NCBI GenBank assembly: GCA_030267565.1
Contig: BRXU01000002.1
Span: 310,001 to 374,000, forward strand
Length of the DNA stretch: 64,000 nt
Reading direction: 5' to 3'
DNA from: Pleodorina starrii
Lineage: Eukaryota > Chlorophyta > Chlorophyceae > Chlamydomonadales > Volvocaceae
In this document: positions 1-64,000 of the stretch, one piece after another
Layout: each line of letters starts with the position of its first letter
Numbering within the stretch: the stretch's first letter is position 1
Made by a program: the position numbers and the translations under genes
Notes under the pieces: model-generated
What the model was told of the DNA's origin: nothing
Seen by the model: the letters and a program-made list of their open reading frames with translations, nothing else
Database searches by the model: none

Positions 1-2796
1 TGACCAGCCGCACGTGCAGCGTGCACCGCACCGACCGCAGCCCCGGCGGAACGCCCGCGAACGAGTGCGAGAAGCCGCCGCTGCTGGGCGACGAAAGGAG
101 GTCGCTGCGGGGCGGAGCCCACGCGCCAGCGTCGCCGTCGAGGCGACCGCTGCTGCTGCTGCTGCCGCTCGCATCTCTCCCGCTGACGCCGGTGTCGCCT
201 CCGCAGCAGTCTTCTCCGGCAACGGATATCCGCAGGGACTCCACCATGGGCAGCGGGCAGTCGGGGCCGTGCTGGCTGCGCACGCGGACTGTCAGGACCC
301 GGCCACAGCCACAGTCGGCCGACCCGTCCCGGGCCGCCTCGGACAGCACGTGCTCCACGACCAGCCGCTCCGTACGGATGTACGGCGGAACCTGCATGCG
401 TTGGGCATTGAAGTGACGACCCTCAAGAGCGTGTGGGCGTGTGTCCGTGTGGGCGGCACACGGGGGGCGGCAAGCGCCCAGCGGCGGCACACGGCTGCAA
501 GTCGCCGTCAGCTGTGCACAGCGCGCCGGCGCCCGCAGCGATGACACGACTGGTACAGCGCCACCCCCGCTCAGCCTCTGACCGTACTCCCACCCCCTCC
601 CGTTCCCCGACCCCCGACCCTCTGCTGCGCTTCACGCCGCTCTTGCTTCCTGTGAGCTCCTGTGTAACGCATCCGGCCCCCCGACCCACCTGAGTCCCCA
701 GCTCCTGAAGCAGCAGCGCCATCACCACATCCACGCGGCTGCGGATGATGAGGCTGGCCTTTCGGTCCTTGGGCGTCTTTTGCAGGTTGACGATCACCAT
801 CTTGCCGCCTGGGGAAAACGGGCACGGACCAGCGGCCGGGCCAAGGCAGCAGGGCGGCGGCGCGTGCAGGAATTGAGGCAGCACGTGGCGCAACCTTACA
901 TCCCGGCGCCCCGGCCCGCAATCACGTCGCAGATCTCGCAATGTGCCCAGCGCACGGCTTGTTTTACCGGTACCCGCCACCACATCCCGCTCGCGACACC
1001 CGCTCGCTCCGCTGGCGCCGGTTCCGCCACAGCCCCTCCCCCGCACCTTCATCCCGCGTGAGTGTGGGGATCTCGTTCGCGGGCTGGATCTGCAGGGAGG
1101 TGCCCAGAACCAGTGCCACGTCCTGCGGCGGAAACACGGCAACAGGGGAAGGCCGGGGGCCGTGCGTGAGGGGTGTGCACCGCTGTACCTGGTTGCGAGC
1201 TGACGATATCCAGCCAGCCAGAAGGACAGCGCAACAACGCCCCGTGTCGCCCCCATGCAGCGCCACGTCATGCGGCGGCGAATTTGAGGTCCCGGCACCG
1301 CCCCAGTTACTACGGCTACGGCACTGTGGGCCTTTATTCGCACCGCCGGGGCCCAAGCCCGGGCCCTGCCAGCACCCCAAGGTTGCGCCATTTGCCGTAC
1401 CGCGTCCTCCGCCTGCCGTACAGCTTCCTCCAACTCGTCCTCCGGCAGCGGCGTGTCCCAGTCCAAGATGTTGTCCACCAGAGGGCCGCCGCAGCCGGGC
1501 TGGCAGCACCGCCGGCCGCTGGGCTTGAAGTCCACCTGCGGAGAGGCAAGACGCCCGACAGACCCACGGGTCACTTGCTGCCTAGATCCTCAGACGTCAT
1601 GGCTCCATCAGGCAAGAACCGCCACGGCTCGGGCACCTGCCCCTCTTGCCCGCCTGCCTCCGGCCCTGGCCCTGGCCCCTGTCGTGACGTGTGACGACGC
1701 CGGCTGGAAACGGAATGGAAACATGGAATGGGCCGCTTCTCTGGTTTGAAGGCGCCACGCGGCTGCAGCTGTTGGATCCGCATATTGACGACGCTCTGCC
1801 TTCAAAGCCCCGGTCGCAGGGCGCTGTCAAGCCCTACCGTACACCCACCCACCCACCCAGCCACCCACCCACCGTCTCCATCTGGAAGTCCCGGTTATAC
1901 TCCGTACGGCACTGCGTGCACCGCTCCGCGAAGCAGTTGCCGTGCAGCTCCGCCAGCTGGGTCCGCGGCACACCGCTCCACAGGTGCAGCGAGTCCACGT
2001 TCTGGCTGCACACGTACGGCACCTTGCCGGCGGCGACCAGCGCAGCGATCGCCTGATGGCGGCGGCGGCGGGCGGCGGCGGCGCCAGTACCAGCGGCGAC
2101 GAGGGAAGCATGGAAGCATGCATCAGCGGCAGTGAGGGCATCAAGAGAGCGGCCCCCCGAGAGAGAGGACCAGGGGCCCGAGGGAAGGGCGGGTTGATTC
2201 CTTGCAGCTGGCGGTTGGAATGCGGGCGGTTAAGATGGTGCGGGGAGCGGGCACTGTCTGCCTACCCGTCGGCAGAGCTGCTGGCCGCGGCTGCTTACTT
2301 GGACCCACCATGTGTGTGAAGCTGGGCCTCGCGTACTCGAAGGGCGTCAAGTCGGCCGGTATCGGCAGCTTTTTCTTGCGCAGGGTCCAGATTCCGTTGG
2401 GCCCCCTGCGGGCCGTGGTGCAGTATGTCGGGCGCGGAGGTCACGGCCGGCTGGCTCGGCTGTGCGCGGGCAACAGACGTTTGCTCGCCCAGCTCGCCAA
2501 AGTATGCGCACCGGAAGTCAGGGATTCCACAGGCGGTCGAGATGCCAGCGCCCGTGAACACGAAGACCCGCTTGGCGTCCGACACCTGCAGTGGTGGATT
2601 GGACGCGACGTAGCAAGCGGGCCCAATATTTTTTCCTAGGCAGTGCACGACGATGCGCGGCAATTGAACGCACCCATCCTGCCAGTGATTTGACTCCCTC
2701 CTTGATATCATCAAAGCTTTGATGGTATTCCTTCGCACCCAGCTGGCCCCCTAAATTTCGTTTATTCTTAAGGCGATCGGCGTACCCTAAGGACAT
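1..2796 (-). CDS. SRT1: SIRT6/SRT1-type NAD-dependent sirtuin deacylase, 3' end cut by window edge
   Basis: NAD-dependent protein deacylase of the sirtuin family, class IV (SIRT6, plant SRT1), normally nuclear and acting on histone and other acyl-lysines. Eight exons close in phase: 2674-2796, 2512-2585, 2309-2405, 1873-2052, 1401-1535, 1047-1122, 690-808 and 391 to the window edge. The start is MSLGYADRL, as in plant SRT1 (MSLGYAEKL). Visible motifs are FTGAGISTACGIPDFRGP (about 51-68), SQNVDSLHL (114-122), catalytic His in ELHGN (His135), zinc cysteines Cys143/Cys146 and Cys168 or 169/Cys173, LDWDTPLP, LGTSLQI, and IVNLQKTPKDRKAS. The last exon starts VPPYIRTERL and carries an SRT1-type tail (LTVRVRSQHG), still open at base 1. 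The protein is at least 398 residues. The family call is firm; the histone role is inferred from the family. Confidence 0.95.
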
Positions 2797-4041
2797 TTAT
2801 ATGTATCGTTTCGTCGTCGATTTGTGTGCAAGGTTATCTCAAATGTGGCGTAGATTGTGCAGCTTTGGGCGCGACTCTATCGTGCTAGTAACGCTTCAAC
2901 GTTGCGATGCAGTGTTGACATGAACCCTTATGTACTTGCGTGCAAAAGGTTCGAGTGAATTTACACCTGAAGCTGGATTAGGGCTGTTGGGAGTTACTAT
3001 GACAAACACGCTCGTACTGTTATACGTCCCTCGCGAAAGGTCTCCGTTGCCCGCCGCCGCGTTGTTCCACGACGATAGCTGAAGGTTCCTCCCATCTCCT
3101 ATCACGGCAAATACACGAGCCCTTGCGGACCAGCAGCAGGGCCATGGGCCTGCCAGGGTTGACCCGCAGGGACCCGCCTGGACCCGCTCGCTCTTGCTGC
3201 CTCTTGCACCCACCGGAACCCGTGCCCACACCAGTGCCCACACCAACACCGGTGCCCACACCAACAGTGATCATCGACAGCTGCTGGCAGCTGCAACCTT
3301 GGTATCGATTTGATAAGGGGAACAGCTGGGGGAACTGGCCATGTTGCGCCCTTGCCCACATGAAGCGGCAAGGTTGGTAAGTGTGCAAGGGCTGGCAACT
3401 GTGCAAGCCCGCACTCATATCCGTGAGAAAGGTTATACTCACTTCCTGCGTTATGTTGTCATAGGGTATCTTCTCTTGTCTTGGGGGCTGTGTCACTCGG
3501 AACCGACTGTTGCCACAACCTCCAAAACCCCTTCGCCAGAACTGTCGCCAGGACCCCACGCCGACCTTGCCGACGTACTTCGACGCCCACGATGTCGCCT
3601 TTCAGAGCTCTAGAAAAGCGTTAAAGGGCTATGGTATTAGAATCCATTTCAATTTTATGGACTGGATTGTACTGCTTCATCAGTGGGGTTTCTTCGTCGA
3701 ACGTCGACTGTGCGACTGTTGGTGTCTTCTGTTGCTCGTCCACAAATTCAAAAATCGTCAACGAACTCATTTCAGTTCGCTTGTTCCATGCATGTGTATG
3801 GGACACACCTCGCGCGGCTAGAAGGCTGTCTCGCCTTGGGTGCGTATGCGGTTGGGACGTCCTTCCTCCTACCCGACCTAGCCACGTTTCGCACTGCTTT
3901 GCAATAAAACATAGAGTCGATAGCATGACCTAATCTGATATATATTATTTAGGGTTGCTTCGCGCTTAGCTTGGCGTTTCCCAACCCGCAGCAGAGCGCC
4001 GATATAACACTGACCCAAATTAAATTCAGCAGTGTCTTCCA
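2797..4041. other. Divergent intergenic region between sirtuin and beta-helix gene
   Basis: AT-richer than its flanks. It separates the minus-strand sirtuin start from the plus-strand start at 4042, so it should hold both promoters. I see no convincing gene. A 49-residue minus-strand ORF (3621-3770, beginning MSSLTIFEFVDEQQ) has AT-rich codons unlike the real genes here and no recognisable motif. Confidence 0.5.
3222..3269. repeat. Short tandem repeat, unit about 18 bp
   Basis: Imperfect copies of a unit like gtgcccacaccaacaccg, in the gene-poor spacer. Confidence 0.7.
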
Positions 4042-5626
4042 ATGAGTCGAGCAACGGTATTATGGCAAGGTCTCGCACCTCAGAAAGAGCTCTTTGGGGT
4101 GCCGACGGCATCGTCGACGGCTTGCCGACTGGGCCCCGCAGCGGTGGCTTTACGAGGCCAGCGCTCAGGCGTCCCGTTCAATTACAAAGGAGCTCTAATT
4201 ACCTGCAAAAATGCTGGACTGGCTCGACGGAATGCTGCACGGCTCGCTGCCGCACACGTGTCCGATGCGTCCCTTATCGCCACCGAGCCGACAATTGGCC
4301 CAAAGCCAAACGTGCCTCAGGGGGAGGATTATCAACAAACACTGGCAGCAGACGTGGAGGCCGTGCCGTTTGACGCGCCATTCGACGGTGTTGCAGCAGA
4401 AGACTTGAACGCGCAAGTGGACGGGCAACGTGCCGCCCCAGCTGCTGGGCCCGGCCCCGAGCAGGCCTCTAACCCCGAGGCCGCTGGCACCCTCATGGTT
4501 GGCCTGACGCATGAAACGGATACTAATGCATCGCCGTCAGTTGCACAGCCTTCGGCGTTACAGGCCTTGGCGACGGTGGCGTCACGCTCGGAGACGGCAG
4601 CAGCAGCGGCGGAGGCCACAGCAGCTGCAGAGGCCGCAGCCGCGTCAGCAGTTACTTCGGAGGCGGCGGCGGCTGAGCCAACAGCGCCGGCGACCGGTAC
4701 CACGACACCGGCTGCCGCTTCGGTGCCGCCGGCGGAGGCAGCTGCTCGCGACGGGTGTTCAGAAGACTTGCCGGCGGCGCACGGGTCTGAAAAGGCGGAA
4801 GTGCTGCGCCAGGCAGCAGCGCCGGCAGCAGCAGCGCCACTGGAGGCGCCTGATCAGCCGCCGCCGCCGGCTCACGGGCAGTCGCAACCCGTGACGGCGG
4901 CGGCGCTACAGCCGCTGGCGCCGCTGCATCCGGAGGACTTGGAAACGGCAGAGCCGCCGCCGCCGCCACCGCCATCGCAGGATCAGCAGGACGAGCAGGA
5001 GCCGCAGGCCGCCGACCCAGCTGCTCTTGCGCTCGTGCCTTCCAGCAGCGATGCCATCGCGGCCGCCGCCACAGGCGGTTCCGGATCCGAATCCGGATCT
5101 GGATCCGATGAGGATGCGCCGCTGGACGACACGGCAGTGGCCATCTCCGTACTGGCGGCCGCCGCCACCGCCGCGGCGGCGGCGGAGGCGAGCGCCCAGC
5201 ACCCTTACCCCTACGCGCCCCGCGGCGGCACGCGCCGTTACCGCAACACGAGCACATGGGAGGTGCGGAAGCCCGCACGGCGGCCGCCGCGGGTGGTGGC
5301 GTTCGAGGGCGGCGGCGGGCTTGCGGAGCTGCAGGCCCTGATTAACTCCGTCGTTGAACCCACCATCATTGACCTGCAAGGCCGCGTGATCACGCTGGCG
5401 CCGGCGCCGATCGCCCCGGAGGCGCCGTCAGCGGCGGCGGACGACGGGGTGCGGAGGGAGCTGCCGCCACCGCCACCGCCACCGCCAGCGGCGGCGGCGG
5501 CAACGGCGACGTCAACGGCGCTGGTCCCGTCCGGTGCGTTGTCTGTGCCGGGCTGGTCGTCGGCTTTGGAGGCGGTTTCGGAGCGGGTCCGGATGATGGG
5601 GCCGTCATCACCATCATCACCACCAC

Positions 5627-5667
<41 letters not shown>

Positions 5668-7286
5668 CCATCAGCATCACCATCAACAGCAGCAGACTCG
5701 CACAGCAGCAGCAGCGCCCCGCACCAGCAGCCATCTTCGCAGCGGCGCGATGAGGCGGGGTCTGCCGCTGGCGGCGGCGGCGGCGGCGGCGACGGAAACA
5801 CGGCCTCGGCGGCTGCTGCCGGGCTGCTCCACCTCAACCTCCACCTCCACCGGGACGACCTGACGCTGGCCAACGGAACGCTGCAACTGAGTCGGGACTG
5901 CCGGCTGTTGGTGACGGGGCGGAGAGTGACGTTGCGGCGGGTGGAAGTGAGTGGACACATACACGCGGACGGGGACGGGGACGGAGACGGGGACATACAG
6001 CGAAACACATATGCATGCATGCATGCAGCAGAAGCAGAAGCAGCTGGGAGCGTAGCCAACACCTGCAGCGAACCGCGGGGGTGGAACCGAGGCGATGTGG
6101 GCTGGGCTGGGCTGGGCTGGAGTGCCAGCCGCGCTATCCTGCCATTCGAAGTGGGAAGTAGCCGGCGGAAGTAGCCGGTGCTGCAGCGCGTTGATGTTGC
6201 GGGGGGTTTAGGAGCCGGGTCGATGCCTAATGGGAGCATCCCTAGGAGCCGGGTCGATGCCTGGGGTGAGAGCGCCCCTACGTGGCTGGGCGCTGGAGGG
6301 TGGCCGCCGACTTGCGGACCTCGCACACGGTCGGTTCTAATCAACAACACAACAAGCCCTCTCGTATGCTTGCTGCAGGTGGTGGACTTGGAGGCGGCAG
6401 CCTGGTGGCGCCAGGCCACCGCCATGCCAGCCGCCTGCCTCCAAGCCTCCGCCCTCATCGTCGTCTCATCACCCTCGCCCTCCAACAGCAGCAACAGCAG
6501 CAACCAAACGGGTCCTTCTGCCAGCCGCCCGCCCGCGTCGGCGCCGGCGTCGGAGTCGTACTTTTGCGGCGGCAGCGCCGGCGACGGTCCCTCCCTGGAC
6601 TTGGACGATTGCGCCGTCATAGCCTGCGGCCGCGACCGCGATCTGCTGCGAGCCGACGGCGGCGGCTCGACGGTGACGGCGCGCTACAGTCGGTTGCGCG
6701 GCGGCGGCAACTCGGCGGTTGCGACGCTGCGGTCGTCGCTGAACCTGGATTGCTGTGTGCTCGAGGTACGAAAACAAACACGTACTTAGGGTTTAGACTG
6801 AGCGACTGACTGACTGACTGGGGAGTGGCTGGCTTGCTGGTTGGGAAGTGGCTGGCCGACTGGCTGAGGGTGGGCAACTGACTGGCGCCCGCTCCTGACT
6901 CGCCTGACTCCGCGCCTCGCATACGGTAACTCGTTGGTCCGCATCGTGTGGTGGAACGAACCGGTGGCCTTGTGCCTGCTGCAACGTTGCGGCGTCACCG
7001 CCGCCGCTGTCACTCTGCCGCTGTCGCACCGTCACTCTGTCCGCTGCTGTCGCTGCCACCGCAGGGCTACGCCGCAGCGGGTCTGGTGGCGGTGGACTCC
7101 TCCGTGCGGGTGGTGGGCAGCCGACTGCTGGGGGCGGCGGGGGCCATCGTGGGGTTGCAGGTGGGCTCTGCAGCTTTCCGGTCGGTCGCCTGCCTGCCTG
7201 CAATTCACCCGAAGCTCCTCCCTCCTTTCCCCCCCCCTTTTTCCCGTTGTCTCACCATTTCTGTCCCCTCTTCTGCCCCATCCTTC

Positions 7287-7318
<32 letters not shown>

Positions 7319-8643
7319 GCTCTCCACTCCCGCTCCTCCACTCCGTTCCGCACCCGTCCATTTCCCTCCACCCTGTTCGGCCCCATTTCCCGCTCCCGGC
7401 CGCTCCAGGCGGCTGCTGGTTCGCGTGTGAGCGCTGTGGGCTGCTTCCTGAGGGGCCACGCGTCCAATGTGGAGTGTCTGGCGGGCAGCTACGTGGAGCT
7501 GCAGGTGGGGAGGGGTGTGGGGAGGTTTTGAGGGGGAGGGGGAGGACGGTGAGGGGTTGGCTGGGTGGGTGCGGGAGGACCTACGGCACTTGCACGGTAG
7601 GTACTGGGGGCCTTGCTGGTTGGGAGATGCCTCGGGGGTGGAGAGGTGTTGGCCGGTGCCCAGATGGCAAGTTGGCAACCGGTGCCGATGGGGTGGGGGT
7701 TCGAAGGTTGGCAAACGGCTTACGAGGTCGGTCAGGTGCAAGCGGTTGGGCGTGAAGCGGTCTGAGGGTGCCTTGAGGGGGATGCCTTGAGGGTATACCG
7801 GTGTCTGTACGGGCGAGCGGGTGGTTAAAAACGGTTAGGGGCTTGGCCACGTGTGCCTCGTGGACGGCACGCAGCGCCGGGTATGTTCTTTTAATGTCTT
7901 TACCACCCCCCCCCCTCCTTCTCCGCTGCGAAATATTCATTATACCCCCTGCCCCACCCCGCCGACCATCCCCACACCCGCAGGGCTGCGTCCTCGCCCG
8001 GCCGGACTGCCGCTACGGCCTCACAGCACACGCAGCCTCACCAGCAGCAGCAGCCACCGCCGCCGCCACCGCTGGCGGCGGCGGCGGCCCCTCCTCGCCA
8101 TCGCCCTCTCCCGCCACCGCCGCCGCCACCGCCCCAGCCTATCGCTACTCGTCCTCCGCCGCCGCTGGCGCCGCCCCGAGGACCGCCGCTGCCGCCGCCA
8201 CCGCCGCTGCCCAGGCCGGCGGCGGTGTGGTGCGTTTGGTGGATTGCGAGGTATCTCACGCGGTTCAGGTGGGGAGGGGCGGAGAGCTGGAGCTGGAGCG
8301 ATGCACGTTGATAACACGACCCACGCCAGCGGACCTACCGCGGCCGCCCGTGCAAATCACGTCCGACCCGGTCCTCGCGGCCAAGCTGGCAGCGGCGGTG
8401 GCGGCGGCAGCGCCGACGGTGCACGGCAGCGGCAGCGGCGGCGGCGGCAGCGGCGATCGCGGCAGCGGGTTCGCGGGAAGTGTGGCGGCGGCGGGGTCGC
8501 TGAGGGTTGTTGGGTGCCGGGTGGGTGGCGGCGGCGAGGGCGAGGCGGTGGTGGTGGAGGCGGCGGGCGAGGCGCGAGTTCATGTGAGCGGCAGTCCGGG
8601 GGTGTTGATTCGGCGGCTGGAAGGCGGAAGGGCGGGACCTTAG
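4042..8643 (+). CDS. Low-complexity protein with C-terminal right-handed beta-helix-like coils
   Basis: I do not recognise a named family. Five exons, all phase 0: 4042-5946, 6379-6765, 7065-7160, 7409-7504 and 7984-8643 (stop TAG), about 1,047 residues. The first 75 residues are Ala/Arg/Ser-rich and low in acids, like an organelle targeting peptide. Then come long Ala/Pro/Glu tracts, a short ordered piece (LINSVVEPTIIDLQGRVITL, about 435) and a poly-Ser run encoded by (TCA)n. From about 600 the chain shows short strands with repeating Ser/Val/Leu and Cys positions. Four consecutive units of about 23 residues (SSLNLDCCVLEG, SSVRVVGSRLLG, SRVSAVGCFLRG, YVELQGCVLARP) fit coils of a parallel beta-helix, the pectin-lyase or NosD type of fold. 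A polysaccharide-related role would be a guess from the fold only. The coding call is firm from phase and splice sites; the fold is inference. Confidence 0.78.
5612..5692 (+). repeat. (TCA)n microsatellite inside the coding exon
   Basis: A run of tca triplets, with a few cca and gca interruptions, encodes poly-Ser in the beta-helix gene. Length changes would stay in frame. Confidence 0.85.
7288..7317 (+). repeat. (GTT)n microsatellite in intron
   Basis: About nine or ten gtt triplets in the intron between exons 3 and 4 of the beta-helix gene. Confidence 0.9.
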
Positions 8644-10928
8644 GGCGCGAGGCTCTTATCGTGCTCAGGTGCAGAGTCAGGGTTGGGGTTGGAGTTTGAT
8701 AAGGGATAAGAAAGGTGAAACAGCGGCAGTGGGGGCGGAGGGTCAGGGTCAGGATCAGGGTCAGGGGGTTTCTCCCTCTCTCTCGGGGCGATTCGCCGAG
8801 GGCTAGGGGGGCAAAGGGCAGCCGGGGAGCCAGCGGCAGGCTTCTACACCCACCCGGGGGGCCGGGGTAGTTAAGATCACAGCCCGGGGGGTCCGGGGGG
8901 CAGATTGGCTGCAGGAGGCTTTGCTGGGCATCGGTGACACACACACGCATGATGGGGAGGGTAACGGGCTCTCTCCCCAGGAGGAGACGGCTGCGCAGAG
9001 GTTGACCGCATCCATCCATCCATGGTCAGGTCATTGCTTGATTAATTTTTGGGGCGGCGGCGGCGGCGCCAGGGAGGGCGCTGGGTTGGTGCTGCTGGCG
9101 GCGGCGTCGGCGTCGGCGAGAGCGGGGGAAGCGACGGTGCAAGCGGAAGCTCGAAGGCGTGAACGGCTCGGCGCATGCGTGTGTGTGTGTATTTACGCTG
9201 GCAGACGTCTTCTCCATCGACAGAACAGGAAACGGCTGACGGCCTGAGAGGCTTGAGTTGGGTTGGGTGAAGCACTCAGCACGACCGTAGCACGACCCCC
9301 TTTCTGCGTTCGGGGCAAATTTGTGTTCCGCTTACTCGAAAGCTTTGATATGCTACCGGTAGGCGGCGAGGCAGCAGGGCCCCGAGGCAGGCATATACGC
9401 ATGCAGGTGGGTGTTTGGTCTGGTAGGGCCGGCTTGCAACTCGATGCAGCATGGCGCCGGGGGCCGCATGGGTACACCTGTGTGTGGATGCCGTATTTGG
9501 CTCGCTGCGGTGGATGCCCCCACTCGAGTACCGGTACGTTTGAGGGTCTGCGACCTCGTTAGGTGGAGGGCAGAGCTACCGGCGGTTTTGGCTGGTTCGC
9601 GGAATTCGTCCTCTCGACCACGCAGTGCCGCGACTTTCTTTACTAGTACTAGTAGTAGTATTGAGCTCGATCTCATTCGATAGCGCTGATGACTTGATGG
9701 TGCCGGTTGGGCCCTGTTGGGAACGCGAGGTCAACGGCCCCGCGGGGGTCTAACGGCCGTGAGCGCGCCATGCGTGGACAGAAGACGAACGGCGCGCCTC
9801 CCCGGGCGGGAGTGCACTGCGCTGCCTATTAGACAGCAATGAGAGGTGTGGATTGAGGTTTCGGGTTCGAGGGCGTGATTGGCTTCCAGGCGCCAGAAAT
9901 GCCAAGAGGCCAGAAAACTTTTAATAAAAATTGGATATGATACCTGGAGCCGCACACAACATAACGCGCTTCCAAACGTTTCGCCGCACAGGGGCTACTG
10001 GTACCACTTGGGATGCGGCCCTCAGTAATCAACGAGCTAGGACGCGGCGCTTCGCCCCCCTAAACACGGGACGCCAACATCGACATGGACGTGCGAACTT
10101 CTGGCAACGTTGGGCCCCCAGCGCAGGGAGACCTACAGCCACGCGCGAAACCGAAAGAATGGCTTTTCCTGGGAGTCCGTCCATCGAGAGTGGGGTCCGC
10201 CACCCAGACCCCAAACCGCAAAAGCCGGGCCAATGCGGCCGAGAAACTGGACGCCGCCGTCGCCGCTCGTCACCACCATTAAGACTGAAGCCATCGAAGC
10301 GTCCCTTCCCCATCGAGCTTCATTTCCCTCCGATGTCTTCATAGCAGACGAGTGATGGCAAAACGAAGCATCAGCGATCGATCACAGAGTCTCCCACCCA
10401 CGCACACTCCCCAGCGCACCCTTTGACGCCCTTGTAGGCGGTAGGGAAAGGTAGGGGTATGCCTTTGATGCGAGGGCGGAGTAGCTCATAACAGCAACAA
10501 CTGCTCACAACAGCACTGCTCTCAGTGCAGCACAGTGCGTTGCCCGGGTGGCGAAAAGAAACTGTGCTGCATTGCGTCGTGGGTGCGTCCGCGCGGTACC
10601 AAAAAGTGGTCGCCACAAGCACGGCACAAGGATACGGTACACTGGCACACGCAGACTTGGGCCGAATGTGGCCAATACGGACATCTTTGTCATACGACCA
10701 GATCAGATCAGATCATATTAGCAGCGAGCAGGAAAAGCAGGTAGAACGGCATCTCAACACGTTTGGATGCAAGCTACGCACGGGCACCATACAACGCCCT
10801 TAATAAAGATAGGATACGATTGGACAGGCAACCAGCTGCGGATCAGTCGTTCCGCGGACCTGCAACCCCGCGGATGAATCGGCCATCGGCACCAAATTAC
10901 GAGTGCGTCGTTTGTTGCCGGAGTCCTT
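8644..10928. other. Gene-poor spacer between two converging genes
   Basis: Lies between the plus-strand stop at 8643 and the minus-strand stop at 11295, so it should hold both 3' UTRs. I see no TGTAA signal close to either stop. Short overlapping ORFs at 10029-10344 on both strands match nothing I recognise, and no tRNA fold is apparent. Confidence 0.45.
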
Positions 10929-10956
10929 AAAACCCTAAAACTCTAAAACCCTAACC
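10929..10956. repeat. Interstitial telomere-like repeat (CCCTAAAA)
   Basis: About three copies of aaaaccct, one carrying a T substitution, about 340 bp past the stop codon of the minus-strand ankyrin gene. CCCTAAAA is the complement of the Chlamydomonas telomere unit TTTTAGGG. Confidence 0.75.
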
Positions 10957-11294
10957 AACTGCCAGGCAGGCATCAACCAATGCAAGTTTTGCTGAAGATG
11001 CCGTTCCAGGCAGTACGACAGTGCGACCGACCCTTATTGATGTTGTGCCTTGCTGTTGTGCTCGTTCCTCGTTGATGCCTTGCTGCACCATGTGACATGC
11101 ACCTGCACGCAACGCCTTCCCCAATCACCTCGCGATTAGCAACGCCGCGTGAAGCTACGGTAGGCTTGCTGCTATGCCAGCACCACCACCACCACGAGAT
11201 GCCCCTCCCTTCGCCGGCGACGCCGCCGCATTGTTGTCCCACGCCGCATTGTCGGCAGGCCGCGGCGGCGGCCACTTGCCGGCCTTTGGGGCCC

Positions 11295-14200
11295 CTACCG
11301 GCCTCCCAGCCAAGTCCAGCCGCAGCGAACCCTGCATCCGCCGCCGCCAGCGGCGGCGGCGGCGGCACCGCCGCCGCTGACTCCTCCCGCCACTTGGTCA
11401 TCTCCCCGCAGCGGAAGACGGTGTTTCGAAGCATCGCTGCCGGCGGCGCCGCCGCTGCCGCCGGCGCCACGATCGGGGCCCTTGCCGGCGCCATCGCCAC
11501 TCGAGACCCCACTCGGCAGCCGGGCCTTCGCAGCTGCATCGCTGCTGCCGCCAGCCGAGGCGGTGGCGGCGGCAGCGGCGCCGCCACCGCCACTGCCAGA
11601 CGGCGACGGCGACGGCCTGGTGAACGACGCCGATGGCCCGACCGCTGCCGCCGCCGCGGCCGCTACACCGCCGAGCCGCGCTCGGCCTTCATCTTTGTTG
11701 CGACGGAAGCGCACTCGGTTCGTGACTGAGACTGCTCCGGTGGTGGCCAGGAGGACCAACTGCGACCCAGGGGTCGTTCCCGTGGGTCGGTGAGGGCGGG
11801 GGACGCCGAGTCGGTGGGTGGTGACCCGTGGGTCGGTGACGGCGGAGACGAGCGTGGGGAGGGGGGGACGGGGAAACGGGGCACAGGAACAGGGACGAGG
11901 TTTGGTTGTGATGCAACGGCGCAGCGGAATGGCCGCGGAGGGAAGGGGAGGGGAGAGGGGGTTGTGCAGCGGAAATGAACAAACCCCCAGACACACATAC
12001 ACAAACCACACACACACAAGACACGATCGATCACTTGGCAGCTCCCTGGCGCCCCACCTCGCCACCTCGTTCCCTCTGCCACCCACCCACCCACCCACTC
12101 ACCCACCCACCTGGTACACCAACGCCCTCGTCAGCGGTCGCGGCACCAGCCCCGGTTGGAGCCGCTGCACCCCCCGATACATCAGCCATGTGGCGGGGCC
12201 GTCGGCCAGAGACACCAGCAGCCGGCAGGGAAGACCCATCTGAGGTGTGGGGTGCGGTGGGTTGGGGTGGAGGGCGGCGCAGGGCGGTGGGGACAGGGGC
12301 GATGGCAGTGGCAAAGGCATGCAAAGACGTCAGGACGGCCGGCACGGCACCAAACCGCAGTCGTGTAACCGTGCAGCAAGGCGGCCAGGCGGTCAGGTGA
12401 ACAGGGCTGGGCAGCGGAGGGCAGCACGCTGCGTTTCGCCGAGGAAGCCGAACCGAACCGAGGAAGAGGTCGTCCACGACCGCAGGATGGAGGAGGAGGA
12501 GGGAGGGAGGGAGAATGATGGTTTGGGAGAATGGCCCGAGGACGGAACTTGGGAGGGTTGGAGAAAGAGCGCGGCACGACGGGGGAGGGACCAGGAGGTG
12601 ATGGGTTTTAGGGTTTTAGGGTTGCATGCAAACAAACACAGAAACACGCACACCCTCACACGCATACACGCACGTCAGGCGTGTACACTCCCACGCAGCC
12701 CTGACCTGTTCCAGAAGCGGCCGCACCACTGCCTCCAATACGATGTCGCCGCCGCGCGCCACAAACGCCTCCGCACCCGCCTTCAGCCGCGGCAGCGGCA
12801 GCCGCGGCGACAGCGACAGCGGCAGCGTGAATGGCTCCAGCGACAGCCCCACGGCCGCCTTGACAGCTGCACGACATAGCTGCGACGCCAAAAGCGCGAA
12901 CTGCAGCCGCCGAGGGCCGAGACCGCCGCCGCGGCTGCCGCCAAGCAGATGCGACCCGTGCGTCTGTGGCGTCGCCGTCGCCGCCGTTGCTGTCACCGTC
13001 GTGGCGGCGGCGGCGGCGGAGGCGCTCTGCGCGGCGGCCTGTTGGTTGAACCAGGCCACCAGAGGCGCCGCGTGAGGCAGGTGGAACGCGAGCGCCGTGA
13101 GGGCGGTTTCGGAGCTGCCGTACAGGGCGGCCTTGCCCCGGGAGAGCAGCGGCGGCAGCACTTTGGTGGCGGCGTAGAGCGCCAGCGTGCCGATGGACTG
13201 GTACGGATAGGTGAGGGAGATGTGCTGAGGGTGAGGGGGGATACATCTCGATGGGATTGTTGCAGCAGGGCTCCGTCAGGTTATACTTCCAGTGGGGCAA
13301 AGAGACGCAATGCTTCAGGAAGGGAAAACCCAAAGACATTTGTGGACCGGACAGGTCAGGAGGAGGTCATGTCATGTCATGTTAGGTCAGGAGGAGGTCA
13401 GGTCAGGTCAGGTCATGTTAGGAGGAGGTCAGGTCAGACAAGGTCAGGTCAGGTCAGGAGGAGGTCAGCTCAGTTCAGTTCAGGTCAGGTCAGGAGGAGG
13501 GGCCATGGAATCGCTCAACCCACGGGCACCCACCCAGCCAGCCAGCCAGCCACCCACCTGGCAGTCCACCGTCTCCACAAAGCGCTGCTCCAGGAAGGCG
13601 GAGGAGGAGGAGGAGGAGGAGGCATCCCGAAAGCCCAACAGCAGCTCCGCTGCGCGAGCCAGCGGCGGTGGCGGCATCAATGCGCGCCGTACCACCCGTC
13701 GTACCGTGTCGTAAGCGCCCCACAGCCGCAGCCGCCAGCGGCCGCCTAGCTGCGCCGCCAGCGCGGCGGGCGTCAGGCCGTCGTCCGACGCCGCCGCGGC
13801 GGCGGCCCATGCAGCGGCGGCGCTGTCGTACGTGCCCAGCAGCCACGCCGCCATAGCGCCGCCGTCGGGCATCGCGGCGGCGACGTGGAGGGGCGTGACA
13901 CCGCCGGCGGCGCGAGACAGCCATGGGTTGCTGGCGGCGCTGCGGTACACTTGCTCGTGGCATCGCAGCAGAACCGCCACCATCGAACGTGAGCCGGCGG
14001 CGACGGCAAGGTGCAGCGCCCCGGCGCCGGTGGTTTGCGGCGCCAGTACGGCATCCAGCAGCGCCGTCAGCGCGCCGCCGGGCGGCCGGCCGTCGTCGCA
14101 GGCGACCACGCATCCAACCAGACGGTCCGCGGCGGCGGCGACGGCGGCGGCATCGGCGGCGGCGCCCTGGCAGCACACGCCGAGCAGGTCCGCCGCCACC

Positions 14201-17200
14201 ATCACCATCGTGGCGTCGACGCCGGCGGCGGCGCGACCACCGCCGCCAATCCCAGCCTGGTCACGAACGTATGGCGTAATGCCCGTCAGTGCTGGCGGCG
14301 GCGGCGCCGCCCCCCAGCCCTTCCCGCCCACGTCAGAGCTAATGTCATACTCTACCGGCTCCGTCGCCGGCGCCCGGGCTGCCGCCAGGTCCAGCCACGC
14401 GCCGTAGTCGCGCAGGAACGCGTCGGCGGAGGCGTCGTCCATTGACGCCGCGATGGCCGCCAGCCCCGAAACCACGAGCGCATCTTGATCCACCACCACT
14501 GCCGCCGGCGCGCTAAGAAGGCCGGCGGAGGATCGAGCCTCCACCACCACCAAGCCACTGCTGGGGGCGCCGATGACTGCCAGCTCGACAAGCAATGGCG
14601 GCGGAGCCGCGGGTGGCGGCGCCTCCGGCGCCGCCGCCGCGGGCTCCGCCCGCGGCTGAACGCGCAGCACCGAGTACGACAGCGCGCCGGCGCTCGTCCG
14701 TACGACAACGCCGCCGCCCGCCAGGACCTCCTCCGCCGACGGGCCGACCAGCAGCGCGGAGAGGCGCAGCCGCGAGCCGGCGCCGACGGCCGGCCGCGTC
14801 TCCGCCACGCGCGGCGAGACGGAGAGAAGCACCGGCGGCCGTGGCGGCGGCGCCGGCGGCGGCGCCCCTTCTCTCCGACGCGGCGGCGGCAGAGGTGGCC
14901 GCGGCGGCGGCGGCGCCGCCGCCGCCGCGGCCACCTCTGCCGCCGCCGCGTCGGCGGCCACCCAGACCTGCCTCTCCTGCTGCCACGTCATTATGATCGT
15001 GTCCTGTTCCAGTTGCAGTACGACAGACTGCTCGTCCTCCGGCCGGATCACGCCAGATCGATGCAAGTACGACACGATGGCAGCGCCCACCTCCCGCAAC
15101 GCGGCGGGGGCGATCTGCGCGGGCGGCGGCGCGGCGGCGGCACCGCCGCCGCGGCCGCCGCCGCTGCCTTCGTCGTCATCGCCATCGTCGGCCCGGTCCT
15201 GGTCTGGCTGCGCCCATCGGTCGTCGGCCGCCGCGCCGCCATTGCCGTCGTACAATGGACGAGCGGGTACCAACGGTCGGAGATCCAGCACCAGCTCGAC
15301 GCAGCCCTCCCTGGCGTGCGCACTGACGGCCTGGGGGGGGGGGGCGACGGCAGTGTGGATCTTGTTCCAGTACTATTCATTACGAACGAAGAACGACAGA
15401 CACTCCACAGACACTCTGTGGACCCGGACGGAGGAGACACGCCCGCCTTGCATCGCAAACATACGGACCAAGGCGCGTCCCCACACACCGCACCACAGAC
15501 CGCAGCACGCACACCACACCACAGCACGCACCGCACACCACCTCACCTGCCATCCGGACCCCGCCAGCACCTCAGAGTTGATCACCGACATGACATTGGG
15601 CGGCAGATCCGAAAGATGCGCATTCTGGATCTTGATGGAGAAGCGACACGGCCGCGCCGGGCTGACGTACGACCTGCCAGTCATGGCGTGGATCCGTCGC
15701 AGCGCCGCCAGCGACGCGGCGGCGGCGGCGGCACCGCCGCCGCCGCCGCCGCCAACCGCGCCGACGGCGGCGCCCGCCGTTGGCGAGGCCGTGGCGGCCG
15801 GCGCCGCCGCCGGCGTCTGTGGTGCTGTACCCGCCGCCGAGGTGCACACGCCGCCGGCGGCGGCTGATGCGGCAGGGAAGGAGGTGGAGGTGGAGGCGCC
15901 CTGTCGCGCCGATGACTTGAGCAGTAGCTGTTGCGCCTCCTCCTCCTCCTCTGCTGCTGCTGCTGCGGCGGCGGCGATCTTGGCGGCGGCACGGGCCGCC
16001 AGTGCGGCGCGTTCCGACAAGCGGCGGCGCTGCAAGTAGTAGGCGTGGCCGATGCCAAACACTGCAGCGGCGACACCCTGCAGTGGGTCGATGACCCAGG
16101 GGTCGGTTTCTTTCTTTCAGAGCAACGGAGCTTTACCATGGCTCCCTCGCGCCATCTGCCGAGGAATTTCCCTCCCCTTTGCCCTTGCCACCTGTGCTCC
16201 CTGGGGATAAATGCAAAATACACAGGCCCACATGTACACACGCACTCTCAAGACACACATGCAGCCCCCCCTCCTGCACTTCGCACCTTCCCGCGCCCCG
16301 CATCGTCTTCCCGCGCCCCGCTGCCCCCGCCCTTTCCGCCGGTCCTGCCGTCGTTCTTCCCTTCTCCTCGTCCTTGCTCTTGCCCTCGTGCCCCTTTGCC
16401 CCGCCCCGCCCCGCCTTCCGTCCCTCCCACCCTCGTCTTCCTTCTGCTGTTCTCCTTCCCTTTGCCGTTCTCCTTGCCATTCTCTTTTCCTTTGCCCTTT
16501 CTCCTCTGCCTTTCGCCTCCTTGCCGTCGTACGTTTTGCCCATCCGTATCCCTTTCTTCTCTGCCCCGCCGCCCCTTCCTGCCCTCTTTTGCGCCGCGTC
16601 GCCGCCCCAGCTCGTTCGTGGGTTTATGTGTGTCTTGCCTTGCTTGCCTGCCTGCTCGCTCCTTCCTTCGCTGCCATTGCCGTTGCCCATTGCCGTTACT
16701 CACGCCCTTTTTCCTTCGAATCTTCCCGCTTCGCTTCCTCCATTGAGCGCAGGTGAGTCTACAATGTGTCGGGTTGTTTTGTCCGGGCGTTCGTGCCGTT
16801 CTTGTGCTGTCGCGCGTGCTCGTCCGTCTGGGTTGGTCTGGCGGCGACGCGGTCGCAGCGTATTTTCAGCTCGGTAAGGTTACAGGTTTATTCGGTAAAT
16901 ATTACTGGGTTCTGGGTCCGTTCGCTAACGCCGTCTCCGTCTCCGCTGCGGTATCATTTTCTACCCCCCTCCCCGCCCGCACCAGGTCTCTGCAGCCCCC
17001 AACCAACCAACCAACTAACTAACCAACTAACCAACCTGCGTGGCCACATTGATGGGGTTGACCTCCGGCATCATGTGATGCGGGTAGAGGGCGCACAGCA
17101 ACAGAATGGTGACTGCCGTACCGCCCGAAACCAACGCCTCGTTCCACACGGGCAGCTGGGGGGGAGGGGGGAGGGGGGAGGACGGCAGGACGAAGGGTGG

Positions 17201-18536
17201 GAGGGGGACATGGGTTGGGTCAGGGCAGGGAGAAGGCGAGGGCCGGCAGCCGACATCATCTTTTTTTGGTTTGGTTTGCTTTGCTTCGGTTGAACCGCCG
17301 GCGGTCCTGGCGACTGTCAGCCGGACTGTCTTTGTCGGTGTCGCTGTTCGTGAGGGGGAGTCCAGGGAGGGGATTGGGGCTTTGGGAGACCCCAGAAGAG
17401 CCAACCGATGGCCATCGTGTTGGTTGGCTCATGCCAACATATTTCAACCAATCTCGACGCGCGAACACATGCGACGGGCGGGGGCGTCTTAAGGCTGGGG
17501 TGGGATCGAAACCTGGGTGTATGCAGTGCCGTACTCGGAGTGCCGTACCTCGATGATGTACGCCGTCCATGCGACGATGCAAAACTCCTGCGGTGTACGA
17601 CACAAAAGATTTTGTAACAGTTGAGATGCGTCATATTGCATTCCGGCCTGCTCCACCGCCCCGTGAGACACCCGCCACCGGCCGTACACATCATGCCGTA
17701 CTCACCACCTTGCTGTACCGCTTGAAGTACACCGACTCCTTTGTGGGGTACACGGCCGAGTGCAGCAGGATGACTGTACGGCAGCCAACCGCCACACCAA
17801 ATTTGAGCAGCGTGCGCGCGCCCGTTTCTGACAACAGTGGCAGCCCTTGTCGCCGCAGCAGCAGAATTGCCCCAAACAACAGCGGCACCACAAACAGGAT
17901 GGGCACGAACGGCTCGTCCTGGCCGCCGCCGTACATGATGTGTCGTACGGTGGCGGCGGGGCGGCGCAGGATGAAGATGAACTTGGTGAGCAGACCGGAG
18001 TTGCAGGGGAAGCCCCGCCAGGCGGCCACGTCCACGTCAAGATCCCCGCCTGAACGACGGGCGGGTGGACGGACGGAACGACGGACGGACGGACGGACCG
18101 ACGGACGTTGGGGCGGGGCGGGCAGGGCGGGTGGGGCGGGGCGGGGCGGCCGCGGTGGGTTGAGGGGAACGGCGTACGAAAAGTGAGTTGCGGAAAGGTG
18201 CGGGCGCGGGTGGTGGTGGTGGCGGGGGTGCGAGAGAAGCATGGGCTTCAGCGAAGCCAAGCCAATCGGAAGGGGTAAATGGCGAGGCGAGGCGAGGTGG
18301 GTTGTTGGGGCGCGTTTGAGGGCAAAACCTGCCGGAGGAAGACAGCGGGCTGTGGTGGCCGCTGCTGCAAGGTGTGCGGGTGTGAGGGTGCGGGCCGTTT
18401 GGTGTGGGAGCTCACCGAAAGCGTGTTTGAAGAGGGCTCCGAGACCATCCCGTACGGCATCGGCACCGCAGACCGCCACATCGACTGGCAGGATTGTGTG
18501 GACCTGCGTCCAAGGGAGGAGCGGCGTGATGCAGAG
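11295..18536 (-). CDS. Multi-span membrane protein with SPL/CRR1-like middle and ankyrin repeats, no visible SBP finger
   Basis: Nine exons close in phase: 18416-18536 (the start may be 18503), 17706-18049, 17549-17587, 17036-17155, 15547-16077, 13558-15306, 12706-13197, 12111-12239 and 11295-11759, about 1,329 residues. The first exon was not found. N-terminal hydrophobic spans include FVPILFVVPLLFGAILLL (about 88), a span near 121-141, VTILLLCALYP and AAAVFGIGHAYYL. Then follow an Ala/Glu-rich linker, RFSIKIQNAHLSDLP and CVELVLDLRPLV (about 350-395), and GLVVVEARSSAGLLSAP (about 635). These resemble the block after the SBP domain in large SPL proteins and CRR1 (SFKLYD..P.lP; VEVE..SGLSN). 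Ankyrin-like units are GALHLAVAAGSRSMVAVLL, GVTPLHVAAA and DGLTPAALAAQL (about 814-905). The C-terminus has more hydrophobic segments and an Ala/Gly tail. Function is unknown. Confidence 0.78.
12603..12624. repeat. Interstitial telomere repeat (TTTTAGGG) in intron
   Basis: Two full TTTTAGGG copies and flanking partial units sit inside the intron between the seventh and eighth exons of the ankyrin/membrane gene. Confidence 0.85.
13350..13499. repeat. AGGTC-rich pentanucleotide array in intron
   Basis: About 150 bp of ggtca units interspersed with ggaggaggtca, in the intron just downstream (minus strand) of the large ankyrin exon. The array starts about 60 bp from the donor at 13557. Confidence 0.85.
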
Positions 18537-19435
18537 CTGGAGTTGAAGCCTTCACTGCACCCTTCATCATAGACAAACGACCGGCAAAGTAATCCGGGCA
18601 GACAGAGGGAGCCGTAGAGACCCCTTCCGCGTTTGCCAGCGTAGCCGATCACGGCGTGCGAGAGCTCCACAGCAACCGCCTCGCTCACCGTCGCAACCGC
18701 CTGCGGGGAACAGGGCGCGGAAGTTTTTCGCACGATAGCACGGTACGGTATACCGAAACGCGGCAGGGAGAAGAGCAAGGAGATAACTTCAGACAGTGCT
18801 CAACTGTGCGCATGACGAGGCGGGGCTTTGGAATAATAAAGCAGGCAGATGAGCAAAGCAGGGGAACCCTGGCTGCTTTCAAGGCAATCCGCACCCACAT
18901 ACCCAGTACACGAAAGCGATGTAGGTGAGACAGTTTATCATCCTGGGCTAGCGCTTTCGCCTAAATGCCAGCGGCTTAGGCTTGCAGGCTTATGCTTGCA
19001 ATCCACAGAGCTAGACACTGCTATGCCATTACGTAGAGAGCCATTCAAATCGGAGATAAAATTTATAACCGTCCACAGAAAAGGCTTATGATTGAGTGGG
19101 AGCTGACAGGGCCGTATGGCCGCGCTTACTAGAAAATCAATTGCCCAGCTCAATCGGACTGTGAAAGCATACTTTTGCCATTAGCCTGTCCCGCAAATGA
19201 TGGATTGGATGCGAAAACGGCAAAACGAGGCAACATTGTTCATCGTCGTACCAACTGCGAAGTGCACGCTGCACGGCGACATCCGAGCATCCGACATGCT
19301 TTCGTAACGTATTCCGGGCCGTCCTTGTGGGATCTGACTAAAATAAAGGAATGCATTGCCGCCTAAAAAAACTAGAAACTGGCTTCCAGCAAGGGCTGTC
19401 GGGCTACGAACAAACAATGCATTCTGGCAGTACCC

Positions 19436-19461
19436 GCAGAGTTTTTGTGTAAAAACTCTGC
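19436..19461. repeat. Perfect hairpin, 11-bp arms, 4-nt loop
   Basis: Arms gcagagttttt and aaaaactctgc flank gtgt. No downstream gene makes this a clear terminator. Confidence 0.7.
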
Positions 19462-19673
19462 ACTTACGTATCTTCAATTATCATCTTGGCGAATGCACTC
19501 CAATTGGACGCGCTGTCGTAGGCCGTCGGTTTGCTTGCACCTCGTACCAGCTAACTCTAGTTCCAGCTGCAGGCGGCAGTAAACAGTGGGCTGCTTTCGC
19601 ACCTCCGCTGAATTCTAGAAAGGCCTATCATCCGTGATTAAGTTTGTGTGCGCTGTCGTTAAATCATGGCCAA

Positions 19674-20618
19674 CGGGTAGGTTGCCCTATTATGGACACG
19701 TACCTATTATGGACGAACATTTTTTCCTGTCGCGACCATGCAAGCATAAATCACAGGAAAAATCAGACAAGCGTACAATTGTACGACCTACATACAAGAA
19801 TTTTCTTACGACACATGTATGCCGTCCAATATCAGTTTGTGAGATCTCAGTCTGCTCGGAAGTTTTATGCCGTTGCAAATGCAAAGGGCGGGAGCGCCTA
19901 CGGGGCCGTAGAGAGCAGTTCTCAATTTTACAGAGTCCCTTTTATAGTATTCAATAGCATAAGTAAGATGGTTAAGACTAGAAGCACTTCCGGACAAGCA
20001 AATAAAATTCCTGACACCCGACCCGGCGGGTCGCTCAAGAAGTCGCGCGGGAAAGCGAACGCGAAGGTCCCGCTGGCAGTCGCCAGGCAGCAGCAGAAGA
20101 AACTGCTACAACAGTGTCTAGAGGACATTCAAACTAACAAACGGACAGCAGCGACGCCGGGGGCGCGGGCGGCAGCGCGGGTAACGATGCTGTCGGCAGT
20201 GGGAGCGGGGCCGCTAACCGCAACCGGGGCCGGATGTCGGGCAAGCCGGACAAGCGGGGCACAGGCAGGATAACCAACGATATAATGTTCGAGTTCGCGT
20301 TGCAGGCTGAGTGTTAGGTACAATATTGTAGTTATAGGATCTTGACAGGCTGCGCGCGACGTTTTGGCGGTGTTTCCGTACTGTTCTGCACTCGCGTCCA
20401 TAATAGGGACAACTGCCGAGCGCAAGGGCAAACATACCCCTCACCGCGTTCCTTACCTGACAGCGTGCTACCATGTCCATTTGCAGCTGAACGGTTTAGG
20501 ATATGTCCAGTACATGTGTAAGAACCTTCCGTAATTTTTTGGGCATTTGTCGAGTACGTCTACCGATTTCAGAGACGGTTACAACGCTCGGACGGCCCAT
20601 AATAGGGCAACCTACCCG
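19674..20618. mobile_element. Candidate non-autonomous element bounded by 22-bp inverted repeats
   Basis: Bases 19674-19695 (cgggtaggttgccctattat plus gg) are the exact reverse complement of 20597-20618. An inner pair, cctattatggacg at 19703-19715 and its complement at 20395-20407, is also exact. The 945-bp interval is AT-rich and holds one 101-residue ORF. I see no transposase motif and no clear target-site duplication next to the arms, so the class is unknown. Confidence 0.45.
19968..20273 (+). CDS. Short basic ORF resembling a retroelement gag N-terminus
   Basis: 101 residues starting MVKTRSTSGQ, then Lys/Arg/Ala-rich with a short Gln-rich helix (VARQQQKKLLQQCLEDI). An MVxTRS-like start is common in gag-type ORFs of plant and algal retrotransposons, but nothing downstream looks like protease, reverse transcriptase or integrase. 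It lies inside the inverted-repeat interval 19674-20618. It could be a relic or chance. Confidence 0.25.
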   Translation: MVKTRSTSGQANKIPDTRPGGSLKKSRGKANAKVPLAVARQQQKKLLQQCLEDIQTNKRTAATPGARAAARVTMLSAVGAGPLTATGAGCRASRTSGAQAG

Positions 20619-22103
20619 AAGAGGCCAGCTTCCTAGGTTGAAATAAATTTCATGACGCATGTTGCGGAAACATATGCACGGATTGTGGGTTTGACATGTA
20701 AATCAGGTCAGTCTTCGTGTATGCCATCCGCGAAAGTCCCCAGATCCCAGGTGTTCCCGAAAGAACGAAAGACTTGAGGGAAAGGCATGTGCAATGTAGT
20801 GGCGCCATCATAATTCTTCTTAAATTTCTGAAACTGCCCGATGCCGTTACAGTAGCTCCTGCAGGCTCCTGCTTGTCCTCCAAGTCCTCCCGCCATGGCC
20901 GCCTCCTCGGAATCCTTATTACATGTCGCAATTTTCAGATGAACAGTATCATTACAGAACAACATAACTGTTTGTTATAAACCATACCGTGATTTAGCCA
21001 TGTATACGTCAGGTGCTGAGTCTCCGATAAGATTACTAAGGCTGGCCAAAATAAAGCAAGCTTCCTGAACGCGCTGAATGTATTGGAGCAGTTGACACAC
21101 ATTTACTTCGGGCAACAATATTTTATGTGTCTGTCACGCATTGGCAGGCAAAGCGATGTATCAGCATGTGCATTAACGCAGCGGGCGCCAGGGAGCGCCG
21201 GGTGCCTCCGAGCCTCTCCGAGCACCAGGTCGGACAGCGACGACGGAAGGCGTCACCTCATTGAATCTTTGAAACTGCAATCGTACTGCAGACTGGTAAA
21301 GGTGACTCGAGCTTGTTGGGCAGGCCTGACCGGGCCTTTCTATCGTAGCCGGGCTTAGGGATCCTGCCGTACTTGGATCATGAGCGGCACTCAGCTCCCG
21401 CTCAGGCAGTGATCGCGGTCTAGATGTTCTATTGAACATTAGACCCACAGAGTCGTGCGATCGCACTATGTAGCTGTTATCCAGCTCCTCTGTAATTAAT
21501 TAAGTGATCGCCGGAGTGACGGCACTCAGATCCCGTCTTCCGGAGCCTTCCGGAGTAGATTCCGCGGCGTTCCCCCATCCTTGACCGAGGAGGGGTTTCC
21601 TGGTGTAGACCGTACAATCCAGGCTTTCGACACGCTGTGTCAATTACGCTGTGTGTCGTGACATACTGTTGGGAACGGGATGTGAACGAGAAATGAGGAC
21701 AGCCTGGTGTACAAGGCGCGGGAAACCTGATTTTATGGAAACCGATCACAGTATCTAGGAGCAGTGGCGGGGCATGTTCTGTGTCTACCAACTGCGAGCA
21801 ATGTAAGAGCATCACGAGGGTAGAGGCGTGCTGTTTCGCCTGAGCGCGCGGGGGTTTGTGCGTTTGTCCCGCTGGCGCGCTCGGCCGTATAAGATACGGC
21901 ATCAGTTACGGCCCGCCCTAACTCGCCCGGGCTCGCACAGCGCGTAAGGCCCTTGTTTGCAAACTCGCCCGCTCCTGCGCACGCAGCATAAATACCCCGA
22001 TACACCAATCGCTATGAGTACAGAAGGGCAGCGGTACTGCGAGCGTCGGGCAGCTGAACATTCACACGGCTACCTTTTAGACGCAGCAGCGACCGATACG
22101 AGG

Positions 22104-25100
22104 ATGAGGGGGCTTTGGATGATGCCCTTGCTGGCATTGATTTGGTGAGTGAGATCTATGGGCGGGGTTTCCGTGTACATTTTGGGCACCGCGTTGTAAT
22201 GCATTTCTTGGATCCGATGGGCGGCAGCAGGCGAAACATTTTCCGTCTTATCTAATCGTTTTGTCTAAGCAAGCAAGCCTGCGGGCGTTTGTGGTCTTCG
22301 AATTGCTAGATCGAGCCACCAAATCCAACCCACGATGTCAATCCAATTCAAGCTGCCAATCCAAGCTGCCAATCCAATCGCCCAAAACCCTTCGCCTCTG
22401 CACGCGGGCGGCGCCCCACCGTACGCTCCTCTGCTGCTCATCACCCTCGGGCCCGCGCTTCTTTCAAGAGCTTGAGTTCCAACACCCTTGCCTCCTCTGG
22501 CCGCACAGTGGTCAACCACTAAACAATCCAAACATCGCTTTGCGGACCCGGCTGTGCTCCTTGATTGGCCCAAACCTCTGTCACTTGCGCTCGCAGGGCG
22601 TCGGGCGCGCTCGCGCAGAGTGCTGCTCAGACCGGTCGCATCAGCAGATTTCCTTACTTTGATTGCGCGAGAGCGTCGTCTTCGTTTGGCTTTGCCTCGA
22701 CCGTGACCTCAGTGGGAGATAACCAGTACTGCTTTAAAATGATCGCCGCACGCTGCGCTTACAACAATTGCTGCAATCGCGATGTCAGGAAGATTGAGGT
22801 GAGTGAAAGAGATTAAATCGCGCTTGGGGACTTGTGGGAGTATGTCACCCAAGAATGACGCAGTTTGGCTGAGTTTAGCGGTTTTTGCGCCCGCCTGCCG
22901 ACGGCGAAAGCGTTCAATCAAGACAATATAATCGCAAAGTAGGGCACACATCATACGAGCATTGATTTTATTTTGGCTTTCCCTTTACTTAGGGAGTCCG
23001 GACTGTAGATTCATCAGACAGGGACACATGCAGCGGCTTTGCTGCTTACTTTCAATGACCGGCGCCTGTTTCAGAGTATTGCGCTAATGTATATTCAAAT
23101 CGTCTGGTGTACTTTGTCTCCTGGAAACCGCATTCACCCCTAGTTCTGTTCTCCCACTTAGCCACCAAAACCTGCGAGTCCCTTTCCCGCATTCCACCTA
23201 CCTGCCTGCGTACCTGCCTGCCGGCCTACCTGCCTACCTGCCTACCTGCCTACCTGCCTACCTGCCTGAGCCTGCCTTCCTGCCTACCTGCCTACCTGCC
23301 TACCTGCCTACCTGCCTACCTGCCTACCTGCCTACCTGCCTACCTGCCTACCTGCCTACCTGCCTACCTGCCTACCTGCCTACCTGCCTACCTGCCTACC
23401 TGCCTACCTGCCTACCTGCCTACCTGCCTACCTGCCTACCTGCCTACCTGCCTACCTGCCTACCTGCCTACCTGCCTACCTGCCTACCTGCCTACCTGCC
23501 TACCTGCCTACCTGCCTACCTGCCTACCTGCCTACCTGCCTACCTGCCTACCTGCCTACCTGCCTACCTGCCTACCTGCCTACCTGCCTACCTGCCTACC
23601 TGCCTACCTGCCTACCTGCCTACCTGCCTACCTGCCTGCCTGCCTGCCTGCCTGAGCCTGCCTTCCTGCCTTGTTTCTATCTGCAGCTCAACGTGTATGC
23701 GTCCTGCGATGTGGGCGGCGCCTCTGTGGCGGTCACGGTCAATGGCGTCCCGACCCGCGTGGGGGCCTTCTTCGACTATCCCCGCGACGGTCCCCCCGGC
23801 AGTACCGTCCTCCGTATCTCGCAACTGAACCTGGGTCTTTTTGACAACGGCACCGAGGTTTGCTTCATACTAAAGGCCAACAGCAAAGGCCGGGGCTGCA
23901 CCTCTTTAAATATGCTCTGCATTCCCCCCGCCGGCGCCCCCCCGGGCACCTGCACGGTTGCCCTGTTCGACAACTCTCTGGACTGCTGTCCTATCAGCAC
24001 AACCAACCGCAACGAGACCTCGCCGACCTCGCCTTTCCCACCGTCTCCTGGCCCAATGAAACCCGGCGCCCCCTCACCCAGCCCGCCGTCGCCGAGCCCC
24101 CCTTCACCCAGCCCGCCCTCGCCATCTCCTCCCTCTCCCTCACCTCCCTCGCCATCTCCTCCCTCTCCCTCGCCTCCCTCGCCATCTCCTCCCTCTCCCT
24201 CGCCCCCCTCGCCACTGCCGCCCTCTCCCTCGCCGCCCTCGCCATCTCCTCCCTCTCCCTCGCCGCCCTCGCCCAAGCCACCCTCTCCCTCGCCGCCCTC
24301 ACCATCTCCTCCCTCTCCCTCGCCGCCCTCGCCCAAGCCACCCTCTCCCTCGCCTCCCTCGCCATCTCCTCCCTCTCCCTCGCCGCCCTCGCCATCTCCT
24401 CCCTCTCCCTCACCTCCCTCGCCATCTCCTCCCTCTCCCTCGCCTCCCTCGCCATCCCCTCCCTCGCCTCCCTCGCCATCTCCTCCCTCTCCCTCGCCTC
24501 CCTCGCCATCTCCTCCCTCTCCCTCGCCGCCCTCGCCCAAGCCACCCTCTCCCTCGCCTCCCTCGCCATCTCCTCCCTCTCCCTCGCCGCCCTCGCCATC
24601 TCCTCCCTCTCCCTCACCTCCCTCGCCATCTCCTCCCTCTTCCTCGCCTCCCTCGCCATCTCCTCCCTCTCCCTCGCCTCCCTCGCCCAAGCCACCCTCT
24701 CCCTCGCCTCCCTCGCCATCTCCTCCCTCTCCCTCGCCGCCCTCGCCATCTCCTCCCTCTCCCTCGCCTCCCTCGCCATCTCCTCCCCCGCCGCCCTCGC
24801 CATCTCCTCCCTCTCCCTCACCTCCCTCGCCATCTCCTCCCTCTCCCCTCCCACCGTCGCCCAAGCCACCCTCTCCTTCGCCTCCCTCCCCAGCCCCGCC
24901 CTCTCCTTCGCCGCCCTCCCCAGTACCCTCTTCCCCCGCTCCCAAGCCCTCTCCTTCTCCTCCCAGCACCTCTTGCCCCATGTGCATTGATATAACCATG
25001 GATCCTTCACAGGTATTTCCGCCGTATCAGTTCGACGTGACGGTCTGCGCCGCCGTTCAGTCCCAGATCTCGAACGATATGAACGCTGCGGCCGCAGCCC

Positions 25101-27128
25101 GGGGCATAACCTTGCCGCGATCCTTTACTGTGGATATCGGCAACTGTTCTCCAGATAAAATCAGCGTCTGTGGGACGTTCATCTCGGCGGCCGATGCGGC
25201 GAAGTTGCAGGATTGGGCGCGGATCCAGGCATCACAGTTTTGGCTGTACTCTTTTGCTGGCCCCTGCAACCCCTCGATGGAAGGTTACACGTTCCGCGTA
25301 TCTGCGGACCGCTGCATGTCGTTTTCGGAGTCTCGCGACTGCGAACGGCCGCCAACGGACTTTCCATTCTGCAAGTGAGTCTTATTTAAAGGAAGGGGCG
25401 CGGCTTGGGTTCTTGGGTATTTGCTTTGCGTGGGTTGGGTACTTGGTTTGGGTTGTTGCTGGCATGCGAAAAGTGAGGCTAACGACTGCGCGCCGCGCAG
25501 CAGCACAGGTTCGCATTCGCAGCAACATTTTGGGTAGAAAATCGACTGCGCATGACTTTGCCAAATATCTGTGCCAGCTAGTATCGGTACCGCAGCGCGT
25601 TTGGGCGTCGGAAGATGGTGTGCGTGGGGCACTGGGCCGCCGGCCCAAAGCTTCGCAACGGCACACCAAACACGGAGGGCGCGATGAGGGAAAGGGAAAG
25701 GGCCTTAAGGTACGACCTCCCGTCCCTACCCGCTCTTGTCGCAGCTGTACGACATCGCGGTACAGCACGCCGTTTTTCGTATACCCCACAATGTCTCAAG
25801 AGCCGGGTCGTACTTCCCAAACCAAGCTGCATTGCTTTATGCTCGGCGTTCTCCCTGAAGGCTACATTTTGCCGGTAAGCCGCGGCTGATGTCGCTGATG
25901 TCGCTGCTGCTGCTTCTGCTTGGCGTGACGCAGGGCATGCAGCATGGTTCATGAATGAGTCGGTTCAATACAAATGGATCCAGAGAACTAACGAGCCTTT
26001 GCCAATTACATTTGGGACTTCTGTCCATTCTTAGAATTCTTACGTCGTGTCCCCGTGCCTCTTTACAACCCTATGCGATTGCGAGTTTGCATGGCGGTCC
26101 ACAAGGCCCCTCATCCGATCGAGCACGGTCCTAAAACTCTTATGTTACTTATCGCAGGGTCCTTGCAGCGTCGAGGATATGCTTAAGAAACTCGAGATTT
26201 GGGCCGGTGGGTCGCGGGCTCTTGGTGTCTTCAGAACCGTCCCATGGGTTGTCGTACTAACACAGGGGGTTCAGCCAGCTGGCTCATTCTGCAAATGCAG
26301 ACTTGTGTCGTTGTTTTTTGGACTCGTGTGGTTTGTGGCAGTGGGCTCCAGACTCCTACGGAGACTGGTGTTGAGCAAACCGCGTTGTTGTACAGTCGTA
26401 CACCGGGGGCGGCCACTCCGCGGTCCGAACCCGGTCCTGGACGTCGGGCCGGAGACAAATCGCAAAAGTGACGACAACTGCATGCTGCGTCTGTAACTGT
26501 TGGTAACCTCGCAGATGAGTCTCTTAAGACTGCCATGAAGGGAGTGCGGCTGACGAGCTCCAACGGCACCTCGAAGTGGTTGCCTCCCTCGTGGGGAGCA
26601 AAGGGTTCTTACACTTTTAAGGGTGAGAGCTTTGGCGACCCGATATCCCAGCGACCCAGCCGCAATGCGTCGTGCTATCGTACCCGCACCCCGTACACGG
26701 CGTTTGAATTACACAGCGTGTCTTTGCAGCCTGAGTACGAATTACGAACGTTTGAACGCCCGTTTGCGGCGGGTTAGGGCAGGTTTGGAGCCTGCGTCGT
26801 GCGGCACGAGGCGGCTGCACCCCGTTATCATGCTTGGCATGGCAAAACATGGCAAACCTTTGAGATGTGTTTTTGCGAGTTTGGGTGTAGTTGTATTGCG
26901 GTGCACCTTCCAAGATTTCGCCCCGTTAGTAGCAACGGACCCTCTCGTCGCTCGGCGTGGTTTGGTCGCGCAGTGTCTTCGATTAACTGGGACAGGCCCG
27001 CGGCCGATGGCGCGTGGATCTGCTTGGAGCTGCGCAACGATGTCAATTTGAACAAGTTCTGCCTGGACGATGGCACCTGGTACGTGGTGTGCCCTGCGCT
27101 GTCTGCGCTCCCTGCAGTAGCAATCTAG
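22104..27128 (+). CDS. Pherophorin, extracellular matrix glycoprotein with Ser-Pro spacer
   Basis: Volvocine extracellular-matrix protein. Seven exons close in phase: 22104-22144, 22645-22798, 23687-25374, 25745-25874, 26158-26206, 26515-26622 and 26974-27128, giving 774 residues. The start at 22104 gives a signal peptide, [14 protein letters not shown]; the upstream in-frame ATG at 22014 adds a polar stretch and was not used. The N-terminal pherophorin domain (about 16-150) has [29 protein letters not shown] and [12 protein letters not shown] hydroxyproline-type spacer of SPSPPSP units follows (about 180-492). The second domain starts at about 493 ([20 protein letters not shown]) and includes [57 protein letters not shown] and FCLDDG. 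The last 17 residues diverge from the usual Cys-containing end. The spacer should be O-glycosylated and cross-linked in the wall; that is family knowledge. Confidence 0.94.
23196..23660 (+). repeat. (TACCTGCC)n octanucleotide array in pherophorin intron 2
   Basis: About 50 nearly perfect copies of tacctgcc, with a variant block (tgagcctgccttcctgcc) near each end. It ends about 25 bp before the acceptor at 23686, so it supplies much of the pyrimidine-rich tract. Confidence 0.95.
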
Positions 27129-27135
27129 GCATTAC

Positions 27136-27140
27136 TGTAA
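27136..27140 (+). terminator. TGTAA polyadenylation signal of the pherophorin gene
   Basis: The tgtaa pentamer, the usual volvocine poly(A) signal, lies 8 bp past the stop codon. That makes a very short 3' UTR, so a later site may be the one used. Confidence 0.5.
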
Positions 27141-29095
27141 AATTAGGTCGCCTCGTGCCTGACTGGCTGCATTTGAACATCGAATGCTTTGAAGTCTATG
27201 TCTCCAATAGTACCATTTTTTAAACGCACAGGACCGGATTTTTCAGAATGAGCTCGGGAACCCACGTGTGATTTGTCATGTTCTGATTCAGGCGCCTCTT
27301 CCTTGCCCTTGGTCCCCCTACGCTAAATGTGTGCTCCACAGCCACATTTCTCTCTTCAACCTCGCTTCTTCCAAGGCCTGCTGCCCGACGTACCGGACCG
27401 CGGTCGCTTACTAAAGTCCTGGTGTCAACGACCGTTGCAAACGACCGATAATGGACCGGGAGCACCGGAGCCGCATTTAATTCTAGGAGCTCAAAAGTTC
27501 GCCTCAGTAAGCGTTTCCTGAATGGTCAGTGTGGTTGTTTTGGGCTGGATGTCGAGGTACATTGCGGCCGCAGGTTAATTGCGCTATCCGACCGCCAGGT
27601 TGAATTTTTACTTACGCTCGTGTGTCAGTATCTTGGTTTTAAAGACCTGTTTTACTCTTTATTTTTTGTTGCATGTAGTGAGTTTGATTAAGATATGTCT
27701 AGAGCCGAGTAGTTGTAGTTGCCGTGGTCGGGATGCTCCAGCGTCCGCTGGGCAGCGCCCTTTGCGCGCCCTCAGAGAGTGTCGATGACGGCACTCTTCA
27801 CGCATCTCTGCTGCAAGGGCAGCGTCTTGTCTGCGACGGGACAAATGCTGCTATTTTTTAGCTCACTAGGTTCTAGAAATAGTTCTCGTTTCTCGTATGT
27901 ATACCAACAATATTCGACACTGTTGAGGACTACCGTCTCTCGAGCACTCGTCGGTTCCTCACCAACGCATAATCCACGCCTAAAAGTTACATGGCCTCTG
28001 CTGGCTGTCGTTTGGGCCGTTTGGACCCGTGGTGCGTGCGTGCTAGGGACCGGCGCTTGTTTCGGGGTTTGGCGGCGTTCGTCCTCGCCACCAGAGTAGG
28101 GCCAGCAGGGCAAGGTTAGCAGTTGTTTGGCGCGCGCGCTGGAGGCGTTTAACGGAATGAGGGCAGGTTTGGCAGAACAGAACGGGCAGAACGTGTAGCA
28201 GAACAGGCGTAGGCAGGTCTGGAATAGGTGTAGGCAGGTTTGCAGTAGGCGCAGGAGATCCCTTGATGGAAGGTTTTATTAGCCGCAGAGGCTGGCATGT
28301 TGGTATGTAGGGTCGTGAAGTGCTCGTGGGGATTTTGTCGGGTCGTACCCGGCCGGTAGGGTCGAAATGCGTATTCTGCAGTGCGTATTCTGCAAGACGG
28401 CGTATCCCCTGATGCGCCTCCTTGTCTCATCCCCCTTGATGAGGCTCTGCTGCCTAGGGGCGGTAGTGAAGCCTGTTGGCAAACTTGAGCAAACTCGGGA
28501 CACTGTGTAAGGGTAAGGTTTGTCACACTCCGACCCTGGGCTCTGATGACGGCCACAACGAGCTCCAGCTCTCCCACGCGCCAACGGCTGCTGAGGCACA
28601 CGTGAGGAGTGATCCACTTTAGCAGCGGATGTTAGCTATAGTATTTGTCAAAGCTATGGTATAGAGCATCCGACTGCGCACGTGGCTCTACGCGCAAGCT
28701 AGCGCGTTGCGGTCCTCTCAACCTCATGGCTCCTACCCAGCCGCCATCCGCAATATAACGGTAAGCGACCAGCCGACCTGGTTCGGCCTAGGTGCTGGGC
28801 TTGACCATGGTATGCTGCCTGTGACAGTGACGGCCACATGACTGGCACGGCAGTTGACCTGTCGAACAGCCGCTGAGGGGGAGCTCTTGACACACCGCCT
28901 CTGCAGGGCCCGCGGGTCTCACAAGGCCCTGACACCAACCCGCCTGTAGCCCCAACCTCTTTCGACCTCCCCCACCACCCCTCTGACAATACGGTAGTTC
29001 CCCGCAACACGAGAACAGTGCGGTCCCGCATTGCGCCCCCCTTGTCCCGCATTGCATTTGGAGTAATCAGGAACGAAGCCAAGCAACCAACCAAC
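27141..29095. other. Spacer without supportable gene
   Basis: No multi-exon gene could be assembled. A minus-strand stretch at 27223-27465 (VEHTFSVGGPRARKRRLNQN) vaguely recalls the C-terminal dimerisation region of hAT transposases but is too short to call. Around 28140-28260 a short degenerate repeat (gtaggcaggt) occurs several times. Confidence 0.4.
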
Positions 29096-30560
29096 AGGCC
29101 CATGGGTCGAGGCTGGGCCCATGGGTCGGTCAAGACTGGGCCCATGGGTCGAGGCTGGGCCCATGGGTCGGTCAAGACTGGGCCCATGGGTCGAGGCTGG
29201 GCCCATGGGTCGGTCAAGACTGGGCCCATGGGTCGAGACTGGGCCCATGGGACGAGACTGGGCCCATGGGTCGGTCAAGACTGGGCCCATAGGTCGAGGC
29301 TGGGCCCATGGGTCGGCACTGGGCCCATGGGTCGGTCAAGACTGGGCCCATGGGTCGAGACTGGGCCCATGGGACGAGACTGGGCCCATGGGTCGGTCAA
29401 GACTGGGCCCATAGGTCGAGGCTGGGCCCATGGGTCGGCACTGGGCCCATGGGTCGGTCAAGACTGGGCCCATGGGTCGAGGCTGGGCCCATGGGTCGGC
29501 ACTGGGCCCATGGGACGAGGCTGGGCCCCATGGATCGAGACTGGGCCCATGGGACGAGACTGGGCCCATGGGTCGGTCAAGACTGGGCCCATAGGTCGAG
29601 GCTGGGCCCATGGGTCGAGGCTGGGCCCATGGGTCGAGGCTGGGCCCATGGGTCGAGGCTGGGCCCATGGGTCGGCACTGGGCCCATGGGTCGAGGCTGG
29701 GCCCCATGGGTCGAGACTGGGCCCATGGGACGAGACTGGGCCCATGGGTCGAGGCTGGGCCCATGGGTCGAGGCTGGGCCCATGGGTCGGCACTGGGCCC
29801 ATGGGACGAGACTGGGCCCATGGGTTGAGGCTGGGCCCATGGGTCGGCACTGGGCCTATGGGTCGAGGCTGGGCCCATGGGTCGGTCAAGACTGGGCCCA
29901 TGGGTCGAGGCTGGGCCCATGGGTCGGCACTGGGCCCATGGGACGAGACTGGGCCCATGGGTCGAGGCTGGGCCCATGAGTCGGCACTGGGCCCATGGGA
30001 CGAGACTGGGCCCATGGGTCGAGGCTGGGCCCATGGGTTGGCACTGGGCCTATGGGTCGAGGCTGGGCTCATTGGTCGGTCAAGACTGGGCCCATGGGTC
30101 GGGGCTGGGCCCATGGGTCGAGGCTGGGCCTATGGGTCGAGGCTGGGCCCATGGGTCGAGGCTGGGCCCATGGGTCGAGGCTGGTTCCAAGGGTCGAGGC
30201 TGGGCCCATGGGTCGGTCAAGACTGGGCCCATGGGTCGAGGCTGGGCCCATGGGTCGGCACTGGGCCCATGGGACGAGACTGGGCCCATGGGTCGAGGCT
30301 GGGCCCATGAGTCGGCACTGGGCCCATGGGACGAGACTGGGCCCATGGGTCGAGGCTGGGCCCATGGGTTGGCACTGGGCCTATGGGTCGAGGCTGGGCT
30401 CATTGGTCGGTCAAGACTGGGCCCATGGGTCGGGGCTGGGCCCATGGGTCGAGGCTGGGCCTATGGGTCGAGGCTGGGCCCATGGGTCGAGGCTGGGCCC
30501 ATGGGTCGAGGCTGGTTCCAAGGGTCGAGGCTGGGCCCATGGGTCGAGGCTGGCCCTGAA
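29096..30560. repeat. 19-bp minisatellite with higher-order 331-bp duplication
   Basis: About 75 copies of gggcccatgggtcgaggct and variants (gtcggcact, gacgagact, gtcggtcaagact). Each unit carries a ggcccatggg palindrome. Because 19 is not a multiple of 3, ORFs repeat every 57 bp as a 19-residue unit, on both strands. A block from about 29865 reappears 331 bp later (gtcggtcaag at 29881 and 30212; catgagtcgg at 29975 and 30306). Confidence 0.97.
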
Positions 30561-32099
30561 ACCTTAGTCCCGTCACCCATCAGCCTGCTCTTGTGCGCGG
30601 GGCACCTGTCCTGTCCGAGCACAGGCGCCTGGCGACGCCGCCGCCCTCCCCCGCCCTCCCTTGCTCTTGACGTCCTCACCTCCTAAAGCACAGACAGCAC
30701 GGGATTCAAGCCGCTCTCTCTCACTCTCTGCTTCATGAGTCACGTGAATCTTACAGGTGCTCTGAGTGGCTGCTAAAATCCACTCCACTTTCCGTTCCAC
30801 TCCTTTTGACTGGCCCCTCTTGACACCCTGAGTGCCCCTTCCTAGCGCCCCTCACGTATCGGGTATCGCCCCGCCGTCGCGTCGCGAGGGCCATCGACGC
30901 GGGCATCCAACCATTCACCCCAACTTCCGAAACCAACTACCAACGCCCCTCTCCCCACCGCACTCCCAACATGTACCTGTACTGTACTGTACTCACACAT
31001 GAGTCGGACGGGACCCAGGATAGCCGACTCGCGCAAGAAAGGGTAGAGAATACACTACTATCATAGTCTTCTGGTCCCCGAAAGGAAGCAAGAGCAAACT
31101 AGAGAGAGAGAGAGCACCCCCCGACCCTCCCCGCGCGGCGCGGCGGTGCACAACGCACCACGCAACACGCTCATCTCGCAACCCCACCACATTGCAGCAT
31201 TGCAGCTTTGCAGTCGCTCCTACACTACACCACACCCCTTCCCTTCTCCGCTACCCAGCCGCCGCTGCCGCGGCGGCAACGACCCGCGATCCACCACCAC
31301 TCCACCACCACCAACCCACCAAAAGCTAGGCAAAACGTGCGCTCACTCGCGCAACGCACACGCCCCATTTTCTTTCTAAAAGCGCTACAAGCAGAGTGTG
31401 CGTCACCGCCAGCCTCGCTCGTTATCGACCCACCGGGCCAGCACCCAGAAGCACCCCTTGTGGTTGGTCCGTGCTATTCAGATTAGATTAGATAGCTACC
31501 CGCCTTAACTCGCCTTACCTTATACGGTAGCAGCTCACCTGCCCTGACAACATGGGAAATGCCTACGGTCGATCGGGCTGGCACGGGTGCCGCTGGCGCA
31601 GCACCTTGCTGCCACAGCGCCACGATGCCACCGCCGTGTGACTCGATGCCCCGTGCCCCATGCGCCGTGCCGTACCCACACCGCTGTCCGTCCGTATTTC
31701 AAAGCCCATTTGGCGCTGCCCCTGCCTCCTGCCTTCTGCCCACAAGTCCAGTGATGTCGTGTCACATCAGTGCTCATGTCGCATCATGATGTGTGTGTGC
31801 GTCCTATCTCACTCACTCTCTCTCTTTCCTTCTCTTTCTAGGCTCTCAAGTCTCAGTCTGACTTCAGTCTCCCGGGGACTCCTGACAATGACATGACGCG
31901 ACATGGAAATGCGACGGAAAAGGCTTTCTCGTCCCGTCCCAAACCTACCATGCACAGCCGTTGCAGCTGCGGGACCAGCCCTCTCCTCCTCTCCCCTCTT
32001 CCCCCTCCCGGTCCCACCCTATCCATTACGCTCCCCCATGTGGGCGCCCACGCGCTGCCGACTACGCCCACGTGCGTTCCTTTCCACCACCACCCCCTC
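30561..32099. other. 3' flank of the large helical-repeat gene
   Basis: Downstream of the minus-strand stop at 32100. No gene is recognised. The first minus-strand TGTAA (ttaca, 30753-30757) is about 1.3 kb past the stop. Minor (gtact) and (gaga) microsatellites occur near 30980 and 31105. Confidence 0.4.
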
Positions 32100-35000
32100 T
32101 CACATCGCCGCTCGCCGCCGTCGCTGCTGCGGCTCCGGTTGCTGCAGCTCTAGCGAGTGGGGGTGAGGGTGAGGGTGGGTATCGAACGAGGTGCGGCTGA
32201 GATCGGCCTCGCGACGCACTCGCGCCGCGGCCATTCGGCCGCCGCCGCCGCCGCCGCGGCGGCCTACGCCAGACCCCGCCGCCGCTGCCGCGGCCGCTGC
32301 CGCCGCCGGCGGTTGCACCGGAGCGGAGAAGAACTTCTTGCTGAGTGCGGCGAGGTCAATGCCGGGCTCATCATCCTCGGTTTCGCTGACCTCGGCTGCT
32401 GACGTCTCCGGCGCCGCCGGCTCCGGCTCCCTCGCGCCATCCCCGACCCCGACCCCGCCCTCGTCCTCGTCCACGTCCTCGTCCTCGCCGCCGCTCTCTT
32501 TGTTGAAGCCGTTTAGTGCGTCGACGGCGCGACGGCGGCCGTTGGCAAACTGATGTCCGTTGGCGCCCCGCGCCGCCGCCCCCGCATCGGCGGGCTCCTC
32601 GTCAATGCCGCCTTCGCCTCCGCCGCCGCCGCCCTGCATCTGCCGCATCTGCTGCAGCACTGCCCGCGGGTGACTGGTGGCGGACTCCCTCCCGCCCCGC
32701 GCCGCCAGATCGCCCCTCCCCGCGCTGCCGTTCTGTGACGCTGAGCCCAGGCCACCTGCCGCACCGAATGCCGTACTGACGCCCTCGGGCGAAGACTTGC
32801 TGATTCGTAGCCTCGCCTCGTCCATCCAGCTCAACGGTTTCGGAGCAGCACCGCCTCTGCCCCTGCCGCCGCCATTGATGCTGCGCGTCGGGGCATCAGC
32901 ACCAGCGGCGGTGTCTCCGGCGGCGGCATCAGCGGCACCTCCGGCGGCGACACGTACAGGATCCGGATCCGAATCCCGATCTGGATCAGCCCCCAGCGGC
33001 TCGCTGCGGAGAGGCTGGCTGCCAGACGCCGGCGGCGATGACGACGACTCCTCAGAAGACACGGCCGCGGGTACATCGCCGCCTCCGACGCCGAGGGCTG
33101 ACATATCGTCGTCGTCGGGTGCCGCCCCAGGGACCGCCGCCACCTCCGCCTCGGCGGCCGCGTAAGCTCCGAAAGCGGCAGCGCCCTCGCCGCCGCCGTT
33201 GCCATGGCCATTGCCATTGCCGTTGCTCAGGCTAAAGCCGTCGCCGTGTCCTCCTCCGCCGTAGCCGTTTGTTCCGCCGTACCCGTTGCCAGATTCAACT
33301 CCGCTGCCGCTGCCGTTGTAGCTGCCACCGCCGACCGCGCCCCCACCACGCAATGCCACGTCCATGGATGGCCGCAAGCCGCTAGCGCCCAGGAGGCCGC
33401 CCACGGCGCCGCCGGGCGCACCACCGCCGGCGGCCCCACCGACGGCGCCGCCGCCGCCGCCGCCAGAAGCCGCTGCGAAGCCCTCCAACGGCACCCACTG
33501 CTGCTCCAGCTGCTGCTGCTGCTCCAGCTGCTGCTGTTGCTGCTGCCTCCGGTCCAGCTCGTCCAACCGCTCCAGGGCGGCAGGGGGAAGTTGGTGCCGC
33601 CACTCGGCCAACCGCGCCTCCGCCTGCGTTGCGTTTTCCGTGCGGGCCGACAGGAATGTGGGCCGACAGGAAAGCGCCGTTGAGGGGAGGGGAGGGGAGG
33701 GCGAAGACAGCGCGACTGGTTGAGTCGAGCGCAGTAGAGGCAGTAGAGCCCATCACCACCACAACAACATAACTACACAATAATGACCCAACAACAACGA
33801 CCATGGTGAAGGCATCCCAGGACCGAGAGCCGAAGAAGGCTTCTTGCTGCGACCAACGAGCGAGCTGGCACCGCGGCACCGCGAACGCCGAACCCCGTCG
33901 ACCAGCTCCTGCCCGCCCCCATGCGGTCAGCCACCCATCCAGCCACATTGCGCTGTCCCTGCTGCCCTGTCCCACCCTGTCCCACCCTGTCCCGCCCTGT
34001 CCCCACCCACCTGCGACAACACGGACCGCGCCGCCAGCAGCTGCCTGACAGCCTCCGCATCCGCCTCCCCCGCCGCCACCCTTGCCTCCAAGCCCGCCTG
34101 CTGCTGCTGGTGGTGGTGGTGGTGGTGGTGCAGCTGCTGTTGACGTTGCTCCAGTAGAGTCAGGTTGTCCCGCTGCTGCCGTACCAACTGCTGCAGCCTC
34201 AACACCTGCGTCGTGCGGGGGGGGGGGGGGGGCGGACACCCGGGGCAGAGGGACAGAGAGGAAGGGGAGTGAGTGGACGGCGCGCACGACCCCAAACATA
34301 CACACATACCGGCAAACCACTTCATCAGCGCGCAGCGCAGCGCACACGCACACACACACACTCTCTCTCTCTCTCTTTGCCTTTCCTCTGTGGCCCTCCC
34401 TGGAATACATAACACAACCCTGCCCGCCAGCAGCCCACTCCCGGTGCTCAGCCGCGCTCTCCTGCCACCACCGCACCGCCCAGCCCGCCCATGCACCCAC
34501 CCAAACGTCCAACCGCCAACTTCCAACCACCCACCTTGGCCAGGAGCTCCCCGGGCAGCTCGGCTGCCGCCGCCGGCGGTACGGCAGAAGCCTCCACGTC
34601 GATCGCCCCGCCTTCACGCGCCCCCGCCGCCGTCGTCGCGTCCGGCATGGACGCCCGAGAGAGCCACCAGGGCTGTCGTATCCCAGTAACGCCATCCAAC
34701 TGCCCCGTCCCCGCCGCCGCCCCGCCGGCGCCACCGGCGCCGCCGTGCCGCGCCCGCCGCCGCGTCGACAAGATCAGCGATCGAAGATCTGGATCCAGAT
34801 TCCCAGGATCCGAATCTAGCATGGACTGGTACGCCGCCTCCAGCTCCTCGTCTTCGGTGCCCGAATCCGGATCCAAGCCGGATCTGACCCACGTCCGCGC
34901 GGCGGGACGACCCGCGGGTCGGCCGCGCGAGCGAATGACCTTCGGCTGCGCCGCCGCCGCCGCCGCCTCCTCGCGCTCCGCTGCCGCTTCCGAGCGGCTG

Positions 35001-36592
35001 CGTCTCGGCTGCCGGAGCCAGGCGAACGGTTCACTGCTGGCTGCTCGTTTCTGGGCGGAGCCGGAGCCACGAGGTCGGCCCGCGCCCTTGCGACCGTGTC
35101 GCCGAGCCATCTACAGAGGAGACACACACATTCACATATACACATACGCACACGCTTGCACGTCAAGCTCAACTTACGGTACTACCGAGCACCCCAATCC
35201 CAACTCCCTTTCCACTCCCATCCCCACTCCGCCCTCCTCGCCCATTTCTTCACACTACGTCTGTCAGCCTGCCAGCCTGCCCGCCTTGGACTCACCGCAA
35301 TGCCTCCTCCCTCCCTCCCCTCCCTCCCTTCCCGCCGGCTCCCTCACCCACCTTGTTCGCCAGCTCCAGGCTCATGCCCTCCTCGACGATCTGGGTGTAA
35401 CGCACCGAAACCACACCCAGCGCGTCCCGCTGCGCATCAAAGACCTGCTCCGAGACCAGACCCCGCTCCAGCAGCCGCTTCAGCCGCCAGCGCAGCACCG
35501 CCCGATCAAGGCGCCGCCCGTCGGGGCTCATGGACCGCCACCGGCCCAGCAACCACAACTGCAGAGGCAGCCGGAAACGAACCACGGGTCGGGGTTGGGG
35601 TCGGGGTCGGGGTTGGGGTCGGGGTCGGGGATCTTCAGGTACCCCAGGAGACCTCTTATAGGGTAAACGCGGTCCAGCCTGCACAAGCCGCATCCCCACA
35701 TTCCCGCAGCCCCCGCCGTCGGCTTGACACAGAGCTCCCTCGGCCTTTGTCCCTCTACTGCGGCACCCCGAGGGCCAGGGCCTGGGCCAGGGGGCCTGCA
35801 CCCGCGCGACTCCCACCGCCCCACCCACCGCAACACCCACCCACCGCCGCACCTACCGCCCCACCCACCCACCTGCATATCTCTCGGCGACAGCAATCCC
35901 AGCGAGCGGTTGACCTCGTCCTCGCCGTCAAAGCCTCCATCCACCAACTGGCCCTGCTCGTCCAGTGTCGCGCCCTTCATTAGGTACGGCCACGCAGACG
36001 AGACCTGCTGTACGACAGCCAGCTGCGCCACCTGCCGCTTGGGCCCTATGACGCCCCAACCGCCCAACTGCTCCAGTCGATGGCGCAAGTGGTACACTCG
36101 CAGCTGCTTCTTCGCCGCCGAATCTTCGCCGCCGCCGGCGCGCAGATACTCAATCGTCGTACGACGCAGCGTCTCCGGCGGCGCCAGCAGCTCAAACACA
36201 GACGGCTGCTCCTGCAACAACACCTCCAGGCGCTGTGCCACTCGCTCGTCCATCTCCGCCTCGGCGCGAAGCCCCGCCGCCACCGCCGCCTCCGCCGACG
36301 GCGCGACCCACTCCACATCCGTCGGCGGGTGCCGGTACGCGCCGCGGCCGGTACGCGGCCCGGCGGGCTGCGCTGCCGCCGCGTCCGCCGGCGGCGGCGG
36401 CTTCGCCGCTGCCGCCGCCGCGACCTGGTGCTCCAGCGCCGACGGCGGCCTGCCGTACACGCGGTGCAGCTCCGCCAGCGGCTCCGCCGGCTCCGACAGG
36501 TCCACGCCGGCCGACGCCAGGCGCCCCTGGAGCGCCGCCACGAAGAGCTCCTGCTGCCGTATGCTCAGGCGGGGGATCCGGGGGGCGGCGGC

Positions 36593-36626
<34 letters not shown>

Positions 36627-39600
36627 GTCGCCCTGGACTTGTCGCGCTCGGCACGTGCCCGTGACACGGAGAGCTGATGGAGTTGGCTTCGGAGCAGCGT
36701 CGCGTTCTCGTGCCACAGCTTGAGCTCTGCCGTACCCGCCGCCAGGCGTTGCTCGTCCAGGGGCGCCAGGGGCGGCAGCGGCGCGCCGGCGGGCGGCGGC
36801 TCGCTGCGGCTGGACAGCAGGGCGCGCAGCTGGTCCACATTGTCCTGATGGGTTTTAGGGTTTTAGGGTTTTAGGGTTTTAGGAGTTCAGGGTTAGTTTT
36901 TAGGTGAAATGAAAGGGTTTTAACGTTATAAGGAAGGCTTTTAACGCAACACATGCACCCACACACCCGCACCTGCAGCGCGTTCATGAAGGGCCGCCAA
37001 GACAGCGTCGACCAGATCCGCAGCACCCGCTCCGCGCTCAGACCCAGCGCGCCCTCCAGCCACGGCCGCCCCGCCTCCTCCGCCGGCGGCGGCGGCGGCA
37101 GCGCCGCCGTCGTCGCCGTCGCCGCGGCGGCGCGCAGCGCCGTCGGCACCACCAGTCCCATCGACCGGTTGCGTCCCACCGCCGCCTTAACCTCCACACG
37201 CAGCGCCTTGCACCCCGCCCGGAACGCCTCCGGATCGGCATCGAACTCCTCCAGCAACGCCGCGCGCAGGCGCCGCAGCTCCTCCGCCGCGGCGGCGGCG
37301 GCGGCGGTGCCGCCGCCGGCGGCCTCCGCCTCCGCCAACGTCGCCGCCAGCTGCAGCGCCGCGATTCGACCGCGCGGCTTGGCGAGGATCTCCCCGCGGT
37401 GCAGTCGCACTCGCCGCGACGCGGCGGACATTGCCGCCATTCGCTGCGCGTAGCCCTCCGTCGACACCGCGCCGGCCTCCCGCAGCTGACGCAGTCGCTC
37501 CCGCGCGTAGTGCTGGTGGTTTCGCTGCGAGTGGGGGTCCAGGGGTAGCCAGGCGGACTCCAGGGAGGCTTGGAGCTGCTCGGGCGGTTGGAGCAGGGCC
37601 TCCACGCGGATGGCCTCCCAGGAGGCGGGGACTGGGCGGTTGGGAGTTAAGAGAAGCGGTTGGGCGTTAGTACCGTACCGGAGAAGAGTAGAGGAGTGCG
37701 GAAGTTTAGCAGGCGGAGGGTGCAGCACAGACGGCGGCAGGAGGGTCCCAAGGACACAGGAGCGCAAAGGCGGGTGTTGTCCGCCCCACGTCAACACAAC
37801 GCACTGTGCCCCGGGGCACCCCAGCGGGGGCATCCCCCGGGGCACAGCACCGCGCAGCCACCCCGGACCCCACCCCACCCCAACCCCAGCAAAGCAGAGA
37901 CACGCAGATTATGGTACGTCAGCAGTTACGTTAACGCCCAGGCAGTACAGCAGTACAGCAGTACTCACGTGCCGCCTCCTGTTCCGGAGTAAGTGCGTTG
38001 GTGACGCTGCGCCGGTACCGCCCCGCCCGCCCGCCGACGCGGCGGCGCACGCGCAGCGCCGCCGCGCCCTGCCCCTCCTCCCTCCCCGCCGTCTCTCCTC
38101 CCCCCTCCTCCTCCTCCTCGGCCGTCTCCGCCTCGTCCTCCTGCTGGCCCCCATCCCGCGAGGCGACGGCGGCGGTGCCTGCGGCGCCGCCGTTCCTGCT
38201 GCCGCGCATCTTGGACCGGCCCACTGCGCTGCTGGCGGTGGCGATGGCGGTGAGCTGCTGCCGCAGCGCGGCGGCGGAGAGCGCCCCCGAATCGAACCGC
38301 GCGCGGACCTGCTCGCGGGTGCGTTCCAGCTGCGTGGGGACGGGGACGGGGAGGGAGGGGAGGGCTGAGTCAGAGGGGGTTCCGTGAGTGCGATAGGGAG
38401 TTGTTACAGCCGTCCGGGGCGGTCCAGGGGAAGGAGGAGTGTTGGTTGGTTGGTTGGTTGGTTGCCCCATACGGTACCGTACTCACGAGCCGCTTTCTGG
38501 ATATGTAGTCCGTGGCCGCCAGCTCCCGCAGCAGCCGCTCATGCAGCGCCTTGGGGGGCAGCACCGCCAGCTCGGCGGCCTGCAAAAAGTACGGACTTGT
38601 ACGGCGTGCAGCCCGCCGCCGGCTGCCGCCGCCGTCGCCATCCAACTCGCCCTCGTCCTCGCCGCCGCTGCCGCTCTCCTCGGCTCTGGCACTGGCGGCC
38701 GCCACCTCGTCCTCCTCACCCCCGCTCCAATCCGACTCGGACCCGCTGAGGCCCTCCAGGGAGCCCAAGTCCTCCTCCGCGCCGCCTCCAAGGCCGTCCC
38801 GCCCCTCCTCCGCCTCGTCGCCGCTGGCGCTGCCGCTGCCGCTGCTGCCCGCTTGCTGCACCACGCTCCGCCACTCGCGCGCCAAACTGAGCGTCGCGTC
38901 TCGCATGACCAGCACACCCGCCTGGGCGACCGTCGACTCGATCTCCCCGCTCTCAGCCATCCTGCGGTGCGTTGGGATTGGAGCAAAGTGCAGCGTGCCA
39001 AGTTGGGGTTTGGTTGCAGGCACCAGGGCACCAAGAAGGACCGAGTTGTGTTGTGTTGTGTCGTGTGTCTGTGTGTGTGCGGGGGAGGATGTACTAGAGG
39101 TCACAGACAGACATCAAAAACCCACATTGCGGCGGCGAGGAACGGCGGTGGGTGGCGAGACACGCATGCGCAAGGAGTCGGCGGTGGTGGCGGCGGCTGC
39201 GGCAACACAACCCACCCACCCACCGTACCCATTACTCTCGTCTTGGTAAGGTTACATGTATACTCGGCAAGTACTGCTGGGTTCCGGGTCCGTTCGCCAA
39301 CGTCGTCTCCGTCCCTCCGTTGCGGTATCTTCTTTTTTTACCCACCGTATCCATTACCACCCACCCACCTGTCCAGCGAGTGAAGCAAACGGCGCTTGAG
39401 GCGCTTCCGGGCCAACGGCCCCAGCGCCCTCCACTGCTCCGCCAACCGCTCGGCACCCCACTCTGCCTCGACCGCGGCGCGCCGCCAGAAGGCCGCGTCA
39501 GGCAGCGTCACCGCCGCCGCCGCGCTCTTGGCTTCCAACGCCGCCGCCGCCGCTGCCGCCGCCGCGCTGGCGGCCGCTGTGGCCTCCTCCCCGTTTCTCA

Positions 39601-42600
39601 CCAGGTAGGCCTGCAGGGGATACGCACCAGGTACCGGACATCAATGCCGCAATTGCCGCAGTAGCATCAGTAGCATCAGTAGCATCAGTAGCAGCAGCGT
39701 GAGGGGCAGGTGAGAATCCAAGGCAAGGTAAACAGGCCCGCCCGCACAGATGCCAAATTGACAATGCATGCTGCGGCGTACGGAAGAGAAGAGCCGACGG
39801 GAGGCGAACCGACGGGACCATTCAGCAACGTGGACGACATTGGGGGCGCGGCGCGGTTGGATGGCCGCAGACAGCCCAGCCCTTCAACCCTCTTCAAACC
39901 CTGCAACTCCCAACCCAGCAAAAACCCTCTGCCTCAGCCCCGGGGCCCAAGGGCCCAGTCCCACCGACCCACACCGCCCACTGAGGCATGAGGCATTACA
40001 TGTGTACGAGCAAAAAATGGCTGGTAACATGCGTCCCCCACACCGCCCACTGCCTGCGTGCTGCCGTACCTGCAGCGACGCCCGCCGCACCAGCTCCTCC
40101 GCCCTCCACAGCGCAGCATCGTCCGCCAGCCCCACCTCCAGCGCTCTCCGCAGATTCCGCCGCAGGTTCTGTACCTGAGAGTTCTTGTGCGATAACCGCA
40201 AACTAACCCACTGGCAAACCAGCGCCTCGACCACGCGCGCGTCGGCGTCGGCGTCGCCGATGGCGTCCGCGCCGGCGGCGGCGGCGGCGGCGTCCGCGCC
40301 GGCGGCGGCGGCTGGCGCCAGCAGCAGCATCAGCTGCTCATTTCCTCGTAGCTGTAGAAGCACCACAGCGTTTCGCAGTACGGTTTCCGCTACAGCCGCG
40401 GCCTGCTGCGGCAGCGCGCCGGCGTCCGTGGCGCGGCTGAGCTTGCGACGGACGCTGAGCAGCAGCCGCGAGCGGGCGTACTGACCCATGGGTCCCATGT
40501 AGTCCGCCAGCTGCGCCGTACGGACCACCTCGTCCAAGTCGTTACGTAAGACGTGTTGTACGACGGGGTCCTGGGGGCAGTCAGGGGCGTTATGGATGGG
40601 AGTGTGTGTTGGAGTGCAAGGAGGGGGGCCCGGGACAGGGGCAGGGAGAGGAGAGATGAGAGGATCTGGCGAGGCGGCGTGTGGGGTGACACCCATGGCG
40701 CACCTCCTTGTGTTCTGGTCCCTTCTGCACTGTGCTTCAGCGTCAGCAGTGTATGACAGTATGAGTGTATGTGTGTCTCTTCGGCCGAAGTAAGATAAGT
40801 GTCGGACGCCGCGGCGGCGTCCCAGATGCATTCGGCAGCGGCGGGGGGCCGTTGGACGACGCCCCCGCCCCTCGCCCCATCTCTCACCCCACCCCACCGC
40901 AGCAGCTCTGCCACCACACCCCTGGACTCGCCTTGCCTCTCCCCCGTGTTTCCCAGGACCCAGCACCCACCATTCCGCCCCGATACCCCGTGTTTCCCAG
41001 CACTTACCTTGAGAGAGGGGTACAGGTCGCCCTCCCCCTGCCCCAGCCCCTGGCGCCCAGCCACCCTCTCCAACCCCAACAACGCCGCCAGCGACCCCAG
41101 ATCTAGCTCCGCCAACCCCGACGCCAGCCCGGCGTCAGCCGCACGCTGCGCCGCCTCATCCGACTCGCTCTCCGAGCCCTCGGCCGCCGCCGCCGCCGTC
41201 GCCGCGGCGGCGGCGGCATCGGCGTCAGCCGCCGCAACGGCGTCACCACCGCCGTCGCCAGTCTCTTCGTCCGTCAGAACCCCCGTCAAGCGCTTCTGCC
41301 GATCCAGCGCGTATAATCGGATGGCCGCGACGGAGGCGTCCAGAACCGCCTGGCGGGCGGCGGCGGCGGCGCCGCCGCCGTCAGCGCTGCCGTACAGCTT
41401 GTCGAGGTGCCGCAGCGCGGCCTTTGTGTGGTAGCGGATCGAGTCGCGGGTACGGCCGCGCCACTCGCCCATCAACCGTTCGTACAGCTCCCCCGGCGGC
41501 AGGCGAAGCAGGTCGGTCGTCATGTAGGCGGTTGCGCTGATGGGACGCGCGGCGGGACGCTGCCCGGTGGCAGTGGCGGAGTCGCCGCCCCCGAGGAAGG
41601 CGGCCAGGTTCTTGGGGTTGAGCGCATCGACAGCCTTCGCAAGGGAGGGAGGGAGGGAGAGCGGCGGCCAAGAGGCGGCGGGCAAGGGGCGTGGGCTCCT
41701 CCACGGCTACGGTAGGCCCTCCTCCTCCTCCTCCGCCTCCTCGGCATGCCCCCATGACAGCGGCCGAGTGAGGTTGGGGGCGGCACGCGCGGCGTCTTTG
41801 CTCCTTACACCCAAGGTGTCCTGAAGGCTGAAACACACACACAGACACACACATGTCCCACTACCTCACTTGAACCCCCCCCGGCCCCCCTGGAGCACCA
41901 CCATGACGTGGTCCGCCACCCCCTCCCTCCCAAAGTCCCAATCCGCATCAGCTCACCGCGATCAGCTGATCAAGCTCCTGGTCGCTCAACAGCTTCGCGG
42001 AGTGCACTCGGAGCGCCGTCTCCTTGACCCTGAGGCAGCGGCAGTGGCAGCAGGCAGCAGCAGCAGCAGCGGCGGTGGTGTGTCGTTCGAAAGCTTTGCG
42101 CTACCCTAAGCCACACAACCACACGGGGAGCTGTGGGCGACGTGCCGGCGACTGGCAGGGCAGCGCCGCCCTTCCACGCACACACGCGGTGTGTACGTGG
42201 ACGCAGGCGCATCCAGTCGAGATTTCGTTCTACGACATTACGGCGGGAGGCGGCGTGCCGGTTACCCTTCCAATACGTTGAACTGCCGTCACCGCAGCTT
42301 TTCATCTCAGGCAGCAACTCGAGGCGCGCGCTAGGTGACTTTGCTTCGAACCGGTCCAGTTGCAGCTGCTGCCGCCACTACCATGACCGCATTTCACTTT
42401 CCCAACCACTCTCCAACCAACCACCTAATCCACACCCACCCACCCAGCCCTTGCACCCACCCACCCACCATCGGCGATGGAACCGCAGCACCACCTCGCC
42501 CCGGGCCGCCACGGCCTCCGCCACCGCCCGGCACACCACCCCCGGCGGCTGCAGCACCAGCCACGCCGTCACGTAAGCCACGCGCCCCGTGTAATCCGCC

Positions 42601-45600
42601 CCCCAGCCTCCCCCGCCAGCCGCCGCCGCTTCCGCCGCCGCCGCTTCCGCCGCCTCCGCCGGGCCCGTCGCCGCAAGCGCCGCCGCCAGCGCCAGGTTCT
42701 TCGCATCCGCGATGATCTTGAGCCGAGGCTCCAGGAAGGCCCGCCAGGCTGCGGCCGCCCCGGTTTCGGAGCGGGTTTCGGAGCCGATCGCGGCGGCGAC
42801 TGCCACCAGCAGCTCATCCTCCAGATCGGTCGCCGCAACGCCCAAGCCCCGCACCGTCCGCCCCCGCCAGAGCTCCCTCAGCAGCGCCGTCAGCCACCGC
42901 CGCCGCCGCGCCGCCGCCGCCTCCCCCGTCTCCGCCTCCGCCGCCTCCGCCGCCGGCCGCCGCCGCCGCGCCCCCTGGGGCTGCCGCTCCTCCATTGGAT
43001 CCGATCGCGCAGGCATTACCAGATCCAGATTCCGATCCAGATCCAGCTCTGGATCCCGACGCAGCATCAGATCCGCGGGTGCACGTGCCTCTACAAGCAG
43101 CGAAAGAGCATCTTGCTGCTGATGCAACAGCTCTGGGGCGGGGTGCTGCCCCTCGGCCGCCAGCTGGTCCAGGCGCTGCGACGCGGTGTGGACGGCGTCC
43201 TGCGGGTTGGGGGTACCGGAGGGGACGAGGCCGCAGCGGTGGAAAGGGGAGGCGAAGGGAGGGACGATGTTGGGGCTGAGTTAGAGGAAGGGGAATGGGC
43301 CCCGCCGTCGGCGGGCGGACCGCGGTGGGTGCGCTCTGGAGGCCGCCGTCCGCCGCCCCGCCCCCGCCCCTCCACCCCTGCTCGACCACACGCGTGAGCC
43401 ACCCACCCTCACTCGCCGTTGTCGCGCACGCGTAGTGCAACATACATAGCCGCACGCATAGCCACACGCCCTGCTGTCCCTGCCAGCCACCCCCCAATCC
43501 TAACCCAACCTCCCACCCACCCACCCACCTGCAAGCTGCGCCGCGACTTGCCCCGCCACGCCTCGTTGAGAGCCAGCATCAGTTGCTCCGGGGGCGCCCC
43601 CAGCAGCTCACTCGTCACCGCCTCCACAATCTCCAGCCAGCGCCGCCCCCGCCGCCGCGCCTCCCCCACCGCCCGCAGCCGCTCCGCCAGACCCTCCCCG
43701 TCCAGACGCCCCTCTGCCGCCAGCTTCTGTATGCGGGGACGGGGGAAGGGGCCGACCGACACGGGCAGCCAAGCATCCGGAATGAGCGGCGAAGCGCGAG
43801 TGTGGGTGTGGGTGTGTGGGGGTGTGTCTCAGGCCTCTCGGGTGTTGCTGGGCAGATCCAGCCACACGCCCGGCCGCCCAGCCACCCTCTTTAGCCATCC
43901 GCCCACCCAGTCACCCGGCCAGCTACCCGCCCATCCAGCCACCCAGCCGCCCACTCACCCAGCCAGCCGCACACCCCCACCCATCTTCGCATCCAGCGGA
44001 GTCTCATCTTGATTACCGCCCAACCCCATGCACCCAGCTACGCACCCACCCACCCGCACCCACCCACCCTCACCCACCTTCAGCATATTCGCTGCGCGCT
44101 CTCCATGATACTTGGTGGAGTCGCTCGAGGAGCAGTTCCTCCGCATCCCCTCCATCAGCCCCTCCAGCACAACCCCGGGGGGCGACAGCAGCAGCCGAGG
44201 GGTCAGGTAGGTGGTCTTCTGCGCCACAAACGTGCCGCGAGACGCGTTGCGGAGCACCAGCCGGCCATTCGGCCCCAGCCCCATCTCAGCCTCCTCCTCC
44301 GCTGCTTCCTCCTCCGCTGCCGCCTCCGCTGCTGCCGCTGCTGCCTCGACTGCTGCTGCTGATGCACCTCCGTCGGCCGCGGTTGCGCCATCCTCCCCTC
44401 GGTGCGCCTCCAACTGCCTCCCCTGCCGCTGCCGCTGCTGCCGCCGCTGCTGCTGCCGCTGCTGCTGCCGCTGGTCCCCTCGCAGTCGGCTGTCCTGCTG
44501 CTGCCGCTGCTCCCCCTCTCCCTCCTCTTCCTCCTCGCCCTTCTCCACTTGGCGCTCCTGCCGCCCGGCGCTCCTGGCGGCGATGACCTCCCTGGAGCCC
44601 TCCGCCGCGCGTCCCACTGCCGCCAGCCGCTGATCCGCCTCGCGCCGCCTCCGGTCGCTGGCGCTCTCAGCGCCCCAGGCCCTCAGCCGCTCCGTGGCCA
44701 CCCGGGCGTGGCGGCTGACCTGCGGGGTAATGGAGCAAAGCAGGGAGCAACGCAGGCGCCAGACACAGGAGACACACAGCAGGGCGGGACTTGGAGCCAT
44801 CGCCTTCCGCAACAGGGGGCTTGCTCCCTCTGACCCCCCGGCCTGGACCGCCCTGGCCTGGCCTCCGAAAACACGGCGCCCAACCCCGCCCAACCCCTGC
44901 CTCCCGTGTCCGCCCGACCCCTGCTGCGCGTCCGCTCTCTTCCGCAGGCGAGGCAGTTGTCGCCTCCGCAGCCGCAACCCGCAGTCCTCGTCACCCTCCT
45001 CCGCTGCGGTGTCGCCTTTTCTTTGATGTCGCCCCACCCCCACCCCCGCATTGCACATCTACCCAAGGGCCCTCACCCTCAGTTTGGTCTCCATGCCGCT
45101 CCACAGCTCCAGGAGGGCGGCCTGAGCCACCGCCGAGCAGTGTGCGGTGCGCAGTGTGCGGTTGGGGGCAGCGGTGGGGGGCAGCGGTGGTGTGCAGCGC
45201 GGTGAAGCACGGAGGGAGGGAGAGAGAGAGAGAGGAAGAGAGGGAGCCGCTGAGCTTCAGGGGAACCGCCGACGTCGCAACGGGCGGGGGCAAACTCCCC
45301 GCGCGGAAGCGGGGGCGCCGTAGGTCACCAGGCAGCAGCGGCGGGGGACCGCCTCCCCTGCCGCAGCCATAGCCGCTACCCACCATCCGCAACCAACCAC
45401 CCAACCACCTCAACGCCCAACCACCAACGAACCGACGTACCTCCAACTCCCTCGGTCGCCGCTTCGTCAGCAGCTCCTCGTCCAGATACTTGACGGTGTG
45501 GACATCCACCGAACCGGCACCGGAGGAAGCTGGCGCCGACGCCGACGGCGCCGACGGCGCGCCGCCCCCATGCGCCCCGCCCAGCCCTCCATTCCCGCTA

Positions 45601-46490
45601 CCGTTACCATTCCCGCTGCCGCCGTGCCCGCCCCTGCCGCTGCTCCGGCTGCTGCTGCCGCCATCGCCCTCGCCCTGACGCCCCACCGGCTGCTCCCCGC
45701 CCTCCTCCTCCTCCTGCTGCTGCTGCTGCTGCTCGGCTCCGTCCGCCGCCAGAGGGCCGCCCCGGGTCCGAAGAGCGCCTCCGGCGCCAGCGCCAGCCTC
45801 GCCACCCGCGGCCTCCTCATGCTCAACCACGGCTGCTGTCGTCGTTGCCACAAGCGCCACGCGGCCGACGGCGCCGCCGCCACCGCGGCTCCGAGAGGCG
45901 GCCTGTCGGAGGACGAGGGGGCGAGCCGTAGCGGCAGCGGCAGCTGTAGATGGGACCGCGGCGTTGTAGCCAAGGAGGCCGCTGGCGGTGCGGTGATGCT
46001 GCGCCGAAGTGCTGCTGCTGCTGCTGCCGCTGCTGCCTGTGACGTTGCAGTCAAGTAGGCCGCCGCCAGCGCTGCGGGCTGCGTGCCCTAGGGCCGGCCG
46101 CCGCCCAGCAGAGGGCAGGGGGTTGGCGGCCGGGTCGGGGGAGCCGGCTTGGGTTGAGGCCGCCGCGGTGCCGTCGCTCCTGTCGTCAGAAATGCCTGAG
46201 GAGGAGGAGGAATTGGAGGACGACACAAGGTCACGACGGTTCTTCCCAAGGGTCAACGCCTGGGAGCACGATTGCGGATGGGTTTGTGTTGCACAGGGTT
46301 GTTAGCGAGTCAAACCGCGGATGTGGGCATGGGTGGGATTTGCTCACCAGGATCGTCCATCATCCTCTGCAGCAGCTGCTCGTCGGAGGGGCTCAATGCG
46401 ACGGCAACCGGTGGCCTGCGCCGCTCGGCCCAGGGCGAAGGCACGAACGGCTTCGGCTGAAGCGACCATGACCACCGTGGATGACGCCAT
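32100..46490 (-). CDS. Giant organelle-targeted helical-repeat protein, about 2,969 residues, family not recognised
   Basis: Eighteen exons, all closing in phase: 46348-46490, 45441-46179, 45077-45121, 44078-44719, 43529-43726, 42469-43199, 41957-42029, 41008-41634, 40070-40570, 39369-39610, 38487-38961, 37969-38329, 36973-37631, 35873-36844, 35352-35558, 34535-35110, 34011-34205 and 32100-33623. The N-terminus (MASSTVVMVASAEAVRAFAL) looks like a plastid transit peptide. The chain carries about 12 copies of an alpha-helical unit, roughly PPxxL-xxxL-xxxW, then 10-15 variable residues, then RLxxLxxxG. Clear copies are LPPGELYERLMGEWRGRT, APPEQLMLALNEAWRGKS, QPPEQLQASLESAW, LPPKALHERLLREL and APPETLRRTTIEYL. 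Low-complexity Ala/Gly/Asp/Glu linkers, a His7/Gln run and a long disordered C-terminus separate them. Exon 1-2 and exon 8 borders are less certain. The size and repeats suggest a scaffold or RNA-binding solenoid, but that is inference. Confidence 0.85.
36850..36883. repeat. Interstitial telomere repeat (TTTTAGGG)4 next to a splice acceptor
   Basis: Four uninterrupted ggttttag units lie in the intron between exons 13 and 14 of the giant gene. Its acceptor CAG (36845-36847) comes 2 bp after the array in gene orientation. Confidence 0.95.
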
Positions 46491-47022
46491 GATGCGTTGG
46501 GTCCGCGCTTCAGGCCGACGCGGCAGAGGAGCGTCCGGTTTGTGGCACCAAGGCTGCGTTCTGCGTGTTGGAACGCCGCTCGTTCCTCGTGCATCCGCCT
46601 AAACCTTTGCTTGTGAGCCAATTCTCCAACAGAATTCACTTCATCCTCGTGAATTGATTTATTTGTGAAAAGGTGCACAGTGAGTGGAAAGAGTAGAAAT
46701 TTCGGTCGGAGAAGTACCTAGTACAGGTAAAACGAGCACATACGCTTAGTATACTTGTTGATAGCTGGCGTCTTGTGAACGATCCGTGCCCTCTGGATAG
46801 TTTTCCAGTTGGTTGCTTGGTTCGCACTTGCACGAACGGCATTTGCAGTAAAAAATATCAACGTGCTGCCATCGTTGTGGAAAAAAAGCCACGTTGTATG
46901 TATAGGTCATACTGAGTGTTTGTGCTGATAAATAGTAGTAATCGACCACAGACCCGTCGTCTCCCGACTGCCGTCCGGGTCCCGGCGAGTCCACCACATT
47001 TTCGCCGTCAAACGCACTTGCC
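46491..47022. promoter_or_regulatory. Shared divergent promoter region
   Basis: 532 bp between the start codons of the minus-strand giant gene (46490) and the plus-strand mitochondrial-type gene (47023). It is more AT-rich than the flanks. No individual element can be assigned. Confidence 0.5.
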
Positions 47023-48286
47023 ATGCAAGGCTTACTACAATCCACCGCTTCTTTAGGTCCCCGAGCGCTCAGTGCGCTTTCGAGATCTGCCGCATCGCAC
47101 TGCATCACCCACGGCCTGCTCCCTCCGGCGCTCGCCTCAGCGCTGCGGCTGCCGTCGTGTTTACCAAGCACCTCAGACGCTCCTTCCTCCTCAGCCGGCG
47201 CAGCGCCCTGGGGTTGCCGGCTGCTGCACGCCTCCACATCCGCCCGTGCCGATGATGCGCTCTTCCCGCAACGCGCCTCCTCACCATCCTCCACCACCAC
47301 TCTGCCAGCCACCTTCGCCTCGCAGCGATCGCCGCTGCACCTCGACGGCTCCCGCGGCGCCGACCCCGGCGAGTCGCGCTACACGGCACCCTACTGGATC
47401 CCCGAGGATGTTCGCCGGGCAAACCACCTGCCCGAAATCCTCTTCACCGACCCCTGGCCCCCGCACGACGAGCCGGAGATCCGTCGGCGTCACGCGCGCC
47501 TCTGCTACGACCTGCTGCTTCACTCCCCGCGACCGTTGACGGCGGAGCAGGTCCGCGACGCCGTCAACGACCGCCTGCGCGAGCAGCAGCGCCACGTCGC
47601 GCCGCCGCCGCCGCTGCTGGCGACCACAGCTTACGTAAAGCAGCTCCTGGAGCACATGCGCCATACACGGCTCCTGTACGGCAAGAAAAACCCGGAGTCG
47701 ATGCTCAGCGGAGGCCACCCGGAGCACCCGCGGCTGTACAACGCGCTGCGCTACCAGGCGACCCGCTTCGGCAACCCGGCGCAGGTGGCGGAGCACGATG
47801 CGGCGCGGGCGGAGAAGCGGCTGCAGCAGGCGTTCAAGCGGCTGCGGCGGGGCAAGCCGCCGTATGCGATCCACCGAAGGTACGGCATGGTACGGCGGCG
47901 GCGTATGTGACTGCTAGGCGCATCGTAGCAGGCCGTCTGTCCCTGCTGCCGCCCTCCCACCCCGTCTTGCGCCCCGCACCTGCAAACCCTAAGCATCCCT
48001 GCCGTCCCGTCCACGAAGTCTCACGAAGCCTCAGGGGACGTTCGAGCGCGAGCGCCCTGCTCCCTCCTTATCCCCGTGGGTCTCTTGTCGCGCTCCGTCT
48101 TAAGGCCCCGTCCCGCCCTATCCCGCCCTGGCGCCTGATGTCCGACGCAGGCGCGCGTTCTTCAGTCTGTGGCAGCACGAGTTGGCGCAGGAGGCGCTGC
48201 GGGGCGTCGGCGTCGGCGTGGGCGTAGGCGTGGGCGTGGGCGTGGGAGCGAGCGCGGGTGTGCCGGCGGCGGCTCTCAGCAGCTGA
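47023..48286 (+). CDS. Basic mitochondrial-targeted-looking protein, family not recognised
   Basis: Two exons, 47023-47879 and 48151-48286, joined at a GTACGG donor and a GACGCAG acceptor in matching phase, give 330 residues. The first 90 or so residues are rich in Ser, Ala, Arg and Leu with no long acidic stretch (MQGLLQSTASLGPRALSALS), typical of mitochondrial presequences. The mature part starts near YWIPEDVRRANHLPEILFTD and is very basic (RRRHARLCYDLLLHS; AFKRLRRGKPPYAIHRR). Exon 2 adds RAFFSLWQHELAQEALRG and a (Gly-Val)7 tail. Without splicing, the frame would end YGMVRRRRM at 47910; the in-phase second exon is preferred. Basic charge and targeting would suit a lineage-specific mitoribosomal or RNA-associated protein, but I recognise no domain. 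It is head-to-head with the giant repeat gene. Confidence 0.75.
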
Positions 48287-49966
48287 GGCGGCTCTCAGCA
48301 GCTGAGGCGGCTCGCGGTCTCTCACAGGGGGGAGCGGGGAACCGGGAGTTCGTGTTGCGGCCTGCGGCCCTCGAAGATGAGGGCGTCGCCCATTGCAGCA
48401 TGGCGCTTTGGTTGTGGCGATGGTGGTGACGGTGGCGGTGGCGGCGGTGGTGGTGGTGCGTGTGTTGGCCTGGCCAGCGAGCCATCCGCGTGCTCGCTGG
48501 CCTCCGCGCTCATTCGCCCTCCTTCCGTTGCGCCCCTCTGTACAGTGAGCTGGCTGACCTCGAACCCCGGCTCCCATTGGCCGATCCCATCACACTCTCA
48601 CCCACCCGCTCGATCTGCCAGCAGCAGGTGTGTGTGTATGTGTGTGTGATTGTTACATATCTGCCGGGCCGACACTGGCCGGGGGCGCTGATCCGCCTCG
48701 TCGAGACAGGGCACTGGCTTGTTCGGGTCTTGCGCGCTGTGGATCGGATCAATCCTGGACGTCCAGCCGGCGTATGCGAGCAGCGTGGCTGGTCATGTGG
48801 ACGGGGAGGGCTGGCGGGGCCCGGGGCCGAGGCCGAGGCGGGCCGCAGCGGTTCAATGCAAAGGGTGCGGTGCAGCGGCGGGCGGGGCGGAGGGCCGTGT
48901 GTTGGGAACACGGTGGGCGAGGGGAAGGGGTGAGGGAAGGCGGGCAAGGCGGGGGAGCGTCGGGGCCGGGAGTGAAGGGGGCGCGTTCCGCCGCGCGCTT
49001 GGTTTCTCTGCGGGGAGATCAGCAGGGAGGTGCAAGAAGCGGGCGGTGTCAGGTGCCAGGTGACTGCGGGGCCTGTGGCGGCCTGTGTTGCCGTGATGTC
49101 CGATAGCGGTAAGGCAGGGGAGGAAGCTGTAAAGCCGGAGCGTCTGCGAGCTTGCGCCTGATGCGGTAGCCGAGGTCTGCCCCCGGTGATCCAGTCGCTC
49201 AAGGTCGCCGCGGGAAGACTTCCCTGACGCAGGCAGAGCGGTGATGAAGCAGTTGCGTTCCAGTCCCCTTCCTGCCCACATGATAGCGGGCGGCAGAGTC
49301 GATCGGCGACAAGCATATGGGATGAAGTCTGTGGTAAGGTGCCGCGCTTCTCTCAGGGCAGGGGCAGGAGCGGGCAGACAGGGGCAGACTGGAGCCCCTA
49401 ACACGCCCCGAACACCTCTCGGCCTGCCGCGGGCATAGGGCCCCGACTCGGACTCAGGCCTTTATTAGACGAAGCACAGACACGCGCGGTGGGCCAGGTA
49501 GCAGGCTTCGGTCGTAACGGTGTCAGGTGCGCTATTCGCAGGTGCCTAGCAGGCAGTTGATAGCCTAGCAGGGCGCCCTGACGGACCCGTGATATCGCCC
49601 CCTATCTGATACCGCCCTCCTCGCATAGGGTTCACCGGCGACACTCTGGGCCAGTCTGGGTCCACCGTGGTCGGCTGTCAATTGAATCATTCGGGCTGTC
49701 AGTCCTTGCCAGGTGCCGGGTGGCAGGAGGCTAACATTTGTCAAGGAGCCTTGTTTTCATAGCGCGGCGTGCAAAGACCGAAGCTCGTATGCAGGAGCCC
49801 CTCTGGGCTCCGGCCTCGGGCCTGCGTGACTCGTCCCTACTCGACCAAGTACGAATACCGTTGCGCGCGTTTCAGTTTCACATGCGCCATTAATTTTTCA
49901 TGTACAATGAGAAGGCTTGCCTGACATTTCCTGAACATTTCGACTTTAAATATCAAAAGCGCCACC
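48287..49966. other. 3' flank and spacer, no gene seen
   Basis: Starts with a 20-bp tandem duplication (ggcggctctcagcagctgag, about 48268-48307). A few GC-rich ORFs on both strands have no recognisable content and no splice support. Confidence 0.4.
49128..49132 (+). terminator. Possible TGTAA polyadenylation signal
   Basis: First tgtaa after the stop at 48286, implying a 3' UTR of about 0.85 kb, a common length in volvocine genes. Confidence 0.4.
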
Positions 49967-52900
49967 ATGCGCCTCTCAGGCCGCCCGGTTCTCGACAATG
50001 GACTGCGTCGCGCATCGCTCGCACAGCGGGCTGTGCACGTCGTTCGGGCAACTGCAGCCCCCGTGAACACTCCATCTGAATCTAAGCATAAGCTGAAGGC
50101 TGCAGATCGAGTGCGGCTTGGCGAGTCGGACCTTCTGGTTTCGGGTGAGTGACGATGCTGCGCGAAAATGCCTCGCCTATCTCAGTTACACGCCTAGCTG
50201 TGAACAACCTGATCTGATCAGCGATTGAGCGATCAAGGATTACTGTAACGCCATTACCTGAAACCAACGGTGGTAGGAACGACGGGTGGCCGGGAGTGTT
50301 CGAGCCACAAAACGTAGCAGCAGCGGCCCAACCTCTTCCGGGTACAATGCGCCATAAATCATTCGCCAAAATATGAACGCAAACGCAAATGTGCAGTTGC
50401 GCATTGTGTCAAGTTACGCATTTTTTCCCACGGGTCACCTTCGAGCGTGACAGTCCTGACCTCCCGCCCTGGCCTCCCGCCCTGGACCACGTCCGAATCC
50501 CTGCCCTTCCCTTCCCCGGCCCAACACAGCGTGCTGCCTGGGGACAATGACCTTCGGCAAGCAGAACACAGAGGCCGAGGCCCACGAGCAGCTGTCGTAC
50601 GCCTGGGACCAGGTGCGCCGTCACACACAAACCCGAACAGCCCCCTGCGCGTCACTCCTGCTCGCATCTCCCCCACGCCGCTGCCCCTCGGTGACGCCCA
50701 ACCCCACCGCACCGCCCTACCCTCCACATCCCCCTCCTCTGCGGCCTCCTATCGCCTTGCTCCCCTCTCTAACAGTCCCACCTCCTCTCCCTCCCTGCCT
50801 GCAGGGCATCAACTTCCTGGACACTGCTGAGATGTACCCGGTACCCATCGAGGAGACCACCCAGGGGCGCACCGACCGCTACATCGGCACCTGGCTCAAG
50901 TCCTCGGGCCGACGGAGGGAGGAGGTGGTGCTGGCGACCAAGGTGGGCAAACGAAGCTCTGCCGACGCCTTCTTGGTCCTCATGCCTCATGCAGCGGTCG
51001 GCCAGGGCGCTGCTGCAGCCGCACCTGCCGCAACTGCCGCAACTGCCGCATGGAACGATCCGATCCGCAGCGATAGAGGACAGAGGGCGCAGAGAGGGGG
51101 CCTGTGGGGCTGGAAGGTGGCTGGCGGATGCGGCCGGGGAGCTCCAGTCCAGTCTAGGAGGACGAGGCGGAATGGGGGGCGGTGACGGGTGTGACAGCGG
51201 CGCGACATGACGTGTCGGGGGGGTTCTGGGGTTGGGGTGGTTGGGGGTATCGGGGTATGAGCCACCCCATGCTGGTATCGTCCAAACCTTCGCCTGCCAT
51301 ACCGGTACCCAGGAAACGATTGATTTTGCAACTCATTCCCACACCGCGCCGCTCCTCCTGCCTGTTTGCCTGGCTGTGTCTGTTTGTCTGTCTGTCTGCT
51401 GGCCAGGTGTCGGGCTACTCGGAGCGAGGCACCTGGGTTCGAAACCCGCCTCGCACGCTGCGAGTCACGCGGGAGCAAATTGTGGAGAGCGTGGACGCGT
51501 CGCTCAAGCGCCTGCAGGTCGGGTCAGGCGGGGAGAGCGTGCAGTACTACGCGTGGTTTGTAGTTTCGGAGCGTGCCGTTTGGGACTGTGGGCCGCGAAC
51601 AACACGTGGGCACACCGTCGCTACCGCAGATCGCAGCCGACCCGCCGCCTCTTACCCTCCGCGCCTACCCCTATCCTCCACTCACTCCATGTCCTTGGCA
51701 CCCTCGCCCAATTTTCCCTCCCGCACTCCGCTTCTGCCCCAACCCCGTCTCCGCCCCCAACCCACTTTGCCGGGACGGCACCTCCTTCATTGCCCCTGCC
51801 CCCACCCCCAACCCCGACTCCCAATCCCAACCCCCAACCCCGACCCCCAACCCCGACCCCGTCCCCTACCCCAACCCGGACCCCAACCCCAACTCCGCTG
51901 GCCCGCAGGTCGATCACATTGACCTGCTCCAAATCCACTGGTGAGAGTGTGAGGTTGTTGCCACGGGCCCGCCTGTCCTCCTGCATGCGGCCTGGGTACG
52001 CTGGACTCTCAACAGCATGGGGAGCAGCCCGACAGCGGGCCAATAACGAAGCCAATGGGTTCGTCGGGCCGCGGCACTCGCGGCACCCGCGGCAACCACT
52101 GCGGCAGGCACCTGCTTGCTTCAGGCCCAGTGAAAATAACCTTCGCGGCCAAAACCGGGGAACGGCCGTCCTCCCTCTCATCCCAACGCAATTCTCACCT
52201 GTCGGATTCGACCGCACCTCGCCCCGCCCTCCGCCCTCCGCCCTCCGCTCCGCTCACACGCACACACACGCGCACACACAGGCCCGAGCGTTACGTGCCG
52301 CTGTTTGGAGCGGGGGCGTACGACCCCGCGAACGACCGCCCCGACTCGGTGCCCTTCGAGGATCAGCTGAGGGGCCTGGAGGAGGTCATCAAGGCCGGCA
52401 AGGTACGGCAGTACGGCAGTACGGCGGTACGACATGGTGGACACCGTACGGCTGTGCACGGCCTCTCGCACCCTGCCATCCTTTGCCATTTCCGGCCATC
52501 TCCTCAACACGTTGGCAACTCCAGAACGCCCCCGCAGCCTTGCCCGCTCGCCAAAGGCCGGTCTTCACCCCATCTGACCATGATGCATCGTGCCGTACGG
52601 TGTACTGCACCGCATGTGCCGTACGGCCCACGCATATACACACAGGTGCGGTACATCGGCGTGTCCAACGAGACCAGCCTGGGGGTCAGTGAGTTCAGCC
52701 ATATCGCCCGCGCCACCGGGCTGCCCAAGATCCAAACCATCCAGAATGCGTATTCGCTGCTGGTGAGCAGGGAGGGGAGGGCTGCAAGGAGGGAGGAGTG
52801 GACGGATGGATGGGGGCTTGGCTTGGCGGCTGTGGTGCAGTGTGATGCAGGCAGGGCGGGGCAGGGCAGGGCGGGGCCGACATACCACCCACCCACCCAC

Positions 52901-54505
52901 CATTCTCCCTGAACCAACTGGCCCCCCTCGCCAACCCATTCCTCCACCACTCTCCCTTCTTAACTCATCGTCCCCCCGCCCTCAGGTCCGGGTACCCTTC
53001 GAGACCGACCTCTCCGAGACGTGCCGCCGCCACCAGGTCTCCCTCCTAGCCTACAGCCCCCTGGCCGGCGGCATGTTATCCGCCAAGTACAACCGTCTGA
53101 GTGAGGAGGCGCTGGCGGGAGCGCGCTTCAACCTGTTCCCCGGCTACATGGCGCGATACCGCCAGTCGGCGGCGCAGCAAGCGGTGGGGAGATACGCGGA
53201 GGTGGCGGAGAAGTACGGCATGACGCCCACGGAGCTGGCGCTTGCGTGGTGCAAATCCAGGTGGGTTGGTTGCCCGGGGGGAGGGGGAAGGGGGGGACGG
53301 GGGGGGAGGCGGGAGGGCGCTGAAGGGGTGGGTGGGTGGGTGGGGGGTGCTTGGTGGGTAATGACTTATGAGCAAGGCACCGCAGTGGGGAGGGAGGGGA
53401 GGGGAGGGGCTGGTGGCGATGGTGATGGTGGTGGGCGGTGGGGTAGGTGGCGTGGGTGGTGGTGATGGCGTCTGTGCGCGCATTGGGGGAATGGGGCCAT
53501 TGTGTGTCATTGTACACCCCGAGGTGCCCCCGAGGTGCCGTGTGCGTGTGTGTGTGTCCCCGGGGGTTTGGGGCCGTGGCAGATTTGCTCCGATGTATCT
53601 CTTGCAGTACATACACCTTGTCGTACCGCCCGCCCGACATCTCTGTTCGTACAGGTGGTTTGTGGCCAGCACCATCATCGGCGCAACCACCATGCAGCAG
53701 CTCAAGGTTGGGCCGGGGCCTGCCGTACCTGCCGTACAGGGAGTGCTGAACGGCCAAATTGGCTTGGGGACGACGTGCTGTGCCCTACGCGACCCGGACC
53801 TTCACATCCCCACGACTTGCCTCCCCCGTGTTGCGTGCGCCTTCACCGCGCCTCACCGCGCCTCACCTCGGGCCGACCATGGCCCTGACAGGCCTCCACC
53901 CACGCGGATTCTCCCTCTACTATCCATTGTGTCCATATGCAATGGGCTGACCCTAAAATATTGGATCTTGTAACCGCACGGCGCCTGGATACGGTACCTA
54001 ACACCCCTTCCCTGATCCCTCCCCTCCCCTCCCCCCCTCCCTCCCCGCAGGAGAATCTGCTTTCCTTCGACAAGGAGATCTCGGCGGAGTGCGTCAAGGA
54101 CATCCAGGTGGGGGTGATTGGGGTGTAGGTGGGTGGGTGGTCTGGGTGGTCTGGGTGGTTGCGGTAACTGAATGAGGCCGGCGAGGGGACTGAGGGCGGT
54201 GCTCGCGGAATGCCGAGAGCCGGCCCTGGGGGAATGTCATTGTTCTTGTTGTTGCAGTTCGGCTCCGGACCTTGGGATGGTTAGAGCCCGCGGCTGGCCT
54301 GGGGAGGTGTGGGGGTGATCAGGCGGGATGACCGACATAGACGCATCGTGTGTCTCCCTCGCTCTGGGCCCCGGCCACTCTCTACGGAGCCCACAAAAGC
54401 GTGCCTGGCTGCCCTCAAACACCCGTCCTCTGTTGGTCACTCGCTCTGTTGCCTTTTCAGGCCATCTACCAGGCGTACAAGGACCCGACGGTCAACCCGC
54501 AGTGA
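49967..54505 (+). CDS. Aldo/keto reductase, Tas-like, probably plastid-targeted
   Basis: NAD(P)H-dependent reductase of carbonyls, (alpha/beta)8 barrel. Eleven exons close in phase: 49967-50144, 50530-50612, 50805-50942, 51407-51517, 51909-51940, 52282-52402, 52646-52762, 52986-53260, 53655-53706, 54051-54107 and 54461-54505, giving 402 residues. The first 45 or so residues (MRLSGRPVLDNGLRRASLAQ) resemble a transit peptide; the barrel starts at VRLGESDLLVSACCLGTMTF. The AKR tetrad is present: Asp93 and Tyr98 in NFLDTAEMY, Lys133 in LATK and His180 in LLQIHW. Cofactor-end motifs include KVRYIGVSNET, YSPLAGGMLSAKYN and STIIGATTMQQLKENL. Length and the inserted PERYVPLFGAGAYD segment match the Tas/plant plastid AKR group. 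The substrate cannot be read from sequence. Confidence 0.96.
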
Positions 54506-56559
54506 AGGAAGGAGAGAGCAACTTCGGGCCGAGAGCAAGCTCAAGCAACGAACGGAGGGCGGATGTAGGCCGACAGGCCGCCAGTATGGCGGCGGCGGCG
54601 GGCCGGCCGGCCGGCGGCACGCCGAGGAGCGTCGGGCCGTCGAGAGGTGCTGCCCTACTGGCCGCACGTTGCGGCGGTACGGCAGCAAGTGCGTGGCCGT
54701 GTGTCCTGGCAGAGGTCGCTGCCCTGTTGTTGCTGCTTGTCCCGTCACGGAGGCAGGTGCGCCCGACGTGGTAAGATGGTGGAGCGGGGGCGGCCCTCTC
54801 TTCCCCGCCCGGCATGCTAACCGAGGTCCTGCAGGTGCCCGCCTCCTGGGGGGGGGGGGGGGGTGGCTGGCGCGCACCAATCCGTGCACGTCCTGCTTGG
54901 TCTCGGAGTGGGTGAACAAACATGATGACTTTTGCGCAACGACCGAATCGGGTTTTGTTTTTCGTTGGGGGGAGCAGCACGGGGGGGCCTCGCGTGCAGG
55001 TGATGATGGTGTGGGGGGAGCAGCTGGTGGTGGTGGTGGTGGTGGCTCATACTGTAGTTCCAGGGTGCAGCTTGGATGGCTGCCCTTACCTGTTGCTGAA
55101 GTGCAAGGGGCCTTGCACCTGAGGGCACACGCCGCCCCTCCCGTTGCGATGTATCGTCACCGGATGTCCCCTTCAGAGCCCCCCTTCAGAGCCTCCCTTC
55201 GGAGGTTGTCTCGCCTTGCCGTGGCCCTCTCTGCCGCCGCGGTTCCATCTGCTGCCCTTCTGAGATCTGACCGAGCGCAGCAGCGCAGCTCACGGCTCAC
55301 GAGACCCCTCTCACCCCAGCCCGCCAGCTGCCGTCCTCTCAATACCGGTCAAAATCACAATTACGAGGCAGTACCGTCTACCGTGACCGTTACATTGGCC
55401 AGCTCTCGCATCCGCACAACGGAGCGCCAAACTAAGAGGAGACCAAAGTCCGGCCCCCCGGATATAAAACCACGCCGACAACGACAGACGGCCCGCGTTC
55501 CGCAACCTTCCGTGAGCAGTCGCAACCGTGTTCGCCGTGCAGCGGCGGAGGGAAGCCAGACAGCATCGACGGTCGACGCCCAATAGCATCAAACCGGCTG
55601 ACATCGCCGCGGCAAGGCACAGTTCGGCGGGTCAGGCACTGCCTCAAAGCGTGGCAACATTGCCGGGCGACGTGACTTGCCCGCAGCAGGACAAGAACGC
55701 ACGGCGAAACGCGCGCCCGGGCATAAAACGTCAGGACCCGCAGCGTTCCGCACCGTCCCCGCCATCCGTTCGTCGCTGCTGTTCCCATCGTCTGCCGCTG
55801 CGGGCGCTGCGACCAGGCAGCAGTCCACCCGGTGGTGGGTGCATCCCGGGCCGAGCGACTCTGCAGAGGCCCTGCTCCGCCGCCCGGCTGCCAGCCCGTG
55901 TGTGCGCCGGCCCACTGCAGCGCAGCAGGCTCTCCGGCAGAAGGGGACTCCGGCGGCCAACAGTCACAGGCCCCAGTGCACAGCGTCCTCAAGACACGAC
56001 GGCGCTCAGGCGGTCCGCGGCGGCTCTCTGACCGCCTCTACCAAACACGACGCGACTGCGCAGCCGATGAAACCCCGGGCCTAGCCTCCGCTGACGCGCT
56101 CTGCAGCTCCTGTCAGCCCCTGGCCTCCGTCTCATCAACACCTGGTCCGGCCAGCACACGTGCACTCTGCGCCCCGCCCGATGCAGTCAGCCATGCGGCT
56201 GTCCACCCCTTGCTCCTCCCGCCGCCTCCCCGCCCTTTTTAACCCCCCAGTCCCCTCCCTCATCAATCGTCCCGCAGCTATCCTGCTCCGCGCCCGTCTG
56301 CTGCCGCCGCCCAGCCCCTCGCTCTCCGCCCTGCGTTGCTCCTGCTCGGGCCGCCCAGGAGGCCCTCCTTTCACAGCTGTCCACCCCAATGTTCCGAGCT
56401 CCACGCCTTGCGCGCCGCAGCACCCCATGCCCTATCCCCTGCCGCGGCCGCCGCGGCCCTCCCTCCTCCCCCTTCCGTCAAGAAGCCGTGCCCGAGCTCT
56501 GCGCGCATGGACCAGCCTCCGCGCCTGCACCAGCCGCCTCCACGCCCTAGTGCCGCCGC
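54506..56559. other. Convergent 3' region between aldo/keto reductase and proteasome gene
   Basis: Both neighbours end here, so both 3' UTRs must lie within about 2 kb. A poly-G run occurs near 54850. The only tail signal I see for the minus-strand gene is ttaca at 55389-55393. ORFs of 100-425 codons here lack domains and splice support. Confidence 0.45.
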
Positions 56560-57378
56560 CTAAAGCACCGGGTTGGCGGTGGCGGGGTGCTGCGCGGGGT
56601 CGGGGTAGTACTGGTAGTGCAGCTCCGTGATGTCGTCGCCGCGGACCTTGGTCCAGCCGTCCTGCGTCACGTGGTACACGGACACGGTGCCGCCAGAGGC
56701 GCAGTCGCGGAAGCCCGCGTGGTAGATGGAGCGGCGGCCGAGCTCGATGGCCTCCTCCACGGACAGATCCCAGCGGTAGCCCGCGTCGAGGACGCCGTAC
56801 GCGTACAGCGATCCGGAGCCGACGCTGAAGATCTGGCCCTTGGTGCGCTGGCCGTCGCTGTCGACGTAGTACAGTCCCGGGCCGGTGGGGTCCCAGCCGG
56901 CGACCATGGTGCCCATGGACAGGCCCATGCCGCGGTAGGAGAACATGGTGTTGGCCAGGAGCTTGGAGGCGGCGCAGACGGTGATGCGCTTGCCGTTGTT
57001 GAGCTCGTAGAGGCGGCAGCGCATGCCCAGGTTGCGCTGCCAGAACTGGCAGTCCGCCGCGCCACCGGCCATGGTGCCCAGCAGGTACTTGTTGATTTCG
57101 ATGACCTTCTTGACTGTCTGGGAGGAGATGTAGGAGCCCATCGTGGCGCGGGAGTCCACCGCGATAATGACGCCATGCTGGAAGATGAAGCCCAGCGTTG
57201 TCGTGCCGTGGGACGGTTTGACCATCTCTACGACCTCTCGCTCAAATGTGTCCAAGTCCTGGACCGCTGGTAGCGGAAAAGACGCCGTGGGAACGTCCAG
57301 CTCCAGATCTGGCTTAAGCCCGGGCCCAATGCGCCCGGCGGTAGGCTCGAGAAGTCCTAGGTCTAATTTGAACTGCAT
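56560..57378 (-). CDS. PBE: 20S proteasome subunit beta type-5 (chymotrypsin-like), intronless
   Basis: Catalytic beta-5 subunit of the 20S core, cleaving after hydrophobic residues. A single uninterrupted frame of 272 residues starts at [10 protein letters not shown]; the upstream in-frame extension has no ATG. The propeptide is about 58 residues, and cleavage in [11 protein letters not shown] exposes Thr59 as the N-terminal nucleophile (mature Thr1). The catalytic Asp lies in [11 protein letters not shown], Lys33 in [10 protein letters not shown], and the S1-pocket and signature region [14 protein letters not shown] is typical of beta-5. [20 protein letters not shown] carries the Ser129/Asp166 pair. 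The C-terminus ([10 protein letters not shown]) fits plant PBE. All its larger neighbours have five to eighteen exons, so the absence of introns stands out. Confidence 0.97.
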
Positions 57379-59223
57379 TTTGCCTAACGAACGATGCGGA
57401 TGGACGTGCCCCAAAGATTATCAAAAGGAGCGCAAATTTGCCCGGGGCTGCTTTACGTTGTGTCGCTGTCGGATAGCACGACAGGCATCAGCGAATGCCG
57501 TGTTTAGTTACACTGCTTAAAATGAAAAACAACGGAAGCATACACTCGACAAAAGTGTTTTCGTCCGTTATGACGATCCACGCGCGAAATGTACGGTACG
57601 TCAACACCTCCGCCAATTAGAAGCGAGCACCTTCGCACCTGCTGGCTCATGCATTGCCGACGTCACATACACATACATACGCACGCAAGATGCACACGCC
57701 AGTTAAAAGACGTACATGCACAAGGTACGAAAGGCGCTTTGCTGAGGCGGTCTGCCCGGAGGCAAAGCTGGGCGATAACGGGAAGGCGGCATTGATACAC
57801 TCCTGCACGTTGCACCTTGGCAACATCACGTGCTCGCACTGCGGCTCCATCGGCACGATGACGAGCGCGAACTACCGGGCGCATTACGGGTGACGGAGGG
57901 GAGAGGTAGGAGGGGTACACTCAACCGCATTCGCTTTCTGGAGCGTGCCGGCAACTAAACCACCAACAGCGAGTTCCCCGTGCAGTCCCTCTCTCGGGTG
58001 TTGAACTACACTCCCCAGGCAATGCAGCAGCCATGGCCTGACGTGACGGTGTACCTATCTACCCCGACTGTGGAGATGCATTCCCACACCCGTCTGCACC
58101 CACTTGCACCGCCCTCCCCTCCTCATGCCGCGCCCATTCCTCCACACGCCCGCTCGCAAAGTCCTCATCAGTATTGCGGTCATCGACATCCTGCAGTACT
58201 GCTTCCGCATCCTGCAACTCTCCCGTGGGCGCCATAACCTCGTGATTCACCGACCGTACTGAAGCAACCAACTGCCAACCAACTGCCAACCGACGGCCGC
58301 ACATTGAGTCCCACGTATCTATCTCCTCCTGCCGGTAGTAGTACTCGGTGCACGAGTCCACAATTTTAATGCTAAGCCCCAGCCTCCGCGGCGTCCTCCT
58401 CCTGCCCGACGCTCCGGCAAAGCGTTTGCGCTCATTGCGCTTCCGACACGTCCTTAGCCACCCACAGCACCGTCATCTGAAGGGTTCCTGAGTTCAACGA
58501 AAGAGAATACAGATTTTCTGTGTATTTGCCGAGAGCGTGCTCGGCTGGCCGTTGGAGCGTACGGCAGGGCCGTACTGGTGTGAGTAAGATCGGCAGCACC
58601 TGCATGTCGCTTGCGGAATCTCCTAGCAAGGCCAGGCTAGCCATGGCACCGGCCCGGGGTGCCCCTGGGGTAGGATGAACAGTCCGTCTAGTCGGTACGG
58701 CTAGCGACAGCCGGTGTGAAAGCCGGTCCCCCGTGTACGGTAGCTAAAGATCGCGTCCTGATTCTCCCGCTCTTCGGGCTGCCTTACAATTCCGTGCACT
58801 CGAGGACTCGACTTACCTTCTTGTACAACCGTGTCTTTATGCACACGAATAAACGCACGTAGTCTGCACGCGCCTCACTACACGCGTCCGCGAACGGCTT
58901 CAAGTGTACCGTATCTTGGCAAAATCTGGGCAGTATCTTGACACACGACGAGCAGCGTGGACAGCGTGTGGTTGCACGCAAAAGCTTATGGTGCTGATGC
59001 AATGGCTTCGCCGTTGCAACGCCGCAATCGGTAAGCTGGTCGAGCGACATCAATCAAAAAGTCGACGACACCCGACCGACGAGCGCTTACGCTTTGCCGC
59101 AACCTTTCTCTTCTGCTACAATGAAGTCGTTACAACTTGCATCAATGTCGCAATCCTGTCCGAGCCGCGCGCCAGAAAGGCGCTTTCAACTTTCGACGCC
59201 CATCTTGACCGGCGGCCCTATAT
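57379..59223. other. Intergenic region between proteasome subunit and patatin-like gene
   Basis: Divergent spacer that should contain both promoters. A minus-strand open stretch at 58059-58400 (about IVDSCTEYYYRQEEIDTWDS) looks somewhat protein-like, but I found no start, partner exon or family. An ORF near 57654-57893 ends with a Cys-x2-Cys...His pattern (ITCSHCGSIG) that may be chance. Confidence 0.4.
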
Positions 59224-61431
59224 ATGCCAGCAGGCACCCAGCACATATCTACCGCGTTGCGGAGCCCAGGGCATGCCCCTAACACCGCAGAGCTGCACGT
59301 GGTCTGGCCCGGGTTCGGGACGTGCTTCTTCTGGCAAGCCGGTGCGTCACAAAGCTGATGCCGGGGTACCCGCCCTTCTCGCCGCCCCCCTCGTGGCTGA
59401 GGGACCCCAGGTGGACCCTCAGCCGCGACGGGGGCGGCTGCGTGCAGCTCACGTTTGCCGCCTCCAGCGTTCCAAACCAAAGCTCTCCAGGCTCTCCGGG
59501 CCGCCCCTCACTCACTCCGGGCTCTCAGTTGCCCTCTCCCGCCCCCTTTTCCATCGCTCCGGCCTATCCTATCCGTGGACAGCCCTCTTTCCAGCGGATC
59601 GCTGCGGCTCCACAGCCGCCGTCTCCTAAACCTTTACCTCCCTGTCCTTCTTTCATCCCCAATCACCCATGACTTCTTTTCCCAAGGCGTCATGAGCCGG
59701 CTGTCTGAGGAGTTCCGCATGGCTCAGGTGCCCACCGTTGGAAGCAGCGGCGGCGGCCTGGTGGCCATTCTGGGGGCCTGCGAGGTGCCCCCGGTGGAGG
59801 CAGTCCGCCTGGCCTTCAGGCTGTGCCGGGAGGCGGGCGTGTACGACAGACCGCTGGGGTTGCTGGGCATCTGGCGCAGCCTGGTGCACAGGTGGGTGGG
59901 TGGGTTCAGTGTTTGGGTGGGTTCAGTGTTTGGGTGGTTTGGGTGAGTAGGTGGGTGGGTGGGTGGGTGTTTATGAAAGATGGGATCGCAGCGGAACCGA
60001 TTTCGGTGCACGGATCCAGGATCGAGGATTCAGGGCGTTGCTTAACCCTACCCTACCCTACCCTACATGCCTGTGGTCGTACTGTACGGCAGGTGGCTGG
60101 ACGAGCTGCTGCCCGCGGACGCCGCCGCCCGCTGCGCCAATGTGGGCATTGTGGTGACGGAGGTTCCCTCCCTGCAGCCGCTCAAGGTAAGGGCGGACAG
60201 CCAGGCCGCCGCCGCTGCCACCCTCCGCTCCTCTTCGGCCCGATTCCCCCTTCTCTCTCCTTCTCCCTCTCCCTCTCTCTCACACACACATACACATGCA
60301 CGCGCGCTCTTTTCCTCCCTAGCACCCTTTCGCTCCCTCTGCCCTCTCCTCCCTCCCTCCCTCCCCAACTGCGTTGCGTTCCCTCGCCCCGGGCCGTTCT
60401 AATTACTCCCCAGCTGGCCGGCTGGCGCTGCCGCTCCGACCTCATGAGCGCCGCCCTGGCCTCCGCCCACATCCCGCTGCTGCTGGACGGCACCTTCGCC
60501 ACCCGCTGCCGAGATCGTCTGGTGGTGGACGGGAACCTGCACTACGCCTGGTTGCGCAGACCGCAGTCGCTGGTGCCGCCAGGTGGGTACCGTAGTTAAG
60601 AGGTGCGGCCGCAGCGGTGAGCGGGTCCCGGCGATCCTGACGAACGAGCCCAGGACCCAGGACCCGAAGGACCCGAAGGCCGCCGGGTGGATCTGCACCC
60701 GAGAGCGACCGCAGCCTGCTGCCATACATGGCGCACCGTGCGTGGCCTTTGCCCCCTGTCCCGGGTCTCCTCCCCCTTGGGTGTTCCCTCCCTGGATCCG
60801 TTCACCAGAGTCGCCACTGAACTCACTCCACCGCGGCTGTTTCTCCTGAACTGAACTCCCCAAAAATGAAAAGTAGTAAGGTCCAGCCACCAGTAACGCC
60901 CGTCACCACCCGTCCCGTGCCGGTGGGCGGGTCGGGGCGGTGGGTGGATTGCAGGTCCGAGCCTGGTGTTCGACCCACGGGACGATCCGGACCTGCAGCG
61001 GGCGCTGCGTGGTTTCGGAGCATGTGTGCGCTGCATGGACGACCGGCGGGCGCTGGGCCTCGTGGAGTTGGGGCGCCGCCACTATGACATGTTGGTGGCC
61101 AGAGGGGCGATCGACAGGTGGGTGTGGATGTGGGTTTGGGGTGCGCGTGTGCGTGTGTGTGTGCGTGTGTGCGCGCATGTGTGTGTATGGTGTTACATGC
61201 GGTAGTTTCCTGGTTGGGCCTGATGCTAGGCAGGGGCCGCTGCTGGCGACTCCGAAAGGGATGCCCGGCGGGACCCGGAGTGTGGGCCTGGTGAACCCGC
61301 ACATGCGGCCCTCCACCTCGCCATGACCCCGGGTCACCCAACCCGTCCGCAGGCGATTGCTTAGCGCCCATTACGGCAGGGCCCGACCCAGCGCCTCGGC
61401 GCCGCAGCGGCGGGACGTCGTGGGCGCCTGA
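59224..61431 (+). CDS. Patatin-like lipid acyl hydrolase, compact
   Basis: Ser-Asp dyad acyl hydrolase of the patatin/PNPLA type. Six exons close in phase: 59224-59341, 59687-59891, 60093-60186, 60414-60582, 60955-61117 and 61353-61431, giving 275 residues. The start MPAGTQHIST is the first in-frame ATG. VVWPGFGTCFFWQAG (about 26-40) takes the place of the glycine-rich oxyanion loop. VGSSGGGLVAI holds the nucleophile Ser60 in GxSxG, and LVVDGNLHY gives the partner Asp178 in a DG motif. The exon 1-2 acceptor is AAG rather than CAG. There is no signal peptide or membrane span. The protein ends RRDVVGA, shorter than plant patatins (about 380), so it is a minimal domain. It may be a lipase or a non-lipolytic relative; DGN instead of DGG/DGA in the dyad motif leaves activity open. 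Confidence 0.88.
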
Positions 61432-62120
61432 GCGCAAATACGGACGCGCGCTCCCGAGTGCGCGAGCGAGCACCGGACACGGGCGGGGATGCCGGAGACG
61501 CGCGCGAGGATCCACACGTGGGCCGCGTCTGCAGCCTGGCTGGTAAGGGCTGGTACGGGGGCCATTCCGCGGCTCGGAGGCCACCTTCATACTGCGGCTC
61601 GGAGGCCCTGGGTGGTCCATCGGTACCCTGGGTGGTCCATTCCGCGGCTCGGGGGCCACCTTGGGGGTCGCAAGGCCGTTGCCGAGACCTGCCCGAGGTT
61701 GCTTTGCTTCTATCTGCTGTGTGTCTTGTGCAGAAATGAGAGAACTTGATCGCATGCGTGCGCCGAAATGACTCGTGTTCGCTCGCTGCCCCGGCATGCA
61801 ATCATTCAGCCCTGCTTGCAAGCGCTCATGGCGTGCGCTGGTGGCCAGCGGGGCAGTTGGGCTCCATCAATTTGTCAGTCTGGAGGAGCCTCTTGGGGCA
61901 ACGGGACTTTCTTGGGTTGAATTGCTGACAGGACGCTCACCGGCCTCTCGGGCGTCAGGCCACGTATCCGTGGCAGTTACTCTTTAGTGCTCTTCGAAGC
62001 CAGCAAATGTCGGTGTGCAATTTACGTGTCCCGGATGGTACAGCAATCTGGGTTGCAGCCTGTCACCTACGGGGAGCTGCAACGAATAAGCGGTTGGTGA
62101 CTGCATGCTGCTGCTGACTG

Positions 62121-62160
62121 GAGGAGGCGGGGCGGGGCGGGGCGGGGCGGGGCGGGGGAA
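62121..62160 (+). repeat. (GGGGC)n G-rich run
   Basis: Five or six GGGG blocks separated by single C, able in principle to form a G-quadruplex. Confidence 0.85.
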
Positions 62161-62872
62161 GCGAGGCAGCATGGGAGTCTTTGGCTCGAGGGGCCACCCA
62201 TGCCCTGTCTTGCACGGGCCCGACAGGTAGGGCGCTTATTACTTGGCTTACCGGTACTAATTCGCGACAATCGGAACATGAGGACATCTGGCACGGATTT
62301 GGGGACTGGGCGCTGGGATACAGGCACGGGCCCTGCTGACACCACATTTTTTCGATTCATCTGTCGGGTGCTGCTGTAGGGTGGTGCTTGTTGTAGGGTG
62401 GTCCTTCTTCTTCACAGTACATCTTCCTCAGGCGGATCTCCGCTGCGTGGTGCGTGCCCATTGCCGCACCGGGGGGGCCCGCCGGGGGGCGTAAATGCTG
62501 TGTATGTGTCGTGTGTGTTGGTGTTGTATTGGTAGGGTTGCGCAACCCGCAGCGGCGAAACGTGGGTCCTTGCGGCCAGGGCGAATGCAAGCGGCAACGG
62601 GCAGGCGCAGTGAGGGGTGCTGACGCTTTCGCTGTCGCCGAGGGCACGTTCGGGTGAACCTTGTTGCGTGCGTGCGCGATTCTTTTTTAGCGTTTAGGGC
62701 TTTCCGTAGCGACGGCTTGAGACCCCCGGGCTGCCATCGGAAATTCGGAATGGTACGTCTAGCCCAGGCAGACACAGCTGCCTGCGAAGGGGGGGTTGCT
62801 CTGAAGGACCGCTCCGAAGGACGACGACCTGGGCTGGCTGGGGCACCCCGCGTGCAGCGCGCGGCGGTGCAA

Positions 62873-62873
62873 C

Positions 62874-62912
<39 letters not shown>
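62873..62912 (+). repeat. (TTG)n microsatellite
   Basis: About 13 uninterrupted ttg triplets. Confidence 0.95.
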
Positions 62913-63158
62913 AGCTGCTGTTTGTTTTTCGTTTGTTGATATTTGTTGTTACCGTGCAGTAAAATACCGTAAATAGGATGGTATCACGCGGCCATCGCAG
63001 ATCGATGACCGGGAGGCTTTATTTGGAATCAATCCTTTCAGTTGTGACTACTTGCCTACACCGGCAGTTGTGCCGTACTGTAGGTTGTGTTTGTAACAGT
63101 GGGCTCCAGAAGACCCGCGAAGAGTAGAGCCAACGGGCCATCCAGCGGGCCCATCAAA

Positions 63159-63286
63159 CATCAGGCAGAGGGGTGTGAGTCCGTGCTGCCCTGCTCGTGT
63201 CTGGTGCAGTGCAGTGCACGATGGCCCATCGTGCACTGCACCAGACACGAGCAGGGCAGCACGGACTCACACCCCTCTGCCTGATG
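63159..63286. repeat. Near-perfect 128-bp palindrome
   Basis: The arms read catcaggcagaggggtgtga at the left and its complement at the right, meeting at gcacgatgg-c-ccatcgtgc with a 1-nt centre (63225). The only mismatch seen is an extra 5 nt (agtgc) in the left arm. Confidence 0.95.
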
Positions 63287-63497
63287 TTGGCAACCGGCCT
63301 GGTGTTATTTCCGCCCGAGAAGACCTGACGGAGCCAAACACACCGGTGGGTGCAGGCTGTGGGTGCAGCCTTGAGCTGCTGGCGGGTGCAGCGAAGGGGC
63401 GAGGGTGACGAGGGAAGTTCGGAGCGGCCTTCTGCCTCCAAGACACGTGGGACCTATGACCTGACCTATGGCCTGGCCTATAGCCTGACCATAGACC

Positions 63498-64000
63498 TAC
63501 ACGTACACACGCGCACGTACACACGCACACGTACACACGCACAACTACACACACGCACGTACACACGCACAACTACACACGCACACGTACACACGCGCAC
63601 GTACACACGCACACGTACACACGCACACGTACACACGCGCACGTACACACGCGCACGTACACACGCGCACGTACACACGCACACGTACACACGCACAACT
63701 ACACACACGCATGTACACACGCGCACGTACACACGCGCACGTACACACGCGCACGTACACACGCGCACGTACACACGCACACGAACACACGCACACGTAC
63801 ACACGCACACGTACACACGCGCACGTACACACGCGCACGTACACACGCACACGTACACACGCACACGTACACACGCACACGTACACACGCACACGTACAC
63901 ACGCACACGTACACACGCACACGTACACACGCACACGTACACACGCACACGTACACACGCGCACGTACACACGCGCACGTACACACGCGAATGTACACAC
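63498..64000. repeat. 14-bp array (acgtacacacgcac)n running off the window
   Basis: About 36 copies with gc/ac variants and occasional aactac changes. Open frames in it repeat every 42 bp and are not genes. Confidence 0.95.

Follow-up and report, generated by a model that had tools for sequence, protein, structure and literature searches.

The window, a 64,000-nucleotide stretch of Pleodorina starrii DNA, contains what the evidence supports as one giant gene encoding one protein, in which a unit of about 76 amino acids recurs in 11 clear copies, one weak copy (unit 7) and two degenerate copies (units 4 and 12). Searches of Pfam, NCBIfam and PDB sequences turned up nothing convincingly like the unit, which, judged from its sequence, may represent a new kind of building block. 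We read the protein as a single-copy multivalent scaffold that most likely binds nucleic acid or a ribonucleoprotein, perhaps inside an organelle, and give this reading a probability of about 40%. Each module would hold a partner surface of its own, and the flexible and in many cases long linkers would let one molecule bridge several sites.

The corrected gene occupies 46594-32100 of the minus strand and comprises 18 exons with a coding sequence of 9030 nt and a product of 3009 amino acids (about 314 kDa, pI 6.07). The initial annotation had described 18 exons closing in phase, and this is borne out by the stop at 32100 and by GT..AG borders in 17 of 17 introns.

46594-46348, 46195-45441, 45121-45077, 44719-44078, 43726-43529, 43199-42469, minus strand: exons 1-6
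42029-41957, 41634-41008, 40570-40070, 39610-39369, 38961-38487, 38329-37969, minus strand: exons 7-12
37631-36973, 36844-35873, 35558-35352, 35110-34535, 34205-34011, 33623-32100, minus strand: exons 13-18
46173..46594, minus strand: conserved N-terminal segment (aa 1-90, MHEERAAF...DDPGISDDRSD), split by intron 1

The start of the protein required revision. A start at 46490 (MASSTVV...), earlier taken as transit-like, was rejected because joining it to exon 2 at 46259 brings its frame to a stop and because the conserved protein uses another frame; a later acceptor that might rescue it is opposed by the ortholog junction DPG/ISDDRSD. The corrected exon 1 (46594-46348) begins MHEERAAF... in a different frame, with exon 2 starting at 46195. 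The Volvox africanus protein P0001 starts as this exon does, and the exon 1/2 junction peptide DPGISDDRSD matches DPGISRDRRD in Chlamydomonas schloesseri, although the annotated C. schloesseri protein, P0002, starts only at MMLDPGISRDRRD. The corrected N-terminus opens with MHEER, has a high content of Arg, Ala and Pro, and carries 12 Arg/Lys against 4 Glu within its first 67 residues. As the earlier start was in the wrong frame, the transit peptide falls with it, and because the corrected start is not diagnostic the description of the protein as plastid-type is unsupported.

The repeat exceeds chance. With a profile built from other unit positions only, 28 of 28 units from three species outscore all 300 of their self-shuffles, and two disjoint sets of unit positions align with each other (hhalign probability 98.3, E 1.9e-14). 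The profile finds 12 units, compared with an average of 0.04 in a block-shuffled protein, 11 of these 12 having been in the training set. The pattern PPxxL...L...W followed by RLxxLxxxG, by which the unit was originally recognized, holds as a consensus but is rarely literal, the two halves occurring 3 and 4 times. The earlier count of about 12 copies stands in part: 11 of its 12 positions fall inside profile-scored units, but the one at 37050 belongs to a degenerate copy missed by the profile, and the weak unit at 40364-40516 and the degenerate one at 42675-42920 had been overlooked.

44582..45491, minus strand: unit 1, aa 318-395, 44.7 bits, also upheld in the leave-one-out test
43631..44215, minus strand: unit 2, aa 518-595, 72.4 bits, also upheld in the leave-one-out test
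43071..43624, minus strand: unit 3, aa 598-672, 61.2 bits, also upheld in the leave-one-out test, adjoining unit 2
42675..42920, minus strand: unit 4, degenerate, aa 723-804, hhalign score 21.3, probability 29.1
41593..42578, minus strand: unit 5, aa 837-911, 61.3 bits, ortholog modelled as a helix bundle
41308..41532, minus strand: unit 6, aa 932-1006, 68.7 bits, ortholog modelled
40364..40516, minus strand: unit 7, weak, aa 1125-1175, 8.3 bits, outside the training set
39599..40240, minus strand: unit 8, aa 1217-1277, 37.0 bits, also upheld in the leave-one-out test
38868..39478, minus strand: unit 9, aa 1318-1385, 43.7 bits, also upheld in the leave-one-out test
38207..38585, minus strand: unit 10, aa 1480-1553, 64.5 bits
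37396..37620, minus strand: unit 11, top profile match, aa 1637-1711, 79.6 bits
36668..37071, minus strand: unit 12, very degenerate, aa 1820-1911, the copy first noted at 37050
36488..36580, minus strand: conserved segment between units 12 and 13, aa 1941-1971, RIPRLSIRQQELFVAALQGRLASAGVDLSEP, kept in P0002
35975..36211, minus strand: unit 13, aa 2064-2142, 62.7 bits, modelled in ortholog P0003
35382..35914, minus strand: unit 14, aa 2163-2235, 61.8 bits, modelled in ortholog P0003

The three poorer copies were assessed by hhalign. For unit 4, missed by the profile at E<=0.01, four orthologous rows were compared with the unit alignment, and none of 60 column shuffles reaches the score; none of 60 shuffles reaches that of unit 7 either (probability 61.7). 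Unit 12, absent from the profile matches, has a probability of 1.7 and a score of 14.3 against a maximum of 13.3 in 60 column shuffles. Introns were also considered as unit borders and rejected, since their positions differ from unit to unit; four of them, in units 1, 3, 10 and 12, are of phase 0 and separate helix B from helix C.

From where exon 1 ends through to its C-terminus, the protein is colinear with the 3195-aa P0002 (HYH02_005517), and it is also colinear with partial proteins of V. africanus and V. reticuliferus. Unit order is kept: among units with a counterpart, all 9 from Chlamydomonas and all 7 from V. africanus find their best window match at the corresponding index. Mean unit identity to the orthologs is 39% for Chlamydomonas and 64% for V. 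africanus, compared with 19% among the window protein's own units; orthologous units are therefore more alike than neighbours, which indicates that the copies predate the split between Chlamydomonas and Volvox and that each has kept its identity and place. Over all residues, identity is 32% in linkers versus 42% in units for C. schloesseri and 40% versus 60% for V. africanus. Because the C. schloesseri linkers are not much less conserved than the units, linkers may be more than mere tethers. Protein searches for an ortholog in C. reinhardtii or V. carteri, confined to the best word-sharing candidates in limited length ranges, returned none, and a search from C. schloesseri residues 1885-2560 returned only the self-match. 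No paralog carrying the unit was found elsewhere in the genome at the sensitivity used, and our best reading is that the protein is single-copy and so far seen only in volvocine algae. No papers were retrieved under the ortholog names tried.

AlphaFold2 models of two orthologs (V. africanus and P0003; 6 and 10 alignment rows, pTM 0.30 and 0.36) predict the unit to be a compact four-helix bundle with good local confidence, which bears out its helical nature. The helices comprise a short helix followed by PPxxLxxxLxxxW, SxxxHxxxxxxRLxxLxxxG and LSxxxLxxxLxA. In P0003, block-mean pLDDT is 88-97 for unit 10 (residues 31-110) and 90-97 for unit 11 (residues 201-280), units 13-14 form one ordered stretch (residues 591-800, 75-96), and the segment matching RIPRLSIRQQELFVAALQGRLASAGVDLSEP is modelled with a helix at residues 517-533 (blocks of 74, 94 and 89). 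The 12 scored units are joined by 11 linkers of 122, 2, 164, 20, 118, 41, 40, 94, 83, 352 and 20 residues, which are acidic in sum. Several of those covered by the models, including the one that joins V. africanus units 5 and 6, are predicted to be disordered. Ordered bundles on linkers that are often long and disordered leave the term solenoid unsupported. Foldseek comparison of both models with the PDB gave no match at E<=0.001 (0 of 162 and 0 of 133 matches), and VIA-align of the bundle gave middling Z values, many helical folds being about equally similar. Helical caps from cobalamin proteins (AppA SCHIC, CarH, methionine synthase) were considered as candidate relatives in four-helix fold and sequence family.

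Comparison with known families was similarly unproductive. A Pfam scan of about aa 84-2361 of the first, 17-exon model (2300 residues, covering all units, the first 21 residues being intron in the corrected model) returned no family at E<=5. Exons 1, 2 and 16-18 scanned singly gave two weak matches below cut-off, with E 0.048 and 0.37; the two lie outside the units, in exon 17, which is rich in Gln and His. Five orthologs gave nothing above cut-off. Among 23 units scanned singly, the best match, also below cut-off, was DUF1707, which resembles the second half of unit 2 (E 8.6e-5; 22.9 bits against a curated cut-off of 27.6); 12 other families had best E-values of 0.0062 or weaker. SHOCT resembles unit 11 of V. 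africanus (E 0.0023) and V. reticuliferus (E 0.03), with scores of 18.1, 14.5 and, in another ortholog scan, 15.9 bits against a curated cut-off of 27. At E<=10, DUF1707 appears in 3 of 23 units and SHOCT in 1 of 23, each spanning half a unit or less. NCBIfam held nothing below E 0.02, PHROGs gave only weak matches to nameless families (best E 0.014), and none of 224 and 106 pattern matches in viral and prokaryote contigs was confirmed as a relative. PDB sequences compared with units 11-12, P0002 and the unit profile gave nothing significant, the unit profile matching the L27 domain of Lin-7 weakly over 33 positions (E 0.036).

None of the named repeat families examined accommodates the unit. 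TPR, HAT, mTERF, HEAT/ARM and other Pfam helical repeats were absent from the listed matches, from which highly degenerate copies could escape. The PPR repeat is 35 amino acids long, and no Pfam PPR was found over about aa 84-2361, which includes all units, although the PPR_3 profile does match PPR genes elsewhere in the genome (20 matches). OPR proteins are likewise large, nucleus-encoded products of the same lineage with degenerate helical repeats, and at 38-40 amino acids per repeat (PMC8635915) two OPRs would equal one unit in length. To build an OPR-type profile, 14 repeats lying close to RAP domains of this genome were used, some of them incomplete; its best score against the protein was -3.8 bits (shuffles up to 2.6), and hhalign gave probabilities of 0.2 and, for a tandem pair, 0.1. 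On these scores both OPR membership and two OPRs per unit were rejected. The initial proposal that the unit lies outside the OPR and PPR signatures is thus upheld. This protein further differs from OPR proteins in that its units sit mostly on long linkers and no second gene was found. A C-terminal RAP domain occurs in several OPR proteins, though not universally; Pfam matched none in the scanned parts of the window protein or in full-length P0002, with 12 RAP matches elsewhere in the genome.

Known families leave some green-algal candidates for organelle control uncovered. Cattelin et al. 2026 (PMC13126933) list 189 candidate alpha-solenoid organelle trans-acting factors in C. reinhardtii, many without a Pfam domain or with disordered regions; the list could include an ortholog of the window protein. 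No such repeat is named in the sections consulted, and the new C. reinhardtii paralog cluster they describe is ankyrin-like. Among the trans-splicing factors compared from a table in PMC7912774, of 45-269 kDa, there is no obvious match.

Units are net positive in 10 of 11 cases in the window, 7 of 10 in C. schloesseri and 6 of 7 in V. africanus. As an argument for nucleic-acid binding, net charge is weak: its values are small, from -5 to +6, both the window species and V. africanus have an acidic unit 3, C. schloesseri units C01, C03 and C11 lack a net positive charge, and the whole protein has a pI of 6.07. Beyond the last unit lies a tail with the following features.

35066..35107, minus strand: AT-hook-like core GRPR in the basic stretch ARRHGRKGAGRPRG
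34913..34936, minus strand: second AT-hook-like stretch IRSRGRPA, GRP core only, no Pfam match
32328..32360, minus strand: conserved C-terminal motif IDLAALSKKFF, aligning with VDVAQLKSKFF near the P0002 end

The word GRPR, which we take to be an AT-hook-like motif, follows the last unit in all three proteins that reach it (GAGRPR in P0003, RGRGRPR in P0002). Words of this type can arise by chance in low-complexity sequence. Pfam reported no AT hook at E<=5 in the GRPR exon, P0002 or P0003; its AT-hook profile is very short, and filters may drop true sites.

Together, the mostly basic units and the GRPR word point to nucleic acid or a ribonucleoprotein as the most likely partner of the scaffold. 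A protein-protein scaffold lacking nucleic-acid binding would accord with a bundle about equally like many helical folds and with the L27 match; as the fold and L27 matches are at or near chance level and the units tend to be basic, we regard it as unlikely. The GRPR word and the long linkers, acidic in sum, would also suit a nuclear chromatin or transcription protein, whose tail would contact AT-rich DNA, with partners recruited by its four-helix units, an improbable arrangement given the missing Pfam AT hook and an Arg/Lys-rich N-terminus compatible with organelle import. The gene lies head to head with that of an mL80 relative, whose product resembles the mitoribosomal protein (7pkt_K, 2.4e-59); with 428 bp between the start codons, the two may share a promoter. 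A search for papers on Chlamydomonas mL80 and the mitoribosome found none. This arrangement might suggest a mitochondrial protein tied to the mitoribosome or its rRNA assembly, which we consider very unlikely, neighbourhood alone being a weak argument and the PDB searches recognizing no solved mitoribosomal subunit as a relative.

Green algae use large helical-repeat families as organelle trans-acting factors (PMC8635915, PMC13126933), and an alpha-solenoid factor like OPR or PPR, a stacked superhelix reading plastid RNA, would be in keeping with that practice, with the linkers of 2, 20 and 20 residues and with the well-predicted stretch of units 13-14 in P0003. It is made unlikely by the 8 of 11 linkers that span 40-352 residues, several predicted to be disordered, by the lack of OPR or PPR signal, by the misframed transit peptide and by the presence of one gene rather than a family. 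More speculatively, and with still less likelihood, the unit could be the founding member of a new, modular, volvocine-confined nucleic-acid-recognition domain, in which flexibly tethered four-helix readers, each holding a different site, would clamp and organise organelle RNA or DNA, unlike stacked PPR/OPR solenoids. A unit whose order is conserved from Chlamydomonas to Volvox within a single gene would make a tractable new domain, expressible one unit at a time.

The minus-strand gene encodes a giant protein whose array is numbered as 14 units of a predicted four-helix repeat, and it lies head to head with a neighbour on the opposite strand. The product of this neighbour is related to the mitoribosomal protein mL80, and the two start codons (the neighbour's at 47023, from its reading frame) are 428 bp apart.

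Genes at the locus
46594-32100, minus strand: gene under study, predicted 18 exons, 3009 aa
47023-47910, plus strand: gene of the mL80 relative (7pkt_K, E 2.4e-59)

Reading of the minus-strand splice sites gave 17 exons (exons 2-18), which stay in phase as far as the stop codon at 32100. The initial annotation had placed the start at 46490 (MASSTVV...); its observation of a giant repeat gene stands once corrected, apart from that exon 1 frame, which was rejected as it reaches a stop when joined to the later exons. The N-terminus of P0001, a V. africanus ortholog, matches another frame of the same exon 1 from MHEERAAF... through DPGISDDRSD. Because of this match the exon 1 frame was corrected, and the start of exon 2 was moved to 46195, later than first taken. 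The corrected model of 18 exons has a 9030 nt CDS and GT..AG borders at 17/17 introns, and the computed properties of its 3009 aa product are 313.8 kDa and pI 6.07. GC content by codon position across all exons is 0.78/0.57/0.83, and that of the introns overall is 0.645.

Protein searches yielded five records from three species, all of them volvocine green algae, a species list bounded by the scoring of just those candidates sharing most words with the query (7977, 2540 and 7997). In the literature collection searched, no paper came up under the four ortholog names tried.

Orthologs of the window protein
P0001, V. africanus: 1556 aa, partial; 50% identity over 69% of the query region
P0002, C. 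schloesseri (HYH02_005517): 3195 aa
P0003, V. africanus: 888 aa, partial
P0004, V. reticuliferus: 446 aa, partial
P0005, V. africanus: 445 aa, partial

In a three-way alignment P0002 is colinear with the window protein from the end of exon 1, where P0002 starts as annotated, to a motif at the C-terminus that ends in KKFF (window protein) or SKFF (P0002). This colinearity argues for a single gene.

The repeat has a consensus of ~76 residues, read by eye from the unit set as roughly xxYLTxxLLxLPPxxLxxxLxxxWxxxxxxSxxxHxxxxxxRLxxLxxxGxLSxxxLxxxLxA. Visual inspection delimited 28 units, of which the window protein contributes 11, P0002 10 and P0001 seven. Each of the 28 beat 300/300 of its own shuffles, at 8.4-48.3 bits, against a profile built from every unit position except its own. 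When the unit positions are divided into two disjoint groups, these align with each other (hhalign probability 98.3). At a cut-off of E<=0.01, the all-unit profile detected 12 units of the window protein, comprising the 11 of the training set and unit 7 from outside it; the block-shuffled protein (n=100) gave 0.04 unit matches per protein. Regions 4 and 12 resemble degenerate copies, as the score of each was reached by 0/60 column shuffles, with a slim margin for region 12. C. schloesseri P0002 carries one additional unit, C00, at its N-terminal side.

For every unit having a counterpart, in Chlamydomonas (9/9) and V. africanus (7/7), the best-matching window unit has the same index. Orthologous units share a mean identity of 39% (Chlamydomonas) and 64% (V. 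africanus) with the window protein, exceeding the identity among units within it (mean 19%, maximum 36%, 55 pairs), so the array was already in place when these lineages diverged, with no homogenisation of its units since then. We infer separate roles for the units. Over all residues from unit 1 to unit 14, the units are 42% and the linkers 32% identical to P0002, and over the stretch covered by P0001 the figures are 60% and 40%, those for linkers probably being inflated by low-complexity letters.

Two orthologs were modelled with AlphaFold2, P0003 (10 alignment rows; mean pLDDT 66.9, pTM 0.36) and P0005 (six rows; 58.5 and 0.30). Block-mean pLDDT nevertheless reached 88-97 for P0003 residues 31-110 and 201-280 (units 10 and 11) and 75-96 for residues 591-800 (units 13 and 14), each unit of this model folding as one short and three longer helices. 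Units 5 and 6 of P0005 lay mainly in the range 70-92, falling to 48-56 in blocks at each unit start and in one loop. Several linkers fell below 50, including that between units 5 and 6 of P0005, and the linkers of the window protein measure, in order, 122, 2, 164, 20, 118, 41, 40, 94, 83, 352 and 20 residues. Because of these lengths and the low-pLDDT linkers, we describe the predicted array as beads joined by flexible linkers, in which units 2-3, 5-6 and 13-14 make up three close pairs. Of the plastid-type solenoid of a possibly new family proposed initially, the new family is supported at the sequence level and the plastid solenoid stays conjectural.

Two short strand or bridge elements, perhaps a small hairpin, are predicted in the linker between units 13 and 14 (about 35915-35974; P0003 residues 708-716), and units 13 and 14 may therefore form one block.

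Net positive charge was found, by small margins, in 10/11 units of the window protein, 7/10 of C. schloesseri and 6/7 of V. africanus, and a GRPR word follows the last unit in all three proteins extending that far. We take this word to resemble an AT hook; Pfam gave no AT-hook confirmation for the proteins bearing it. These two features suggest, with modest confidence, a nucleic-acid-linked scaffold.

Definitions of OPR and PPR, two algal helical-repeat families, come from PMC8635915, and a list of trans-splicing factors from PMC7912774. PMC13126933 reports 189 C. reinhardtii candidates from a screen for new alpha-solenoid factors of algae, possibly already including an ortholog of the window protein.

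Searches of the 136 Mb assembly (95 contigs) with single units, unit pairs and the consensus, a non-exhaustive coverage by single sequences rather than an alignment, recovered the gene itself plus 14 further loci with E between 0.088 and 5.67. When these 14 and a control set of 20 PPR/RAP loci were scanned with the unit profile, nothing convincing emerged; its one match at E<=0.5 over the 34 (E 0.21) falls in one of the controls, within sequence rich in Arg.

Among the RAP loci (RAP being a domain found in several OPR proteins), L022-L024, L030 and L031 (G000:C2:8469000-8498681) hold three matches to the RAP domain in a span of about 22 kb, and OPR-type repeats are present in the two regions read; the cluster resembles a tandem gene family of the OPR-RAP type. 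The RAP-domain matches of L027 (G000:C1:3811468) and L028 (C7:1713934) lie on different contigs and agree exactly in score and frame length, possibly reflecting recent duplication or an artefact of assembly. Within the gene itself, a telomere-type repeat (TTTTAGGG on the plus strand) occurs in intron 13 as a tandem run of nearly four copies at 36853-36883, just upstream of the intron's acceptor, and two copies also occur at 12606-12621.
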